A stretch of 64,000 nt of DNA. It comes from Candidatus Rokuibacteriota bacterium. Its GTDB lineage: Bacteria > Methylomirabilota > Methylomirabilia > Rokubacteriales > CSP1-6. The position numbers were made by a program, and so were the translations under genes. Of this stretch, positions 1 to 64,000 are shown in pieces. Under the pieces are notes generated by a model, which saw nothing but the letters and a program-made list of their open reading frames with translations, searched no databases and was not told the origin of the DNA. The stretch is from the NCBI GenBank assembly GCA_003220435.1, contig QHSL01000083.1, positions 1-64,000 on the forward strand, given 5' to 3'. The first letter of the stretch is position 1, and the number at the start of each line of letters is the position of its first letter.

Positions 1-840
1 GATTTTGTCGACGTAAACGGCGGCCCGTCGGTACAAGTCACTAACGCTCACGCCGTAGCTCATCAGCCCCCCGTGTTCCACAAATTCTTCTGCGCCGTAT
101 GTCGCCGGTAGCCGGTTCTTTACCGCCAGGTCGGCCATCTGTCTTCGCTGAGAAATGAGGACGGGGGCTCCAAGCACGATGACTGCGTCAGCACGCCCCT
201 TGCTCGCTTCTCGGAATGCAGTCTCAATATCCTTGGGACCTCGTATGTCTAGATATTGAAGCTGTACCTTGAGTGTCCTGGCAGCGAATTCTGTCTCTCT
301 TAACGCTAGTGCATTGCCCGGCGTGGTCGAATCGCCGAAGACGGCCACGCGGGAGAGCTTGGGAACTACTTCCTTCAGCAGTTCCAAGCGTTTTCCGCTT
401 AGCTCGGGAGCCAAGGTAGACAAGCCTGTCATGTTCCCGCCCGGACGCGCAAGGCTCGCGACAAACCCGCTGCCCACAGGATCGTTAGTTTGCGCCATGA
501 CAATGGGAATCGTGGTTGTTACTTTCTTCGCAGCGCCGCTTGATGTCGAGCCCCCGGTGACGATGATCTCCACATTGAGACGCACCAGCTCGGCCGCAAG
601 AACGGGCAGTCGATCGAATTTTCCCTCTGCCCATCGCCACTCAATGACAATGTTCTCTCCTTCAACGTAGCCAAGCTCGTGCAGCCCTCGCCGGAACGCC
701 TCAATGCGGCTTCTTTCTGTGAAAGCGGAGGTGGCTCCCAAGAATCCTATCCGAGGAACTTTCCCCGCTTGCTGCCCCTCAACCGCGAGCGGCGCAAGAA
801 GGCTGACAGCGAGAGCGGCCGCGAGCCCGACCAACCGCAT
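1..840 (-). CDS. ABC transporter substrate-binding protein (PF04392 family), C-terminus beyond window edge
   Basis: An open frame of 280 codons runs from ATG 838-840 leftward off the window. It begins with a Sec signal peptide (MRLVGLAAALAVSLLAPLAV, cleaved near EGQQAG) followed by the periplasmic binding-protein fold of the PF04392 family (PRIGFLG, FRRGLHELGYVEGENI, TGGSTSS, ARPGGNMTGL, LSGKRLELLKE). Members bind small ligands in the periplasm for an ABC importer; the ligand is unknown and no permease or ATPase is in view. It is a paralogue of the next gene, sharing its domain order and 5' region. Its base composition is clearly lower in GC than the rest of the window, suggesting more recent acquisition. 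Roughly the last 40 residues are missing. Confidence 0.88.
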   Translation of the reverse strand, partial: MRLVGLAAALAVSLLAPLAVEGQQAGKVPRIGFLGATSAFTERSRIEAFRRGLHELGYVEGENIVIEWRWAEGKFDRLPVLAAELVRLNVEIIVTGGSTSSGAAKKVTTTIPIVMAQTNDPVGSGFVASLARPGGNMTGLSTLAPELSGKRLELLKEVVPKLSRVAVFGDSTTPGNALALRETEFAARTLKVQLQYLDIRGPKDIETAFREASKGRADAVIVLGAPVLISQRRQMADLAVKNRLPATYGAEEFVEHGGLMSYGVSVSDLYRRAAVYVDKI

Positions 841-841
841 G

Positions 842-862
842 CTGCCGGGGAGTCTAGCCGAA
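842..862 (-). promoter_or_regulatory. Conserved 5' box with TAGACT -10-like element
   Basis: A 21-bp segment directly before the start codon at 840 is identical to 1886-1906 before the paralogous gene. It contains TAGACT (851-856, minus strand) 10 nt from the ATG and no Shine-Dalgarno sequence. Similarity continues, with mismatches, for about 40 more bases in both copies, so the promoter was probably duplicated together with the gene. Confidence 0.5.
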
Positions 863-909
863 GACCACGATGCGTGCCAGCGCCCCGGCCGAGGGCACCG
901 GGGCGCGCG

Positions 910-1884
910 CTATTCGATCACCTGATCCGCCCGCAGCAGCAGCGTTTGCGGGATCGTCAACCCGAGAGCCTTCGCGGTCTTCATATTGATCACCAACTCG
1001 AACTTCGTCGGCTGTTCGACGGGGAGGTCGGCGGGCTTTGTACCTTTGAGGATTTTGTCCACGTGGCTCGCGGCGCGTGTCACGAGAGCGTCGAGATCAG
1101 GCCCGTAGCTCAAGAAGCCACCGACGCGTACCCACGGTCCCCAACCAGTCACGAGGGGAATCCGCTGCTTGCTGACGAACTCCAGGATGCGGGAGCGGCT
1201 GAGGTTCATGAATCGCGAGGAGACAACCATCAACGCCTGGGCACGTGCGCGTGTCACCGATTGAAAGGCTCCGTCGAAGTCCTCTGGGCGTCTGGCTTCG
1301 AGCGATTGAACGTGGATGCCAAGACGACGCGAGGCCGTCTCGATGTCGCGATACTCGCCGTCGGGATGCTCCGGGTTCCAGAGCACTGCGACGCGCGTCA
1401 GCGATGGAATCGCCTCTTTCAGAAACTGCAGCCTCTTGCCGGCAGTCTCTGAGGAGACAAACGCGACGCCAGTCAGGTTGCCGCCGGGCCGGCCGAAACT
1501 GGTGATCACTCCTGCCTCGACGGGGTCTTGACTGGTCAGCATCACGACCGGAGTCGTGCTCGTCGCATCCTTGACGAACGGCACCATGTCCCCTCCGAGG
1601 ACCACGATCACATCGGGCTTCAGCGATGCAACCTGGAGCGCCAGTTCGCGGACGCGCTCGGGGCGGCCTTCGGCAGAGCGATACTCGAACGCGAGGTTCC
1701 GGCCCTCGACATAGCCTAGATCGCGCAGACCTGAAACGAAGGCGGCCAGGTTGGGATCGGCGGCGGGGGTACCGAAGAGCAGCACGCCCACCCGCGCGAC
1801 TTTGCCTGTCTGCTGGGTCTCGGCGGCGAGCGGCGCAAGAACGAAGCTGAGAGTCAGAATAACTGCGAGCCCGATCGACCACAT
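910..1884 (-). CDS. ABC transporter substrate-binding protein (PF04392 family)
   Basis: This 324-residue periplasmic protein has a signal peptide (MWSIGLAVILTLSFVLAPLA, then AETQQTGKV) and the complete PF04392 fold: VARVGVLLFG, LGYVEGRNLAFEYR, ARPGGNLTGVAF, ETAGKRLQFLKEAIP, and the C-terminal KFELVINMKTAKALGLTIP with LLLRADQVIE. The frame is open to 1944, but ATG 1884 is preferred because it gives a proper signal peptide and places the shared TAGACT box 10 nt upstream, exactly as in the paralogue at 840. It is an orphan binding protein; substrate unknown. Only 69 nt separate its stop from the next paralogue's start, and that gap carries the second gene's promoter-like box. Confidence 0.88.
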   Translation of the reverse strand: MWSIGLAVILTLSFVLAPLAAETQQTGKVARVGVLLFGTPAADPNLAAFVSGLRDLGYVEGRNLAFEYRSAEGRPERVRELALQVASLKPDVIVVLGGDMVPFVKDATSTTPVVMLTSQDPVEAGVITSFGRPGGNLTGVAFVSSETAGKRLQFLKEAIPSLTRVAVLWNPEHPDGEYRDIETASRRLGIHVQSLEARRPEDFDGAFQSVTRARAQALMVVSSRFMNLSRSRILEFVSKQRIPLVTGWGPWVRVGGFLSYGPDLDALVTRAASHVDKILKGTKPADLPVEQPTKFELVINMKTAKALGLTIPQTLLLRADQVIE

Positions 1885-1885
1885 C

Positions 1886-1906
1886 CTGCCGGGGAGTCTA
1901 GCCGAA
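1886..1906 (-). promoter_or_regulatory. Second copy of the TAGACT 5' box
   Basis: Identical over 21 bp to 842-862, with TAGACT at 1895-1900 on the minus strand, 10 nt before ATG 1884. Further upstream (1955-1975) the heptamer CTAGTGT occurs twice in direct orientation; its role is unknown. Confidence 0.5.
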
Positions 1907-2103
1907 CGCTCCGACGCGCACCAGCGCCCCCGCCGGGACTGCACCGGGGCGTCAGGTACTAGTGTGCGCTAGTGTAGGACTACGCGGCGAGTGCGAGGGT
2001 CCCCTCGAAGTGAGTGCTCAGGTTAGGGGTGCACTCGGGGTGCCTTTGGGCCCCCCCAAGCCCCCCGCCGCGGTTACGCGGTTGGGTGGTTTAGCGAAGG
2101 AAG

Positions 2104-2131
2104 CCGGCGCGTGGCGATCGCCACGCGCCGG
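2104..2131. terminator. 28-bp perfect palindrome, candidate terminator of the FecR gene
   Basis: A perfect palindrome centred on GATC lies 26 nt past the stop of the leftward FecR gene. As RNA it would form a 12-bp all-but-uninterrupted GC stem with a four-base loop. There is no clear T-run after it, so it could equally be a protein-binding site or an mRNA-stabilising hairpin. Confidence 0.5.
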
Positions 2132-2157
2132 AGTTGTGTTCGCGGCTGCTTCGTCGC

Positions 2158-3189
2158 CTACTTCTTGATCGTCGTGGCGCTCACGTTGGCGTGCGCGTTG
2201 ACGATCGGCACGACGGACACCGGCGGCCTGACGACGACGGCCACGCTCGCGACCGTGTGGCTCGCGCTCGAGGTGCTCCCGCCACCGGCGCTCACGCTCT
2301 TGCCCGACTCCCCATTTGCGGTGACACTGGCGCCGGGGCTCGCGTGCTCCTTACCGCCGTGGCCGGCGCCGCTGTTCCCGGTGCTGGTCGTGCTCGGCGT
2401 GCTGCCGGCGTCGGCGGTGCTCGACGTGCTCGCGCTGCTGGGCGGGTTCGTCGGCGTGGTCTTCTCGCCGCTGGCGTCGCTCGAGGTGTTTGTCGCCTGC
2501 ACGGCCGGCTCGATGCTCGCGGTGCGCGCGGTGGTCGGGACGGTCCGGAACTGCGACGTGAGCCGCGCAGCGTCGTCCGGTGTGATGATGGTCGGACGCG
2601 ACAGCGGCGAGGCGCCGGTCACCGTGAGCGACTGACGCACGGCGACGTCCACGGCGAGCCCGACGGGCCGGCCTGTTCCAGCGTCGAGTCGTGTCACGTC
2701 CACCAGGCCGCGGAGCACGGTGATGGTCGACCGGACGGTGTTGCCCGGCCACACTTCGGCGATGCCCACGGTCCCGCGGACGGCGGTGACCGCGTTCGGC
2801 GTTCTGATCTCCACGATCTCGCCTGGATTCATCTTCGCCTTCGAGACCGCCACCGCGATCCGGCCCGTGGAGAGCTCGACCGTGGAGACCCCGGGCGCCT
2901 CGGTGATGGTGACGACCGAGCGCTCGCGCGCGGTGATGGTGGCCTTGCCTCCCAGCAAGACCCGGACGATCGACTGATCGCCTGTCGTGATCCGATCCCG
3001 CAGGAAGACCTCGTCCCTGAACCGGAGCTGCTGCGGCTGCGCGAGCGCGACGCGCGCGACCGTCGCCGTGCCTTCGACGTTCGTCACAACGCCGACCGGC
3101 GGCTCCGGCGCGCTGACCGAGAGCGCCAGCGCGCAGACCACGACGCTGACCATCGATGCGGTCAGGGCGATCCGCGGTGCGAGAACCAT
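2158..3189 (-). CDS. FecR-domain secreted protein
   Basis: A 343-residue protein with an N-terminal signal or anchor segment (residues 5-27) and a FecR domain at about 35-165: VTNVEGTATVARV, LRFRDEVFLRDRITTGDQSIVRVLLGG, ITEAPGVSTVELSTGRIAV and IRTPNAVTAVRGT. The last third (about 230-343) is low-complexity Ser/Thr/Gly-rich and probably extended. Stand-alone FecR proteins outside iron-siderophore loci are usually periplasmic or surface proteins of unknown role; no sigma-factor/TonB partner is present here, so iron signalling should not be assumed. The start is supported by an AGGAGG sequence 6 nt before the ATG. The gene is divergent from the amidohydrolase gene. Confidence 0.85.
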   Translation of the reverse strand: MVLAPRIALTASMVSVVVCALALSVSAPEPPVGVVTNVEGTATVARVALAQPQQLRFRDEVFLRDRITTGDQSIVRVLLGGKATITARERSVVTITEAPGVSTVELSTGRIAVAVSKAKMNPGEIVEIRTPNAVTAVRGTVGIAEVWPGNTVRSTITVLRGLVDVTRLDAGTGRPVGLAVDVAVRQSLTVTGASPLSRPTIITPDDAARLTSQFRTVPTTARTASIEPAVQATNTSSDASGEKTTPTNPPSSASTSSTADAGSTPSTTSTGNSGAGHGGKEHASPGASVTANGESGKSVSAGGGSTSSASHTVASVAVVVRPPVSVVPIVNAHANVSATTIKK

Positions 3190-3392
3190 AGTGTTCCTCC
3201 TCGGGATTTCGGGAATCTGCGGCGATGAAGGCGGCGGAGGAAAATGGGAGCAAGCGCGGGCCAGCGATTTCCGGATTCGCGATTCGCCGGAGGTGAGCGT
3301 TCTCGTACAGTTGGTCGCCGCGCGAAAGCGCGCCCCCGGTGGTATTCGCGCCGGACCGGTACGAAGTCGGCGCCCTGGCTCGGGTCGCGCCG

Positions 3393-3404
3393 CATTCCGG
3401 AATG
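3393..3404. promoter_or_regulatory. Palindrome CATTCCGGAATG abutting the amidohydrolase promoter
   Basis: A perfect 12-bp palindrome that ends at the base before the -35 hexamer proposed below. The position suits an operator for a dimeric regulator, but no regulator gene is adjacent, so this rests on geometry alone. Confidence 0.35.
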
Positions 3405-3433
3405 TTGCGTTCGTGGAGCAGTGGGACTACGCT
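3405..3433 (+). promoter_or_regulatory. Promoter of the amidohydrolase unit
   Basis: TTGCGT (3405-3410) and TACGCT (3428-3433) are spaced by 17 bp, a sigma-70-like layout. A leader of about 30 nt follows, with the ribosome-binding sequence AAAGGAG before ATG 3473. This is one of the few leadered units in the window. Confidence 0.5.
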
Positions 3434-3472
3434 CGCCATCACTCGCGACTTCGCGATCGTAAAGGAGCCGTC

Positions 3473-4606
3473 ATGGTGCTCAACGTGATGTCGGCAGACA
3501 GCCACATGGATCTCATCTACCTGCCGCCGGACACCTTCACCTCGCGCATGGCGTCGACGTGGCGCGAGCGCGTGCCGCACGTCGTCGAGCGCGAGGGGCG
3601 CAAGATGTGGATCTCCGGCGACGCCGTGCTCGGCCCCTGGGGCTTCTACGGTCCCGGCGTGACCGGCGGACGGCGCGGCCGCATCCTGGCCGACGCCGGC
3701 TTCGCCTCGGGCAAGCAGACCCGGCCGTCCAATCCCGTCGAGCGGCGCGAGGATCAAGACCGTGACGGTGTCCAGGCCGAGGTGATCTACGGGATCATCG
3801 GGATCTCGCGTGGGCTCTTCACGCACAGCGGGATCGCCGATCACGAGACCCTGGCGGCGGTCTACCGCGCGTACAACGACTACATCGCCGACTTCAACCG
3901 GACCCAGCCCGGCCGCTTCTTCGGCCTCGGCTGCTTGCCCAACCACGACGCGCGGGCGGCCGCCGACGAGCTGCGCCACTGCGCGGAGCTCGGCCTGCAC
4001 GGCGCGGTTTTCGTTCCGTGGGGCTCGAAGATGCCGGTGTGGCATGAGATGTGGGAACCGATGTGGTCCGCCGCCGAAGAGACGGGCCTGGTCGTGTCGT
4101 TCCACGTATTCGAGGGCGGCGCCGCGACGGTGGGCTATGCGGTGCAGGGCGTCCAGAACGCCGCGTCCTCCGGCTCGTGGACCGTCGTCGCGCCGCTCCA
4201 GATGGACGAGATCTGCGCCTCGGTGATCCTCTCCGGCGTCTGCGAGCGCCACCCGAAGCTCACGCTGGTCCTCGGCGAGAGCGGGATCGGCTGGCTGCCG
4301 TACATGCTCGAGCGTCTCGACGACACCTACGAGGAGCGGCTCGCCGACGACCTCGGGCTCAAGCTCCCGCCGAGCGCGTACTTCAAGCGTCAGATGTACG
4401 CGACCTTCCAGAAGGACTTCCACGGGGTGCGGGCGATGGCCGAGATCGCGCCCGACAACGTCATGTGGGGCTCGGACTATCCGCACCGCGACGGCACGTG
4501 GCCGTTCTCGCAGAAGGCGATCGAGGAGCAGTTCCGCGGCGTCGATCCCGCGATCCAGCGGAAGATGCTCTGGGAGAACGCGCGGCGGCTCTATCGCATC
4601 GCCTAG
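3473..4606 (+). CDS. Amidohydrolase family protein (PF04909, amidohydrolase-2)
   Basis: A 377-residue cytoplasmic TIM-barrel hydrolase or decarboxylase. The N-terminal SADSHMD (D9, H11) is the family's metal-binding motif; His211 in SFHVFEGG and Asp335 in MWGSDYPHRDGTWP are the other conserved metal-site residues, and LVLGESGIGWLPYMLERLD is typical of the 'predicted metal-dependent hydrolase of the TIM-barrel fold' group. Members act on aromatic or alicyclic acids, but the substrate cannot be read from the sequence. ATG 3473 is chosen over upstream in-frame codons because AAAGGAG precedes it and SADSHMD should be near the N-terminus. It heads a rightward run with a methyltransferase and a tautomerase. 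Confidence 0.88.
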   Translation: MVLNVMSADSHMDLIYLPPDTFTSRMASTWRERVPHVVEREGRKMWISGDAVLGPWGFYGPGVTGGRRGRILADAGFASGKQTRPSNPVERREDQDRDGVQAEVIYGIIGISRGLFTHSGIADHETLAAVYRAYNDYIADFNRTQPGRFFGLGCLPNHDARAAADELRHCAELGLHGAVFVPWGSKMPVWHEMWEPMWSAAEETGLVVSFHVFEGGAATVGYAVQGVQNAASSGSWTVVAPLQMDEICASVILSGVCERHPKLTLVLGESGIGWLPYMLERLDDTYEERLADDLGLKLPPSAYFKRQMYATFQKDFHGVRAMAEIAPDNVMWGSDYPHRDGTWPFSQKAIEEQFRGVDPAIQRKMLWENARRLYRIA

Positions 4607-4608
4607 CG

Positions 4609-5367
4609 ATGCGGGAGAGCCGACGCCGGCGCGAGATCCAGGACTACTACCTGGGAATCTCCGCCGACGAGATCACCTCGCACCTGACGCCAGCGTCCTT
4701 CGACCTGTGGGAGTCGGTCGCCCGTTACCAGCGCGAGCTCCAGCTCGGCGCGCGCTGGCTCGAGGTCGGCGGCGGCACGGGCGACCTGGCGGCGGCGGCG
4801 CTGGAGCGTGGCTACGACGTCCTGATGACCGACGTCGAGGTCACGCTCCTCGACATGGCCGCGCGGCGGCACCCGAAGCTCCAGACCCGGCTGCAGCACG
4901 CCGACTTGTTCGACCCGGACGATCTCGGCGCCGTCGCGGCGCGCGGGCCGTTCTCGATCGTCACGGCGGTCGGGGCGGTGCTCAATCACGCCCGCGACCG
5001 GCGCGCGCTCGTACGGGGCTTCGAGCATCTGGTTGCGCTCGGCGACACGAGCTCGCTCATCGTGGTCGACCTGATGCTGAGCGAGATGTTTCCGGGACAC
5101 CCGCCGTCGGTCTGGGCCGACTTCCTCCACGTCCTGCCCGGGCTCGACATGCTGGCACGACTGATCAGGTCATCGGGGCTCCTCGTACTCGAGGCGCACT
5201 CGCTCTACCACCGCTATTCGCCGACGTCGACCTTCGACCAGGAGTTCGACGAGCGGATGCTGCGGCTCTTCTTCCACAAATCCCCCGCCGCCGGCGCCCG
5301 AGTGGCACGACGCGAGGCGGGCGCGCGGCCGCCGGCGCCTTGCCCCGGCGGCCGCCCGCTGCCATAA
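4609..5367 (+). CDS. Class I SAM-dependent methyltransferase
   Basis: A 252-residue protein with the SAM-binding motif I at 50-60 (WLEVGGGTGDL), an acidic end of strand 2 (LMTDVE) and motif IV-like TAVGAVLNHA. The start ATG is 3 nt after the amidohydrolase stop, so the two are probably co-translated. The C-terminal 25 residues are Ala/Pro/Arg-rich and may be unstructured. The substrate is unknown. Confidence 0.8.
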   Translation: MRESRRRREIQDYYLGISADEITSHLTPASFDLWESVARYQRELQLGARWLEVGGGTGDLAAAALERGYDVLMTDVEVTLLDMAARRHPKLQTRLQHADLFDPDDLGAVAARGPFSIVTAVGAVLNHARDRRALVRGFEHLVALGDTSSLIVVDLMLSEMFPGHPPSVWADFLHVLPGLDMLARLIRSSGLLVLEAHSLYHRYSPTSTFDQEFDERMLRLFFHKSPAAGARVARREAGARPPAPCPGGRPLP

Positions 5368-5426
5368 TCCGGGCCACGACGCGCGACGCGCGCGCCGAAA
5401 CGGATCCACCAGCAAGGAGAGAAGCC

Positions 5427-5609
5427 ATGCCGAACATCACGATCCAGTGGTACGCCGGACGCACCGACCAGCAGAAGCGTGAGATCACCGCGGCCATCAC
5501 CGACGCCATGGTGAAGATCGGAAAGACCACCGCCGATCAGGTCCACATCGTGTTCCAGGACGTCGAGCGCTCGAACTGGGGCGTCAACGGCAAGCTGGCC
5601 AGCGACTAG
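5427..5609 (+). CDS. 4-oxalocrotonate tautomerase family protein
   Basis: A 60-residue protein of the usual 4-OT length. After removal of the initiator Met it begins with the catalytic Pro1 (PNITIQWYAGR), followed by the Arg of GRTDQQK and a DQVHIVFQDVERSNWG C-terminal half, as in the family. Such enzymes tautomerise 2-hydroxymuconate-like enol acids in aromatic ring-cleavage pathways; the amidohydrolase two genes upstream would fit the same kind of pathway, but this is inference. It has a strong ribosome-binding site (AAGGAG, 7 nt before ATG) and a CATAAT hexamer at 5363-5368 that could be its own -10. Confidence 0.88.
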   Translation: MPNITIQWYAGRTDQQKREITAAITDAMVKIGKTTADQVHIVFQDVERSNWGVNGKLASD

Positions 5610-5623
5610 GAGGCAATCGCCCG

Positions 5624-5736
5624 ATGGATTCGCGCCTGCGCGCCTTCTCGGTCGCGCCTTCCCCTCGAGCCCGACGCTGATCACTCTCCAGCGCTCCATG
5701 GTGGAGGCGCTCACCGCCGGGAGCGTCAAAGGGTGA
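5624..5736 (+). pseudogene. Possible short frameshifted coding remnant
   Basis: AGGAGG at 5608-5613 is followed 10 nt later by ATG 5624 and the codons MDSRLRAF; that frame stops at 5680. A second frame continues with protein-like sequence (LGRAFPSSPTLITLQRS, then MVEALTAGSVKG) to a TGA at 5734-5736, which overlaps the GTG start of the next gene. One indel would join the two into a peptide of about 37 residues. It may be a remnant, a real small protein with a sequencing error, or chance. Confidence 0.25.
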
Positions 5737-8700
5737 GGTGCCCAGCGTGCCAGCACGACAACCCGGAGGGCGCGCGCTTCTGTAACGCCTGCGGGGTGAG
5801 GCTCGGGGCTCCGGCCCCCGCCGCGCCCCAGATGTACACGCCCCTCCACCTGGCCGAGAAGATCCTGACCTCCCGCGCCGCGATGGTCGGCGAGCGCAAG
5901 CAGGTCACGGTGCTCTTCGCCGATCTCAAGAGCTCGATGGAGCTCCTCGTCGATCGCGACCCCGAAGAGGCGCGGCGGCTCCTCGACGCGGTCGTCGAGC
6001 ACATGATGGAGGCGGTCCATCGCTACGAGGGCACCGTCAACCAGATCATGGGCGACGGGATCATGGCGCTCTTCGGCGCGCCGCTCGCGCTCGAGGACCA
6101 CGCCATGCGCGCCTGCTTCGCGGCGCTCCGGATGCAGGAGACCGTCGGGCGCTATGCCGAGCAGATCCAGCGCGCCGAGGGGATCTCCCTCAAGATCCGC
6201 ATCGGGCTCAACTCCGGCGAGGTCGTCGTGAAGTCGATTGGCGGCGATCTCAAGATGGAGTACACGGCGGTCGGCCAGACCACGCACCTGGCGGCGCGGA
6301 TGGAGCAGATGGCCGATCCCGGCTCCGTGCTGATCTCGCCGAGCACGCTGCGGCTCGCCGAAGGATCCGTGCAGGTCACCCCCCTGGGGGCACGGGCGAT
6401 CAAGGGTCTCGACGCGCCCATCGAGGTGTGCGAGCTTGTCGGCGGCGCGCCCACCCGATCGCGGCTCCGCCCGGCCGCCGCCCGCCAGCTCTCGCCCTTC
6501 GTCGGGCGCACCGCCGAGCTCGACCGGCTGCACGCGCTGCTCGAGCTCGCCGAGGCCGGATCGGGGCAGGTCGCCGCGATCACGGCCGAGGCGGGCGTCG
6601 GCAAGACACGCCTGGTCTACGAGTTCCTCCGGTCGCCGCACACCGGGGCGTGGCGGATCCTCGAAGGGCGGTCGCTCTCGTACGAGCGCGCGGCCTCGTA
6701 TTTGCCCGTGATCGAGCTGCTGCGGACCTACTTCGAGCTCGACGCGCTCGATCCGGTCGTGCGGGTGGCCGAGAAGGTGATCACGACGGTGCGCGCGCTC
6801 GACCCCGCGCTCGAGGACGCCATCGCGCCGATCCTGTCGCTGCTCGACGCGCTGCCACTCGACGATCCGTTCCGCTCGCTCAACGCCCGCGAGCGGCGCG
6901 GGCGGGTCCTCGACTCGCTCACCCAGCTGATGCGGAAGGAGTCCGATCGCGCGCCGCTCATGCTGGTGCTCGAGGACCTCCAGTGGGTGGACACCGAGAC
7001 CCAGGCGTTCCTCGACGCGCTCTTCGAAAAACTCTCGACCGCGCGCCTCCTGCTCCTGGTCGACCACCGGCCCGAGCACCAGCTCGGCTGGGAGGACCAG
7101 CCCGGCTTCACCCGGCTCCCGCTCGAGCCGTTGGTGCCCGCTGACGCCGACGCGCTGCTCCGGGCGCTGCTCGGCGAGGACCGCTCGCTGCGACCGCTCC
7201 GGGAGCTAGTGATCCAGCGATCCACCGGCAACCCGTTCTTCCTCGAGGAGATCGTCCGGACCCTCGTCGAGACGCACGTGCTCGCCGGCGCGCGTGGCGC
7301 CCACCGGCTCGCCACCGAGCTCGGGACCCTCCAGGTGCCGGCGACGGTGCAGGCCGTCCTCGCCGCCCGCATCGACCGGCTCCCGCACGACGAGAAGGTC
7401 CTGCTCCAGGCGGCGGCGGTGATCGGCGCTGACGTGCCGCAGGCGTTGCTCGAGGCGATCACCGACGCGCCGGGGCAGGCGATCGGGGGCGTGCTCGCCA
7501 GCCTGCAGGCCGCGGGCTTCCTCTACGAGGCGATCCTCTTCCCCGACGTCGTCTATCGCTTCAAGAACGCCCTCACGCGCGACGTCGCCTACGAGAGCCT
7601 GCTGCGCGAGCAGCGCCGTCGCCTCCACGGACGGATCGTGGAGGCGATCGAGGCGCTCTACCACGACCGCCAGTCGAGCCTGATCGACCAGCTCGCCTAT
7701 CACGCCTCGCGCGGCGAGGAGTGGGCCAAGGCGCTGGCGTACAACCAGCAGGTTGGCACGCGAGCGGCCTTGCACGCGGCGAACGCCGAGGCGGTCCGGG
7801 CCTTCCAGGACGCGCTCGCGGCGCTCCGACACCTGCCCTCGACGCGCGAGACGCTCGAGCAAGCCGTCGACATCCGTCTGGAGCTGCGCCCGCCGCTTCT
7901 CCAGCTCGGCCGACTCGAGGAGGTCCTCGCGGTCTCGCGCGAGGCTGAACGACTGGCGACGGAGCTCGGCGACGAGCCGCGGCTGGCCCGCGTCTACACG
8001 TACCTCGTGAACTACCACTACCTGAAGGGCGAGACGCGCCAGGCCATCGAGTACGGCGAGCGCTGTCTCGCCGCCGGACGCGTCACCGGCGACCAGGCGC
8101 TCCAGGGCCTCGCGCGCCAGTACCTGGGCCAGAGCTACCACGCGCAGGGCGACTACGCGCGCGCCGAGAGCACCCTACGCGAGAACCTCGAGGGCTCGAC
8201 GCGCGCCCAGGCCACGACCTCGTACGTCGCGTCGTGCGGCTGGCTCGCCTTCAGCCTCGCCGATCGCGGCGCCTTCGACGCGGCCAACACGTACCTGGCC
8301 GAGGCGCAGCGCGCGGCCGCGACGACGCACCACGCCTACAGCGAGGTGATCGCCTGGACCCTCACCGGCCTGGTCTGGATTCGACGAGGACGTCTGGCGC
8401 GCGCGGTGATTCCGCTCGAGCGCGGGCTCGAAGCCTGCCGCCGCAAGCACCTCACGGTGTGGCAGCCGATTCCGTTATCGCTGCTCGGGCTCGCGTTCGT
8501 CCGCATGGGGCACGTGAACGAGGGGTTGCGCCTCCTCGAGGAAGGCGTGGCGTTGAGCCGCGAGCTGGGAATCCGCGCGTATCTCTCGGCGTGGCTCGTG
8601 AACCTCGCGGAGGGGCTGCTGGCGGCCGGCCGGGACGCACAGGCGCTCGAGGCGGCGGGCGAGGCGCTCGCCCTCGCGCGCGAATGTGGCGAGCGCGGCC

Positions 8701-9212
8701 ATCAGGCAGAGGCGCGGCAGATCCTCGGCGACATCGCCGCGCTCGGCGCCCTGGCGGACGCGCGGGCGGCGCGCGAGCACTACCAGGCGGCGCTGCGGCT
8801 CGCCGAAGAGCTCGGGCTCCGTCCGCTGGTCGGCTCGTGCCAGCTGAGCCTCAGCGCGCTCGACGCGCGGACGGGTGACTCCCCCGGCGCCGCCGGGCAC
8901 CGCACGCTCGCCCACAAGATCTTCGATGAGCTCGACATGCGGTTCTGGCACGAGCAGTCGGAGCGGGAGGTGACCGAGCTCGGCCACCTCTTCATCGTGG
9001 CGCGCTCCCATCCCGACCTCTACGACTTTCTGAGTCAGGAGCTCGCCGGCGCCGCGAAGATCAGGGTCATCCTCGACCGGCGCCTGCGCGAGCGGCGCCA
9101 GGAGGCCGAGGAGCTGATGGCGGAGCGGCGTCTCGCCGAGCGCCGGCGCGAGCAGATCGAGCAGGACCTGCGCGACTGGGGTCTCGCGGTGGCGGCCCGG
9201 CTCCATCGATGA
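5733..9212 (+). CDS. Zinc-ribbon / class III nucleotidyl cyclase / AAA ATPase / TPR signalling protein
   Basis: An 1159-residue multidomain regulator. Residues 3-24 form a zinc ribbon (CPAC and CNAC pairs). A class III cyclase domain follows (about 55-235) with metal aspartates D64 in LFADLKSS and D108 in GDGIMALFG. The usual substrate/transition-state motif GDxxN is GQTTH here (Gln182, His185), with Arg189 retained, so nucleotide specificity and activity are uncertain. An AAA domain (about 254-560) has Walker A AEAGVGKT at 285-292 and LVLEDLQWVD as Walker B. The rest is TPR-like helices ending in a charged coiled coil. Proteins of this layout are thought to sense signals through the TPR/ATPase part. 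GTG 5733 overlaps the preceding TGA. Confidence 0.88.
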   Translation: MRCPACQHDNPEGARFCNACGVRLGAPAPAAPQMYTPLHLAEKILTSRAAMVGERKQVTVLFADLKSSMELLVDRDPEEARRLLDAVVEHMMEAVHRYEGTVNQIMGDGIMALFGAPLALEDHAMRACFAALRMQETVGRYAEQIQRAEGISLKIRIGLNSGEVVVKSIGGDLKMEYTAVGQTTHLAARMEQMADPGSVLISPSTLRLAEGSVQVTPLGARAIKGLDAPIEVCELVGGAPTRSRLRPAAARQLSPFVGRTAELDRLHALLELAEAGSGQVAAITAEAGVGKTRLVYEFLRSPHTGAWRILEGRSLSYERAASYLPVIELLRTYFELDALDPVVRVAEKVITTVRALDPALEDAIAPILSLLDALPLDDPFRSLNARERRGRVLDSLTQLMRKESDRAPLMLVLEDLQWVDTETQAFLDALFEKLSTARLLLLVDHRPEHQLGWEDQPGFTRLPLEPLVPADADALLRALLGEDRSLRPLRELVIQRSTGNPFFLEEIVRTLVETHVLAGARGAHRLATELGTLQVPATVQAVLAARIDRLPHDEKVLLQAAAVIGADVPQALLEAITDAPGQAIGGVLASLQAAGFLYEAILFPDVVYRFKNALTRDVAYESLLREQRRRLHGRIVEAIEALYHDRQSSLIDQLAYHASRGEEWAKALAYNQQVGTRAALHAANAEAVRAFQDALAALRHLPSTRETLEQAVDIRLELRPPLLQLGRLEEVLAVSREAERLATELGDEPRLARVYTYLVNYHYLKGETRQAIEYGERCLAAGRVTGDQALQGLARQYLGQSYHAQGDYARAESTLRENLEGSTRAQATTSYVASCGWLAFSLADRGAFDAANTYLAEAQRAAATTHHAYSEVIAWTLTGLVWIRRGRLARAVIPLERGLEACRRKHLTVWQPIPLSLLGLAFVRMGHVNEGLRLLEEGVALSRELGIRAYLSAWLVNLAEGLLAAGRDAQALEAAGEALALARECGERGHQAEARQILGDIAALGALADARAAREHYQAALRLAEELGLRPLVGSCQLSLSALDARTGDSPGAAGHRTLAHKIFDELDMRFWHEQSEREVTELGHLFIVARSHPDLYDFLSQELAGAAKIRVILDRRLRERRQEAEELMAERRLAERRREQIEQDLRDWGLAVAARLHR

Positions 9213-9985
9213 CCACCGACGTTCTCGTCGAGCGGGACGGCCGGACCGCAGTCCTCACCTTCAACCGACCGGACGCCCGCAACGCGATGACGTTCGACAT
9301 GTACGACGCGCTCCACGATCTGTGCGAGCGTCTCGACGCCGACCCGGACGTGCGGGTCCTGGTCCTGAAGGGCGCCGGCGATCGCGCGTTCGCGAGCGGC
9401 ACCGACATCCGTCAGTTCCTCGACTTCACGACCGAGGACGACGCGCTCGCCTACGAGGCGAGGCTGAGCCGGACGCTCGCGCGGCTGGCCGGCATGCGCA
9501 AGCCGACGATCGCGATGGCGCAGGGCGACGCGGTCGGCGGCGGCTTCTTCCTGGCACTCGCATGCGATCTACGGCTCGCGGCGCCGCACGCGCGCTTCGG
9601 CGTGCCGGTGGCTCGGACGCTCGGCAACTTCCTGGCGCCCGTGAGCCTCTCGCTGCTCGTGGCGACGGTGGGACCGGTGCGCGCGCGGGAGCTCGTGCTG
9701 ACGGCCCGGCTGCTCGACGCCGCCGAGGCCAAAACCATCGGCCTGGTCGACCAGGTGCACCCGGCGGCGGAGCTCGAGCGGCGCGCCCGGGAGCTCGCGG
9801 TGAGCCTGGCCGGACTGGCCCCGCTGACGCTGGCGGCGACGAAGGAAGCCACTCGTCGCGTCATCGCGGCGCTGATGCCGCGCGACCTCGACGATCTGAT
9901 CCTCTCGTGCTACATGAGCCGGGACTTTCACGAAGGGGTACGGGCCTTCCTCGAAAAGCGCAGGCCCGAGTGGCGGGGACGCTGA
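9209..9985 (+). CDS. Crotonase / enoyl-CoA hydratase-isomerase superfamily protein
   Basis: A 258-residue crotonase-fold protein with the acyl-CoA oxyanion-hole elements FASGTDIRQF (residues 61-70) and GDAVGGGFFLALACD (106-120). The two glutamates that catalyse hydration in enoyl-CoA hydratases are replaced: Phe114 where GGGCE has Glu and Val134 where FGQPE has Glu. A standard hydratase activity is therefore unlikely; isomerase, hydrolase, decarboxylase or other crotonase chemistry is possible. The ATG overlaps the stop of the cyclase gene (ATGA), so the two are coupled. Confidence 0.85.
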   Translation: MTTDVLVERDGRTAVLTFNRPDARNAMTFDMYDALHDLCERLDADPDVRVLVLKGAGDRAFASGTDIRQFLDFTTEDDALAYEARLSRTLARLAGMRKPTIAMAQGDAVGGGFFLALACDLRLAAPHARFGVPVARTLGNFLAPVSLSLLVATVGPVRARELVLTARLLDAAEAKTIGLVDQVHPAAELERRARELAVSLAGLAPLTLAATKEATRRVIAALMPRDLDDLILSCYMSRDFHEGVRAFLEKRRPEWRGR

Positions 9986-9998
9986 CGGGCCGGACTGT

Positions 9999-10592
9999 CT
10001 ACCGCTTCTCTCTGACCTGATTCACCAGCTGCTGGAAGGACGAGGTCCGTAAGATACGATCGAACTGGCTCCGGTAGTTGGCGACGAGGCTCACGCCTTC
10101 GATGGTGACGTCGTACACGCGCCACCGGTCCCCGCGCTGGAGCATCCGGTAGTCGACCGGGACCTCGGTGCCCTGCTTCGTGATGATCCGCGTCTTCACG
10201 ACCGCCAGATCGCCGTCGACCGAGTCGCTGAGAAGTACCACGCGCTCGCCGCTGTACGCCTCCATCCGACCCACGTACGACCGTTCGAGCAGGTCGGCCA
10301 GCAGCTGAACTGACTCGCTTCGCTCGGCTGGAGTCCGAGCCTCCCAGTGACGCGCGAGGCATCGCTTCGCCAGCTCTTCAAAGTCGAAGACCTCGAAGGC
10401 GAGCCGTCGGAGCGTCTCGCGTCGCTCGGCAGCCTTCGCGGGGGCCTTGAGATCCTGATCCCCCAGGACCTTGAGGACCTGGTCGATTCTCGAGAACAGC
10501 TGGTCGGCGGGGGCACCGGCCCAGGCCCGGGGCGCCGTCAGAACGGCGAGGGTGAGCCCCACGACGAGTACCCGGCTGCGCCGCAGCCGCAT
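9999..10592 (-). CDS. mlaC: MlaC/Ttg2D-family phospholipid-binding ABC transporter protein
   Basis: A 197-residue secreted protein: signal peptide 1-26 (MRLRRSRVLVVGLTLAVLTA, cleaved after RAWAG), then the MlaC domain with RRETLRRLAFEVFDFEELAKRCL, SYVGRMEAY, VDYRMLQRGDRWRVYDVTIEGVSLVANYRSQF and the QQLVNQVREK end. MlaC shuttles phospholipids between the outer membrane and the MlaFEDB inner-membrane complex; those partners are not in this window. ATG 10592 overlaps the TAA of the upstream zinc-ribbon gene (TAATG), so translation is coupled. It is convergent with the crotonase gene, with only 13 nt between the stops. Confidence 0.9.
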   Translation of the reverse strand: MRLRRSRVLVVGLTLAVLTAPRAWAGAPADQLFSRIDQVLKVLGDQDLKAPAKAAERRETLRRLAFEVFDFEELAKRCLARHWEARTPAERSESVQLLADLLERSYVGRMEAYSGERVVLLSDSVDGDLAVVKTRIITKQGTEVPVDYRMLQRGDRWRVYDVTIEGVSLVANYRSQFDRILRTSSFQQLVNQVREKR

Positions 10593-10780
10593 TAGTTGTT
10601 GCTCGTCATGTTCAGAATGCGCCCCTCCAGCTGGTGAAGGAGCGGAACGTACTCGTCGCTGCCACAAGAGGGGCAGGTCGGTTCGCCCAGCTCGAAGCAC
10701 TCCTCGCACGCCACGCAGACGGCGAGGCTTCGCAGCGAGATCGGAACTCTCGAGAGCGTACGAACCATTGTGCTGATCAT
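10592..10780 (-). CDS. Small zinc-ribbon protein
   Basis: A 62-residue protein with CVACEECFELG and CPSCGSDEYVPL, an arrangement of two cysteine pairs that would bind one zinc. GGAGGG lies 10 nt before the ATG. The pattern 'CxxCxxC...CPxCGS' resembles small hypothetical proteins with a C-terminal GSDEYVPL-type element, found next to assorted genes. It is translationally coupled to mlaC. No function can be assigned. Confidence 0.65.
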   Translation of the reverse strand: MISTMVRTLSRVPISLRSLAVCVACEECFELGEPTCPSCGSDEYVPLLHQLEGRILNMTSNN

Positions 10781-10993
10781 TGCCTTGAGCCCTCCTGAGC
10801 TCCCTGTAATGCGAAGCCGATACCAATCCCGTCATGAGACATAACTACATAATAAGAAGCATGTTTTGGACCGAGACCAGAAGGCGCGTGTTATTAGGCG
10901 GACGATTTCTGACCACCGCACGAGCGCCCGGGCTGATCAGCCCCGGTCCACTCGATCCCGGACGTCGCGGTAGCGCCGGTGGCTTCGCCGGTC

Positions 10994-10999
10994 TAGAGT
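10994..10999 (+). promoter_or_regulatory. TAGAGT -10-like element of the TPR lipoprotein gene, in an AT-richer divergent region
   Basis: TAGAGT ends 7 nt before GTG 11007 and no ribosome-binding sequence is present, so a leaderless transcript is likely. The 226-bp region 10781-11006 between divergent genes contains an AT-rich island (10838-10862) unlike its surroundings, which probably also holds the promoter of the leftward zinc-ribbon/mlaC unit. Confidence 0.45.
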
Positions 11000-11006
11000 C
11001 GCCGCT

Positions 11007-11609
11007 GTGGGCCAGTCTCTCCTTGCGGTCTGGGCGCTCACGACGCTCGCGCTGGCCGGTTGCGCGACAACGCCCTACGCTGCCGGGGACGCGGCGGCAC
11101 GGCAGGGGCGGTACGCCGAGGCCGTCTCCCACTACCAGAAGGCGCTCGTCGGCGATCCCGACCGGATCGACGCTCTCGTCGGCCTGGGCATCGCCCGCTA
11201 CAAGCTCGGCGCGTTGGCCGAGGCGATCGATGCCCTGGAGCGAGCAGTGGCACACGCCCCCGAAGAGGCGAGGGCCAGGTTCTATTTGGGCCTGAGCTAT
11301 CTCCGAAAGGGTGATCTGGACCGAGCCGACGCGCACCTGACGGCCTTCGTCAACCTCAAGCCCGAACGGCGGCTCGCCGCGCAGGTCGACCGCACCCTCA
11401 ACCTGATCCGCGCGAAACCGCTCCCCGAGGAGACCCGCGTATTCGCGGCGGCCAGTCTAGAGAACGAGGCCGAGCTGGTACAGGAAGCGAGCGAGGCCTG
11501 GCGGGCGCTCGAATACGAGCGATACAATCGCTGGTACTATCCGTACTATCCTGGATCGTTCTACGGTCCGGGATGTTACTGGATAGGCAGCCGGCTGCGC
11601 TGCTTCTAG
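11007..11609 (+). CDS. TPR-repeat lipoprotein
   Basis: A 200-residue protein with a lipobox at residues 16-19 (LAGC, lipidated Cys19) and three to four tetratricopeptide repeats over about 22-135 (GDAAARQGRYAEAVSHYQKAL, GLGIARYKLGALAEAIDALE, YLGLSYLRKGDLDRADAHL). The C-terminus is Tyr/Pro/Gly-rich (RWYYPYYPGSFYGPG) with two cysteines. It is probably anchored in the outer or inner membrane as a scaffold; partners are unknown. GTG 11007 is chosen because it gives the signal peptide and follows TAGAGT by 7 nt. Confidence 0.8.
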   Translation: MGQSLLAVWALTTLALAGCATTPYAAGDAAARQGRYAEAVSHYQKALVGDPDRIDALVGLGIARYKLGALAEAIDALERAVAHAPEEARARFYLGLSYLRKGDLDRADAHLTAFVNLKPERRLAAQVDRTLNLIRAKPLPEETRVFAAASLENEAELVQEASEAWRALEYERYNRWYYPYYPGSFYGPGCYWIGSRLRCF

Positions 11610-11631
11610 CTCAGCCCTTCTGTATGAAGCG

Positions 11632-11676
11632 CGCCTCGGTCGGCGGGGGCCCAGCCCCGCGACGGCCTGCGGCGCG
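11632..11676. repeat. Third, dispersed copy of the 30.4-kb repeat core
   Basis: This 45-bp stretch downstream of the TPR lipoprotein gene matches the core of the tandem repeat at 30361-30490 at 40 of 45 positions, including an identical 19-mer starting CCCCGCGACGGC. Three copies in 64 kb, two in tandem and one 19 kb away, point to a family of small interspersed repeats in this genome. Confidence 0.5.
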
Positions 11677-11747
11677 TCCGGCGGGACGCAAGCTCGGCAT
11701 GGGAGCGCCGACGACCATATGACAATGACATCGCGCGAGAGCGGCTT

Positions 11748-12041
11748 ATGAGCGCCCAGCGTCACTACGGCTTCGAGCGCCGACGCCGGGCCGACATCCA
11801 GAAGGCGAAGCAGGAGGCGAAGCGCCAGCGCAAGACCGAGCGCGCTGAATCCGGGTCGACCGGCCCCGAGATCGGCGAGGCGCAGGACACGAGTGCGCCC
11901 GCTGGCTTGTGGGAGTGGTTCTCGCCGAGTCGGGGCCGGACCGTCACCTCCCCGATCGGGACGCGCCCCAATCCGGACCCGCCGGACGACTGGATCTTGT
12001 TGACGGACGTCGAGCCCGAGTCCGACGGCCGGCCGCAGTAG
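11748..12041 (+). CDS. Small conserved-type protein with basic N-terminal helix
   Basis: A 97-residue protein. Residues 8-35 form a strongly basic helix (FERRRRADIQKAKQEAKRQR), followed by an acidic, Pro-rich tail ending DWILLTDVEPESDG. Short proteins of the type 'FxxRRRxxxQKxKQEAKRxRK' are common as unnamed genes in GC-rich environmental bacteria, which supports reality; function unknown. The stop is directly adjacent to that of the CDGSH gene on the other strand. Confidence 0.55.
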   Translation: MSAQRHYGFERRRRADIQKAKQEAKRQRKTERAESGSTGPEIGEAQDTSAPAGLWEWFSPSRGRTVTSPIGTRPNPDPPDDWILLTDVEPESDGRPQ

Positions 12042-12251
12042 CTACTTCGGCTTCGCCGCCTCGGACGCCTGGAAGCCGATCTTGTTGTGCGTCCCATCGC
12101 ACATCGGCTTCGAGCTGGACCCGCCGCACCGGCAGAGCGCGATCCTGGGCTGGCCGGCGGTGTCGATGCGGGCCCCGGTCGGATCGTAGACTTCGCACTC
12201 GCCTTCGACCAGGAGCGGACCGTTCGGGCGCGCGGTGATCTTGACGCTCAT
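12042..12251 (-). CDS. CDGSH iron-sulfur domain protein
   Basis: A 69-residue protein with the complete CDGSH ligand set: Cys40, Cys42, Cys51 and His55 in CRCGGSSSKPMCDGTH, which binds a [2Fe-2S] cluster with 3Cys-1His ligation. The preceding GPLLVEGE strand element is normal for the bacterial short forms. ATG 12251 is chosen over the more upstream in-frame start because AAGGAGG lies 10 nt before it. CDGSH proteins act in redox or Fe-S handling; here the neighbour across the divergent promoter is a radical SAM selenoprotein, which also needs Fe-S clusters. Confidence 0.9.
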   Translation of the reverse strand: MSVKITARPNGPLLVEGECEVYDPTGARIDTAGQPRIALCRCGGSSSKPMCDGTHNKIGFQASEAAKPK

Positions 12252-12306
12252 CTGGATGAGTCCTCCTTGGAGGTAGAGCAGCGCCAACAAGATACCACTC
12301 CGGAGG

Positions 12307-12312
12307 TACACT
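12307..12312 (+). promoter_or_regulatory. TACACT -10-like element of the radical SAM selenoprotein gene
   Basis: TACACT is separated from GTG 12319 by 6 nt with no ribosome-binding sequence, so transcription would start at or next to the first base of the start codon (leaderless mRNA). On the other strand TATCTT (about 12290-12295) could serve the CDGSH gene. Confidence 0.5.
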
Positions 12313-12318
12313 GACGCC

Positions 12319-13746
12319 GTGAAGGAGCCCGGCGCGATCCTCCTCGTCGCCTGCTACGAGCTCGGCCACCAGCCTCTCACGGTCGCGTGGCCGGCCGCGT
12401 TCCTCGAGCGCGCGGGCTACTCGCCGTCGGTGGTGGACGTGTCGGTCGAGCCGCTCGACGCCGAGCACGTGACGCGCGCGAAGCTGGTGGCGATCTCGGT
12501 GCCGATGCACACGGCGCTTCGCCTCGGGGTCGTCGTCGCCGAGCGCGTGCGGGCGATCAATCCGGCCTGCCACATCGCCTTCTACGGTCTCTACGCCACG
12601 CTCAACGCCGACCATCTGCTGGCCGGCGTCGCCGATACGGTGATGAGCGGCGAGACCGAATCCGCACTGGTGAAGCTGGTCCAGCGGCTCGAGGCCGGGG
12701 GGGGCGCTCAGGGGAACGGCGCGCCCGTCGCGCCCACGCTGGAGAAGCTGCAGTTCCCGGTGCCCAGCCGCGCGACGCTTCCCCCTCTGAAGAAATACGC
12801 GCAGCTCGAGCGTGACGGCGGCGTCGAGCTCGCGGGCTACGTCGAGGCGAGCCGCGGCTGCAAGTACCTGTGTCGCCATTGCCCGATCCCGCCGGTCTAC
12901 GGCGGCCGCTTCTTCGTCGTGCCCGTCGAGGTGCTGCTCGCCGACGTCCAACAGCAGGTGGCGGCAGGGGCGACCCACATCACGTTCGGCGATCCCGATT
13001 TCCTGAACGGGCCCGGCCACGCCCTGGTCGTCACTCGGACGGTCCACGAGGAGTTCCCACGGCTCACGTTCGATTTCACGGCGAGGGTCGAGCACCTGCT
13101 GCGCCACCGGGAGCGGTTGCCGGAGTTGGCGCGGCAGGGATGCGCGTTCATCGTGACCGCCGCGGAGTCACTGAGTGACACCGTCCTGGAACACCTCGAC
13201 AAGGGACACACCCGCGCCGACATCGAGACCGCGCTCGGCGCCGTGCGCTCGGCCGGCATCGCGCTGCGTCCGACGTGGGTGCCCTTCACGCCGTGGACGA
13301 CCTTCGACGACTACCGGGAGCTGCTGGAGTTCGTCGATTCTCACGACCTCGTCGACGCCATCGATCCCGTGCAGTACTCGATCCGCCTCCTGGTCCCACC
13401 GGGCTCGCTCCTGCTGGACGGTCCGGCGCTGCGTCCCTTCCTCGGCCCGCTGGTGGAGGATCAGTTCCACTACCGATGGACGCACCCGGACCCACGCATG
13501 GAGGCGCTGCACGCGGACGTGTCGGCTGCGGTCGCTGCCGCCGCGACCAGGCGCGAGGACGCCGCGGTCACGTTCCACCGCGTGCGTGAGCTGTCCGATC
13601 GCGCCGCCGGGGCCGAGCCCCGGCCGTTCGCTACGGCGGCGAGCCGAACGCGCCCGCCGCGGCTCACCGAGCCGTGGTTCTGCTGAGCTGAGCCCACCGA
13701 GGGCCAGTTGGCCCTGAGCCGGATCTCGGGTACAGTATCCATCTAA
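12319..13746 (+). CDS. Radical SAM selenoprotein with CUAEP tail (TGA 13684-13686 read as selenocysteine)
   Basis: A 475-residue protein when the in-frame TGA is decoded as Sec456. Residues 1-125 resemble a cobalamin-binding-type Rossmann domain (ILLVACYELGHQPLTVAWP, GETESALVKLV) without a clear DxHxxG motif. The radical SAM core follows with the CX3CX2C cluster motif at Cys181, Cys185 and Cys188 (ASRGCKYLCRHC). The sequence before the TGA is TEPWFC; after it the same frame reads AEPTEGQLALSRISGTVSI and ends at TAA 13744-13746, giving the Cys-Sec-Ala-Glu-Pro tail that defines the CUAEP/CCAEP-tail radical SAM (seleno)protein family. A SECIS-like hairpin follows. Substrate unknown. It lies just before NifU-like and ATP-grasp genes. 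Confidence 0.85.
13684..13686 (+). other. TGA recoded as selenocysteine
   Basis: The codon lies between TGC (Cys) and GCT GAG CCC (Ala-Glu-Pro), giving the family tail C-U-A-E-P. The frame stays open for 19 more codons to TAA. In Cys-containing relatives the same position is cysteine (CCAEP). Decoding requires selA, selB, selC and selD elsewhere in the genome; none are in this window. Confidence 0.85.
13700..13715 (+). promoter_or_regulatory. Bacterial SECIS-like hairpin
   Basis: AGGGCC and GGCCCT form a perfect 6-bp stem around the loop AGTT (13706-13709). The loop starts 19 nt after the TGA and has G at its second position. Published bacterial SECIS rules ask for an apical loop about 16-37 nt from the UGA, with a G among the first two loop bases and a short upper stem; this hairpin meets them. 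Confidence 0.7.
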
Positions 13747-13757
13747 GAGGTGCTGCC

Positions 13758-14039
13758 ATGAGCGCTGAGCTCAAGACGAAAGTTCAAGAGCTGATCGACA
13801 CGATGATCAATCCCGCGGTGGCCGGTCACGGCGGCTTCGTCGAGCTGATCGACGTGCAGGACAATCGCGTCTACCTCCAGATGGGCGGCGGTTGTCAGGG
13901 CTGCGGCGCCGCGGATGTCACGCTGAAGTCGGGGATCGAGCGGTTGATCAGGGAAGAGCTCCCCGAGGTCATCGAAGTTCTGGACACGACGGATCACGCC
14001 GCGGGCAGCAACCCGTACTACACGCCGGGCAAAGCCTAG
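13758..14039 (+). CDS. NifU C-terminal domain (Nfu-type) iron-sulfur carrier protein
   Basis: A 93-residue single-domain protein: INPAVAGHGGFVELIDVQDNRVYLQMGGGCQGCGAADVTL has the NifU-C fold signature with the CxxC pair Cys46 and Cys49 that holds a cluster at the dimer interface. It ends with a short NPYYTPGKA tail. Such proteins donate [4Fe-4S] clusters to apo-enzymes. It begins 11 nt after the true end of the radical SAM selenoprotein, with ribosome-binding sequence AAGAGG, so a role in supplying that enzyme's cluster is a reasonable inference. Confidence 0.9.
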   Translation: MSAELKTKVQELIDTMINPAVAGHGGFVELIDVQDNRVYLQMGGGCQGCGAADVTLKSGIERLIREELPEVIEVLDTTDHAAGSNPYYTPGKA

Positions 14040-14064
14040 CCCTCACGCCGCTGCGCGCGGGCAG

Positions 14065-15312
14065 GTGACCTCAGTGGCTTCGGCGAGCCGGTTGCTGCTC
14101 CTCCTGCCCACCACGACGTACCGCACCGAGGCCTTCATCGACGCCGCGACGCGCATGGGCGTCGAGCTCGTGTGCGCCTCGGAGCGGCCGAGCACGCTGC
14201 AGACGCACGCGCCCGACAGCCTCGTCACCCTGGACTTCAACGATCCCCTCGCCAGCGCCGAGGCGATCGCCCAGCTCGCCCGGCGCCGGCCGATCAACGC
14301 CGTCGTCGCGGTCGACGACCTGACCACGGTCGTGGCCGCCGCCATCAGCGCGCGGCTCGGACTCAAGACGAACTCCTTGCCCGCCGTCATCGCCGCGCGC
14401 GACAAGCACGCGATGCGCCGGTGCCTGGCCGATGCGTCGGTACCGGTGCCTCGCTTCCGCCTGGTCGACCTGACCGACGATCCGCGAGCCGTCGCCGAGC
14501 AGATGGAATACCCGTGCATCCTCAAGCCGCGCATGCTCTCGGCGAGCCGGGGGGTGATCCGTGCGAACGACGCGCGAGAGTTCGTCGCGGCCGTCCGCCG
14601 CATCGCGACGATCCTGGCGGGCGTCGACGCCGCGTTTCCCGACGAGGCGCGCCGGACCTTGCTCGTCGAAGCCTTCGTTCCCGGACGCGAGGTCGCGCTC
14701 GAGGGCTTGCTGGTGGGCGGAACGCTCCACGTCCTGGCCCTCTTCGACAAGCCGGACCCGCTCGACGGACCGTTCTTCGAGGAGACCATCTACGTCACGC
14801 CGACCCGGCTGCCCGAGGTCACCCAGGCCCGCATCGCGGCGGTGACCCGCGACGCCTGCTCGGCCCTCGGACTCACCGAGGGGCCGATCCACGCCGAGCT
14901 GCGGGTCAATTCGCTAGGCCCGTGGATCCTCGAGGTCGCGGCTCGCTCGATCGGCGGGCTCTGCTCGCAGACGCTCCGCTTCGGCACCGGCCTGACCCTC
15001 GAGGAGCTGATCCTCTGCCACGCCCTCGGTCGCCCCCTGGAGTCCCTGGAGCGCGAGTGGCGGCCCGCAGGCGTGATGATGATCCCGATTCCGCGAGCAG
15101 GTCGGTTGCGCGCGGTTCGGGGACGCGAAGAGGCTACCGCGGTCGCCGGCATCGAGGAGGTCGCCGTCACCATGCACCCCGGCCAGGAGGTGGTGCCGCT
15201 CCCCGAGGGGTGGCAGTACCTCGGGTTCATCTTCGCCCGCGCTGACACGCCCGCCGCGGTCGAGCGGGCGCTGCGCGAGGCGCACGCGTGCTTGCACTTC
15301 GACATTGAGTAA
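14065..15312 (+). CDS. ATP-grasp superfamily ligase
   Basis: A 415-residue protein with an N-terminal Rossmann-like preATP-grasp part (RLLLLLPTTTYRTEAFIDAA) and the ATP-grasp fold: RDKHAMRRCLADASVPVPRFRLVD, PCILKPRMLSASRGVIRAND, LLVEAFVPGREVALEGLLVGG and HAELRVNSLGPWILEVAARSIGGLCS, the last carrying the metal-binding Glu/Asn region. The C-terminal domain resembles those of carboxylate-amine ligases of the BL00235/CarB-like group. It would join a carboxylate to an amine or thiol with ATP; substrate unknown. It is in the same unit as the NifU-like and radical SAM genes, which raises the possibility of a small biosynthetic pathway. The start is GTG, with no good ribosome-binding site. Confidence 0.85.
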   Translation: MTSVASASRLLLLLPTTTYRTEAFIDAATRMGVELVCASERPSTLQTHAPDSLVTLDFNDPLASAEAIAQLARRRPINAVVAVDDLTTVVAAAISARLGLKTNSLPAVIAARDKHAMRRCLADASVPVPRFRLVDLTDDPRAVAEQMEYPCILKPRMLSASRGVIRANDAREFVAAVRRIATILAGVDAAFPDEARRTLLVEAFVPGREVALEGLLVGGTLHVLALFDKPDPLDGPFFEETIYVTPTRLPEVTQARIAAVTRDACSALGLTEGPIHAELRVNSLGPWILEVAARSIGGLCSQTLRFGTGLTLEELILCHALGRPLESLEREWRPAGVMMIPIPRAGRLRAVRGREEATAVAGIEEVAVTMHPGQEVVPLPEGWQYLGFIFARADTPAAVERALREAHACLHFDIE

Positions 15313-18300
15313 GCCTGGACGGCGGCCGCGCGGGCGGCCGGAGTTGAAGGCCCCCGGCCCGCGGACCCGGCTGATCCAGCAGGCCGAGGAGCGCGCCGAG
15401 CGCCTCACCACGCTCAGTCGGCTGACTCGCCTGGTCACATCGGCGACCGACAGCGACGCCGTGTTCCGCGGCATCGCGGAAGCGGCCTCGACGCTTCTCA
15501 AAGCGAAGATGGCCTACGTCTGGGTCGACGTGGGTGGCGAGAAGCTGCGCGAGGCCGGCAGCTTCTGGGCCGACCCGAGGTTGGCGACGCGGGCGGGCGT
15601 CACCCTGGTACCGGTCTCTCGCAAGGGCAGCCTCTCCGCGTTCGTGCTGCAGTCGCACCGGCCCGAGTATGTCGAGGATGTCCAGCGTGATCCCCGGTGG
15701 CTGAACCCCCGGCTGGCGACGGAGGCTGACCTCCACGCCTGCATCGCGCAGCCGCTCTTGCACCAGGAGCGCGCGGTCGGCGCGCTGATCGTCGCCTTCG
15801 GCCGCCGCAGCGCCTTCACGCCCGAGGAGCGGAATCTCTGCGGGCTCCTGGCGGACCAGGCCGCCATCGCCATCGAGAACGCCCGGCTCTACGAGGAGAC
15901 CGAGCGGCGGCGGCGCGAGGCGGAGCTGTTGGCGGCGGTGGTGCGCACGATCAACACGTCGCTCGACCTGTCGACGGTGCTGCAACGGATCGCCGAGGGC
16001 GCCCGTGAGATCTGCCGGAGCGACGTGTCGTTCGTCGCGCTACGCGACCTGGGCACCGACTCCGTCGAGTTCCGCCACTGGCCGGGCGCGCGGTACCAGG
16101 GCTACCGCTCGATGCGCATCGCCCCAGGGCAGGGCGCCGCCGGGCTCGTTCTCGTGACGGGCCATCCCTTCCGGACGGATTCCTATCTCGAAGATCCCCG
16201 AATCTCCCCGACGTTCACGGCGATCGCTCGCGAGGAAGGCATGCGCGCGTACATGGCGGTCCCGGTCAAGATCGAGGAGCGGGTCGAGGGATTCCTAGCG
16301 GTATCGAACCGGGACGCCCGGCTTCTCACCGATCGCGACGAGCAGATCTTGCTCGGCCTCGCCGACCACGCCGCCGTCGCGATCGGCAACGCGCGCCTGT
16401 TCGCCGACAACGCCGCGCGGCGGCACGAGGCCGAGGCGCTCGCGGAGCTGGGGGCTGCGATCACGTCGTCCCTGGAGCTCCAGAAGATCCTCTCGTTCGT
16501 CGTCGACCGCGCGTGCGCGTTACTCGGCACCCAACGGTCGGCGGTCGCGCTGGTGAACACCGATGATCCCAACGGCCCCCTGCACTTCCTGGCGAGCCGC
16601 GGCATGAGCCGTGCGTTCCCGGCGGACATGCGCCCGAGGCACCCGCGCGACGGCACCACTCCCGCGGCGATCGCCCAGCGACGACCAGTCTGGTCGGCTG
16701 ATCTTCTCAACGATCCGCGGTTCGACCTCGTGCCCGCGACGCGCGCAGCGGTCGAGGCCGAGGGCTACCGGGCGGTGCTGTCCGCGCCGCTCCTTGTCGG
16801 TGACCGCGTCCTCGGCGCGCTCGTCACGTATCGCGACGACGTCGGGCCCTTCTCCCAGCGGCAGGTCGAGCTCCTGCAGGCGTTCGCCTCTCAGGCGGCG
16901 CTCGCGCTGGAGAACGCCCGACTGTTCGAGGACAGCGAGCAGCGCCGGCGGGAGTCGGAGGTCCTCGCCGACGTCTCCCGAGCGCTCACCGCCCCGCTCG
17001 ACGTCGACGCGGTGCTTCGGCGAATCACCGACGGCGCGAAGGAGCTCGTGGGCAGCGACCTGGCGTTGATCGGCTTCCGGGAGGACGACGAGGAGCCGGT
17101 CACGGTGCGCTATCAGGTCGGCACGCGCCCCATGCCGTCGCGCCCCAACCGTATCGAGGTCGGCAAGGGGCTCGGCGGCCGGGCGCTTTCGACCGGCCGC
17201 CCACAGCGAACCGCCGATTACCAGAACGACCCTACCTTCGACAAGGAATACCTCGAGCGCGCCAGCGCGAACCAGACCGTCGCCGCCATGGTGGTGCCGA
17301 TCAAGAGCGTGGACCGCACGATCGGGCTCATCTACGTGGCCAACCGGTCACCGCGCCTGTTCACCGATCACGACGAGGCCGTTCTTTCGCGGCTCGCCGA
17401 CGAGGCCGCCATCGCCCTCCGCAACGCGCAGCTCTTCGCCAGCGAGCGCGAGAGCGAGCGCCGCTACCGGATGCTCGTGGAAGGCTCCATCCAGGGGATC
17501 CTCATCCACCGAAACTGGATCACCGTGTTCGCCAACTCGACGTGCGCGCACATGCTCGGGTTCGAGAGCCCGGGCGAGCTCCTCGGCGTCGACTCGCGCC
17601 GCTGGATCGCCTCCCACGACTTGCCCCGGATCGAGGGCTACTTCGCGGCGCGCCAGCGCGGCGAGACCGTGCCCTCGCAGTACGAGTTTCAAGCCGTGCG
17701 GAAGGACGGCTCGCTCGTCTGGTTCGACATCCAGGCCGCGCTGATCCTCTGGGAGGACGAACCCGCCGTCCAGTTGACGATCCTGGATGTCACCGAGCGG
17801 AAGCGCGCCGAGGAGGCCCTGCGCCAGAGCGAGGCGCAGCTGCGCCAGTCCCAGAAGATGGAAGCGGTCGGGCGGCTGGCCGGCGGTGTGGCGCACGATT
17901 TCAACAACCTCCTCACGGTTATCACCGGCCGGACCGAGCTGCTCCTGCTCCGGCTACCGGCCGACGACCCGCGGCGGCGCGATATCGAGCTGGTCAAGAA
18001 GACGGCGGACCGCGCGGCGACGCTCACCCAGCAGCTCCTCGCCTTCAGCCGCAAGCAGATGCTCCAGCCGCGGGTGCTGGATCTCAACGGCGTGGTAGCG
18101 AACATCGCGCAGATGCTGCGGCCTCTGATCGGCGAGACGATCGAGCTGATCACGGTGCTCGACCCCACGTTGGGTCGCGTGAAGGCCGATCCCGCGCAGA
18201 TCGAGCAGATCATCCTGAACCTGGCGGTGAACGCACGCGACGCGATGCCGCAGGGCGGGCGCCTGACCATCGAGACCGCCAACGTCGAGCTCGACGCCGT

Positions 18301-18973
18301 CTTCGTGGACGCGCATCCGGGCTCGAGCGCGGGGCCCCACGCGATGCTGAGCGTACGCGACACCGGGATCGGCATGAGTCCCGAGGTCCAGGCCCACGTT
18401 TTCGAACCCTTCTTCACGACCAAGGGCGTCGGCAAGGGGACCGGGCTCGGGCTCGCGACCGTATACGGCATCGTCAAGCAGCACGACGGCTATGTCCTGC
18501 TCGAGAGCACGCTGGGCGCCGGCACCGCGGTGAGCATCTATCTCGCGCGCGTCTCGGCGCCGGTCGACCGCACCGCCGTGGTCGAAGCCGAGCCTGTCCT
18601 CCGCGCCTCCGGCACCGTGCTCGTGGTCGAGGACGAGGGCGAGCTCCGCGCGCTCGCCACCGAGGTACTCGGCTTCGCCGGCTATTCGGTCCTGTCGGCC
18701 GGTGGCCCGAACTCGGCGCTGGAGATCGCGCGCGGGCACACGGGGCCGATCCACCTGCTGCTGACCGACGTCGTCATGCCGGAGATGAGCGGGCGGGACC
18801 TCGCCGATCGGCTGGCGCCGACGCGGCCCGAGATGAAGGTGCTGTACATGTCGGGCTATACCGACGATGCGATCGTGCACCACGGCGTGCTCGATTCCCG
18901 CACCGTGCTGCTCAAGAAGCCCTTCACGCCCGACGCGCTGACGCGAATGGTGGCGGATCTCCTGAACCGCTAG
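15305..18973 (+). CDS. Hybrid histidine kinase: four GAF, PAS, HisKA, HATPase, receiver
   Basis: A 1222-residue, apparently soluble sensor. Four GAF-type domains lie at about 45-200, 215-370, 385-545 and 560-710, each ending in a short helix of the IENARLYEE type. A PAS domain (about 715-835; YRMLVEGSIQGILIHRN) precedes the kinase core: phospho-acceptor His864 in GGVAHDFNN, N-box NLAVNARDAMP, G-boxes DTGIGM and GKGTGLGLATV. The C-terminal receiver has phospho-acceptor Asp1155 (LLTDVVMPEMSG) and Lys in LLKKPF, so internal relay from His to Asp is expected. No transmembrane segment or DNA-binding output is seen. The start is TTG 15305, overlapping the end of the ATP-grasp gene by 8 nt; a CGCCCCGGGGCG palindrome follows the stop (18979-18990). 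Confidence 0.88.
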   Translation: MSKPGRRPRGRPELKAPGPRTRLIQQAEERAERLTTLSRLTRLVTSATDSDAVFRGIAEAASTLLKAKMAYVWVDVGGEKLREAGSFWADPRLATRAGVTLVPVSRKGSLSAFVLQSHRPEYVEDVQRDPRWLNPRLATEADLHACIAQPLLHQERAVGALIVAFGRRSAFTPEERNLCGLLADQAAIAIENARLYEETERRRREAELLAAVVRTINTSLDLSTVLQRIAEGAREICRSDVSFVALRDLGTDSVEFRHWPGARYQGYRSMRIAPGQGAAGLVLVTGHPFRTDSYLEDPRISPTFTAIAREEGMRAYMAVPVKIEERVEGFLAVSNRDARLLTDRDEQILLGLADHAAVAIGNARLFADNAARRHEAEALAELGAAITSSLELQKILSFVVDRACALLGTQRSAVALVNTDDPNGPLHFLASRGMSRAFPADMRPRHPRDGTTPAAIAQRRPVWSADLLNDPRFDLVPATRAAVEAEGYRAVLSAPLLVGDRVLGALVTYRDDVGPFSQRQVELLQAFASQAALALENARLFEDSEQRRRESEVLADVSRALTAPLDVDAVLRRITDGAKELVGSDLALIGFREDDEEPVTVRYQVGTRPMPSRPNRIEVGKGLGGRALSTGRPQRTADYQNDPTFDKEYLERASANQTVAAMVVPIKSVDRTIGLIYVANRSPRLFTDHDEAVLSRLADEAAIALRNAQLFASERESERRYRMLVEGSIQGILIHRNWITVFANSTCAHMLGFESPGELLGVDSRRWIASHDLPRIEGYFAARQRGETVPSQYEFQAVRKDGSLVWFDIQAALILWEDEPAVQLTILDVTERKRAEEALRQSEAQLRQSQKMEAVGRLAGGVAHDFNNLLTVITGRTELLLLRLPADDPRRRDIELVKKTADRAATLTQQLLAFSRKQMLQPRVLDLNGVVANIAQMLRPLIGETIELITVLDPTLGRVKADPAQIEQIILNLAVNARDAMPQGGRLTIETANVELDAVFVDAHPGSSAGPHAMLSVRDTGIGMSPEVQAHVFEPFFTTKGVGKGTGLGLATVYGIVKQHDGYVLLESTLGAGTAVSIYLARVSAPVDRTAVVEAEPVLRASGTVLVVEDEGELRALATEVLGFAGYSVLSAGGPNSALEIARGHTGPIHLLLTDVVMPEMSGRDLADRLAPTRPEMKVLYMSGYTDDAIVHHGVLDSRTVLLKKPFTPDALTRMVADLLNR

Positions 18974-19008
18974 CGAAGCGCCCCGGGGCGACCGCGCCGG
19001 GCGACGAG

Positions 19009-19095
19009 CTAACCGCCGAGCCGGAGCTGGGCGAGCAGCGCCGACGCCAGGTCACGAAGGTCGATGTCGTCGAGGCGCCCCATCACCGCGAACAT
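19009..19095 (-). CDS. Possible 28-residue peptide downstream of the VOC gene
   Basis: ATG 19095 follows GGAGG by 10 nt and opens a 28-codon frame (MFAVMGRLDDIDLRDLASAL, then LAQLRLGG) with amphipathic helical character. It is 24 nt past the VOC gene stop on the same strand. It may be real or chance; nothing else explains the 146-bp gap. Confidence 0.25.
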   Translation of the reverse strand: MFAVMGRLDDIDLRDLASALLAQLRLGG

Positions 19096-19119
19096 CCCAG
19101 CCCGGCCTCCGGAGCTCGC

Positions 19120-19506
19120 TCAGGGCCGCGGCTTGAGCTCGATCATGTTGCCGTCGGGATCGCGCAGATAGAGCGACGGCCCGTCGCCGAAGGCTCCGAA
19201 GCGCTGCACGATATCGCCCTCGAGCGTCACCGACTTCCGGCGCAGGTCTTCCGCGACGGCCTTGAGATCGTCGCACTGGATCGAGAGGCAGAAGTGATCG
19301 GGGGCGATCGGTCCGGCCGTCCCGGTGGCGGGCAGGAGGTCGATCAGCGCCTCGCCGAACCGCAGATGGATCAGCGAGATCCGCTCGTTGAACTTCGCGA
19401 GCGTGCAGCCGAGCACCTCCTCGTAGAACCGCCGGGACTTGGCCTGGTCGCGCACCCGAAGAACCACGTGATCGAGACCGAGCGCTTTGAACATCGCCAC
19501 CTCCAT
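19120..19506 (-). CDS. VOC (glyoxalase/bleomycin-resistance) superfamily protein
   Basis: A 128-residue protein with two VOC half-motifs: LGLDHVVLRVRDQAKSRRFYEEVLGC and IAPDHFCLSIQCDDL, ending SLYLRDPDGNMIELKP. The likely metal ligands are His (LDHVV), His (PDHFC) and Glu (MIELK). VOC proteins include glyoxalase I, dioxygenases and resistance proteins; function here is not determined. Two starts are possible: ATG 19506, 7 nt after TAGGCT as in the leaderless genes here, or ATG 19494, with GGAGG 6 nt before it. Confidence 0.85.
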   Translation of the reverse strand: MEVAMFKALGLDHVVLRVRDQAKSRRFYEEVLGCTLAKFNERISLIHLRFGEALIDLLPATGTAGPIAPDHFCLSIQCDDLKAVAEDLRRKSVTLEGDIVQRFGAFGDGPSLYLRDPDGNMIELKPRP

Positions 19507-19513
19507 CGGGGCG

Positions 19514-19519
19514 AGCCTA
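19514..19519 (-). promoter_or_regulatory. TAGGCT -10-like element of the VOC gene
   Basis: TAGGCT on the minus strand lies 7 nt before ATG 19506, the spacing seen at other leaderless starts in this window. Confidence 0.35.
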
Positions 19520-19530
19520 TCACGGCTCGC

Positions 19531-22073
19531 TCACTCCTGGCGGAGCACCGCGAGCGGCTTCCGACCGAGCAGCCTGACCGTCGCGAGCAGGCCGACGGCG
19601 AGCGAGACGCCGGTCGTCAGGATCACGCCGAGCAGGAGCGTCTCGGGGTCGAGCGCCCAGGGGGCGTCGAGCACGAAGCGCACGACGATCCAGGCGAGAA
19701 CCGAGGCCAGCAGCGTTCCGGCCACGCCCGCCGCCGCGCCCAGGCACGCGTACTCGACGGCGAACGCGCGCGCGATCGCCCAGCGCGTGGCGCCGAGCGT
19801 CTTGAAGATGACCGACTCGTAGAGGCGCTGGTAGCGCGTGGCCGCCAGCGCGCCCGTCATGACCACCAGGCCGGCGGCGATGCTGAACAACGCCATGAAT
19901 CTCACCGCGAACGAGATCTGGTCGAGGACCCTGGCCACCCGCTCGAGGACTCCCCGCACGGGGATCGCGGTGACGTTCGGGAAGGCGCCGATCACCCGGT
20001 TCTGCACCTCGGCCTCGGCCGCCGCCGCCACCCGGGCCGTCGCCATGTAGGTCGCCGGCGCGCCGTCGAGCGCGCCGGGCGAGAGGACCATGAAGAAGTT
20101 GGCGGCCAGACTCTGCCATTCCACCTTCCGCAGGCTCATCACTTCGGCCCGGATCGTCACGCCCTGGACGTCGAAGGTGAGCGTCCCGCCGACGTCGACA
20201 CCGAAGAACTTCGCGGCCTCGTCCTCGACCGAGACCCGCGCCCGCGCGGCCGCCTCGTCCGGAGTCCACCAGCGCCCCCGGACGATCGTGCTCGGCGCCT
20301 CCGGCTCGGCGGCCCACGTCAGCATGTACTCGCGGATGAGGTACCAGACCTTGTCCGGCGCTTCGCGCTTGCGCCGGTCGATCAGCTCGCGCGTGACGGG
20401 GACGCCGTCGATCGCCGCGAGCCGCGCCCTGACGACGGGGATCAGCGCGGGCGGTCGTCCGCCCGCGACGCCGCTTACCAGCCTGATGAATCCGTCCCGC
20501 TGATCGGGTTGAACGTCGATGAAGAAGAACGCCGGCGCGTCGCGCTTCTGCTCGTAGGCGATCTGGCGGCCCAGGTTCGCCTCGAGCAGCGCGATGGCCA
20601 CCAGCAGCATGGCGCCGAGGCCGAGCGCGACGATGACCCGCACGGTGTGTCCGCCCGGCCGGTCGAGGCCGGCCAGCCCCTGGCGCCACGCCAGACCGCG
20701 GAGACGCGGCAACCGCCTCGTGGCCGCCACCAGGACTCGCGACACGCCGAACAGGACCGCGATCGCCGCCGCGGCGGTGCCGACGAAGATCACGCCGAGG
20801 CGGAGCGACCCGGCTTGCCAGATGGCCAGCGCCGCCAGGCCCGCGATGATCGGGAGCAGCGCGGACCACGGCCGGCGCGCGCGCCAGGCGCTTGCGTCGA
20901 CGTCCCGCCGGAGGATCAGCGACGGCGGCACGCTCCGGATCGCGAGCAGCGGCCAGAGCGCGCAGAGCAGCGCCGTCAGCACGCCCAGCGCGAGCCCGCG
21001 CGCGATCGTCCACGGGTCCAATTGCGCCTCGAGCGGGAACGGGGCGAACGGGGCGAGTGCGTGCACCAGCGCCGGCTGAATCGCGACGCCCAGCGCCGCG
21101 CCGACGAGGCTCCCGAGCGCGCCGACCGCCTGCGTCTGGACGAGGTAGGCGGCGAGCAGCGACCGCGAGCCTGCGCCCAGACACTTGAGGATCGCGATCG
21201 TCGTGAGCTGGCGCCGGAGGAACGTCGTGACGGACGACGCGATGCCGACGCCGCCCACCAGCAGGCTCGCGAGCCCGACCAGGCCGAGATAGGTCGCGAG
21301 CTGGGAGAAGAAGCGGCGGAGCCCGGGCTGCGCGTCGTCGAAGGCGGTGATGCGCACCGAGGGATCGCCGACCGCGCGGGAAAGCTCGGCGACGGCGCCA
21401 CGGACGGGCGCCCCGGGGGCGAGGCGCACGAGCGTGCGGGTGCGGACCCGGCTGCCGACCTGCAGCAGGCCCGTCCGTCCGAGCGAGTCGTCGGCGACCA
21501 GCACGCGCGGCCCCAGGGTCACCAGGCCCGCCGAGCGATCGGGCTCGCGCACGAGCACGCCCCTGACCGTGAAGCGCGCGCCGCCGACCACGAACGAGTC
21601 GCCCACCGCGAGGCCCAGCCGCTCGAGCAGAGGGGACTCGACCACGGCACCGTCGGCGCCCTCGCGCGCGGCGACCAGCGTCGACAGCGGCACGGCCGGC
21701 GCGGTCTCGAGGCGCCCGTAGAGTGGATAGGCCGGCTCGACGGCCTTCAGCTCGACCAGAAGCGTTCCGCCGCGCACGGGATCGCGCGCCATCGCGACCA
21801 GCTCGCGCACCGTCGTGGTGACCGCGCCGTCGCGGCGCAAGCGCTCGAGCGCCGCCAGCGCGTCGGCGGCGAGTGGATAGGCCGAGCGCAGCTCGAGGTC
21901 GCCGCCGGTGAGCGCCCGCGCCTCGCGCGCGAGCGTGCGGTCGAGGTTCGCGGCGAACGTGCCGACCGAGACCAGCGCCGCGACGCCGAGCGCCACGCAG
22001 CCGAGGAACACGACGAAGTGGCGCCAGGCGCCGCGCGTCTCGCGCCACGCCATGCGGAGCGGAAACGCGACGC

Positions 22074-22077
<4 letters not shown>
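19531..22077 (-). CDS. FtsX-like ABC transporter permease (YbbP type)
   Basis: An 848-residue membrane protein with an N-terminal TM segment (FVVFLGCVALGVAALVSVGT), a large extracytoplasmic domain and two FtsX core blocks, each with several TM helices (YLGLVGLASLLVGGVGIASS; FMALFSIAAGLVVMTGALAA, with final block VILTTGVSLAVGLLATVRLL). This two-block, about 800-residue form matches YbbP of E. coli, thought to extrude lipophilic compounds or lipoproteins. The ATG overlaps the stop of the ATPase gene (ATGA), so permease and ATPase form one unit. Confidence 0.88.
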
Positions 22078-22745
<668 letters not shown>

Positions 22746-22752
22746 GGAACTC

Positions 22753-22762
22753 ATACTACACT
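22753..22762. promoter_or_regulatory. Overlapping divergent -10 elements of ybbA-like and tesA-like genes
   Basis: On the plus strand TACACT (22757-22762) is 6 nt before GTG 22769. On the minus strand TAGTAT (22758-22753) is 7 nt before GTG 22745. The hexamers share two base pairs, so the two divergent promoters should exclude each other. Only 23 bp lie between the two start codons. Confidence 0.5.
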
Positions 22763-22768
22763 GGCGAC

Positions 22769-23395
22769 GTGAGCCGCCTCGTCGCGCGCGTCTCGGTCAG
22801 CGTGCTGGTCGCGTGCTTCGTCGCGTGGCCCGCGGTGGCAGGCGCGGCCGCGGTCATCGTCGCGCTCGGCGACAGCCTCACCGCCGGTCTGGGCGTCGCC
22901 CAGGACGAGAGCTATCCGTCGCGCCTCCAGGCGCGCCTCGCGCGCGAGGGCTACGCCTATCGGATCGTCAACGCGGGGGTGAGCGGCGACACCACCGCCG
23001 GCGGCCTGCGGCGCGTCGAGTGGGTGCTGCGCGCGGCCCCGGAGATCGTCATCGTGGCGCTCGGCGCCAACGACGGCCTTCGCGGTCAGAGCCCGCAGGC
23101 GATGCGCGCCAACCTCGACGAGATCGTGGCGCGGCTCCGTGGCTCGGGCGCCAGGATTCTATTGGCGGGCATGCGCCTGCCGCCGAATTACGGCGCGGAG
23201 TTCACCCGCGAATTCGCCGAGGTGTTTCCGGCCGTCGCCCGGCGCGCCCAGATCGCGTTCATGCCGTTCTTGCTCGACGGCGTCGCCGCCGACCCGCGCC
23301 TGAACCAGCCTGACGGCATCCACCCGACGGCGGCCGGCTACCAGGTGGTTGCCGACCGGCTCTGGCCCTACCTGCGGCCCCTGCTCCGGCGGTAA
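22769..23395 (+). CDS. tesA: SGNH-fold arylesterase / lysophospholipase L1 (TesA type)
   Basis: A 208-residue secreted esterase with signal peptide 1-27 and the SGNH blocks: GDSLTAGLG with nucleophile Ser36, Gly in GVSGDTT, Asn in LGANDGLRG, and the Asp-x-x-His pair in DGIHPTAAGY. TesA-type enzymes hydrolyse thioesters, lysophospholipids or aryl esters in the periplasm. Its head-to-head position with ybbA-ybbP-like genes reproduces the E. coli tesA/ybbAP arrangement and supports the assignment. GTG start, leaderless layout. Confidence 0.9.
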   Translation: MSRLVARVSVSVLVACFVAWPAVAGAAAVIVALGDSLTAGLGVAQDESYPSRLQARLAREGYAYRIVNAGVSGDTTAGGLRRVEWVLRAAPEIVIVALGANDGLRGQSPQAMRANLDEIVARLRGSGARILLAGMRLPPNYGAEFTREFAEVFPAVARRAQIAFMPFLLDGVAADPRLNQPDGIHPTAAGYQVVADRLWPYLRPLLRR

Positions 23396-23444
23396 ATAAC
23401 GGTCGCCCCCGGCTCGTCTCAAGGGGCGGAAGGAGGGATTGCCC

Positions 23445-23807
23445 ATGAGACGCGTCATCGCCTCGGTCGCCATGGTCGCGCTGCTCATCGGCGCTTCGGC
23501 GCCAGCGGCTCACGCGGGCGGTTCCACTGACGCCGCCCTGGGCCTGGCCTCGTTCGCGGTGTTCAACCAGCTCTTCGGGGGAGCGTTCCACCGCCCGGCG
23601 GTCGTCCACCGCGAAATCGTTTACCAGCAGGTCGTGGCGCCGCCACCGACGGTCGTCTACGCCGCGCCGGCGCCCGCCTACCCGACGGTGGTGCAGTACC
23701 CGCACGGCCGGTACGAGCTGAGGTTCACGGGCCAGCAGTACGTGTGGGTCTGGATCCCGGCGGTCCCTGCGGTGCCACCGCCGCCTCCGGCACCTGCACC
23801 CTACTAA
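23445..23807 (+). CDS. Small secreted Pro/Tyr-rich protein
   Basis: A 120-residue protein with a signal peptide (MRRVIASVAMVALLIGASAP, cleaved after AAHA) and a mature part containing HREIVYQQVVAPPPTVVY, a GRYELRFTGQQYVWVWIP strand-like core and a poly-Pro end. AAGGAGGG 7 nt before ATG 23445 sets the start. Many short periplasmic proteins of this general look are unnamed; function unknown. Confidence 0.75.
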   Translation: MRRVIASVAMVALLIGASAPAAHAGGSTDAALGLASFAVFNQLFGGAFHRPAVVHREIVYQQVVAPPPTVVYAAPAPAYPTVVQYPHGRYELRFTGQQYVWVWIPAVPAVPPPPPAPAPY

Positions 23808-23924
23808 GGCACCTTGACATATCGGGGCGCGCCCTTGCGTTGGTAGTCGCACGCGGGGCGCGCCCCCAGATGTAGACCTGTCGCTCGCTTCGTTATTTTC
23901 GCCGCTTCCGCCTCGGTCCCTCCA

Positions 23925-23930
23925 TACCAT
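23925..23930 (+). promoter_or_regulatory. TACCAT -10-like element of the peptidase-like lipoprotein gene
   Basis: TACCAT is 8 nt before ATG 23939; no ribosome-binding sequence is present. The rest of the 130-bp gap after 23807 is comparatively AT-rich and shows nothing else I recognise. Confidence 0.35.
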
Positions 23931-23938
23931 TGACGCGC

Positions 23939-24625
23939 ATGCGTCGCCCCCTCGCGCTCCTCGTGCTGCTCGGGTGCACCAGCGGTTGCGCTCTGATCCC
24001 ACCGACTCATCCCGATCACGCGTACTATCCCTCGCCGCGCGATCCGCGAAGCCTCGCGATCTCCTACACGCTCTATCGCGCGGCCGAGGCGAGCGGCGAC
24101 GACCCCGCCCGCTACTCGTTCGCGTTCATCCAGACCGCCGCCGTCACGGGGTTCGCGGCCGACGACGCGACCTTCTACTTCTCCGAAGGGCTAGCGCGCC
24201 AGTCGCAGCGCTGCATCGACGCGATCGTCGCCCAGAAGGTGGCGCACGAGATCCTGGGACACGCGGGCCAGCGCCGGACCCTGACGCTCTCGCTGACGGC
24301 GGGGTTCGCGGTGCTCGGTCTCTTCGCGCCGGGGCTGGGCCTCGCCGATCTGGTCGTGAACCCGCTGATCGTGCGCGCGTTCACGCGCGAGCAGGAGCTG
24401 GAAGCCGACCAGCGAGCCATCGAGATCCTGCGCGACATGGGGCACGCGGCCCCGCGGCGCAGCCTGGCCGAGGCGCTGCGCGCCGTCGCGGCGACGAAGC
24501 CGACCGGCGGTGGCCCTCTGTGGGAGCGCGGCCTCCTGGCGCCCGAGCCGGAGCTCGACGATCGCCTCGCGGCCCTCGAGCCGCTGGAGCCAACTCCGAG
24601 ACTCGCCTCGCGGCCCCCGCGCTAG
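23939..24625 (+). CDS. M48-like peptidase lipoprotein with altered zinc motif
   Basis: A 228-residue protein with a lipoprotein-type leader (MRRPLALLVLLGCTSGC; Cys13 or Cys17), a helix VAQKVAHEILGHAGQ, a hydrophobic segment (LTLSLTAGFAVLGLFAPGLG) and EQELEADQRAIEILRDMGH. The last part is the M48 'ExxxD' third-ligand helix. The zinc helix, however, reads His103-Glu-Ile-Leu-Gly-His108, with one residue more than the HExxH of M48 peptidases, so the second His is shifted and activity is doubtful. ATG 23939 is preferred to the in-frame TTG 9 nt upstream because it follows TACCAT by 8 nt. Confidence 0.7.
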   Translation: MRRPLALLVLLGCTSGCALIPPTHPDHAYYPSPRDPRSLAISYTLYRAAEASGDDPARYSFAFIQTAAVTGFAADDATFYFSEGLARQSQRCIDAIVAQKVAHEILGHAGQRRTLTLSLTAGFAVLGLFAPGLGLADLVVNPLIVRAFTREQELEADQRAIEILRDMGHAAPRRSLAEALRAVAATKPTGGGPLWERGLLAPEPELDDRLAALEPLEPTPRLASRPPR

Positions 24626-24631
24626 TAGAAT
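24626..24631 (+). promoter_or_regulatory. TAGAAT -10-like element of the HMGCS-DUF35 gene
   Basis: TAGAAT lies immediately after the stop codon of the preceding gene and 9 nt before GTG 24641, without a ribosome-binding sequence. Confidence 0.45.
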
Positions 24632-24640
24632 CTCGTTCCT

Positions 24641-26053
24641 GTGAACGGGATCGTCGCGTACGGTTCGTACCTGCCCTACTTCCGTCTCGACCGAAAAGCG
24701 ATCGGGGACTCGCTCGGCGCGTCGGCCGACAAGGGCACCCGGTCGGTGGCCTCCTACGACGAGGACACCACGTCGATGGCCGTCGAGGCGGCGCGCGCCG
24801 CGTTGCGGTCGGCGCCCGCCGCGCGGCCGGCGACGCTCTATTTCGCCACCACGGCGCCGGCCTATCTCGACAAGACGAACGCGACGGCCATTCACGCCGC
24901 GCTCGATCTCGACGCGGGCACGGCGGCGTTCGACATGCTCGGGTCGGTCCGCTCGGGCGCCGGCGCCCTGCGCGCCGCGGCCGATGCCGGCCGGCCGACG
25001 CTGGTCGCGCTCTCGGACATCCGCACCGGCCTGCCCGGCGGCGCCGACGAGCGAGAGGGCGGCGACGGCGCCGTCGCGTTCCTGCTCGCCGGCGACTCGC
25101 GAGACGCGCCCACTCTGGCGACCCTGGTTGCGTCGGCGTCGGTGACCACGGAGTTCCTCGATCGCTGGCGTCTGCCCGGCGAGCCAGCCTCGCGCCAGTG
25201 GGAAGAGCGCTTCGGCGAGCACGCGTACGTGCCGCTCGGTACCGCCGCGGTGGCCGAAGCCCTCAAGCAGGCGGGGCTCGCCGCGACGGCCGTCACGCGC
25301 TGGGTCGTCACCGGCCCGCACGGTCGGGCCAGCAGGCGCGTCGCCGCGTCGATCGGCGCCGTCAAGGGAACGATCGTCGACGATCTCGCGTCGAGCGTCG
25401 GCAATACCGGCGCCGCGCACGCGGGGCTCCTGCTGGCCGACGCGCTCGACCGCGCCAAACCCGACGAGACGATCGCCGTCGTGTCGCTCGCCGACGGCTG
25501 CGATGTCACGATCTGGCGGACGACCGCGGCGCTCGCTCCGCGGAGCCGCCCGGCGACGGTCGCGGTCCAGGCCGCCGCCGGCGTGCCGGTCTCGTACGCG
25601 ACCGCCCTGACCTGGCGCGGCTTCCTCCAGCGCGAGCCGCCGCGCCGCCCCGACCCCGAGCGCCCGGCGGCGCCGCCCTCCTTCCGCGCCGAGTCGTGGA
25701 AGTTCGCGTTCACCGGAAGCCGCTGCCTGGCGTGCGGCGCGCGCCACGTGCCGCCGCAGCGCGTGTGCGTGAAGTGCCACGCCATGGATCGGATGGCGCC
25801 CGAGCGGCTCGCCGACGTGCCCGCCACCATCGCGACGTTCACGGTGGACCGGCTCGCGTACTCGCTCTCGCCGCCGGTCGTCGCCGCGGTCATCGACTTC
25901 GAGGGCGGCGGGCGCTTCCAGTGCGAGCTGACGGACGTGGACCCGGCGGCCGTCAAGATCGGCGACCGCGTGGAGATGACGTTCCGCCGGCTCTTCACCG
26001 CCGGCGGCGTGCACAACTACTTCTGGAAGGCGCGCCCCCTCCGCTCTCGTTGA
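24641..26053 (+). CDS. HMG-CoA-synthase-like domain fused to DUF35 zinc-ribbon/OB domain
   Basis: A 470-residue fusion. Residues 1-330 have the ketoacyl-synthase-III/HMG-CoA synthase fold (MNGIVAYGSYLPYFRLDRKAI start, DEDTTSMAVEAARAAL, VGNTGAAHAGLLLADAL). Aligned to archaeal HMG-CoA synthases, the acyl-accepting cysteine is Val103 (DMLGSVRSGAGAL) and the catalytic Glu region reads FATTAP, so classical condensation is unlikely. Residues from about 350 form a DUF35 domain: zinc ribbon CLACGARHVPPQRVCVKC plus an OB fold (ATIATFTVDRL to GDRVEMTFRRL). In archaea a separate DUF35 protein docks thiolase to HMG-CoA synthase; here synthase-like and DUF35 parts are one chain and the next gene is a thiolase. 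Confidence 0.85.
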   Translation: MNGIVAYGSYLPYFRLDRKAIGDSLGASADKGTRSVASYDEDTTSMAVEAARAALRSAPAARPATLYFATTAPAYLDKTNATAIHAALDLDAGTAAFDMLGSVRSGAGALRAAADAGRPTLVALSDIRTGLPGGADEREGGDGAVAFLLAGDSRDAPTLATLVASASVTTEFLDRWRLPGEPASRQWEERFGEHAYVPLGTAAVAEALKQAGLAATAVTRWVVTGPHGRASRRVAASIGAVKGTIVDDLASSVGNTGAAHAGLLLADALDRAKPDETIAVVSLADGCDVTIWRTTAALAPRSRPATVAVQAAAGVPVSYATALTWRGFLQREPPRRPDPERPAAPPSFRAESWKFAFTGSRCLACGARHVPPQRVCVKCHAMDRMAPERLADVPATIATFTVDRLAYSLSPPVVAAVIDFEGGGRFQCELTDVDPAAVKIGDRVEMTFRRLFTAGGVHNYFWKARPLRSR

Positions 26054-26061
26054 CGCTCTGC

Positions 26062-26067
26062 TAGAAT
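26062..26067 (+). promoter_or_regulatory. TAGAAT -10-like element of the thiolase gene
   Basis: TAGAAT 8 nt after the stop of the previous gene would start a leader of about 50 nt ending with the strong ribosome-binding sequence GGAGGAGG before ATG 26123, so the thiolase may have its own leadered promoter besides read-through. Confidence 0.4.
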
Positions 26068-26122
26068 CGATGGCCACGATCACGTCCGGGCGGCCGGAGC
26101 CGCTCGGAGGAGGCAAAGGCTG

Positions 26123-27322
26123 ATGGCGAGCAACGGGATCCGCGACCGGGTGGCGATCGTCGGCATGGGCTGTACCGCGTTCGGCGAGCGATGGGACCAG
26201 GGCGTCAACGACCTGCTGGTCGACGCCGCCAAGGATGCGCTCGCGTCGGCAGGCGTGGAGTTACGCGACGTCGACGCGTTCTGGCTCGGCACCCTCTACT
26301 CCGGGCAGTCGGGTCTCACGCTCTCGCGCCCGCTCAAGATCGACTACAAGCCGGTCAGCCGTCTCGAGAATTACTGCGCCACGGGCTCCGAAGCCTTCCG
26401 GAATGCCTGCTACGCGGTCGCCTCCGGCGCGTACGACGTCGCGATGGCGATCGGCGTCGAGAAGCTCAAGGACTCCGGCATCTCGGGTCTGCCGGGCTTC
26501 ACGGCGCCGGGCGACGGCACCAGGGCCGGGCTCACCGCGCCCGCGACCTTCAGCCTGCTCGCCCCCGCCTACGCGAAGCGCTACGGCGTCGACGACGCGA
26601 CGCTCAAAGAGGTGATGACCCGCATCGCCTGGAAGAACCACAAGAATGGCGCCCTCAATCCGCGTGCGCAATTCCGGAAGGAAGTCCCCAAGGACACGAT
26701 CGCCTGCTCGCCGCTGGTGGCCGGTCCACTGGGCATCTTCGACTGCTCGGGCGTCAGCGACGGCTCGGCGGCCGCCATCATCGTTCGCGCCGAGGACGCC
26801 CGCCGCTACACCGATACGCCGCTCTACGTGAAGGCGCTCTCGTTCGTCGCCGGGCCCGCCGCGGGTCCGATGGATCCCGACTACGACTACACGACCTTCC
26901 CCGAGGTCGTCGCGTCCGCGACCGACGCCTACGCCCAGGCTGGCATCAAGGACCCGCGCCAGGAGCTGGCGATGGCCGAGGTCCACGACTGCTTCACGCC
27001 GACCGAGCTCGTGCTGATGGAAGACCTCGGCTTCGCGTCGCGCGGCACCGCGTGGAAGGAAGTGCTCGCCGGCACGTTCGACCTCGACGGCGAGCTGGCG
27101 GTGAACCCGGACGGCGGCCTCAAGTCCTTCGGCCACCCGATCGGCGCCTCGGGCCTGCGCATGCTCTTCGAGGCGTGGCTGCAGCTTCGCGGCGAGGCCG
27201 GCCAGCGCCAGGTCGCCTCGATCGCGCGCGGCCGCAAGCTGGCCCTCACCCACAACCTCGGTGGGGCTCCCGGCGAATGTGTCTCGTTCGTCAGCGTGGT
27301 GGGCTCGGAGCGCAGCGCGTAG
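26123..27322 (+). CDS. Thiolase-family acetyl-CoA acetyltransferase (SCP2/archaeal type)
   Basis: A 399-residue thiolase. The nucleophile Cys85 sits in ENYCATGSEAFRNAC; the C-terminal half has HDCFTPTEL and GHPIGASG with the catalytic His residues, so the active site looks complete. The sequence is of the SCP-x/archaeal acetoacetyl-CoA thiolase branch, which pairs with DUF35 proteins. With the preceding fusion it should form a thiolase-DUF35-synthase-like complex acting on acyl-CoAs; whether it builds or degrades (for example side-chain degradation) is not decided by the sequence. GGAGGAGG precedes the ATG. Confidence 0.88.
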   Translation: MASNGIRDRVAIVGMGCTAFGERWDQGVNDLLVDAAKDALASAGVELRDVDAFWLGTLYSGQSGLTLSRPLKIDYKPVSRLENYCATGSEAFRNACYAVASGAYDVAMAIGVEKLKDSGISGLPGFTAPGDGTRAGLTAPATFSLLAPAYAKRYGVDDATLKEVMTRIAWKNHKNGALNPRAQFRKEVPKDTIACSPLVAGPLGIFDCSGVSDGSAAAIIVRAEDARRYTDTPLYVKALSFVAGPAAGPMDPDYDYTTFPEVVASATDAYAQAGIKDPRQELAMAEVHDCFTPTELVLMEDLGFASRGTAWKEVLAGTFDLDGELAVNPDGGLKSFGHPIGASGLRMLFEAWLQLRGEAGQRQVASIARGRKLALTHNLGGAPGECVSFVSVVGSERSA

Positions 27323-27329
27323 AAACCCC

Positions 27330-27893
27330 CTAGTCTGCGAGCCGGTTGAATCTGTACCAGCGGTCCTCGCTGCCGCCCACCGGGATCACCAGGATCAGCC
27401 CGAACCCTGAAGACGAGTGTTTCAGGACCAGCGAGCCATCGCCCGCCTTCGAGAGCCGGTATCTGTCGGTCTGGACGCCCGCCACTTGCTCGCCGACGAG
27501 CGCCGTCGCCGAAATCTCGGCGGCGCCGGCACGGCACCGATAGTCGCCGCTCGCGGCGAGGAGGCGAAGGCTCTTCACCAGCCGTGGCCCGTCCCAGGCC
27601 GCGATCTCGAGGGTGTCGGCCGCGAGCGCGGTGACGACGAACGCCGTCGCGCGACTGGTTTGGCCTGGGAAGAGGTGCCGGCTCAGCGAGACCGCCTGTC
27701 CGCGAAATACCGACGCGCCGGTCTCCCCCTCGACACCCCGGTCCTCGTACGTTCCGCTGAGAACGGAGCACGTCGAGCCGCCGACCTGCGCAGCCCAGCT
27801 GGACGGATACTCCGGATGCGAGAAGACGCAGCCACTTGCCCCGAGCCACACGCCGGCGGCGACGGTGAGGCGCGCGATTGCGCGCCGCCTCAC
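27330..27893 (-). CDS. Small lipoprotein of unknown function
   Basis: A 187-residue protein. GTG 27893 gives a lipoprotein leader with lipobox GASGC (Cys22). The mature part is beta-rich with a central FVVTALAADTLEIAAWDG and SGFGLILVIPVGGSEDRWYRF near the end, reminiscent of small beta-barrel lipoproteins, but no family is recognised. The start overlaps the stop of the amidase gene as GTGA, so the two are coupled. Its stop lies 7 nt from that of the convergent thiolase gene. Confidence 0.65.
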   Translation of the reverse strand: MRRRAIARLTVAAGVWLGASGCVFSHPEYPSSWAAQVGGSTCSVLSGTYEDRGVEGETGASVFRGQAVSLSRHLFPGQTSRATAFVVTALAADTLEIAAWDGPRLVKSLRLLAASGDYRCRAGAAEISATALVGEQVAGVQTDRYRLSKAGDGSLVLKHSSSGFGLILVIPVGGSEDRWYRFNRLAD

Positions 27894-29356
27894 GCGAAGG
27901 CGGGCGGCGGCGTGAAGCCGCCGATCTCGCGCGCGAGAAGCGCGGCGAAGCGGATCGACGTGCGGTCCTCGAGGTACGGTCCGATCGCCTGGAGGCCGAT
28001 CGGGAGCCCCGCGCGCGTGAGCCCCACCGGGAACGCGGTGGCGGGCTGGCCGGCGAGCGTCGCGACGCCGGGATAGACGAGTCCAAGATCGTAGAGAACA
28101 GTGCGGCCGTCCACCTCGAGGGTGTCGTGCAGCTCCTTGGCGTTCGGCGGGTACGGCTTGGGCATGTGCGGAAACGCCGGCCCCAGCGTGATCGGCGCCA
28201 GTAGCACGTCCCACTCGCGGAAGAAGGCGCGATAGGCCGCGCGGACCTGCTCACGGCGCGCGAAGTATCCGATGTAGTCGGCGGCGGTGGCCCGCATGCC
28301 GCGGAGCGCGGCCCGGCCGAACTCGTCCTCGCGGGTCTTCCAGATCTCGACACGCTCGAGCCGCTCGTCTTCCGGCAACCGCGCCGACGTCACCGCCGAG
28401 AGCAGCTGGCGGTAGAGCGTGTGATGGTCCCGGTAGTCGCCGAAGCCCTCCGGCTGGGCGCGCTTCACCGTGACCCCGGCGCGCTCGAGCCGCTTCACCA
28501 CTTGCTCGAGCGCCGCCGCGATCTCGCGATCGGGCGGCGCCCACGCGATCGGCGGCAGCACGGCGACGCGGAAATCCCGCAGGCGCTTCCCGCGCGCCGG
28601 CGGAAGCGCCAGGCGCCAGGCGACGTCCTCGCCCACCTCGGGCCCGGCCAGCACGTCGAGCGCCAGCTCGAGGTCCTCGGCGCTCCGAGCCAGCGGGCCC
28701 TGCACGCCCATGACGACACCCGCGTTCGGCATCGGTGGGTACGGGAACTGGCCGCTCTTCGGCAGCGCGGTCTCGCTCGGCTTGTGCCCGTAGACGCCGC
28801 AGAACGCCGCCGGCACGCGGATCGAGCCGCCGATGTCGCTTCCGACCTCGAGCGGCGTCAGCCCGGCCGCGATCGCCGCGGCGCCGCCCCCGGTCGATCC
28901 GCCCGGCGTGCGCGCGGGATCCCACGGGTTCACGGTGCGACCGAACACCGGATTGTCCGACTGCCAGTCGGCGAGGACCGGCGGCACGTTCGTCTTGCCG
29001 AAGACGACCGCGCCCGCCGCGCGGACGCGCGTGGTCGCCGGCGCATCGTGCTGGGAGACGAATCCCGCGAACTCGGTGAGACCGACCGTCGTGTTGAGGC
29101 CCGTGACGTTGATCGACTCCTTCAGCGTCATCGGCAGCCCGAGTAGCGCGCCGCGCTTGCCGCGGTTGCGCCCCGCGTCCGCCGCGCGCGCCTGCTGGCG
29201 CGCGCGCTCGAAGTCGCGCGTGACGATCGCGTTCAGCTTGCCGTCGTAGCGCTCGGTGCGCGCCACGAGGAAGTCGAGCAGCTCCACGGCGGAGACGCGG
29301 CGGCGGGCCAGGGCGCGGAGCATGTCGGCGGCGGTCGCGAACGCGTCGAGCTTCAT
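27890..29356 (-). CDS. Amidase signature family protein
   Basis: A 488-residue enzyme with the Ser-cisSer-Lys triad: Lys79 (LPMTLKES), cis-Ser154 (TPGGSTGGGAAA) and nucleophile Ser178 (GSDIGGSIRVPA). Length and the LGLPMTLKESINVTG start of the domain match general amidases (GatA relatives) without the extra domains of GatA; no gatC or gatB is nearby, so a catabolic amidase is more likely than tRNA amidation. Its ATG overlaps the stop of the luciferase-like gene. Confidence 0.9.
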   Translation of the reverse strand: MKLDAFATAADMLRALARRRVSAVELLDFLVARTERYDGKLNAIVTRDFERARQQARAADAGRNRGKRGALLGLPMTLKESINVTGLNTTVGLTEFAGFVSQHDAPATTRVRAAGAVVFGKTNVPPVLADWQSDNPVFGRTVNPWDPARTPGGSTGGGAAAIAAGLTPLEVGSDIGGSIRVPAAFCGVYGHKPSETALPKSGQFPYPPMPNAGVVMGVQGPLARSAEDLELALDVLAGPEVGEDVAWRLALPPARGKRLRDFRVAVLPPIAWAPPDREIAAALEQVVKRLERAGVTVKRAQPEGFGDYRDHHTLYRQLLSAVTSARLPEDERLERVEIWKTREDEFGRAALRGMRATAADYIGYFARREQVRAAYRAFFREWDVLLAPITLGPAFPHMPKPYPPNAKELHDTLEVDGRTVLYDLGLVYPGVATLAGQPATAFPVGLTRAGLPIGLQAIGPYLEDRTSIRFAALLAREIGGFTPPPAFA

Positions 29357-30375
29357 GAGGGTCTCCTTGTCCCGGGCGCGAGCCCGCGAATCGTGTCGAG
29401 TATCACCCGGCGCCTCTGGGCCGGATCCGTCTCGGTCGTCGCCAGCTGGAGAAAGGCCGTGTCGACCCCGGCGTCGAGATAGCGGACCACGCCCTTGCGG
29501 ATCTCGTCAACCGAGCCACGCAGGATCAGGTCGTTCATCACCCGCTCCGGCACCGCCGCCACCGCCGCCCTGCGGTCGCCGCTCGCCCACGCCTCCCACA
29601 TCGGCCCGAGCGCCGCCGTGCGGCCGAGCCACTCGTGGAACGCCCGGTAGACGGGAACGTTGAGGTAGGCGGTCACGAACCGGCGCACCGCGAGGTCGGA
29701 GGCGGGGCCGGGCGGATCGACGTTGATCAGAAGGCGCGCCGTGATCTCGACGCTCACCGGATCGCGTCCGGCCGTTGCCGCGGCCTCGCGCACGACGGCC
29801 ACCGACTTCGGCACGTCGTCGGCTGAGAGCCAGTTGAGCACGGCGCCGTCGGCGACCTCTCCGGCGACGCGCAGCATGCGGGGCCGCAGGGCCGCGACGT
29901 GGATCGGGATCGGCGCCGAAGGCGGGCGGCTCAGCCGGAAGCCGTCGACCGAGAACGTCTCGCCGCGAAAGACCACACGCTCCCCCGCCAGCGCCTGCCG
30001 GAGGAATTGCACCGCCTCGCGCACCCGCGTGGCCGGCCGCGTGAACGCGCCGCCATTCCACGACTCGACGATCGGCTGAGAGCCCGCGCCGATGCCCAGG
30101 CAGAACCGCCCGGGCGCGATTTCCGCCATGCCGGCGGCGCTCACCGCGAGCGTCGCCGGGCCGCGCGTGTAGACGTTGGCGATCGCCGTCCCGAGGCGCA
30201 TGGTCGTCGCCACGCCTACGACGGCGAGCGGCGCGAAGCAGTCGACTCCGTCGATCTCGAACGACCAGGCGTCGGTGTAGCCGAGCCGCTCGGCCTCGCG
30301 CGCGATCTCGCCGTGCTCGGCCAGCGTGAAGCCGTCGAGCGGCACCGATAGCGCCCAGCGCTTCGGGATCCTCAT
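29353..30375 (-). CDS. LLM-class (luciferase-like) flavin/F420-dependent oxidoreductase
   Basis: A 340-residue TIM-barrel protein of the bacterial luciferase family: WALSVPLDGFTLAEHGEIAREAERLGYTDAWSFE at the N-terminus, LGTAIANVYTRGPATLAVSAAGMAEIAPGRFCLGIGAGSQPIVESWNG, then VHVAALRPRMLRVAGEVADGAVLNWL. These elements are shared with F420-dependent reductases, but cofactor (F420 or FMN) cannot be settled from sequence. The start codon lies inside the first unit of a 65-bp tandem repeat; the second unit, just upstream, carries a near-copy of the start (ATGAATATCCCGAAGCG). Confidence 0.87.
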   Translation of the reverse strand: MRIPKRWALSVPLDGFTLAEHGEIAREAERLGYTDAWSFEIDGVDCFAPLAVVGVATTMRLGTAIANVYTRGPATLAVSAAGMAEIAPGRFCLGIGAGSQPIVESWNGGAFTRPATRVREAVQFLRQALAGERVVFRGETFSVDGFRLSRPPSAPIPIHVAALRPRMLRVAGEVADGAVLNWLSADDVPKSVAVVREAAATAGRDPVSVEITARLLINVDPPGPASDLAVRRFVTAYLNVPVYRAFHEWLGRTAALGPMWEAWASGDRRAAVAAVPERVMNDLILRGSVDEIRKGVVRYLDAGVDTAFLQLATTETDPAQRRRVILDTIRGLAPGTRRPS

Positions 30376-30490
30376 CGGCTCGCCTCGGCCGGCCGGGCCC
30401 CCGCCCCGCGACGGCCTGCGGCTCGCTTCGGGATATTCATTGGCTCGCCTCGGCCGGCCGGGCCCCCGCCCCGCGACGGCCTGCGGCTCG
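30361..30490. repeat. 65-bp tandem duplication over the LLM gene start
   Basis: Units 30361-30425 and 30426-30490 are adjacent and differ at only a few positions near their left ends; the last 49-50 bases of each are identical (30377-30426 and 30442-30491). The duplicated unit includes the start codon and first codons of the leftward oxidoreductase gene. A 45-bp relative is at 11632-11676. Confidence 0.85.
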
Positions 30491-30503
30491 CACTACCATG
30501 AGC

Positions 30504-31883
30504 TCACGGCCGCGCCGGAGCGGGCTGGAGCACGTGAGCGAGCGCACAGTCCCGGCCGTGGATCGTCTCGGCGCGCGCCACCGCTTCCTCGACGCTCGCC
30601 GCGACCTCGAAGCCCAGGTGACGCGGGACGGCCGGATCGAGCGCGCCGACGACGATGACGCGGCCGACGTGGTTGAGCCGCTTGAGCGGATAGACCGCCA
30701 GGATGCCGTGGACTGGATGGAACCCGAAGCGCTCGCGGTACGCCTCGATGTAGTCGGGGCGGCGCGCGTAATCGTCGGCGAACCGGTGCATGATCTCGTA
30801 CGGATCGCGCGTGAGTGGCAGCACACGCTCCCACACCTCGGGATACGAGGGATGGGCGACCCGGTCCCAGCGCTCGGGCACCGGCGTCGTCATGATGAGG
30901 GTGCAGCCCGGCGTCCCCACCGCCTCGACGAGCCCGCCGAGGTATCCGAGCCCCGAGGAGATCAGCGTGAGAATCGGGTTCATGTGGGAGAAGACGGCGT
31001 AGGGGCTCGCGTCCGCCACGCCGTAGACGAAGACGTCGAAACGCCCCCTCGCCGCCTCACGCCGCGGCGGGAACCGCGCCGCCATCGCCGTCAGGATCGC
31101 GCGGCGCGTGTCGTCGACCGAGCCGGCCACGACCATCGCGGCGTGGTGGGGGTCGGCCAGCATCGTGTCCACCTTGAACACGCGCCGAGCGAGCCGGCGC
31201 TCCAGGTGGTGGCCCATCTCGTCGAGCACCGCGTGCATCCGATTGCCGTGCACCGACATCGACATGCCGTCGGGCGTGTGGGTCACCCGGATCGTGTCGT
31301 AGGTCGAGAGCCCCACGCACACCGACTTCCAGCCACCGTTGAAGCCGCGCATATAGCCGGCGTTGACGTAGATGGTCAGATCCGACTCGGCGACGAGCCG
31401 GTGCGTGATGACCGGGTAGCCGTGCCCATCCGTCTCGCCGAGATTCACGAGGACGTCGGGGTCCTCCGCGTCGTGGCAGAGGAGGCGGTCGCCGAACTCG
31501 GCGACGAGGTCGGCGCCGATGATCCGCGCGAGCTCGGCCGGACGGAGCTTCCGGTGCAGCGCGTTGGCGCAGATCAGCGTCACCCGGCGGCGCGAGACAC
31601 CGGCCGCCTCGAGCTCGCGCAGCAGCGCCCCGATCGCGACCGAGCGGATCGCACCATACGAAGGCACCGTGGCGTCGTCGAACGCGATCGTGACCGTCGC
31701 GTCCGACTTCACCAGCTCGCGCACGGGCGGCAGGCCCAGCGGCTTCGCGAGCGCCTGGGCGACCGCGGCGTCGAGATCGGCCAGCGGCGTGGGCGTGACG
31801 GCTTCGGTGTTCGAGAGGGTCCGCGTGCGGTCGGGCAGCGTCGCGGTCAGCGCGGATTCCCCATACGGCAGCTCGACATTCAC
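30504..31883 (-). CDS. LarA-like (DUF2088) nickel-pincer-type racemase family protein
   Basis: A 459-residue protein related to lactate racemase LarA. TLICANALHRKLRPAEL corresponds to the LarA 'THR' active-site segment (His110) and FNGGWKSVCVG to the segment with the lysine that tethers the nickel-pincer cofactor (Lys186). The protein is somewhat longer than LarA (about 424) and the cofactor-maturation genes larB, larC and larE are absent from the window. Other LarA-like proteins racemise or epimerise varied 2-hydroxyacids; substrate unknown. It is followed on the same strand, after the repeat, by the LLM oxidoreductase gene. Confidence 0.8.
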   Translation of the reverse strand: MNVELPYGESALTATLPDRTRTLSNTEAVTPTPLADLDAAVAQALAKPLGLPPVRELVKSDATVTIAFDDATVPSYGAIRSVAIGALLRELEAAGVSRRRVTLICANALHRKLRPAELARIIGADLVAEFGDRLLCHDAEDPDVLVNLGETDGHGYPVITHRLVAESDLTIYVNAGYMRGFNGGWKSVCVGLSTYDTIRVTHTPDGMSMSVHGNRMHAVLDEMGHHLERRLARRVFKVDTMLADPHHAAMVVAGSVDDTRRAILTAMAARFPPRREAARGRFDVFVYGVADASPYAVFSHMNPILTLISSGLGYLGGLVEAVGTPGCTLIMTTPVPERWDRVAHPSYPEVWERVLPLTRDPYEIMHRFADDYARRPDYIEAYRERFGFHPVHGILAVYPLKRLNHVGRVIVVGALDPAVPRHLGFEVAASVEEAVARAETIHGRDCALAHVLQPAPARP

Positions 31884-31899
31884 GGGCGCGTCCAGACCC

Positions 31900-32724
31900 T
31901 CACGGTCGGCGCCCGACGGCGATCAGATGCGGGCTGAGCCCGAGCAGCGTCGGCTCGCGCTCGACCATGCGGGCCGCCCACAGCAGCCGCTCGCGCTCGC
32001 GCGCGTCGCTCCAGCGCGAGTCGAGGTCGGGCACGACCCAGCCCGGACCCTCGACGCCCACGAGCTCGAGTACCGCGAACCCCGCGCGCTCCATCTCGGC
32101 CGCGAGCTCGTGAGGCAGGTGGAAGTAGGAGGTCGTGAAGTAATCCTCCGCGGTCGGGTTGCGATGCTGGCCGTCGGCCAGATCGCGCTCGACGATCGCG
32201 ACGTAGGCCGGGTCGCGGAACATGCCGGCGCGCACGCCGTCGAGCAGCGACGCGAATCGTGAGATGGCGGCCGCGAACAGCAGGCCGCCCGGCTCGAGGA
32301 CGCGCCGGGCTTCGGCGAGCGCGGCGAGTCGCTCGCGCGGCTCCGTCAGGTGGTAGAGCGGTCCCAGCAGCAGCACGGCCTGGACGCTGGCGTCGGCGTG
32401 GTCGAGGCGCCGCGCGTCGCCGACGCGAGCGCTCGCAAGCGGCCGCGTGGGTTCGAGCGCCGACGCGGCGCGCGCCTGATCGACGTGCAGCGCGCTCGCG
32501 TCCACCAGGTGCACCTCGTGGCCCAATCGGGCGAGCCAGCACGCATAGGTGCCGGGGCCGCCGCCGACGTCGAGCACGACCGTCCGACGGCGCGGCAGGT
32601 GGCGCAAGACGATCTCCTGCGTACGCGCGAACTCGAGCCGGCCCGCGCCCTCGAAGAGGCGCGCCGCCTCGGCCGCCCGCGCGTAGTAGGTCATGATCTC
32701 GGGCGAGAGCGGCTCGCGCGTCAC
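31900..32724 (-). CDS. Class I SAM-dependent methyltransferase
   Basis: A 274-residue protein with motif I VVLDVGGGPGTYACWLA, acidic LVDAS after strand 2, and VLLLGPLYHLTEPRERL as the strand-4 region, typical of Methyltransf_11/25 enzymes on small molecules. GTG 32724 overlaps the TGA of the transglycosylase gene (GTGA) and is preferred over the more upstream in-frame starts, which lie inside that gene. Substrate unknown. Confidence 0.83.
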   Translation of the reverse strand: MTREPLSPEIMTYYARAAEAARLFEGAGRLEFARTQEIVLRHLPRRRTVVLDVGGGPGTYACWLARLGHEVHLVDASALHVDQARAASALEPTRPLASARVGDARRLDHADASVQAVLLLGPLYHLTEPRERLAALAEARRVLEPGGLLFAAAISRFASLLDGVRAGMFRDPAYVAIVERDLADGQHRNPTAEDYFTTSYFHLPHELAAEMERAGFAVLELVGVEGPGWVVPDLDSRWSDARERERLLWAARMVEREPTLLGLSPHLIAVGRRP

Positions 32725-35321
32725 CGCCCGGCGTAGATCCGGCGGTACTCGTCCCAGGACGTCATGACCTTCTTCACGTATAGCCTCGTTTCGTCGTAGG
32801 GAATCAGCTCGACGAACGCTTCGACGTCGTCGCTGCGGCGCGCGGCCCACCATTCGCGCACGCGTCGAGGGCCCGCGTTGTAGGCGGCGATCGCCAGCCG
32901 CGGGTCGCTGAACTCGCGCAAGAGCCCGGCCAGGAAGCGCGTGCCGAGCTGGAGGTTGACCGCCGGGTCGTCGAGATCGACGCCGGCCGCCAGCAGCCGC
33001 GCGGTCGACGGCATCAGCTGCATGAGCCCGCGCGCGCCCGCGCGCGAGACGGCGCGCGGGTAGTAGCTCGACTCCTCGCGCACGACCGCGGCCACCAGAT
33101 AGGGATCGAGGCTGACGTCCTGCGCCGCGCTCCGCATCTCGTCGCGCCAGCCGTAGGGATAAAATGTCTCCCAGAAGGCGCGCGGCAGCGCCGAGTCGCC
33201 GGTCGCGGCCAGCGGCTGGAAGTGGCGGCGCATGATCCGGAGCGCCAGGTGATACCGCTCCACCTCGACGTAGGCGCTGGCCAGGCCGTAGAGGCGGACC
33301 GGGTCGCCGACGGCGCCGAGCACCATGTCCTCCAGCTCCTGGGCGGCGTCCTCGACGAGGTTGATCCGTCGAAGGAGCTCGACCCGTGCGAAGGCGGCGT
33401 CGGCGGCGAGCGCCTCGCGGGGCTCCGGCGGCAGCGTGATCTGGGCGGACACGCCGCCGTCCTTGGCGCGGCCGGCGCGCCCCACCGCGAGCAGACCGTA
33501 GTAGCTGCGGGGCGCCTCGGCCAGGATCCGCTCGTAGAGCTCGGTCGCGCCTGCGCTCCCGAGCTGCTCGCGCGCGCGCGCCGCCCAGTACAGCGCCGGC
33601 AGCCGGTAGGCGCCGGCGCCTCCGAGGTCGACCAGGCGCATCCAGCTCCGCTGCGCGCCCTGGGCATCGCGCTTGCCATACGCCAGCCAGCCGAGCCGCC
33701 AGAGTGAGGCCGCAGCGGCCTCGCGCGTCGGATGGTTGGCGACGACGACCCGATAGACCGCGATCGCGTCAGCCTCGCGCGAGAGGTCCTCGAGCACGCG
33801 GCCCTTCAGGAACAACGCCTCCGCCTTCTCAGCCTCGGTGCCGGACGACACGACTGTCTCGAGCGCGGCGAGCGCGCGGTTTCGCTCGCTGGCGCGCACG
33901 TGCAGCCGCGCCAGCTCGAGCCGCAGCCCCGGGCGGCGCTCGGTCGGCGAGCGGTCGATGAGCAGCCCGAGCGTGCGCGTCGCGAGCTCCTGTCGGTTGA
34001 GCCGCCGGGCCCCGTCGGTGACGACCCGCAGCGCGCGTGTCGCGACCGGCCCCAGCCGGACCTCGTCGACCAGGCGCTCGGCCTCACTGACCGCGACGTC
34101 GGGTACGTCGGCCTTCAGCAGACGCTCGGCGCGCGCGACGCGCTGCTCCGGGGTCAAGGGCGCCAGGCGCACCCCCAGCGACTGCAGGGCGACGATCCGG
34201 TCGCCGGCGCCGTCGGCGTAGGCGCTGGCCGGCGCCAGCAGTCGCACCTCGCGATACGCCTGCGCCGCGGCGTCGAGCTGGCCGAGCGCCTCGGCGGTGA
34301 GCCCGAGCAGGTAGAGGGCGCCGGGCCGCTCGGGCGCGGCCTGGTACGCGTCGATCAGCCGAACCAGCGTCGGCTGGGCCGACGCGTCCTGGCCCGCGCG
34401 CAGGTCCAGCGTGGCGGCGAGCAGCAGCGCGCGCGGAGCCAGACGACTGCTGGGGTAGCGATCGGCGATGCTCAGCGCGGTCTCGCGCGCGCGGGCGACG
34501 TCGCCCGCCCGCTCGAGCGCGTCCGCCAGCAGGTAGCGCACGTGGTCGCCGATCGCGCTCTCCTGCGCCGCGTCGGCGCCGAACTCACGCAGGAGAGGCC
34601 CGACCTCGCCGTGCTGATAGGCCTCCACCGCCTGAGCCCAAGCCTGCTCGCCTTCCAGCGCCGCCGGAGGCGCCGGCGTCTCGCCCGCGATGGCCACGGC
34701 TGCAACCAGCGGCGCGGCGAAGATCAGCACCCGGAAGATCGCGGTGTCACGCGTGGCGCGCCAGGTGAACGCGATGCGCTGGACGGCGGTGAGGTTGGAG
34801 AGGATCGCGAGCACCCACAGCGCGGGCTCCAGCAGGTCGAGAAGCGCGCCGGCAATCAGGCAGATCATGCGCTCGGGGCGCTCCATCATGCCCACGGTGC
34901 AGCGGATGCCGATCGACTCGGCCCGCGCCTTCGTGTAGCTCACCATCATCGAGCCGATCAGCCCCGCCATCGCGACGACCGCGCCCCGCGCGTGCGGCAT
35001 CTGCGCGAACAGGACCACGATGCCGAGCAGGACGACGAGGTCGGAGTAGCGGTCGATGACCGAGTCGAGGAACGCGCCGAACGCCGAGACCTGACCCGAG
35101 GCGCGCGCCAGCGAGCCGTCGAAGAAATCGCAGAGGCCGGCCACGATGAGCAGCGCGCCCGCGCCGCGCGTCCGGCCCGTGCCGAACGCGCTGGCGGCCA
35201 GCAGGCTCACGCCCAGGCCGAGGACGGTGAGGTGGTTGGGGCGCAGGTGCAGGTGCTGATAGAGCACCCGCCCGATCGGGTCGATCCAGCCACGCACGGG
35301 CTCGCGGTAGCGGCCGAGCAT
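32721..35321 (-). CDS. CDP-alcohol phosphatidyltransferase fused in frame to a TPR/lytic transglycosylase
   Basis: One uninterrupted 866-codon frame. Residues 1-190 are a CDP-alcohol phosphatidyltransferase with its full motif: Asp65, Asp68, Gly69, Ala72, Arg73, Gly82, Asp86, Asp90, and several TM helices, of the inositol-phosphate-synthase-like group. Residues 194-213 (IFRVLIFAAPLVAAVAIAGE) form a further hydrophobic segment resembling a signal peptide. From about 230 come helical repeats and then an Slt70-type transglycosylase domain (catalytic Glu750 in REESSYYPRAVS, GARGLMQLMP, AIAAYNAGPRRV). Phospholipid head-group transfer and peptidoglycan cleavage would thus be on one chain. An internal in-frame GTG at 34728-34730, just before the hydrophobic segment, could start a separate transglycosylase. 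Confidence 0.8.
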   Translation of the reverse strand: MLGRYREPVRGWIDPIGRVLYQHLHLRPNHLTVLGLGVSLLAASAFGTGRTRGAGALLIVAGLCDFFDGSLARASGQVSAFGAFLDSVIDRYSDLVVLLGIVVLFAQMPHARGAVVAMAGLIGSMMVSYTKARAESIGIRCTVGMMERPERMICLIAGALLDLLEPALWVLAILSNLTAVQRIAFTWRATRDTAIFRVLIFAAPLVAAVAIAGETPAPPAALEGEQAWAQAVEAYQHGEVGPLLREFGADAAQESAIGDHVRYLLADALERAGDVARARETALSIADRYPSSRLAPRALLLAATLDLRAGQDASAQPTLVRLIDAYQAAPERPGALYLLGLTAEALGQLDAAAQAYREVRLLAPASAYADGAGDRIVALQSLGVRLAPLTPEQRVARAERLLKADVPDVAVSEAERLVDEVRLGPVATRALRVVTDGARRLNRQELATRTLGLLIDRSPTERRPGLRLELARLHVRASERNRALAALETVVSSGTEAEKAEALFLKGRVLEDLSREADAIAVYRVVVANHPTREAAAASLWRLGWLAYGKRDAQGAQRSWMRLVDLGGAGAYRLPALYWAARAREQLGSAGATELYERILAEAPRSYYGLLAVGRAGRAKDGGVSAQITLPPEPREALAADAAFARVELLRRINLVEDAAQELEDMVLGAVGDPVRLYGLASAYVEVERYHLALRIMRRHFQPLAATGDSALPRAFWETFYPYGWRDEMRSAAQDVSLDPYLVAAVVREESSYYPRAVSRAGARGLMQLMPSTARLLAAGVDLDDPAVNLQLGTRFLAGLLREFSDPRLAIAAYNAGPRRVREWWAARRSDDVEAFVELIPYDETRLYVKKVMTSWDEYRRIYAGR

Positions 35322-35323
35322 CG

Positions 35324-37955
35324 TCAGATGGGCTGCACGAGCGCCTGCTCGAGCGCCTCACGGATCCGGGCGAGCGCCGCGGGCTCCTCGATCTTCCGGC
35401 CCCGGCCGTCGTGCACGTAGAAGGTGTCCACGGCCTGGTCGATCTCGGTCGCGATCCGCGCGGTCGCGATGTCGAGCCCCAGGGTGGCCAGCGTCCTCGT
35501 GATCAGGTAGAGCAGGCCGAGGCGGTCGGGACACTTCACCTCGAGGACGGTGTAGTCGTCGGAGAGGTGGTTGTCGAGCGTGATCTTGGCGCGGCCACCG
35601 CTGCCGACGGCGCGTCCGGACGCCCGCCGCTTCTCGAGCAGGGTCGCGACCTTCTCGTCGCCGGTCAGCACCGCGCGGAGCGCGTCGAGCGTGCGCGCCC
35701 AGTGCGCCGGCGACGTCACGACCTCGCCGGTCGGATCGTTCACCTGGAAGGTGTCGATGGCGATCCCGTCGCCGCGCGTGTGGATCTGCGCGGACATGAT
35801 GTTCACGCCCTGGGAGGCGAGCGTGCCCGCGATCAGCGAGAAGAGTCCGGGTGAATCGCGAGTGACGACGACGAGGTCGGACGATCCCAGGTCGCGGTGG
35901 TGAAAGAGCTCCGTCACCACCGAGGCCTCGCCCAGCCGCTGCAGCATCCGCACGTGCTCGGCCATCCGCTGCACGCCGGTCGTCGCGACGTAGCTGCTCC
36001 TCGCCGACGGCCAACCGCAGCCGCTCGGCGAGCTGCGGGCGCCCGGGTCGCTCGACGCGGCCCCCGGTGAGCTGGGCGAGCGTGCGCGAGTACAAGTCGT
36101 AGAGGACCTGCGCCTGCCATGGCGTGAGCACGCCCGGTCCCACCGCGCGCATGTCGGCCCACGTGAGCAGGTAGAGCATCTTGAGGCGCTGCCGATCGCC
36201 GGCGACGGTCGCCAGGTCCGAGATGGTCTTGGGGTCGTCGATATCCCGGCGCTGCGCGATGTGCGACATCGTCAGGTGGTGGGCGACCAGGAACTCGACG
36301 GCCGCCCCGTCGGCTGGCTCGAGGCCGATCCGTTCCACCAGCTCGCGGATCAGCGGGATGCCCTTGGCGACGTGCCCGTGCCCCTTCGCTTTGCCGATGT
36401 CGTGGAGGAGCATACCGAGCATCAGGAGCTCGGGCTTGTCCACCTCGTTGAACACCTGCGCGGCCCCCTCCGACTCCGCCGACTGGCCGGGCGCCAGCGC
36501 CTCGAGGTTCTCGACGCCCAGCAGCGAATGCTGGTCGGCCGAGAACTTGTGGTAGACGTCGTACTGAACGAGGCACGTCAGCGCGCCGAACTCGGGCAGG
36601 TATCGCCCCAGCAGCCCGATCTCGTGCATCTCCGAGAAGGTCTGCGCGACCCGGCCCCATCCCCGGCAGATGTCGAGGAAGAGATCGCGCACCTCCGGCG
36701 AGCGCTGGAACGCGCCGTCCACGAGGTAGAGCGAATCCTCGACCGCGCGCTCGAGGTCGAGCGATAGCTCGCAGCCGAGCCGGTGAAGGTGCCAGAACAC
36801 CTTCATGAGGCGCGACGGCCGGGCGCGCACGAGCGAGACGTCGCGGTCGACCAGGTGGAGCTGCCCGTCGAAGAAGACCAGGCCGTCGGCCAGTGCCTGC
36901 TGGCGCTGGCGGCGCTCCGCCGAGCCCCGCCGGGAGAGCGTCTCCTGGCACCGGGCGATCAACCGACGAGACACGCGATGGATCACCCGAGCGTGCAGGT
37001 AGTAGTCGCGCATGAACCGCTCGACGCCGAGCGAGGTGGCGTCGTCGGCATAGCCCAGGTTCTTGGCGATCCGCGGCTGAAGCTCGCGTCCAAGCACGTC
37101 GTTCTTGTGGCCCGAGAAGAAGTGCAGCTCGTTCCGCACGCGCCAGAGAAAGGTCAGCGCCGCGTCGGCCCCCGCCTGCTCGCGCGGCGTGATGAGCCCC
37201 TTGTCGGCGAGCTCGCGCAGCGTGCGGGCGCCGAACTTCGCGGCGCCCAGCCACATCGCGGTGTGGACGTCGCGCAGCCCGCCGGCCGACTCCTTGACGT
37301 TCGGCTCGCCGATGTACGGGGAGGCCCCGTACCGCCGATAGCGCTGATCGCGCTCGCTCAGCGTCGTCTCGAGGAACTGGCCGAAGTCGCGCCGGTAGAC
37401 GTTGTCGCGCAGGACGCGGCGGAACCGGGCGAACAGCCGCCGCTCGCCGGCGAGGAACCGCGCCTCCTGCATGGAGGTGCGGCTCGGAAAGTCCGTGCGG
37501 GCCATCGCCACGCAGTCGTCGAGCGAGCGCAGGCTGTGGCCGACCTGCAGCCCGAGGTCCCAGAGCGAGTAGAGCAGCTCCTGCATCATGCGCTGGACGT
37601 ACGGCGACAGCTCGACGTCGTAGACCACCATCAGGTCGACGTCGGAGAGCGGGTGGAGCTCGCGGCGCCCGTAGCCGCCGAGGGCCATGACCACCAGCGG
37701 GGTCGGCGACAGGCCGGCGCGGCCCGCGTCGGCGGCGATGAGCCGGGTGAGCGAGAGGATCACGTCGTCCATGAGGCGCGCGTGGGTCCGGACCGACTCC
37801 TGGCCGGACGCGCCCTCGGCGTGTCTGACTTTGAGAGAGTCGAACCCTTGGGCGAGCGCCTGCCGGAGGAATTCGAGCCGCAGTCGGCGCCGGTCCTCGG
37901 CGCGCTCGGCCCTTGCCTCAGCGCGACGGGCCCGGCGAAACAGCTCGACGGACAT
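35324..37955 (-). CDS. glnD: GlnD, bifunctional uridylyltransferase/uridylyl-removing PII regulator, interrupted by a frameshift near 35.99 kb
   Basis: The nitrogen-sensing enzyme that uridylylates and de-uridylylates PII. From ATG 37955 it has the nucleotidyltransferase motif GGYGRRELHPLSDVDL (Asp105, Asp107), the GlnD linker, the HD domain (LGMLLHDIGKAKGHGH) and then, in a different frame, both C-terminal ACT domains (SSDLVVVTRDSPGLFSLIAG; YTVLEVKCPDRLGLLYLITR). The frame change falls at about 35991-36003: one base too many (or two too few) in the sequence following AVGEE; the shifted frame resumes at SYVATTGVQRMAEHV. Either a sequencing/assembly error or a real mutation that would remove glutamine sensing. 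ATG 37955 fits an excellent promoter; frames further upstream are not protein-like. Confidence 0.88.
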
Positions 37956-37964
37956 ACGCTCGAG

Positions 37965-37994
37965 AGCGTAGCAACCCGGAGCGAAGACTGTCAA
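37965..37994 (-). promoter_or_regulatory. glnD promoter with consensus -35
   Basis: On the minus strand TTGACA (37994-37989), an 18-bp spacer and TACGCT (37970-37965), followed after 9 nt by the glnD ATG. It is the clearest sigma-70 promoter in the window and again leaves essentially no 5' leader. Confidence 0.65.
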
Positions 37995-38011
37995 ATGCGA
38001 CGCAGACTTAC

Positions 38012-38017
38012 TAGAAT
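38012..38017 (+). promoter_or_regulatory. TAGAAT -10-like element of hisC
   Basis: TAGAAT is 6 nt before GTG 38024, placing the expected transcription start on the G of the start codon. The hisC and glnD promoters are back to back in a 68-bp gap. Confidence 0.55.
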
Positions 38018-38023
38018 GACGGC

Positions 38024-39097
38024 GTGAGCAGACTCTGGCGATCGGTCCTCGACCGGCTCTCGGTCTACGACGCCGGCCCACCCCTCGAAGCCCTGGCCGA
38101 CGAGCTCGGACGGCCCGACCTCGTCCGGCTCTCCGCCAACGAGAATCCGCTCGGCCCCTCACCCAGGGCCGTGGCGGCCATCAACCGCGAGGTCGGCCGT
38201 ATCCACCTCTATCCCGACGGCGGCTCGACGGCGCTGCGCGCGGCGCTGGCGCGGCGCCACGGTCTGGACCCGAACCAGCTTTTGATCGGCAACGGCGCCG
38301 ACGAGCTGATCGCGCTGATCGCAGCCGCCGCGTTCGAGGCGGGCGACGAGGTGGTCGTTCCCGAGCCGGCCTTCGAGCCGTACACGATCTCGGCGACGCT
38401 GGCCGGCGCGCGCGTCGTGTCGAGCCCTCTCGCCGGGTACGACACCGACCTCGCCGACGTGCGCCGCAAGGTGACCGCGCGGACGAAGGCGGTCATTCTC
38501 TGCTCGCCGCACAACCCGGCCACGACGATCATCCGGCGCGGGCCGCTGCGCGCCTTTCTTGAGGGACTCGGCGAGGACTCACCGCTCGTCGTCCTCGACG
38601 AGGCGTACATCGACTTCTGCGACGATCCCGACCACGCTGACGGCATCGCGCTGCTCGGGCGCCATCCCCGTCTGATCGTGCTGCGCACCTTCTCGAAGAT
38701 CGCAGGGCTCGCCGGCCTGCGCGTCGGCTACACCGCCGCCAGCGCCGAGACGATCGACCGTCTCAACCGCGTGCGAGCCCCGTACAACGTGAATCGGCTG
38801 GGCCAGGTCGCCGCGCTGGCCGCGCTCGCGGACGCCGAGCACACGGAGAAGACGCGCCGGCTCGTGCTCGAGGAGCGCGCCTTCCTCGGCGCCGGGCTGA
38901 CGAAGCGCGGCTACACGTTCCCGCCCTCGCAGGCCAACTTCCTGCTGGTCCGGGTTCTCGACGCGCCGGCGCTTCGCACGCGCCTCATGCGCGAGGGCAT
39001 TTTGGTACGCGACGGCGCCGACCTCGGCTTCCCCAGCCATCTCCGCATCGCCATCGGCACTCACGCCACGAACGAAAAACTGTTGGCGCTCCTGTAG
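38024..39097 (+). CDS. hisC: Histidinol-phosphate aminotransferase
   Basis: A 357-residue fold-type I aminotransferase. SANENPLGPSP, the cofactor-contact NGADELI, SPHNPAT, DEAYIDF and the PLP lysine Lys225 in RTFSKIAGLAGLRVGY are those of HisC, which converts imidazole-acetol phosphate to histidinol phosphate in histidine biosynthesis (some also serve Tyr/Phe). No other his gene is adjacent. Start GTG with leaderless layout. Confidence 0.92.
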   Translation: MSRLWRSVLDRLSVYDAGPPLEALADELGRPDLVRLSANENPLGPSPRAVAAINREVGRIHLYPDGGSTALRAALARRHGLDPNQLLIGNGADELIALIAAAAFEAGDEVVVPEPAFEPYTISATLAGARVVSSPLAGYDTDLADVRRKVTARTKAVILCSPHNPATTIIRRGPLRAFLEGLGEDSPLVVLDEAYIDFCDDPDHADGIALLGRHPRLIVLRTFSKIAGLAGLRVGYTAASAETIDRLNRVRAPYNVNRLGQVAALAALADAEHTEKTRRLVLEERAFLGAGLTKRGYTFPPSQANFLLVRVLDAPALRTRLMREGILVRDGADLGFPSHLRIAIGTHATNEKLLALL

Positions 39098-39130
39098 CGT
39101 CGGGCGTGATCCTATCGCCGTTCTTAGCCT

Positions 39131-39154
39131 ACGCGGCGACGCTTGGCGCCGCGT
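39131..39154. terminator. Hairpin between convergent hisC and folD
   Basis: ACGCGGCG (39131-39138) and CGCCGCGT (39147-39154) pair perfectly around an 8-nt loop in the 74-bp gap between the two stops, so it can end transcription from both sides. No T-run is present. Confidence 0.45.
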
Positions 39155-39171
39155 GAAGTCGCCGCCGGCGG

Positions 39172-40026
39172 TTACAGGGTGACGCCGAGCTGGCGAGCGG
39201 CTGCGGTGGCGGTGTGGTCGATGAGGACGGCAAGCGTGAGCGGGCCGACACCTCCCGGGACCGGGGTGATGAGAGAGGCGCGCTCGGCGGCGGGCTCGAA
39301 GTCGACGTCGCCGATGTTGCCGGCGTTGTAGCCGGCGTCGATGACGACGGCGCCCGGCTTGATCCAGGCGCCCTGGATGAAGCGTGCCTTGCCGACCGCC
39401 GCCACCACCACATCGGCCTCGGCCACGATCGCGCCGAGGTCACGCGTGCGCGAGTGGCAGATGGTCACGGTGGCGTCGCGCGCGAGCAGCATCATCGCCA
39501 TGGGCTTGCCGAGAATCGGGCTGCGGCCGATCACGACCGCGCGCCGCCCCGAGAGCTCGACGTGATACGCCTCGAGCAGCCGCACGATACCCTCCGGCGT
39601 GCACGAGCCGTAGCCCACGCCGGGCAGGCCGAAGGAGACTCCGCCGAAGCTCGCGAGCGTCAGGCCGTCGACGTCCTTCGTCGGCGGCACCGCCTCGAAC
39701 ACGCTCCGCTCGTCGACGTGACGCGGCACCGGGTGCTGCACGAGAATGCCGTGCACCGACGGCTCCTCGGCCAGCGCCGCGACTCGGGCCACCACGTCCT
39801 CGGTGGTGGACGCCGCCGCCAGCTCGACCTTCAGCGAGCGCATCCCGACGGCCTCGCTCCGCGTGCGCTTCATACGGGTGTAGGTGACCGAGGCCGGGTC
39901 GTCGCCCACGAGCACGGTGGCCAGGCACGGGCGGGTGCCGGTGGCGGCGACGATCGCCTTCACCTTCTCGGCGCAGGCATCGAGTATTCGTTGGCCCACC
40001 GCGCGGCCGTCCATCAGGGTCGCCAT
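39172..40026 (-). CDS. folD: Methylenetetrahydrofolate dehydrogenase/cyclohydrolase
   Basis: A 284-residue bifunctional one-carbon enzyme. Catalytic Tyr49 and Lys53 are in VTYTRMKRTRSEAVGM; GILVQHPVPRHVDE, PTKDVDGLT, CTPEGIVRLLE, GRSPILGKPMAMMLL and the C-terminal TPVPGGVGPLT complete the FolD pattern. It interconverts 5,10-methylene-, methenyl- and 10-formyl-tetrahydrofolate with NADP. Its ATG lies 16 nt downstream of the small coiled-coil gene's stop, so both are probably one leftward unit. Confidence 0.95.
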   Translation of the reverse strand: MATLMDGRAVGQRILDACAEKVKAIVAATGTRPCLATVLVGDDPASVTYTRMKRTRSEAVGMRSLKVELAAASTTEDVVARVAALAEEPSVHGILVQHPVPRHVDERSVFEAVPPTKDVDGLTLASFGGVSFGLPGVGYGSCTPEGIVRLLEAYHVELSGRRAVVIGRSPILGKPMAMMLLARDATVTICHSRTRDLGAIVAEADVVVAAVGKARFIQGAWIKPGAVVIDAGYNAGNIGDVDFEPAAERASLITPVPGGVGPLTLAVLIDHTATAAARQLGVTL

Positions 40027-40042
40027 GCGCCGCCCGGGCCGT

Positions 40043-40345
40043 TCAGCGCCGCGCGGCGCGCAGCTGGCGCTCGAGGTCGTCGAGGCGTCGCATGAGCGAG
40101 TCGCGCTCGGCCGCGTTCTGCCGCTCGCGCAGCGCGTGGCGCTGGTCCTGCTGCGCGAGCTTCGTCTGCAGCTCCGCCTCCCGCTTGTAGAGATCCTTCA
40201 GCTCCGCCTCGAGGCCGGCGGCGCGCTGCTTGGCCGGCAGGTAGCCGACGAACATCACGTAGAGGACGACGGCCACGAGCAGCATGCTCGCGGCGACGAG
40301 GAGCCAGGGGAGCTTCGCGGTCGGTCGGCCGGGCACGGGCGTCAC
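40043..40345 (-). CDS. Single-pass membrane protein with coiled coil
   Basis: A 100-residue protein with one TM helix (LPWLLVAASMLLVAVVLYVM) near the N-terminus and a charged coiled coil to the end (LEAELKDLYKREAELQTKL, then LMRRLDDLERQLRAARR). The layout is like FtsB/FtsL-type proteins, but no diagnostic motif is seen. GTG 40345, 8 nt after TAGAAT on the minus strand, is chosen over the GTG two codons upstream (2 nt from the hexamer) and the more distant TTG. Confidence 0.6.
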   Translation of the reverse strand: MTPVPGRPTAKLPWLLVAASMLLVAVVLYVMFVGYLPAKQRAAGLEAELKDLYKREAELQTKLAQQDQRHALRERQNAAERDSLMRRLDDLERQLRAARR

Positions 40346-40353
40346 GGGCACGG

Positions 40354-40382
40354 ATTCTAGCAAATTTGGAATTTGCTATCAT
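40354..40382. promoter_or_regulatory. Divergent promoter with central palindrome
   Basis: A perfect inverted repeat (TAGCAAATT, 3-nt spacer, AATTTGCTA; 40358-40378) sits between two outward -10-like hexamers: TAGAAT on the minus strand (40359-40354), 8 nt before GTG 40345, and TATCAT on the plus strand (40377-40382), 7 nt before GTG 40390. The palindrome is strongly AT-rich against the background and overlaps both hexamers by a few bases, a natural place for a shared regulator. Confidence 0.5.
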
Positions 40383-40389
40383 GCGACGC

Positions 40390-40914
40390 GTGGAGCTTCG
40401 CGAGTTCTTCGATCGGGCGATCCGGGCAAGCTTCCACGATCTGACGCTGGGCAACGATCCGGCCTCGCCGTACCTCGCCGACATGCTGACGCGCTTCGCG
40501 CGCACCGAGAATCTCTTCCCGCGCGGCGTGACGCTGCCGCGGCTCGAGACCGTCGTGGACATGCTGCTGGAGACCGAGGCGGTCTGGGAGGACCCGGTCC
40601 ACTTCGCGCCCGAGCACGAGGTCACGGTGTCGCGGCACATCGGCGACTTCACGCTCTTCATGACCGGGATTTTCCGCGAGCGCGTCGAGCGCACCGCGTC
40701 CGTCGGCTACTACGTGGTCCAGGGCAAGCGCGCCTACCACTTCGTGTCCGAGCACGGCCGGGCGACCTCGCACGCCGGCGCCGCGGCGCCGGCGCCGCTG
40801 TTCCGGCGGCTGGCCGACCGGTTCGAGCGCTACGCGGGCGCCCTCGACTACACGCGCCGCGTCTACTTCGTGGATCACCCCGAGCACCCGTTCTTCGGGC
40901 TGCAGTTCGGATGA
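40390..40914 (+). CDS. Hypothetical protein, 174 residues
   Basis: No family is recognised. The sequence starts VELREFFDRAIRASFHDLTLGND, has FMTGIFRERVERTASVGYYVVQGKRAYHFVSEH in the middle and ends FFGLQFG; mixed alpha/beta, soluble, no signal peptide. GTG 40390 is preferred over ATG 40381 because the ATG lies within the TATCAT hexamer while GTG 40390 is 7 nt after it. Its TGA overlaps the next ATG (ATGA). Confidence 0.65.
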   Translation: MELREFFDRAIRASFHDLTLGNDPASPYLADMLTRFARTENLFPRGVTLPRLETVVDMLLETEAVWEDPVHFAPEHEVTVSRHIGDFTLFMTGIFRERVERTASVGYYVVQGKRAYHFVSEHGRATSHAGAAAPAPLFRRLADRFERYAGALDYTRRVYFVDHPEHPFFGLQFG

Positions 40915-41963
40915 CGGACGCAGCGGCCTCCCTGGATCCGGCGACGCTGCGGGGTCTGTCCGAGGCCTCGCTCGACGAGAAGCTGCGCGCGTTCGGCAAC
41001 GAGCACGGCGCCGGAGCGCTCCCGGCGCTGAGCGCGCTCGCGTCCGGTGCGGTCGATCGCGTCGTGCGCCGCGCGGCGAAGCGGGCGCTCTACCGCCTCT
41101 CGCAGCGCGGCGTCACCCCGGCGCCGCCGCCGGCCCCGGCGCCGGTGGTGCAGCGCCGCGCGCCCCGCGCCGTGCGGGCGTGGCTCTCCGGCATCGACGG
41201 CAGCGGATCGCGCGCCGCCTGGATCCTGTTCGAGGGGCCGTACGGCGGCGGCGCGCTCTGCTCGCTCATCCTCAACGACGTCGTGGGGATCACCGAGGCC
41301 GCGGGGGGCGACATCACCAAGAAGCGGCTCGAGGCGGAGCTGGCGTCGCTGCGCGCGGCGCAGAAGCTGCCGTGGGTCGAGACGGAGACCGAGCGCGCCC
41401 TCGGCCTGGTGGCGGAGTCGCTGCGTCTGCACGACGAGCGCTCCACCGCCCCGCCGGCCGCGTTCGGGCGCTGGCAGCCGTTCTTCGCGGAGGCCGCCGC
41501 GCCGGAGCCGCCGGCCCTGGACGCCGCCGATCCGGCGCTGGTCGAACGCTCGGCCGAGTTGCTCGTGCTCCCGGAGCTGGCCGGCTGGTTCCTCGACCCC
41601 GAATCCGTCCAGAAGGACGCGCTCGAGGTGCAGGAAGCGCGCGAGAGCCGTCTGGTCGTCTCCGACCAGATCAAGGCCGAGCGTCAGGAGGCGATCCTCA
41701 CGCGGGTGATCGAGCGCGAATTCACCCCGGACGCGCGGCGCCGCTGGGCGCGGCGACTCGCCGAGATGGCCTGGATCTTCGGCGAGACCGCGCGGCCCGA
41801 GCACGAGGCGATGGCCCGCGCGGCGGCGGCCGCGCTCGCCACGCCCGAGGCCGAGGCGCGGCGTCATCCGTTCGCGCGGGCACTCGCCCAGCGGGGCCTC
41901 GAGGTGGCCGGCGAGGTCTCGGCCGGGCGCCTGCGCGCCGCCGACGTGAGCCGCAAGCCCTGA
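40911..41963 (+). CDS. Hypothetical protein, 350 residues
   Basis: No known family is recognised. The first third has Ala-rich helices, reminiscent of HEAT-like repeats (LDEKLRAFGNEHGAGALPAL), a Pro-rich linker (TPAPPPAPAPVV), then a central part with WLSGIDGSGSRAAWILFEGP and GGGALCSLILNDVVGITEA, and a helical C-terminus with DALEVQEARESRLVVSDQIK. No signal peptide. It is translationally coupled on both sides (ATGA upstream, CTGA downstream), so it probably works with the 174-residue protein. Confidence 0.65.
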   Translation: MTDAAASLDPATLRGLSEASLDEKLRAFGNEHGAGALPALSALASGAVDRVVRRAAKRALYRLSQRGVTPAPPPAPAPVVQRRAPRAVRAWLSGIDGSGSRAAWILFEGPYGGGALCSLILNDVVGITEAAGGDITKKRLEAELASLRAAQKLPWVETETERALGLVAESLRLHDERSTAPPAAFGRWQPFFAEAAAPEPPALDAADPALVERSAELLVLPELAGWFLDPESVQKDALEVQEARESRLVVSDQIKAERQEAILTRVIEREFTPDARRRWARRLAEMAWIFGETARPEHEAMARAAAAALATPEAEARRHPFARALAQRGLEVAGEVSAGRLRAADVSRKP

Positions 41964-42910
41964 TCACCGACGTCCCGGCGATCCGCGTCGGTCACGCGAC
42001 CGACCCGGTCGGTCTCACCGGCGTCACGGTCGTGCTGAGCGATCGCCCGGCGATCTGCGGCGTCGAGCTCCGCGGCGGCGCCAACGACGTCATCGGCCTC
42101 GACTACCTCGACGCGCGTCACCTCGTGCCGACCGTGAACGGCATCGTCCTGGGCGGCGGCAGCCGCTTCGGCGGCGAGGCGATCTGGGGCGTGATGCGCT
42201 GGCTCGAAGAACGCCGTCAGGGCTTCGCGGCCGGGCCCAACGTGGTCCCGCACGTGCCGGGCGCGTTCCTCTTCGACCTCAACGTGGGCGACGGGCGCGC
42301 GCGCCCCACGCGCGAGATGGGTTACGCGGCCTCGGTTGCCGCGGCGGCCGGCCCCGTCGCCGAGGGCAGCGTGGGCGCGGGAACGGGCGCCACCGTCGGC
42401 AAGGTGTATCGCGTCGAACGGGCCATGCGCGGCGGGATCGGCAGCGCCTCGGTGCGGCTCGGCGACGTCGTGGTCGGCGCGCTCGTGGCGGTCAACGCGG
42501 TCGGGGACGTGCGGGACCCCGAGACCGGCTCGCTGATCGCCGGCGCCCGCGAAGCGCCCGAGAGCAAGCGACTGATCGACTCGGCTCGGGCGCTGGCCGA
42601 GGGCACCGCTCTCGGTCGATTCGCCGAGCCCGGCCACACCACCATCGGCGTCGTCGCCACCAACGCGCGCCTCGGGAAGCCCGAGGCCGCCAAGCTCGCC
42701 TCCCTCGGGATGCTGGGCTTCGCGCGCGCGTTGTCGCCCCCGCACACCGCATTCGACGGGGACACGCTGTTCGCGCTGTCCGCCGGCGACCTGGCCATCG
42801 ACCTGACCAGGCTCGGCCTCGCGGCCGCCGACGCGGTCGCCCGCGCGATCGCGCGGGGCGTGCGCGCGGCCACCTCACTCCCGGGCCTCCCGGCCGCCCG
42901 CGACCTCTAG
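41960..42910 (+). CDS. P1/DmpA family (S58) self-processing peptidase, CTG start
   Basis: A 316-residue N-terminal-nucleophile peptidase. The N-terminal ITDVPAIRVGHATD, GVELRGGANDV, GIVLGGGSRFG, GSVGAGTGATVGK and HTTIGVVATNARL are the S58 blocks; cleavage before Thr228 in TTIGVV would expose the nucleophile (Ser in DmpA). Members are aminopeptidases on D- or L-amino-acid amides and beta-peptides. The family start ITDVP comes immediately after CTG 41960-41962, which overlaps the TGA of the previous gene as CTGA. No ATG, GTG or TTG precedes it nearby in frame, and the first GTG downstream would delete the conserved block, so CTG initiation is the best reading. Confidence 0.85.
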   Translation: MITDVPAIRVGHATDPVGLTGVTVVLSDRPAICGVELRGGANDVIGLDYLDARHLVPTVNGIVLGGGSRFGGEAIWGVMRWLEERRQGFAAGPNVVPHVPGAFLFDLNVGDGRARPTREMGYAASVAAAAGPVAEGSVGAGTGATVGKVYRVERAMRGGIGSASVRLGDVVVGALVAVNAVGDVRDPETGSLIAGAREAPESKRLIDSARALAEGTALGRFAEPGHTTIGVVATNARLGKPEAAKLASLGMLGFARALSPPHTAFDGDTLFALSAGDLAIDLTRLGLAAADAVARAIARGVRAATSLPGLPAARDL

Positions 42911-42975
42911 CCACGACCTTCGGATCGCAAAGCCGCAGACCATGGAGCTCGGCTATGCGTGGAGAAACTCGGGCT

Positions 42976-43100
42976 GCGGGCCGCTCAAACAGGTCCAGCT
43001 GCTAGGCGGCGCCAGCAGGGGGCACGCGAGCGTACTTCGAGTACGTGAGCGTGCCCCCGAGGGCGCCAACGACGCAGATGGGCCTGTTTCAGCGGCCCGC
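42976..43100. repeat. 125-bp near-perfect inverted repeat (cruciform) between convergent genes
   Basis: Arms symmetric about 43038: GCGGGCCGCT (42976-42985) pairs with AGCGGCCCGC (43091-43100), a GGGGGCACGC arm (about 43017-43026) pairs with GCGTGCCCCC, and the centre is CGTACT-TCG-AGTACG (43031-43045). Overall roughly four in five positions pair. It fills the gap between the convergent S58 peptidase and rhomboid genes and covers the last codons of the rhomboid gene, so it probably also ends both transcripts. Confidence 0.85.
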
Positions 43101-43841
43101 CCGCAACCACCCGAACAGGCCGTACGCCAGCAGCGCTCCGACCACCCAGAGCCACACGCGCAGGCTCGCGACCCGCTCCGGCGGCAACGGTGAGAGCACG
43201 ACCGGGTGGAGCCGTCGGGCGATGAAGGCTCCGCCCAGCGCCCCGCCGATGTGCGCGCCGTTGTCGATGAACGATTCCGTCAGGCCGCTCACGATCGCAT
43301 AGACCGCCCAGATCAGCAGCACGAAGCCAATGCGGCGATCGCGCAGCAGGAGCCGGTCTCGGTGCTGGCGGAGGAGCACGATCGCCGCGCCCTGCAGGCC
43401 AAAGATCGCGCCCGAGGCGCCCACCGACGGCCCCGCGCTCACGCCGCCGCTGACCACCGAGCCCGCGACGCTGCTCAGCACGTAGAGCACGACGAGTTGC
43501 CGGGCGCCGAACGCATGCTCACAGACCATCCCGAGGATGAAGAGGGCGACGCCGTTGCCCACGAGGTGATCGATCCCGCCGTGCAGCCACGGGGCGGTCA
43601 GCAACCGCCAGTGCTCGCCGGCCGACACGCGGTCGCGCACCAGCGCTCCGGCGGCGATGATCGCCTCGCGCGACCGGAGCGCGCCGAAGCGGACCTCCAG
43701 AGCGAAGATCGCGACGAGCAGGACGAGGATCGCGACGGTCACGGGTGGGAAGCGTCGCATCCGCCGCTCGAAGTCGATGCGGCGGGAGAGCAGCATCTCG
43801 GGCGTGATCCGGAGCGGCTGCTCGGGCCCGATCGCCATCAC
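43089..43841 (-). CDS. Rhomboid family intramembrane serine protease
   Basis: A 250-residue membrane protein with six to seven TM helices. It has the rhomboid features WLHGGIDHLVGNGVAL (His92, Asn96), GASGAIFGLQGA with the nucleophile Ser143, and DNGAHIGGALGGA with the catalytic His197, so it should be active. Rhomboids cut TM segments of substrate proteins in the membrane. The start overlaps the stop of the upstream zinc-ribbon protein gene (ATGA). Confidence 0.9.
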   Translation of the reverse strand: MMAIGPEQPLRITPEMLLSRRIDFERRMRRFPPVTVAILVLLVAIFALEVRFGALRSREAIIAAGALVRDRVSAGEHWRLLTAPWLHGGIDHLVGNGVALFILGMVCEHAFGARQLVVLYVLSSVAGSVVSGGVSAGPSVGASGAIFGLQGAAIVLLRQHRDRLLLRDRRIGFVLLIWAVYAIVSGLTESFIDNGAHIGGALGGAFIARRLHPVVLSPLPPERVASLRVWLWVVGALLAYGLFGWLRAGR

Positions 43842-44734
43842 CGGCGTTCGCCGGTGTCGAGCATCACACCCAGCGCCAGCGCCACCCGGCGGTCGAAGAC
43901 GCGATCGGGGTCGGCCGAGAGGTCGAGCACGTAGCGGTCGAACAGCGTGAACTTACGGTTGAACTCGCCGAACACCGCCTCGTCCGCGCCCCGCACCAGG
44001 AGGAAATTCGTCCGCAGGAAGCCGAAGAACACGCCGAGCACCCGCCGCAGCAACGAGAGCACGATCGAGTCCTCGATCGCCATCGCGAGCGGCTCGCCGG
44101 CGGGCGTCTCCACGTACCAGCGCTTGCGGACCACGTTGTGCAGGTAGGTCTTGCGCAGCGTCGCGAGCGGCTGGCCCGACGGGACCACGACCGTGTAGGT
44201 GCGGGTCAGGACCGCGATCCGCTGGTCCTGGAGCACGCGCAGCAGCGTCTCACGCCGCGAATCGTCACGGTAGATGGTCACGTGGCGCTTGGGGCGCAGC
44301 GACATCGACACGACGAGGAACACGAAGGCGATCAGCGGAAAGACGAGGACCAGCAGCGCGCTGCCTTCCTCGGAGAAGGGCCCGAGGATCCAGCGCGCCA
44401 CCGTCAGTGTCGTGAAGAGGGCGACGACATACGCGATCAGGGTCCGCACGGGATAGGTGGGCCGCTCCACGTAGAGAATCGGCGAGCCGTTCTCCGCCCA
44501 CACCTCGTACTTCGACCTGATCGTGAGGACGCGCTCGCGGAGCAGGAACACGTCACGGTCGAAGGCGGGATCGACGCCGGGCACCGGAGGGCGCGGCGCG
44601 TTCGGGAGGTATCCGGCCCGGATGTGGCGGCCGCAGGAGGAGCATTCGAGGAGCCGGCCCGCGTACTCGCGCCGCAGCTCGTACACCTCCCCGCACGGAC
44701 AGGCGACGACGACGCCGGCGGCTGGCCGGCTCAG
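43838..44734 (-). CDS. Zinc-ribbon membrane protein of unknown function
   Basis: From the candidate CTG start at 44732-44734 the protein has 298 residues. It begins with two Cys pairs (VVVACPCGEVYELRREYAG, then LECSSCGRHI), a zinc ribbon, followed by two TM helices (about 90-145; TLIAYVVALFTTLTVARWIL and LLVLVFPLIAFVFLVVSMSL) and a C-terminal cytoplasmic domain that resembles scramblase/phospholipid-type beta sheets (TYTVVVPSGQPLATLRKTY, KRWYVETPAGEPLAMAIEDS). The first conventional start, GTG 44686, would remove the first Cys pair, so the true start is probably upstream; CTG 44734 overlaps the TGA of a 13-codon frame. The following rhomboid gene is coupled. Confidence 0.6.
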   Translation of the reverse strand: MSRPAAGVVVACPCGEVYELRREYAGRLLECSSCGRHIRAGYLPNAPRPPVPGVDPAFDRDVFLLRERVLTIRSKYEVWAENGSPILYVERPTYPVRTLIAYVVALFTTLTVARWILGPFSEEGSALLVLVFPLIAFVFLVVSMSLRPKRHVTIYRDDSRRETLLRVLQDQRIAVLTRTYTVVVPSGQPLATLRKTYLHNVVRKRWYVETPAGEPLAMAIEDSIVLSLLRRVLGVFFGFLRTNFLLVRGADEAVFGEFNRKFTLFDRYVLDLSADPDRVFDRRVALALGVMLDTGERR

Positions 44735-44772
44735 CGCTCGGCGATGCCGCTGAAGTACTCGAACTTCTCCAT
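44731..44772 (-). CDS. Possible 13-residue leader peptide
   Basis: ATG 44772 opens MEKFEYFSGIAER and ends at TGA 44733-44731, overlapping the CTG of the zinc-ribbon gene. It is 33 nt downstream of a TATAAT hexamer on the minus strand. It could be a leader peptide coupled to the downstream gene, or the true N-terminus of that gene separated by a frameshift. Confidence 0.3.
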   Translation of the reverse strand: MEKFEYFSGIAER

Positions 44773-44805
44773 GGCTCCCTTCGTGCCCACGCCCTTGTCA
44801 ACTGG

Positions 44806-44813
44806 ATTATACT
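44806..44813. promoter_or_regulatory. Overlapping divergent -10 elements TATAAT / TATACT
   Basis: Minus-strand TATAAT (44811-44806) serves the zinc-ribbon/rhomboid unit; plus-strand TATACT (44808-44813) is 7 nt before ATG 44821. They share four base pairs. This is the second pair of overlapping divergent -10 elements in the window. Confidence 0.5.
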
Positions 44814-44820
44814 CACGGCC

Positions 44821-45117
44821 ATGCCGACGCGACGGAAGGCGCCCCCGTCTCCGAAGCTCGCGGCCGAGCCGCAGATCGAACGCGGCCTCCGCGAGGTGTG
44901 CCGCTGCGACCGGACGGAGGCGCTGGTGCTCAAGGGGCTCTTCGAGAGCGAGGGGATCCCCACGCTCCTGCGCTCGCGCGTGGCCTACTCCGTCTATCCC
45001 TTCAGCGTCGGCGGTCAGGGTGAGGTCATCGTCCTCGTCCCGGCCAGCCAGGCGGCGCTGAGCCGGCGCCTGCTCTTCCGCCTCGCCCCGAATCCCGCTA
45101 CGTCACTTCCGCGATAA
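44821..45117 (+). CDS. DUF2007-type small protein
   Basis: A 98-residue protein whose core, REVCRCDRTEALVLKGLFESEGIPTLLRSR, then GGQGEVIVLVPASQAALSRRL, matches the DUF2007 'putative signal-transducing protein' pattern (a ferredoxin-like fold that follows 'xLFEAEGIPxxLR'). Function unknown. Its last 20 nt overlap the end of the M28 peptidase gene on the other strand. Confidence 0.75.
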   Translation: MPTRRKAPPSPKLAAEPQIERGLREVCRCDRTEALVLKGLFESEGIPTLLRSRVAYSVYPFSVGGQGEVIVLVPASQAALSRRLLFRLAPNPATSLPR

Positions 45118-46030
45118 TCGCCTCGAGCGCCCGCAGGGCGAGGGCCAGCGCCGCTGGCTCGAGGGTGGAGCCGCTGTCGCGCGCGGTGTGGTAGGTGTCG
45201 AACGGCACCGGGCGCCGGATCAGGTGGCGGAACGCGCTCCGCAGTGGGCTGAAGACGAACTGACGCAACGCCTCCGCTTCTCGTGACGGCACGAGCGTGA
45301 ACCCGTAGGCGGCCACGCCCTCCGGGGCGAACGCGCGATGGTCGCTGCCGAACAGCGGGATGCGCCCGACGACGTGATAGGTCACGTCCCGGACGAGCCC
45401 GATGGCTTCGAGCGCCGCCCGCACGCTGCTGAGGAACTGCGTCTCCTCGGCCGCGTCCCAGATCGCGATGCTGTCGCCGATGCCGCACAGCTCGAGGCTC
45501 AGCACGCCGGCCACCTCTGCGAGGTTCGCCGCGCGCGCGTAGTGCCGCGCGCCGAGATAGCCACGCTCTTCCTCCGCGGTGAAGAGGAACCGCACGCGCA
45601 ACCGCGCCGGCGGCGACACCGAGAGCCGCTCCAGGAGATTCAGCAGAATACCGACGGCGGCGGCGTTGTCGTTGGCGCCCGGGCTTCCGGGCACCGCGTC
45701 GTGATGGGCGACCAGCACGAGCACGCGCTCGCCGGACCCGATGTCGACGCTGAAGTTCTCACTCACCGGCGACCCGAAGGCCTGGAGCGCGAACGGAATC
45801 CGGTGCTCGCCGAGGTAGCGCGCCACCGCGGCCTGGCGCTCCAGGTTCGAACGCCCCACGAGCAGACGCGACAGCGCGAGCGGGGTGCGGCCGCCCTCGA
45901 TGACCTCCTCGAGCGGCGGCGGCGTCACACGCGGCCCACCACGGACCGCGTTGAACGCCCAGCTCAGGCCCGTGTTGATCTGCCCGCGCAGATAGAGGAC
46001 GACGTCGGTGAGCGCACGGCTGCGCCTCAC
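45098..46030 (-). CDS. M28 family zinc aminopeptidase
   Basis: A 310-residue metallopeptidase. Zinc-site residues are visible in VAHHDAVPGSPGANDNAA (His, Asp111, Asp121), FTAEEERGYLGAR (Glu153/Glu154) and LELCGIGDS, with a C-terminal His in PFDTYHTARDSG. Residues 1-30 have a weak hydrophobic stretch but no clear signal peptide. It hydrolyses N-terminal residues of peptides. GTG 46030 overlaps the tatD stop (GTGA), so it is the last gene of the tmk-holB-ricT-metG-tatD run. Confidence 0.87.
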   Translation of the reverse strand: MRRSRALTDVVLYLRGQINTGLSWAFNAVRGGPRVTPPPLEEVIEGGRTPLALSRLLVGRSNLERQAAVARYLGEHRIPFALQAFGSPVSENFSVDIGSGERVLVLVAHHDAVPGSPGANDNAAAVGILLNLLERLSVSPPARLRVRFLFTAEEERGYLGARHYARAANLAEVAGVLSLELCGIGDSIAIWDAAEETQFLSSVRAALEAIGLVRDVTYHVVGRIPLFGSDHRAFAPEGVAAYGFTLVPSREAEALRQFVFSPLRSAFRHLIRRPVPFDTYHTARDSGSTLEPAALALALRALEAIIAEVT

Positions 46031-46803
46031 AACCGGAACAGGGCCCGGGCGTTCGCCGACATGCGCTCGGCCAGGTCGGCCAGCGGCTCGCCGCGCAGCT
46101 CGGCGACGCGCCCGGCGGTGATCGCGACGTGCGCCGGCTCGTTGCGCTTGCCGCGAAAGCCCTGCGGCGGCAGGAACGGGCAGTCGGTCTCCACGACGAG
46201 CTTATCGGCGGGCACCATCCGCGCGACCTCGGGCAGCGCGCCGGGCTTGGGATACGTCACCGGCCCCGCGAGCGAGAGCACCAGTCCCAGGTCGAGGCAT
46301 CGGCGCGCGATCCCGACGTCGCCGGAGAAGCAGTGCATCACCCCGCCCGTCTCGTGGACGCCCTCGGACGCCAGCAGCGCCAGGGTCTCCTCGTGGGCGT
46401 CGCGGCAGTGGACGACCACCGGCTTGCCGACCCGGCGCGCGAGGGCCAGCTGGGAGCGGAACGCACGCTCCTGTGTGTCGCGGTCCGCCAGGTTGCGGAA
46501 GAAGTCGAGCCCGGTCTCACCGATGGCGACCACGCGGGCAGCGGACGCGAGCCGCTCGATATCGACGAGCGCCGCCTCGTCCGCGGAGGCGGCGTCGTGC
46601 GGGTGGATGCCGACCGCGGCCCAGACGTCGGGCTCGCGCGCGGCGAGCGCCACCGCCGCCCGCGAGGTCGCCACGTCGGTGCCGATCGTCAGGATGCCCG
46701 TGACGCCGGCGGACCGCGCGCGCTGGAGCACGGCGTCGAGGTCGCCGGCGAATTCCGGGAAGTGCAGGTGCGCGTGCGTGTCGAAGAGGTTCGGCGTCGT
46801 CAC
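46027..46803 (-). CDS. tatD: TatD family metal-dependent DNase/hydrolase
   Basis: A 258-residue TIM-barrel hydrolase: FDTHAHLHFPEF (metal His pair), GIHPHDA, AIGETGLDFFRN, VVHCRDAHEETLALL, MHCFSGDVGIARR and VETDCPFLPPQGFRG complete the TatD signature. TatD has 3'-5' exonuclease and DNA-repair activity; many members have other roles. It is downstream of metG, as in many bacterial genomes. GTG 46803 overlaps the preceding stop. Confidence 0.93.
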   Translation of the reverse strand: MTTPNLFDTHAHLHFPEFAGDLDAVLQRARSAGVTGILTIGTDVATSRAAVALAAREPDVWAAVGIHPHDAASADEAALVDIERLASAARVVAIGETGLDFFRNLADRDTQERAFRSQLALARRVGKPVVVHCRDAHEETLALLASEGVHETGGVMHCFSGDVGIARRCLDLGLVLSLAGPVTYPKPGALPEVARMVPADKLVVETDCPFLPPQGFRGKRNEPAHVAITAGRVAELRGEPLADLAERMSANARALFRL

Positions 46804-47213
46804 ATCGCTCCGAGGACGGACGCGGCCTTCTTGACGTCACGCGCCTTCACCCACAGGATCGCGCCGTAGCGCCCGCCGCCGGCCGCGACCGCGTCCATCG
46901 CCGTCACGTTGATCTTGGCGCTGGCGAGCCGGTCGAGGACGTCGGCGCAGGCGCCGAGGCGGTCGTCGCCCTCGATCAGAAACGCGCGCTTCGGCCCCAT
47001 CACCTTCCACTTGTTCCGCTTGGCGACCGCCGTGAATGCCGCCGGATCGGTCGGGACCACGTCGAGCTGGGCGCCCCGCCCGCTCGGGAAGCCCGAGTAG
47101 GCGACCAGGTTGACGCCCGCGCGCTTGAGCTCGCCGAGGATCCGCGCGCCCTCGCCGGGCTTGTCGGGGACCATCACGTAGAAGTAGTCCGCGGTTCGCA
47201 CGCTCTCCGCCAT
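46800..47213 (-). CDS. ACT-domain protein
   Basis: A 137-residue protein of two ACT-like halves (YFYVMVPDKPGEGARILGELKRAGVNLVAYSGF and AFLIEGDDRLGACADVLDRLASAKINVTAMDAV). ACT tandems without a catalytic domain usually bind amino acids or nucleotides as regulators; the ligand is unknown. It lies between a DUF5924-type membrane protein gene and tatD, on the same strand. Confidence 0.8.
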   Translation of the reverse strand: MAESVRTADYFYVMVPDKPGEGARILGELKRAGVNLVAYSGFPSGRGAQLDVVPTDPAAFTAVAKRNKWKVMGPKRAFLIEGDDRLGACADVLDRLASAKINVTAMDAVAAGGGRYGAILWVKARDVKKAASVLGAM

Positions 47214-47238
47214 GGCGTTGTCCTCCAGCTCGTCGGTG

Positions 47239-48231
47239 TTACGGGACCACGACGCGAAACCGGACCCGGCCGATCAGCTGCCCTCCGCCCGTCACGACGT
47301 CGACCGACCAGCGGCCCGTCGGGTCGGCCGGGAACGCCGTCTTACGCGAATACGTTCGATAGCCTTCCCGCCGTCCGCCCAGGACGGGCGCCAGGGCGAC
47401 CACCTCGACCACCTTCCCACGGTGCCGCCAGACGTGACGGACCTGTTGCCGCAGTCCGGCCGGCGCGTAGATCGCAGTGTACGCCACGAGCCCGCGCTCC
47501 TTCACCTCGGCGGCGCTGACCGGCGACGCCAGCGCCTCGATGGCGTCGAGGTTCGGCACGTCCCACACGATCGCCGCGCGCGCGATGAAGAGCGGCGCCG
47601 GCGGAATCCACGCTCGGCCCAGCGCCGCCAGCGTCGCCGCCACCACGCCCAGCGCCACGGTCACGCGAAGCGCCGCCCTCCACGAGCGCCCGCTCACGCG
47701 CCGCACCACCGGGGTGAGCGCGAGCGACGCGGCGAACGCGCTGGCCACCAGGGCGCCGTACGGGGGGAGCCCGATGAGCGGCAGCGCCACGTTGAGCGCG
47801 GCGAACACGGACACGACGAAGAAGACGTAGCCGAGCCACGGCCGCGGACGCACCAGCGCCCGGTACCACGGGTCGAACGTCGCCAGCAGCGCCATCGCCA
47901 CCAGCAGGGCGAGGAAGAGGACGTTGATCGACGTCAGGGTCGTGCTCGCCCAGTAGGCGGGGATCAGGAACAGGAGGATCGCGTGATAGAGCGTCTGGAT
48001 CGTGTAGTCGGCGGCGCTGACGATCAGCCGCCCGGACTTCCGGCCCGACTCCTCGAGCGGCCGGCGCATCTCGATGATGAAGGCGAACAGAAGGCACAGC
48101 AGCAGCAGGTAACCGACGATCCACGCGACGTGGGGCAGGCCGCGCTGGAAGACGAAGAGCGTGAGGATCCCGCCGCTCAGCGAGGCGAACGAGACACCCC
48201 AGTCCGTGACCCACGCGATCACCGAACTCAC
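47239..48231 (-). CDS. Multi-pass membrane protein, DUF5924 + DUF2914 type
   Basis: A 330-residue protein with six to seven N-terminal TM helices (VAWIVGYLLLLCLLFAFIIE, YHAILLFLIPAYWAS, INVLFLALLVAMALLATF and others) and a soluble C-terminal domain (ALASPVSAAEVKERGLVAYT, VRHVWRHRGKVVEVVALAPV, GRWSVDVVTGGGQLIGRVRF), which is the DUF2914 beta-domain. The pairing is known for uncharacterised membrane proteins. GTG 48231 overlaps the preceding stop (GTGA). Confidence 0.75.
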   Translation of the reverse strand: MSSVIAWVTDWGVSFASLSGGILTLFVFQRGLPHVAWIVGYLLLLCLLFAFIIEMRRPLEESGRKSGRLIVSAADYTIQTLYHAILLFLIPAYWASTTLTSINVLFLALLVAMALLATFDPWYRALVRPRPWLGYVFFVVSVFAALNVALPLIGLPPYGALVASAFAASLALTPVVRRVSGRSWRAALRVTVALGVVAATLAALGRAWIPPAPLFIARAAIVWDVPNLDAIEALASPVSAAEVKERGLVAYTAIYAPAGLRQQVRHVWRHRGKVVEVVALAPVLGGRREGYRTYSRKTAFPADPTGRWSVDVVTGGGQLIGRVRFRVVVP

Positions 48232-48500
48232 ACGGTCGCGTCCCCTTGGCGCGGTGCGGCCAGCCGCTCGGCGATGCGCTGCGCCACCACGTCACGCTTG
48301 AGCGCGTCGATGCAAGCGATGACATCGCGGGCGGCCGAGTGCACGCGCAGGTGTGCCGCGACCAGGTCGAGCGCGCTCGAGCGCACCGACGCGTCGAGGC
48401 TCACGATCTCGCGCACGACGCGGGCGACCGAGGCGTCGCGCTCGGCCACCTGCACGATCGCGTCGACGTACTCGTCCGGAGTCAACGCCGGGGCGGCCAT
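48228..48500 (-). CDS. Small all-helical hypothetical protein
   Basis: A 90-residue predicted soluble helical protein (TPDEYVDAIVQVAERDASVARVVREIVSL; LDLVAAHLRVHSAARDVIACI). No family recognised. It is tightly packed between metG and the DUF5924-type gene on the same strand, which supports reality. Confidence 0.6.
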   Translation of the reverse strand: MAAPALTPDEYVDAIVQVAERDASVARVVREIVSLDASVRSSALDLVAAHLRVHSAARDVIACIDALKRDVVAQRIAERLAAPRQGDATV

Positions 48501-48504
48501 GGGC

Positions 48505-50391
48505 TCACCGGATTTTCGAGCCGGGCGGCAGATCGCGGTCGAGCGTGAGCACCGCCAGCTTCCCCTCGGCCGACGCGGCCAGCACCATCCCGTTCGACTC
48601 CACGCCCATGAGCTTCGCCGGCTCCAGATTGGCGACGACCACGACCTTCTTGCCCACGAGGTCGGCCGGCGCGTAGTGCTCCGCGATGCCCGCCACCAGC
48701 GTCCGTTGCTCGGCGCCGAGCGACACCGTGAGCTTCAGGAGCTTCTTCGACTTCGGCACCGGCTCGGCGGCCACCACCTCGGCCACCCGCAGCTCGACCT
48801 TGCCGAAATCGTCGATCCTGATCGTCGAGCCCGCCGCCGCGGGCGCGTTCGGCGCCGGGGTCGCCACCGGCTTCTTGTCGTCCACACGCGGGAAGAGACC
48901 GGAGAGCCTCTGGACCGGCAGGCCGGCGGCCAGTCGTCCCCACTGCGCGTCACCGAGCGTCGGCTCGCCGTGCTGGCCGAGCGCCGCCCGGATCTTGCCG
49001 GCGGCGTCGGGCACGAACGGCGCCAGCACGATGCCGAGCAGCCGCAGCGACTCGGCGAGCGTGTAGAGGACCGCCGCGAGGCGCCCCGCCTTCCCCGGCG
49101 CCTTCGCGAGTGCCCACGGCTGCTCGGTGTCCACGTAGCGGTTGAGCGTCGCCACGAACTCCCACACCGCCGTCAGGGCGCGGTGGAACGCGAACTCGTC
49201 CATCGCGCGCGCGACCTCGGCGCGGGCCCGATCCCACCCGGCGGCGATCGCCGTCTCGGCAGCGGTCGCCTCGCCGGAGGCGGGCACCACGCCCTGCGCG
49301 AGGTTCACGATCAGCGTCGTCGCGCGGGAGACCAGGTTGCCGAGGTCGTTCGCCAGATCGGCGTTGAGCCGGGTGACGAACCCCTCCTCGGAAAAGTCGG
49401 CGTCGAGGCCGAAGACCATCTCGCGCAGGATGAAGTAGCGGAAGGCGTCGTTGCCGTACTTCTCCTTCAGCGCCAGCGCCTCGACGAGGTTCCCGATGGA
49501 CTTGGAGATCTTCTGTCCGCCGAGGGTCCAGTAGCCGTGGACGGTGAGGTGGCGATAGAGCGGGATGCCGGCCGCCTTGAGCATGCACGGCCAGTAGATC
49601 GCGTGCGGCTTGACGATGTCCTTGGCGGTCACGTGCTGGACGTGGGGCCAGAACTTCTCGAAGCGCGGATCGCCGGGACCGCCGAGCGCCGAGACATAGT
49701 TGAGCAGCGCGTCGAACCAGACGTAGGTGACGTACTTGTCGTCGAACGGCAGCGGCACACCCCACTTGAGCCGGGTCGTGGGCCGGCTGATGGACAGGTC
49801 GGTCAGCGGGTCGCGCAGAAAGCCGAGGACCTCGTTGCGGTAGCGCTCCGGCCGGACGAAGTCCGGGTTCCGCTCGATGTGGTCGATCAGCCACCCCTGG
49901 TACTTCGACATCCTGAAGAAGTAGTTCTCCTCCTCGATCCACTGCAGCGGCGTCTGGTGGTCGGGGCACTTGCCGTCGACGATCTCCTTCTCGGTGTAGA
50001 ACCGCTCGCAGCCGAAGCAGTAGTGCCCGCCGTACCGGCCGAGGTAGATCTCGCCGGCGTCCCAGAGCCTCTGGAGAATCGCCTGGACGACCTTCGTGTG
50101 GCGCGTCTCGGTCGTGCGGATGAAGTCGTCGTAGCGGATGCCCAGCGCCTTCCAGGTCTCGCGGAACGCGACGGAGTTCTGGTCGGCCATCGCCTGCGGC
50201 GGCATGCCGGCCTTGGCGGCAGCCTGGGCGATCTTGTCTCCGTGCTCGTCAGTGCCGGTGAGGAACCAGACGTCGTCGCCGGCCAGCCGCCGATAGGCGG
50301 CCATCGCGTCGACGACGATGGTCGTATAGGCATGCCCCAGGTGAGGGCGGTCGTTGACGTAGTAGATCGGCGTCGTGAAATAGAAGGTCAC
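48505..50391 (-). CDS. metG: Methionyl-tRNA synthetase with C-terminal tRNA-binding domain
   Basis: A 628-residue class I synthetase. HIGH-type signature PHLGHAY (residues 16-22), KMSKS-type GQKISKSIGN, a single zinc element CFGCERF...CPDH (short connective peptide form) and an anticodon-binding helical domain. From about 515 a DNA/RNA-binding OB domain (EMAP-II/Trbp111 type; DDFGKVELRVAEVVAAEPVP, LKLTVSLGAEQRTLVAGIAE) is fused, as in many bacterial MetG dimers. GTG 50391 overlaps the ricT stop (GTGA); upstream in-frame codons lie inside ricT. Confidence 0.95.
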   Translation of the reverse strand: MTFYFTTPIYYVNDRPHLGHAYTTIVVDAMAAYRRLAGDDVWFLTGTDEHGDKIAQAAAKAGMPPQAMADQNSVAFRETWKALGIRYDDFIRTTETRHTKVVQAILQRLWDAGEIYLGRYGGHYCFGCERFYTEKEIVDGKCPDHQTPLQWIEEENYFFRMSKYQGWLIDHIERNPDFVRPERYRNEVLGFLRDPLTDLSISRPTTRLKWGVPLPFDDKYVTYVWFDALLNYVSALGGPGDPRFEKFWPHVQHVTAKDIVKPHAIYWPCMLKAAGIPLYRHLTVHGYWTLGGQKISKSIGNLVEALALKEKYGNDAFRYFILREMVFGLDADFSEEGFVTRLNADLANDLGNLVSRATTLIVNLAQGVVPASGEATAAETAIAAGWDRARAEVARAMDEFAFHRALTAVWEFVATLNRYVDTEQPWALAKAPGKAGRLAAVLYTLAESLRLLGIVLAPFVPDAAGKIRAALGQHGEPTLGDAQWGRLAAGLPVQRLSGLFPRVDDKKPVATPAPNAPAAAGSTIRIDDFGKVELRVAEVVAAEPVPKSKKLLKLTVSLGAEQRTLVAGIAEHYAPADLVGKKVVVVANLEPAKLMGVESNGMVLAASAEGKLAVLTLDRDLPPGSKIR

Positions 50392-51239
50392 TGCTCGAGC
50401 TGGGCCTGGACGTGCGGCCGCCCCTCCCACGTGAGCTGGTCGAGCGGCACTTCGGCCTCCGTGCCGTCCGGGAAGCCCACCACGACGGACTGCTTGAGGA
50501 TCCGGATCGACCGCACCTTGCCGGTCATGCAGCCGCCGCCGCCGCAGGACGCCTGGCACGGCGTGTTCACGCGCGGCAGCCGCGCGCGCAGCTCCTCGTA
50601 GGTCGAGAACTCGTAGAGGAGGCAGCACTTGAGCCGGCCGCAGTTGCCGAGCAGACGGTTGTCGGTCAGCGGCATGTCCTGCGCCTTGGCCATCTTCACC
50701 GAGATCGGCTCGAAGCGTCGCAGGTGCGAGGAGCAGCAGAGCTGGCGCCCGCACGGTCCGATGCCGTCCAGGACGCGCGTCGTGTCGCGCGCGCCGATCT
50801 GGCGCATCTCGACTCGCGCGTGCAGCTCGTGTGCGAGATCGCGGACCAGCTCGCGGAAGTCCACGCGCTCTTCGGCGCTGAAGTAGACCGTCGCCCGACG
50901 CGCGAGGGTATGCATCTCGACGTCCACGACCTTCAGCCGGAGGCCGCGCGCGCGCGCGACGCGCTGGCAGGTGACGATCGCTCGCTCCTCGCGCGTGCGC
51001 CGGTCGCGGTACTCGCGCGCCTCCGCCTCGGTCGCCGGGCGCAGCACCCGGCGGTACGCGCGGTCCTGCTTGCTCTCCGGCACCTCGCGCTTCGCGCGGC
51101 GCACCTCGCCGACGGCGGGCTCGGGGGTCAGCGTCTCGACGACCACGATGTCGCCGACGTGGAGCTCGAGCTCTCCAACCCGGTAGTCGTCCGTCAACGC
51201 GGTGGCGCGCAGCCGCACCCCGACGAGAAAGTCGTTCAT
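50388..51239 (-). CDS. ricT: PSP1/RicT-family protein
   Basis: A 283-residue protein with the PSP1 C-terminal core and the cysteine-rich Fe-S-binding segments GPCGRQLCCSSHLRRFEP, GNCGRLKCCLLYE and NTPCQASCGGGGCM. In Bacillus the RicA-RicF-RicT (YaaT) complex carries Fe-S clusters and controls RNA processing; ricA and ricF are not present here, and in many phyla ricT stands alone next to holB, as in this run. ATG 51239 has GAGG at suitable distance; ATG 51248 directly abuts it. Confidence 0.9.
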   Translation of the reverse strand: MNDFLVGVRLRATALTDDYRVGELELHVGDIVVVETLTPEPAVGEVRRAKREVPESKQDRAYRRVLRPATEAEAREYRDRRTREERAIVTCQRVARARGLRLKVVDVEMHTLARRATVYFSAEERVDFRELVRDLAHELHARVEMRQIGARDTTRVLDGIGPCGRQLCCSSHLRRFEPISVKMAKAQDMPLTDNRLLGNCGRLKCCLLYEFSTYEELRARLPRVNTPCQASCGGGGCMTGKVRSIRILKQSVVVGFPDGTEAEVPLDQLTWEGRPHVQAQLEQ

Positions 51240-51250
51240 GGTCTCCATCC

Positions 51251-52087
51251 TCAGGCCGCCCGCAGCGCGAGCCGGCTCAGCACGATCTCGAGCGTGAGAC
51301 GCGGGTTCACGTTTCGCAACAGCGCCTCGCGCGCCTGGCGGCACAGGTCCACCGTGGCCAGGAGCTCATCGGCCGACCAGCGCTCGGCCTCGCTCGGGAG
51401 ATCGCCGGCGCCGGCGCCCAGGAGCGCGCTCGGTGCGTCCGACTTCACCAGCAGCAGGTCGCGGCAGAGGAGCCAGTACGCGTCCACCAACGCCTCCGCC
51501 TTCTCCCGCTCCAGGCGCTCCAGGCGCCTGAACAGCGCGTCGACCCCTTGCGCGCGGACCTCGGTCAGAAGCTCCCACGCCTGCGCGCGCGCCCCCACGC
51601 CACCGGCGTCGTCGCGCGCGGCGAAGCGCACGACCTGGCACCGTGACAGCACGGTCGCCGGCACGGCGCGGATCCGCGGCAGGATCAGGATGATGACCGT
51701 CGCGGCCGGCGGCTCCTCGAGCGTCTTCAAGAACGCCTGCGGGGCGTCGCCGGTCATGCGCTCGGCCTCGTCGAGGATGAACACCTTGCGGCGTGCCATC
51801 GCGGGACGAAGCGAGGCCTGGCGCTCGAGCTCGCGGATCGCGCCGATGCGGATGGCCCGGGCGCCTCGCGGGGTCGTCTCGGGGGGCGTCGGCACGATCA
51901 CGTGCAGGTCGGGATGATTCGGCGACGCGCTCCCGAGCAGCGCTTCGGCCAGGGCCAGCGCCGTCGTCATCCGGCCGGACCCGGTCGGCCCCACGAAGGC
52001 GTAGGCGTGGGCCACGCGGTCGCTCGCGAGCGCCCGGCGCAGCAGCTCGACGGCGCGCGGCTGATCGAGGATCTGATCAAGCGCCAC
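51251..52087 (-). CDS. holB: DNA polymerase III delta-prime subunit
   Basis: A 278-residue clamp-loader subunit. The AAA+ part has the Walker A-like VGPTGSGRMTTA with Arg in place of Lys, FILDEAERMTGDAPQAFLKTLEEPP (Walker B-like and SRC region) and LSRCQVVRF. The four zinc-binding cysteines usual in delta-prime are missing (GSASPNHPDLHVI). Lack of ATPase activity is normal for delta-prime. It overlaps tmk by 11 nt (GTG start 52087). Confidence 0.9.
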   Translation of the reverse strand: MALDQILDQPRAVELLRRALASDRVAHAYAFVGPTGSGRMTTALALAEALLGSASPNHPDLHVIVPTPPETTPRGARAIRIGAIRELERQASLRPAMARRKVFILDEAERMTGDAPQAFLKTLEEPPAATVIILILPRIRAVPATVLSRCQVVRFAARDDAGGVGARAQAWELLTEVRAQGVDALFRRLERLEREKAEALVDAYWLLCRDLLLVKSDAPSALLGAGAGDLPSEAERWSADELLATVDLCRQAREALLRNVNPRLTLEIVLSRLALRAA

Positions 52088-52697
52088 GGAGAAATTCCTC
52101 GACGACCGACCGCACCTCGGCGGCGACGACGGCGGCCGGCGGCGCCGCGCGGATCGGCCGCACGCGCTTGGGCTCGGCGCGCAGGATCTCGAGATAGCCG
52201 CGGCGCACGCGGCGGTGGAACGCCAGCGCTTCCCGCTCGAAGTGGTCGAGGCGCCGCCGCCCGATGCGCCGAAACCCGATGGCCGGGTCGAGATCGAACA
52301 GCAGCGTGAGGTCGGGCAGGATCCCGCTGGTCGCGCGCACGTTCAGCTCGCGGATCAGCTCGGGATCGACGCCGCGGCCGTACCCCTGGTACGCGACAGT
52401 CGCGTCGGTGTACCGGTCGCAGAGCACGACGCGCCCCCGCTCGAGCCACGGCCGGATCTTCTCCCTCACGTGCTGATGTCGCGCCGCCATGAACAGGAAC
52501 ACCTCGACGAGCGGCTCTGGGCGCACGCCACGCTGCTCGAACAGCCGCCGCACGGCGCCGCCGAGCCGGGTGCCATCGGGCTCGCGGGTGTGCTCGACGG
52601 GCCGCCCTCGCTCCCGCAGCCATCGCGCGAGCCGCATCATCTGGGTCGTCTTCCCCGACCCCTCGACACCCTCGAGCGTGATGAGCACGCCGCTCAC
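52077..52697 (-). CDS. tmk: Thymidylate kinase
   Basis: A 206-residue dTMP kinase with P-loop LEGVEGSGKTTQ (residues 8-19), the DRYTDATVAYQGYGRG (DRX) motif and LTLLFDLDPAIGFRR. It phosphorylates dTMP to dTDP. GTG 52697 is chosen because AGGAGG lies 9 nt upstream and it gives the usual MxGxLITLEG start; the longer in-frame GTG 52730 lacks this. TAGAGT (52734-52729) may be the -10 of the whole tmk-holB-ricT-metG run. Confidence 0.94.
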   Translation of the reverse strand: MSGVLITLEGVEGSGKTTQMMRLARWLRERGRPVEHTREPDGTRLGGAVRRLFEQRGVRPEPLVEVFLFMAARHQHVREKIRPWLERGRVVLCDRYTDATVAYQGYGRGVDPELIRELNVRATSGILPDLTLLFDLDPAIGFRRIGRRRLDHFEREALAFHRRVRRGYLEILRAEPKRVRPIRAAPPAAVVAAEVRSVVEEFLRGA

Positions 52698-52728
52698 GAT
52701 CCCTTTCCCTCCTCGCATTTCTCCCGCC

Positions 52729-52734
52729 ACTCTA
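52729..52734 (-). promoter_or_regulatory. TAGAGT -10-like element of the tmk operon
   Basis: The hexamer is 31 nt upstream of GTG 52697, with the ribosome-binding AGGAGG between them, giving a short conventional leader. Confidence 0.35.
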
Positions 52735-52827
52735 GCACGTCGCCCCGCACCCCCGACCAGGCCGGTGCGGGCGATGCCAGCAGGTCGACGTCCGACGCGT
52801 CCCGAATCCCACCGTCGCGAGCGACCC

Positions 52828-52991
52828 CGCCGGGTGAGGGGCGGGGCATTGGGGACGGGTCGATGCGACCCGTTCCCTCCAAGCGGTCACGGACGCGCCG
52901 CGCCGGGATGGAGCCCAGCCGCGACGGGCCAGCGGACGCGTGCCGCGTGGTCGAACGACCCCGTCCCCAATGCCCCGACCCCCACCCGGCG
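52828..52991. repeat. Paired-REP (BIME-like) element in the 311-bp gap between tmk and the channel-like gene
   Basis: Arms 52828-52859 and 52960-52991 are inverted copies over 32 bp with two mismatches (core GGGGCATTGGGGACGGG). Each inner end forms its own hairpin: ACGGGTCG/CGACCCGT at 52855-52873 and GGTCG/CGACC at 52949-52960. Such back-to-back REP hairpins are spread by REP-associated (IS200-like) transposases; none is in this window. The gap (52698-53008) holds no other gene that I can support. Confidence 0.65.
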
Positions 52992-53008
52992 TCTGCGAGC
53001 GCGACGAG

Positions 53009-53716
53009 CTAGAGATGCGTGATGGTGTCGTGCGCGGCCGGCTCGCGCTCCCGCCGCTTCCCCCGCTCGAGAATCTCGCGCGCGAGATGACGTCCCCCGA
53101 AGCCGAAGGCCAGCGCGAGCGCGAGCACGAGTCCGCCGAAGATGATGCCGAAGGCGATCAGCACCATGTCCCGGCCGATGCCGATCTCGGTCAGCGCGGT
53201 GGCGAAGATGAACAGTAAGATCAGCCAGCGGACGGCGCGGGCCAGCAGGCGCGCCCGGAGCAGCCCGGCGTTCACGCCGGCGACCAGCACCGCCTGCGCG
53301 ACGAAGTTGGCCGCGAGCCAGCCGATGACGAGAATCAGCAGCGCGGAGAGCAGGCGCGGCAGCAGGCGCAGGATCATGCTGGTGGCGCCGGCCGCGCCGG
53401 GAATCGCCAGCGCGTCGATGCCCATCGTGGCGAAGATCATGAAGATGCCCCAGAAGGCCACGACCTTCAGCGCCTGGGACGGCGGCCGGTAGACGCCGGC
53501 GCGCGCCAGCGCGGAGGTGAGGCCCCACGTCCGGGCGCGCTGATCGAAGTCGGTGGCGCGGGCGACCCGCGTCACGAGGGCCGCGGCGACCCAGCCGAGC
53601 AGCGCGCCGAGCGCCACCAGCGTCAGCATCGCCAGGATGCTGGGCATCACCGCACCGAGCGTCGCGGTCATGTTGCGGAACGCCGAGACGACGAGATCGC
53701 GCCAGAAATCCATCAT
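53009..53716 (-). CDS. Channel-like membrane protein with conserved TM-helix repeats
   Basis: A 235-residue protein with four to five TM helices. Two repeats of the MscS-associated 'conserved TM helix' type are visible (SILAMLTLVALGALLGWVAAALV; RLLSALLILVIGWLAANFVAQAVL), followed by GIGRDMVLIAFGIIFGGLVLALALAFGFGGRHLA, as in small mechanosensitive-channel homologues lacking the MscS beta-domain. Likely a channel or channel-associated protein of the inner membrane. GGAGGG precedes the ATG. Confidence 0.8.
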   Translation of the reverse strand: MMDFWRDLVVSAFRNMTATLGAVMPSILAMLTLVALGALLGWVAAALVTRVARATDFDQRARTWGLTSALARAGVYRPPSQALKVVAFWGIFMIFATMGIDALAIPGAAGATSMILRLLPRLLSALLILVIGWLAANFVAQAVLVAGVNAGLLRARLLARAVRWLILLFIFATALTEIGIGRDMVLIAFGIIFGGLVLALALAFGFGGRHLAREILERGKRREREPAAHDTITHL

Positions 53717-53732
53717 GGATGCACCCTCCGTT

Positions 53733-54554
53733 TCATTCCTTCACCGCGCCGGCCACGAGGCCCCGGACCAGGAACCGCTGCAGCGCGACGACGATCAGCA
53801 CGGGCGGGAGGCTCGCGAGCATCGACGCCGCGGCGATGTCGCCCCACGGCACCTCGAAGACGCCGGGGAAGAGCGCCAGCGCCACCGGGATCGTGCGGCT
53901 CGCCTCGGAGACGGTGAAGGTGTAGGCGAACAGGAACTCGTTCCAGCTGAACAGGAACGTCAGGAGCGCCGTGGAGGCGAGCCCCGGCGCCAGCAGGGGC
54001 ACGACCACCCAGCGGAAGGTCTTCGCGAGGCCCGCCCCGTCGACGGCCGCCGCCTCCTCCGCCTCGATCGGGATCTCGCGGATGAACCCGGCCAGGAGCC
54101 AGACCGTGAGCGGCAGCGCGAAGGAGGCGTGCACCAGCACGAGGCCCGTCCACGTGTCGCGCAGGTCGAGCGCGCGCATCAACAGATAGAGCGGGCTCAC
54201 GGTCGCGATCTGGGGGAAGGCCGTGCTCGCGACGATCGCCAGGAGTAGCCACCGCTTGCCCGGGACGGGGCGACGGGCGACGGCGTAGGCGCCGGGCAGC
54301 CCGACCACCAGCGCCGCAACGGTCGTGAGCGTGGCGATCCCCAGACTGTTGGCGAGTGCCCGGGGCATCAGGCTCTGCTCGAGCACGACACGGTAATGCG
54401 CGAGCGTCAGGTGGCTCGGGAGCAGCGGCGGGATCCGCAGCAGCTCCGCCTCGGGCTTGAACGACGTCAGGAGCTGCCAGAAGAACGGAATCGCGTAGGC
54501 GGCCAGCGCCGCGACGATCACCAGGTCGGCGACGGTCCGCGGCGTCGGTCTCAT
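53733..54554 (-). CDS. Sugar ABC transporter permease (MalG/SugB type)
   Basis: A 273-residue inner-membrane protein with six TM helices and the EAA loop EEAAAVDGAGLAKTFRWVVVPLLAPGLAS. Layout and sequence are those of the second permease of carbohydrate uptake (CUT1) importers. Starts with ATGA overlap on the first permease gene. No ATPase gene is in the locus, so a shared MsmK/SugC-type ATPase is needed from elsewhere. Confidence 0.9.
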   Translation of the reverse strand: MRPTPRTVADLVIVAALAAYAIPFFWQLLTSFKPEAELLRIPPLLPSHLTLAHYRVVLEQSLMPRALANSLGIATLTTVAALVVGLPGAYAVARRPVPGKRWLLLAIVASTAFPQIATVSPLYLLMRALDLRDTWTGLVLVHASFALPLTVWLLAGFIREIPIEAEEAAAVDGAGLAKTFRWVVVPLLAPGLASTALLTFLFSWNEFLFAYTFTVSEASRTIPVALALFPGVFEVPWGDIAAASMLASLPPVLIVVALQRFLVRGLVAGAVKE

Positions 54555-55423
54555 GCCGCCACCGAGCCCGTCCGGAGGATTCTCAAGTACGCCCACGCGA
54601 CGCCCATCACCAGGACGAACACCACCACGCTCAGCGCCGATCCGAAGCCGAGCTGGAGCGTCTGGAAGAGCGCGCGATAGGCGTAGACGGTGAGCGTCTC
54701 GGTCGTGTTCGCGGGACCGCCGCCGGTCAGCACGAACATGATGTCGAAGGCGCGCAGCGCGTCGAGCGTCCGGAACAGCACCGCCAGCAGGAGGATCCGG
54801 CCGAGCAGCGGCAGCGTGATCCGCGTCAGCGTCGCGAGCCGGCCGGCGCCGTCCACCTGCGCCGCCTCGTAGAGATCCGCCGGGATCGCCAGCAGCCGCG
54901 CGTAACAGAGGATCGCGACGAACGGCATCGTGCGCCAGACGTCGGCCAGCGTGACCGCCGCGAGCGCGATCCCGGGATCGCCGAGCCAGTTCAGGGCATG
55001 CCGCCCGAGCGCCACGTTGATGAGGCCGGCCACGGGGTGATAGAGCCACTCGAAGAGCTTGGCGGCGACGACCGCGGGCATCGCCCACGCGAGCAGCAGG
55101 AACGAGAGCGCCACCGCGCGACCGCGCCGCTGGGCGTTGATCGCGAGCGCCGCCGCGACGCCCAGCACCACTTCGAGCGCGACCGACGCCACGGTGAACA
55201 CCGCGGTGGTGTGGGCGGCGCTCCAGAAGCGCGCATCGATGGTGAGGAATGCGAAGTTGTCGAGGCCGGCGAAGCGCGAGACGCCGAAGATCGGAACCCG
55301 GTGCTGGAGCGAGAGCCAGAGCACCCAGGCGGCCGGGTACACCGTGAGCGCGCCGAGCGCAACGGCGGTCGGGGCGAGCAGCAGCATTCCCTGCCGGCGG
55401 TCGGCGGCCTCGCGTCGGGTCAC
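54551..55423 (-). CDS. Sugar ABC transporter permease (MalF/SugA type)
   Basis: A 290-residue inner-membrane protein with six TM helices and the EAA loop YEAAQVDGAGRLATLTRITLPLL. It is the first CUT1 permease and pairs with the following permease. GTG 55423 overlaps the binding-protein stop (GTGA). Confidence 0.9.
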   Translation of the reverse strand: MTRREAADRRQGMLLLAPTAVALGALTVYPAAWVLWLSLQHRVPIFGVSRFAGLDNFAFLTIDARFWSAAHTTAVFTVASVALEVVLGVAAALAINAQRRGRAVALSFLLLAWAMPAVVAAKLFEWLYHPVAGLINVALGRHALNWLGDPGIALAAVTLADVWRTMPFVAILCYARLLAIPADLYEAAQVDGAGRLATLTRITLPLLGRILLLAVLFRTLDALRAFDIMFVLTGGGPANTTETLTVYAYRALFQTLQLGFGSALSVVVFVLVMGVAWAYLRILRTGSVAA

Positions 55424-56706
55424 CGGAGGGCACCGAGGAAATGCCCGAGCCGGACGCGGGTGTCCTCGATGGCCCGCTCCGGCACCTTCACGCCGACGAG
55501 CGCCGCCGAGAACTCCGGCTGCACCGTCGCCGAGACCAGGAGGTAGTACGGCGTCACCGGCCGCGGACGCCCGGCGAGCGACAGCGCGTGCAGGCGGGGC
55601 ATCGCCGGATTGCGGCGCACCAGCTCCTCATCGTGATAGAGCGCCTGGCGGGTGGGCGAGAGCGCGGCGCCGAGCGCGATCGCCCGCTGCGCCCGCTCGC
55701 TCGTGAGGTGCCGCGCCAGGGCGACCGCGAGCGCCGGATGGCGGCTCCGGCGGGACACGCCGAGGTGAGCGCCGCCGGTCGAGCCGGCACCGGGCTCGCC
55801 GCGCGCGCGACCGGGCAGCGTGGTGAATGCCACCTTGCCGCGCACGGCCGAGCCCTCCGCCTCGAACAGGTCCCGCGCGTACGGCCAGTTGCGCAGGAAG
55901 ATCGCGTGTCCGTCGCCGAAGGCGCGCCGGCTCAGCTCCTCGTCGGCGGCGGTCGTCCAGGCGGGGCTCACGCCCGTCGTGATCAGGCCCCGGAGGAATC
56001 GAAGCGCGTCCGCAGCCCGCGCGGGCTCGGGGAACGCGTCGCCGTCGTCCGTGATGAGCCGGGCGCCGTTGGCCCAGAGCGCTTCCAGCACGTTGACGAC
56101 GAGCCCTTCGTACTGCTTGCCCTGCCACAGGTACCCGTCGAGCGCGGGATCGCGCTCGCGCGCGCGAATCAGGCGGACCTGCTCGACGAGCGCCTCGTAC
56201 GTCTCGGGCGGCGCGAGCCCGTGCTTGGCCAGGAGATCCGTCCGGTAGTACAGGAGCCCGACGTTCATGTTCCACGGCAGCGCCCAGATGCGGTGGTCGT
56301 AGGTCGCCGCCGCCACCGCGCTCGGGAAGAACGGGGCGAGCTCGGCCGGTTGCAGGTGCGGCGTGAGATCGAGCAGCCATCCCGCGCGCGCGAACTCCGG
56401 GACCCAGATGCAGTCGAGCATCATCACGTCGAAGCCCGGGCTCCGGCCTTCGAGGTTGATGACGTAGAACTGGTGCTGGTCGTCCGACGCCCACGGCAGC
56501 GCCTCGCCCTTGACGCGCACCCCGGGATGCTGGGCCTCGAACTCGCGCAGCAGCGACGGCAGCGGATCGGCGTTGCCGAGAATGCGCGCGTACTTGAACA
56601 CGAGCGTGACCGGCCCGCGCTCGCTCGGGCTCCCGGCGCAGCCCGCGAAGGTCAGGAGGACGAGCGCCCGGACGAGCCGCGTCGCGCGCAGGGTCCCCAG
56701 GCTCAC
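55420..56706 (-). CDS. Sugar ABC transporter substrate-binding lipoprotein (MalE/LpqY type)
   Basis: A 428-residue extracytoplasmic binding protein. GTG 56706 gives a lipoprotein leader with lipobox FAGC and then the CUT1 fold (VTLVFKYARILGNADPLPSLLREFEAQHPGVRVKGE, FDVMMLDCIWVPEFARAGWLLDL, LPWNMNVGLLYYRTDLL, FGDGHAIFLRNWPYARDLFE). In mycobacteria LpqY-SugABC recycles trehalose; position inside this trehalose operon suggests trehalose or a related glucoside as the ligand, as inference. Confidence 0.88.
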   Translation of the reverse strand: MSLGTLRATRLVRALVLLTFAGCAGSPSERGPVTLVFKYARILGNADPLPSLLREFEAQHPGVRVKGEALPWASDDQHQFYVINLEGRSPGFDVMMLDCIWVPEFARAGWLLDLTPHLQPAELAPFFPSAVAAATYDHRIWALPWNMNVGLLYYRTDLLAKHGLAPPETYEALVEQVRLIRARERDPALDGYLWQGKQYEGLVVNVLEALWANGARLITDDGDAFPEPARAADALRFLRGLITTGVSPAWTTAADEELSRRAFGDGHAIFLRNWPYARDLFEAEGSAVRGKVAFTTLPGRARGEPGAGSTGGAHLGVSRRSRHPALAVALARHLTSERAQRAIALGAALSPTRQALYHDEELVRRNPAMPRLHALSLAGRPRPVTPYYLLVSATVQPEFSAALVGVKVPERAIEDTRVRLGHFLGALR

Positions 56707-58208
56707 GACGGGACTCGCTCGCGGGCGAGCAGCCGCCCCAGGCCGCGCAACGGGACGGCCAGCCACGCCGGCCGGTTGTCGAGCTCATACCGCACTTCGT
56801 ACAGCGCCTTGTCGAGCTCGAACGCCGACAGCACCCGCCCGAACCCGGCGGGCGAGGCGGGGAGCAGCGGCAGGGGGGCTCGCGCGACCGCCTCCTGGTA
56901 TCCATCGAGGAACGCGCCCCCTGCGCGCTCGACCCAGCGCTCGCCCGCCTCCCCCGCGGCGCCGGACGGCGGCAGCGTCGCCTGCACCGCGTAGTCGAGC
57001 GAGCGGAGCATCCCGGCGACGTCCACGAGCGCGCACTGCTTACGGCGCCCCTCGGCGACCGCTCGGCCGGGCTCGCCCTCGAAGTCGAGCACGACGAAGC
57101 CCGCATCGGTCCGGAGCGTCTGGCCCAGGTGATAGTCGCCGTGCACGCGGATCTTCGCGCACCGCTCGCCGCCGAGGATCGCGAGATCGCGGGCTCGCGC
57201 GATCAGCGCAGGCTCGCACGCGACCAACGCCCTGGCGGCGGCGGCGAGCGCGGGCGGGAGCCCGGCGAGTCGCCCGCGCACGAGCTCGCACGTGCGACGG
57301 ACGTCGTCCGCGACGCGCTCGCTCCAGGCGACCGTATCGGCGGCGGCGATCGGCTCCGGCGCGAAGTCGGCGTCGGTGGGGTCGGAGGCGAGCGCCCGGT
57401 GGAGCTCGCCCGTGATCGCGCCCAGGCCGCGCAGCTCGCGGAAGACGTCTTCCGACAGCGCGTCGACGCGCTCCGGCTGGCACGCCTGCAAGTGAGCGGT
57501 GACCCAGCTCCATCCGTCGCCGTGGTTCGGCACGTAGCCCTGGAGCACTCCGAGCGTGGTCGGGGGCCCGGCGGCGGGAGCGTACTCGATCGCGCCGGCC
57601 AGCGGCGGCACGTGGGGGAACCGCGCGCGCGAGGTCAAGAACGCGCCGACCTCACAATCGATGGCGATCCCGGGTCGCATTCGTCGAATGGCCTTGAGGA
57701 CCAGCGCGGCGTCGTAGAACACCGACGTGTTGGACTGCTCCGCGGTCAGCCGCCGGGGCGCCTTCCCGGTGGTCTGAGCCGGGAAGCGCTCGGTGGGAAC
57801 GAACCGCACGACGCCGTCGCGGAGCGTCGGCACGGCCAGCCGGCATTCGAACGCTCCGAGGAGGTCTCGGCAGAACTCCGGGTCGTCGAACGCGTCCATC
57901 GCGAGCGTCGGCGACTCGCCGACCTCGAGCGTCATCGACAGCGCTCCCGGCGCGACTTCTTCTCGGGCGAGCACCAGCGGCACCGAGTACGTCTGGTCAG
58001 GACCCGCGGCGAACGCCACGTCCACGAGGACGAGCCAGCCGCGCTCGCCCAGCGCCGCGCAGTCTCGAAGCGCGACGGAGCGGATCGCGCGCCCCTTGTC
58101 GCCGAACCATCGCTGGAGCGGCAGCCGCCGCGGCAGCTCGCGCGACACCGCCCGCTCCAGCGCCGCGACGATCCGCGCGCCGTCAGATCGGCGTGGCCTC
58201 GATGCCAT
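56703..58208 (-). CDS. Maltokinase-type phosphotransferase (trehalose-associated)
   Basis: A 501-residue kinase of the aminoglycoside-phosphotransferase fold. Its N-terminal 'cap' ([23 protein letters not shown]) is the maltokinase Mak_N_cap type and the catalytic motifs are [12 protein letters not shown] (HxDxxxxQ/N loop) and VVLDFEGEP (metal-binding Asp). With TreS it turns trehalose via maltose into maltose-1-phosphate, the donor for GlgE alpha-glucan synthesis; no glgE is seen in the window. The start overlaps the treS end by 26 nt. Confidence 0.88.
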
Positions 58209-59868
58209 ACGGCTCGTCGCCGTCGCCCGGTCGATCCAGGCGGAACCAGTAGAAGCCGTGCGGGCCCAGGCTCAGGAAGTACGGGGCCTGGCGAATCGTG
58301 GGAAACACCGTGTCGCCCAGCATCTCGATCGGCGTCGCCCCCGCGAAGCGCGCGAGGTCGAGCTCGACCGGCTGGGGCGCCGCGGAGAGATTGGTGACGA
58401 TCAGCAGCGTCTCGCCCTCGTAACGGCGCACGTACGCCAGGATCCTGGCGTTGTGCGGGCGCAGGAAGTCGATGGACCCGCGCCCGAAGACCGGCGACTT
58501 CCGGCGCGCCGCCAGCAGCCGCCGCATCGTGTTCAGCAGCGACGCCGGCTGGCGCGTCTGCGCCGCGACGTTCACGGCCTCGTAGCCGTAGACCGGATCC
58601 GTGATGACCGGCAGGAAGAGCTCGACGGCCTCGGCGCGCGAGAAGCCGGCGTGGCGGTCGCGCGACCACTGCATCGGCGTGCGAACGCCGTTCCGGTCGC
58701 CGAGGTAGACGTTGTCGCCCATCCCGATCTCGTCGCCGTAGTAGATGATCGGGCTGCCGGGCAGCGTGAGCAGCAGACAGTTCAGCAGCTCGATGCGGCG
58801 GCGGTCGTTGTCGACGAGCGGGGCCAGGCGCCGGCGGATCCCGAGGTTCAGCTTCATCTCCCGGTCGCGCGCGTAGGCGTAGTACATGAACGCGCGCTCT
58901 TCGTTCGTGACCATCTCGAGGGTGAGCTCGTCGTGGTTGCGCAGGAACAGGCCCCACTGGCAGGGCGACGGGATCGGCGGCGTGTGGGTGAAGATGTCGG
59001 TGATCGGGCGGCTGTCCTCGAGGTGCAGGCCCAGGTAGAGGCGCGGCATCAGCGGAAAGTGGAAGGCCATGTGGAACTCGTCGCCGTCGCCGAAGTAAGG
59101 GCGGACGTCCTCGGGCCACTGGTTGGCCTCGGCGAGAAGAATTCGGTCGCCCCCATACTCGCGGTCGATCACCGAGCGAAATTCCTTGAGGACCGCGTGC
59201 GTCTCGGGCAGGTTCTCGCAGCTCGTGCCCTCGCGCTCGATCAGGTACGGCACCGCGTCGCAGCGGAATCCGTCGAGCCCCCGGTCGAGCCAGAAGCGCA
59301 TGACGTCGAGCATCGCCTGGCGCACCGCCGGGTTGTCGTAGTTGAGGTCGGGCTGGTGGCTGAAGAACCGGTGCCAGTAGTACTCGTTGCGCTGGGGGTC
59401 GAGCGTCCAGTTCGACTTCTCGGTGTCGACGAAGATCACGCGCGCGTCCGCGAAGCGGTTGGGGGAATCGTTCCACACGTAGTAGTCGGCGTACGGCGAC
59501 GCCCGATCCGAGCGCGAAGCCTGGAACCACGGGTGCTGGTCCGAGGTGTGGTTCACCACGAGGTCGGTGATCACCCGCATGTCGCGCGCGTGCGCGGCGT
59601 CGAGGAACTTCTGGAAGTCCTCCAGCGTGCCGTAGGACGGATGCACGGTGTAGAAGTCCGAGATGTCGTAGCCGTCGTCCTTGAGCGGCGAGGCGTACAT
59701 CGGGAGGATCCACAGGCAGTCGACGCCCAGCTCTTGCAGGTAGTCGAGGCTCTCGGTGAGCCCGGCGAAGTCGCCGACGCCGTCGCCGTTGGCGTCGCGG
59801 AACGCCTTCACGTGGACTTCGTAGAAGACGGCGTCCTTGTACCAGTCGCGGGCACGGCCGGGCGTCAT
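58183..59868 (-). CDS. treS: Trehalose synthase (maltose alpha-D-glucosyltransferase)
   Basis: A 561-residue GH13 enzyme that interconverts maltose and trehalose. Start [30 protein letters not shown] is diagnostic; catalytic residues are Asp in [13 protein letters not shown], Glu in [10 protein letters not shown] and Asp in [13 protein letters not shown]. Length matches stand-alone TreS; the kinase is a separate adjacent gene, not fused. ATGA overlap with the preceding glycosyltransferase gene. Confidence 0.95.
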
Positions 59869-61121
59869 CGCCAGCTGTCCACGAGGTAGCGCTTCTCCCG
59901 CTCGAACGCTCCACTGACGGCGTCGAGGGCGGCCGCGGTCGCGGCTCCGTCGCCCCGCGCCGTCGCGATCACGAAGGCCGCGGCGCGGCCGAGATAGAGC
60001 GGGACGAACGAGCGCAGGAGGTGGTCGCGGTACACGACGCGGTAGTGGTGGCCGAGCGCGAAGTCGTAGACCACGCGCGCCCACAGCGGATCGGGGAACC
60101 TGAACCGCTCCGCGCCGTCGGCCGGCAGGCTCAGTACGTCGCCCAGCGTCTCGGGCGCCAGGACGTGCTCCCAGATCGAGCCGAGGTCGCGCAGGCCGTG
60201 TCGGAAGGCGCCGATCATCCGCTCGACGTCGATCCGCACGGGCTCGGCCGACGGGAGCAGGGGCGCGGCGCCCGCCTCCGCCTCGCCACCGACGGCGTCG
60301 CGCCACAGCGCCTCGTAGATGTCCATTACCCCGAAGATCCCGCCGAGCGTCTCGGCCACCATCGCGGGGAGATCGGCCGAGCGCGTGCTCGACTCGACGC
60401 GCCACCGGCCCAGAAGCGCCTCGCGGAGCGTGAAGCCCTCGGCGAGGGTGATGCCCTCGATCCAGAGATCCGTCATGCTCCGTCCGGCGGGCGGCCAGCC
60501 GGGATCGGCGACCAGACGATCCAGGAGCCGTCCCGAAAGACCCCGCGCGCCGGCGAGCGGCTGGTGCAGGCGCCGGCCGTAGAGCGCTCCGACCAGCGGC
60601 GCCAGGACGAGATTGGTGATCGTGCCGTCGTAGCGGTGGCGCTCGTACATCGGCATCACGAGGTCGGTCCCGTGCTCCAGCACCGGGCGCAGGAGCCGCT
60701 CGAGCCAGTCGCCGCCGATCGACGTCACGTCGGCCTCGAGCACGACCAGCCCCCGCGCGCCGAGCCGCCGCGCGACCGCGAACGCCAGGCGAAGCGCGGC
60801 GCCGCGCCCCGGGACACCGTGGAACGGCACCGCGGCGCGCTCGGCCAGCGGCGCCTCGTGGGCCGCCCGCACGACGGGGAGCCCGGCGGCGGCCAGGCGC
60901 TCGACGGTCGCGTCGGACGAGCCCGCGTCGGCGCTGATCAGCACCGCCGGCACGCCGGCGAAGTGCTTCTCGAGCCCCGCCCGGATGGCCTCGACGACCG
61001 CGGGCACGGTGGCGGCGTTGTTGTAGGTCGCCAGGCTCACCGCGATCTCCGCGGGCGGCGTGCCCTCGAGCTGGCGCTCGACGTCGGGCGGCAGCGCCGG
61101 TCCGTCGCCGCCCGGGCTCAT
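59865..61121 (-). CDS. GT-A type glycosyltransferase of the trehalose locus
   Basis: A 418-residue enzyme with a GT-A nucleotide-sugar domain ([56 protein letters not shown]) and a helical C-terminal half. The order [10 protein letters not shown], then [12 protein letters not shown], then [15 protein letters not shown] recalls mannosylglycerate synthase (GT78), so a glycoside compatible solute is a possible product; this is weak inference. ATGA overlap on the TreT-type gene. Confidence 0.75.
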
Positions 61122-62305
61122 CGGGTCAGGTGGACGACGAGGGCCAGCTCGTCGACGAGGTGGCGCGTGATCAGGAAGGATCGCCGGACGTGCTCGCGCC
61201 CGGCGGCGCCCATGCGCGCGATCAGCTCCGGGTTGTTGAGCAGGTGACGGATGCAGAAGGCGGCGCCCTCGACCGAGTGGACGGTGTGGCCGGTCACGTC
61301 CGGGATGATCTGCTGCGCGAGCCCGCCCGCGTAGCCGCCGACCACCGGCTTGCCCTTCCACATCGCTTCGGCGGGCCAGAGATCGAACGCGGCGCGCACC
61401 GACTTCTGCAGCACGATCGTGGCCGCGCGCTGGAGCGCGTTGATCTGGCGATGCGCCTCGGACGGCAGCTCCAGCACGACGAGGTCCGGATCCTCGTGAG
61501 CAGCCTCGAGCAGCTGCGACAGGAGCTCGGGCCGCTCCGGCTCGCCGTCGCCGATCCCCGCCAGCACGAGCCGCACGTCGTGGTGGCGCTTGACGATCCG
61601 GTACGCGTTGACGACCCCGAGCGGGTCGTGCGCCCGCGTGAACGGGCCGATCTGCACGAGCAACGGCTTGTCGCGCCCCACGCCCAGCGGCCCCAGGATC
61701 TCGCCGATCTCGCGCGGCCCCAGCTCGCGGTTGCGCTCCGAGAGCGGATCGATCGACGGCGCAATGACGTACATCGGCACGGCCAGCCGCGCCTCGAACC
61801 CCGGCAGCGCGAAGACCGCGGCATCGTACTGATCGACGAGCTGACGGAAGTAGGACCACGTGCCGGCCTGGGCGCCCGCGCAGTCGAAGGAGCAGCGCCA
61901 GACCCACCGACCCGCGGTGCGATCGGCCACGAGACTCGCCGGCTGGCCGTCGTGCACGTGGATCACGTCGGCGTCGAGGTCGATCTTCTTGGCGTTGAGC
62001 CGGTTCATGTCGCCCCAGCGCGCCAGCCCTTCCTCGCTCAGGACGCGCTCGGCGCCTTCGAGTGCCGCCTGGAGCGTCCGGGCGGTCGCGTAGTACGCGG
62101 AGTCGCCGCCGGTCACCTCCCAGCGCGTGTCGAGGCCGAGGTCGCTCAGGATCGGCACCGCCGCGCGCACCATCTCGGTCGCGCCGCCGAGTCGCCCACC
62201 GGTCACGTGGAGGAACCGACGCCCCTGGACCTGCTCGGCCAGCCGCAGGATGAAGTCCACCGCGCCCGGACCGGCCACCCGTCGGTAGTCGTCGAGCCGG
62301 CTCAC
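61118..62305 (-). CDS. TreT-type GT4 glycosyltransferase (trehalose glycosyltransferring synthase-like)
   Basis: A 395-residue GT-B enzyme. The N-terminal [36 protein letters not shown] and later [85 protein letters not shown] follow TreT, which makes trehalose from NDP-glucose and glucose. GTG 62305 overlaps the DUF5752 gene stop (GTGA) and gives the typical short N-terminus; the frame is open further upstream only by chance. Confidence 0.85.
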
Positions 62306-62973
62306 GCGCGCTCCGCTTCGAGCGCTTCGTCGAGCAGGCCCAGCAGCCGCCCGCGGACCCGCTCGAGCGTCGTCAGATACGGATCGAGCCGGTCGAACCG
62401 CTCGGCCAGCGCCGGCAGATCGAGCGAGCTCCGCAACCACTCCGCGAAGTCGCCCGCGCTCCGCTCGGACCGCGCGCGCGTCTCGACGACGTGCAGATAG
62501 ATCGAGCTGGCGTCGACGCTGGCCAGCCCGGCGCGGAACTCGGCGAGGCTGGTCGCGGTCAGCCCGATCGGCACCTCGATGAGGTGCGACCGCTGGAAGT
62601 GGAACGCCCGGTAGAACTCGACGCGCCGCGATTCATCGCGCCCGCGCAGATGGTCCTGGACGATCGTGACCAGATGCTCGCGCAGCGCATCCACCGCCGG
62701 AAACGCGAACGGATCGACGATGGCCAGGCGCTCGGTCAGCGCGCGATCGCCGAGCTCGAGGGCGGCCCAGCGCGCGAAGTCGTTGCCGTAGGCGGTCGTG
62801 ACCGGGCGGTGACGGAGGAAGTACCCGAACGTGTGGAAGAAGATCGACTCGGCCGGCACCTCCTGGAGGCGGTGCCCGAGCTCGCGCTCATCGAGGGCGT
62901 GGACGTCGAGCGTCTGTCGGAGCTCGACGCAACCGGTGAACGTGAAGGGCCGGGCGGCGGCGCGGGGCGCCAT
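62302..62973 (-). CDS. DUF5752 family protein
   Basis: A 223-residue soluble protein (PFTFTGCVELRQTLDVHALDERELGHRLQEVPAESIFFHTF, then GNDFARWAALELGDRALTERLAIVDPF) that matches the family called DUF5752, usually found beside otsB- and treT-like genes. Molecular role unknown; its constant neighbourhood suggests a function in trehalose or glycoside metabolism. Confidence 0.82.
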   Translation of the reverse strand: MAPRAAARPFTFTGCVELRQTLDVHALDERELGHRLQEVPAESIFFHTFGYFLRHRPVTTAYGNDFARWAALELGDRALTERLAIVDPFAFPAVDALREHLVTIVQDHLRGRDESRRVEFYRAFHFQRSHLIEVPIGLTATSLAEFRAGLASVDASSIYLHVVETRARSERSAGDFAEWLRSSLDLPALAERFDRLDPYLTTLERVRGRLLGLLDEALEAERA

Positions 62974-62981
62974 CGGCGGCG

Positions 62982-63764
62982 TCAGGCGGCGAGCGCGCTG
63001 GCCATCCGGCGCAGCAGCGCCTGGACGTCCCGCACGCCCTGCACGCTGTACTGGGCCGCGGTCGGCGTCGCGCCGACCCGGATCGTCAGCGCCCGGTGGC
63101 GTAGCGCCGCGAACGCCGTCTCGTCGGTGTTGTCGTCGCCGGCGTAGAGGACGACGACGCGCCCGCGCGGCAGCGTCGAGGCCATCCGGCGCACCATCCA
63201 GCGCGCCGCCTGCCCCTTGTTCCAGCCGACTCGCGGCATGAAGTCGAAGATCCGGTGACCCTGGATCACCGTGACGGTGCGGCGGCGACGCAGCACCGAG
63301 GACGCGATCTCCTGCACGCGCGACCAGCGCTCCGGCCGCACCCCACGGTAGTGCAGCGTCACCGCCAGCCCCTTGTACTCGAGGCGCGCCCCCGGGACCG
63401 CCGGCAGCGCGTCGGCGAGCTCGCGCCGCGTCGCCGCGATGTCCGCGGCTCGGGCGCGCGGGTGACGGAAGCGGAGATCGCGGCCGGCGATCTCGAGCCC
63501 GTGGCAGCCGCCGTAGACGACGTCGTTCAGGGCGACGCGCGCTTTCAGATCCGAGAGCCCGCGCCCGGACAGGATCGCCAGGCGTACCCGCTCGCTCCGG
63601 GCCAGACGCGCCAGCGTCGCGCGAACCGACGGCGCCAGCACCGCGGCCTCCGGCGTCGAGACGAGGGGGGTCAGCGTACCGTCGTAGTCGAAGATCGCGA
63701 CGAGGCCGGCGCCCTCCCCCAGCTCGCGGTCGAGACGGTCGAGGAGGGGCACCGGGAGGCTCAG
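62982..63764 (-). CDS. otsB: Trehalose-6-phosphate phosphatase
   Basis: A HAD-superfamily phosphatase with FDYDGTLTPL (nucleophile Asp and acid Asp), LAILSGRGLSDL, GCHGLEI, a cap domain, and YAGDDNTDETAF as the metal-binding motif. It dephosphorylates trehalose-6-phosphate made by OtsA. The start is uncertain: CTG 63764 overlaps the otsA stop as CTGA and would give 260 residues; GTG 63752 gives 256 and still precedes the whole fold. Confidence 0.9.
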   Translation of the reverse strand: MSLPVPLLDRLDRELGEGAGLVAIFDYDGTLTPLVSTPEAAVLAPSVRATLARLARSERVRLAILSGRGLSDLKARVALNDVVYGGCHGLEIAGRDLRFRHPRARAADIAATRRELADALPAVPGARLEYKGLAVTLHYRGVRPERWSRVQEIASSVLRRRRTVTVIQGHRIFDFMPRVGWNKGQAARWMVRRMASTLPRGRVVVLYAGDDNTDETAFAALRHRALTIRVGATPTAAQYSVQGVRDVQALLRRMASALAA

Positions 63765-64000
63765 GTGGCCTTGACTCCCGCCGTTTCGACGGGAATCCGC
63801 GCCAGCTCGCTCAGCAGCAGCCCGGCCCACCGGTAGATGTTGTGCTCGACGACGGAGTGACGCATGCGGAGCATGCGGAGGCGCCGCTCGTCCGGCGACA
63901 TCTCGAGCGCGGTGCGAATCGCCTCGGCCATGCCGGCGAGGTCGTACGGGTTCACGATCAGCGCGTCCCGGAGCTCGTGGGAGGCGCCCGCGAAGCGGCT
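63761..64000 (-). CDS. otsA: Trehalose-6-phosphate synthase, C-terminal end (cut by window edge)
   Basis: Only the last 79 residues are in view: SRFAGASHELRDALIVNPYDLAGMAEAIRTAL, then SPDERRLRMLRMRHSVVEHNIYRWAGLLLSELARI. The stretch SxxAGAxxEL...ALxVNPYD is the donor-nucleotide-binding end of GT20 OtsA. It condenses UDP-glucose and glucose-6-phosphate. It heads, or precedes, the leftward trehalose operon. Confidence 0.88.
   Translation of the reverse strand, partial: SRFAGASHELRDALIVNPYDLAGMAEAIRTALEMSPDERRLRMLRMRHSVVEHNIYRWAGLLLSELARIPVETAGVKAT

Follow-up and report, generated by a model that had tools for sequence, protein, structure and literature searches.

The gene at positions 12319-13746 of the window, i.e. 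of the whole 64,000-nucleotide stretch of Candidatus Rokuibacteriota DNA analyzed here, contains a TGA within an otherwise open frame. This raises the question of whether the triplet terminates a radical SAM protein or is read as selenocysteine (Sec) and, in the latter case, what the resulting Cys-Sec pair may do for the enzyme. Comparison across the family makes decoding of this TGA as Sec near certain (probability approximately 0.97), while the function that we propose for the pair is considerably more tentative.

A radical SAM frame with an internal TGA

The plus strand frame opens with GTG at 12319, ends with TAA at 13744-13746 and contains a sole in-frame TGA at 13684-13686. The protein sequence around this position is ...PPRLTEPWFC-U-AEPTEGQLALSRISGTVSI. 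The sequence-only reading had described a conventional frame ending ...TEPWFC-TGA that read-through extends by U-A-E-P and 16 further codons, which is exact. The features of the gene are as follows.

12319-13746, plus strand: gene for a 475-aa radical SAM selenoprotein (family NF040546), predicted Sec at residue 456
13684-13686, plus strand: in-frame TGA, almost certainly read as selenocysteine (Cys455-Sec456); relatives have only TGA, TGC or TGT here
13687-13743, plus strand: coding extension AEPTEGQLALSRISGTVSI, lost if the TGA is a stop; its codons for A, E, P, T and Q are conserved

A likely ribosome site (agaggtg) for the downstream gene directly follows the TAA at 13746, with the ATG at 13758. 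The read-through end thus abuts the next gene closely; termination at the TGA would instead leave a gap of 71 nt.

The protein matched the NCBIfam profile NF040546 ('CUAEP/CCAEP-tail radical SAM (seleno)protein') with 688.5 bits over profile positions 1-467 of 468 (hmmscan, cut-off 500), and the C[C/U]AEP tail that this family requires is present as CUAEP at residues 455-459. Membership is clear, and CCAEP-tail homologues have Cys at the Sec position. NCBI named this family after the very tail seen here, and the gene is an ordinary representative of it, sharing the full-length match as well as the tail and differing in no tested feature. The runner-up profile, NF040542 (ArsL), reached 326.8 bits over the whole core and remained below its cut-off of 450, while Pfam gave a radical SAM match and, at the margin, a B12-binding one. 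TIGR04167 (rSAM_SeCys) and NF045646 (TrsS), likewise radical SAM proteins with predicted Sec but listed as different families in a table of prokaryotic selenoproteins (PMC13188914), were absent from the hmmscan profile matches of the protein. The loss of the tail in automated annotation that had been predicted from the sequence is seen in Thermomicrobium roseum, where the RefSeq CDS TRD_RS12835 (NC_011961.1; L180:6950-8386) ends at the TGA and bears the CUAEP/CCAEP-tail name with the tail itself missing.

The protein consists of a Rossmann-like N-terminal domain (approximately residues 1-125), a radical SAM core with the cluster motif C181-x3-C185-x2-C188 and a C-terminal tail (approximately residues 447-470). 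Residues invariant across the family include the three cluster cysteines, an N-terminal Y-x-L-G, an MHTA located in the N-terminal domain and the tail motif W-x-C-[C/U]-x-E-P; no cysteines other than those of the core motif and of the tail pair are invariant. The AlphaFold model was confident overall (mean pLDDT 93.5) and fairly so in the tail, with block means of 81-90 for residues 431-460 and of 72 followed by 37 beyond them. Its best structural matches were AprD4 (0.66), OxsB (0.65) and the methylase MgmA (0.56; TM-scores by query length), all radical SAM folds that include a B12-type domain; they are similar in fold but only 15-18% identical in sequence, and a search by sequence for a close homologue of solved structure returned distant radical SAM chains only. 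A possible B12-binding fold at the N terminus is suggested by a score marginally above the PF02310 cut-off (33.3 bits vs. 32.1), while the fold of the model matches OxsB and MgmA but also AprD4. The cobalamin-binding motif DxHxxG was sought by eye and seen neither in the window sequence nor in the consensus of the family, and cobalamin dependence is not claimed.

Selenocysteine or stop

The source genome (5.4 Mb, 95.5% complete) encodes the complete set of selenocysteine genes looked for. selA and selB lie side by side on contig C138, which also carries the tRNA-Sec gene selC (69.8 bits; identified by ARAGORN as tRNA-SeC with anticodon TCA), and selD is present at L018:1501-2445 (C100:66727-67671). 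The latter contains one in-frame TGA of its own, in ...ACAGUASK..., and is itself a selenoprotein candidate.

Within the phylum searched, a majority of genomes (63 of 95) encode a protein above the NF040546 cut-off, and the gene also occurs in Chloroflexi, in Nitrospirota (as the Cys form) and in other groups. Among the phylum matches listed that reach the tail, each had exactly one in-frame TGA. Across many phyla, the distinct tails carried TGA (65), TGC (16) or TGT (11) and no other codon at this position; these relatives were found by sequence patterns, one of which spans the tail and could miss tails other than C[CU]AEP, while five others lie elsewhere. With the tail columns left out of the tree, the Sec/Cys label required five changes compared with a mean of about 15 after shuffling, a distribution that fits a switch that happened several times and was mostly inherited, and the genomes compared for selB are therefore not independent. 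With this limit, a selB match above the cut-off was present in 21 of the 23 TGA-form genomes and in 5 of the 27 Cys-form genomes (Fisher p = 1.8e-7). Two Nitrospirota genomes (L090 and L098) combine a full selB with a Cys-type member and are Sec-using hosts of the Cys form. Directly after the TGA, pairwise comparison of the AEPT codons yielded 2358 synonymous vs. 206 nonsynonymous differences, as expected of codons under strong purifying selection.

A hairpin follows the TGA within the extension.

13700-13715, plus strand: bSECIS-type hairpin of 6 bp whose AGTT loop (13706-13709) is separated from the TGA by 19 nt

Bacterial SECIS elements have their loop 16-37 nt after the UGA and a G at one of the first two loop positions (PMC13188914). 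The hairpin, with the stem arms AGGGCC (13700-13705) and GGCCCT (13710-13715), agrees with these rules in its 19-nt spacing, AGUU loop and 6 bp, and the stem length, loop and spacing proposed in the sequence-only reading were confirmed. In RNAfold, its stability in this single gene proved ordinary (z = -1.1, with 25 of 200 shuffles as good), and 15% of synonymous recodings of the gene reach a stem of at least 6 bp. By itself the window hairpin is weak evidence, and an Rfam scan of 13600-13850 gave no convincing match.

Across the family, conservation of the hairpin goes far beyond chance and, as a comparative result, appears decisive for the Sec reading. It is kept at the exact site in 65 of 65 distinct TGA relatives with 5-8 bp and a closing C before the loop A-G, in either of two registers that differ in loop size (4 or 5). 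The mean stem of these relatives was 6.5 bp, while synonymous recoding gave a mean of 2.5 and a maximum of 3.2 in 300 trials. Among 29 Cys relatives, 27 had 0-1 bp, one had 4 bp and one 7 bp. When the 16 members with a 5-base loop were aligned, pairing was 100% with changes on both sides at five of the six pairs, and none of 500 shuffles reached the covariation score. A Luteitalea member (L134:8001-9421) has a TGC codon, an intact 7-bp hairpin and selB in its genome, along with an upstream indel that breaks the frame in this draft assembly; it looks like a recent switch from Sec to Cys.

Were the TGA instead a true stop, the extension would be a relic or the product of leaky readthrough without Sec. 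The unexceptional window hairpin is compatible with termination, as is the lack of a full selB in two genomes with the TGA form (L110 and L132, both draft assemblies), and the Sec reading is drawn from sequence. Strong selection on the AEPT codons (2358 vs. 206), the covarying hairpin, the presence of the Sec machinery and the Cys codon found in mostly Sec-less genomes all argue against it; a leaky stop or an artefact is rejected, and we assign termination only a trace of probability. Decoding as Sec in a CUAEP tail, the central claim made from the sequence, is supported by family membership, machinery, Cys relatives and hairpin covariation alike.

Kinship with ArsL and the gene neighbourhood

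The closest characterized relative is ArsL, for which radical transfer of a 3-amino-3-carboxypropyl (ACP) group to arsenic has been predicted. ArsL is required to make hydroxyarsinothricin from arsenite, the ACP transfer being a prediction (PMC8552651). The ArsL-type proteins of four plasmids aligned with the CUAEP family over the core with 32-38% identity and share its architecture, its cluster motif and a C-terminal pair of adjacent cysteines. ArsL ends with R-CC-LKC at the place where the CUAEP family ends with W[FY]C-[CU]-AEP, and the CUAEP proteins carry extra residues before the tail. Sec is absent from the ArsL sequences compared here. The window protein missed the NF040542 cut-off (326.8 of 450) and lacks the RCCLKC terminus, and further motifs differ between ArsL and the CUAEP family (SVPLFD vs. 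SVPMHTA; YCS vs. HCP), which suggests a different substrate. No ArsL above cut-off was detected in 369 genomes of the class to which locus L135 belongs, where the 20 best matches of the ArsL search made into loci were CCAEP-tail members, all with Cys.

Neighbours were surveyed by clustering the open frames around approximately 100 CUAEP loci. Those of the window gene that recur are listed here.

12042-12311, minus strand: divergently oriented gene for a CDGSH iron-sulfur domain protein, conserved in the Rokubacteria loci
13758-14039, plus strand: NifU C-terminal domain protein, NfuA-like Fe-S carrier; its cluster comprises 29 loci, nearly all adjacent
14065-15312, plus strand: ATP-grasp ligase with LAL_C2 (L-amino-acid-ligase type), adjacent in 54 loci

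The ATP-grasp gene adjoins the CUAEP gene in 54 of the approximately 100 loci, on either strand and side, and this linkage extends over Rokubacteria, Nitrospirota, Chloroflexi, Acidobacteriota, Ignavibacteriota, Myxococcota and Proteobacteria. An ATP-grasp gene is also found beside ArsL in three of the four plasmid loci, although its product is only 23-28% identical to the CUAEP-associated one and not specifically orthologous. The Fe-S and iron upkeep genes vary by lineage and include the NifU C-terminal domain gene (29 loci), CDGSH (18, nearly all Rokubacteria), YggX (17; Chloroflexi, Gammaproteobacteria and others) and ErpA (6), while DUF169 recurs in Nitrospirota loci. Two families without Pfam matches were also observed: a 97-aa protein (window 11748-12041, plus strand; no NCBIfam match either) with a conserved WEWFSPSRGRTV that lies upstream in 19 Rokubacteria loci, and a 143-aa family at L090:4816-5247 (minus strand) and 11 further Nitrospirota loci, always approximately 1.4-2.3 kb downstream of the Cys-type gene on the opposite strand.

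Arsenic genes accompany ArsL but as a rule not CUAEP genes. There was no match to arsB, arsQ, arsN or aquaporin beside any of the approximately 100 CUAEP loci, and no arsM, arsQ or arsR context beside the window gene. Only two of these loci, both with a Sec-type CUAEP gene, have an arsM-like and an arsR-like gene at a distance of up to 8 kb (L110:5327-6483 and L128:15006-16989).

A possible role for the Cys-Sec pair

We tentatively favour, at somewhat less than even odds, an ArsL-like enzyme whose Cys-Sec (or Cys-Cys) pair would hold a soft element or activated thiol for radical alkylation, with the ATP-grasp ligating the product; this is the reading that draws on most of the observations. SAM would be cleaved at the [4Fe-4S] cluster to give a carbon radical, probably 3-amino-3-carboxypropyl, and this radical would attack a soft element or a thiol-like centre bound to the tail pair. 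The neighbouring ATP-grasp ligase would then join the product amino acid to another amino acid, and the Fe-S upkeep proteins encoded nearby would keep the oxygen-sensitive cluster alive. Arsenic is possible as the bound element, though the loci do not point to it. A more specific form, in which a selenoenzyme forms a carbon-element bond to arsenic, selenium or another soft element held by Cys-Sec and feeds the ATP-grasp ligase to yield an organoelement peptide, strikes us as unlikely.

Two other roles for an inserted Sec were weighed against radical alkylation. The tail might act as a reducing pair that restores the substrate or an active-site disulfide to the reduced state after every turnover, with the radical chemistry directed at an ordinary organic substrate. 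The tail of mammalian thioredoxin reductase is such a Cys-Sec reducing pair, and the vicinal arrangement here, swapped for Cys-Cys in many lineages, is in keeping with it. According to PMC9312934, the majority of known selenoproteins are considered redox enzymes. Yet ArsL combines a Cys-Cys tail with a metalloid substrate, and no reductase or thioredoxin gene was recognized within the annotated part of the recurring neighbour clusters; the ArsL comparison makes element binding by the tail pair at least as likely as the redox role that the sequence-only reading assumed, and a reducing tail is possible but doubtful. In the remaining reading the pair would ligate an auxiliary Fe-S cluster, perhaps consumed as a sulfur source for sulfur or selenium insertion and restored by the NfuA-like neighbour, much as NfuA restores the cluster of lipoyl synthase. 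NifU domain, ErpA, YggX and CDGSH genes do recur beside the gene in different phyla, but they differ among lineages as expected of general upkeep, and with the core three and the tail pair as the only invariant cysteines such a cluster would have few ligands, which makes this role quite improbable. All three functions, radical alkylation included, keep the Sec reading.

The family and its tail were known already, being catalogued in NCBIfam. What the present analysis adds is the covariation, the correlation of Sec or Cys with selB, the linkage to the ATP-grasp gene and the comparison with ArsL. No paper on CUAEP, CCAEP or NF040546 was found in a literature search that covered few subscription papers and whose scope ended short of two papers by Haft et al. 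on new selenoproteins, and neither NF040546 nor 'CUAEP' occurs in a 2026 review of prokaryotic selenoproteins (PMC13188914). The covarying hairpin firms up the Sec reading for a family in which some members are still truncated at the TGA by annotation. Being widespread, the gene would be part of a widespread pathway, and its ATP-grasp partner together with its kinship to ArsL puts a testable pathway in the place of 'function unknown'. If the organoelement proposal were true, an organoelement peptide would be made in common soil and groundwater bacteria.
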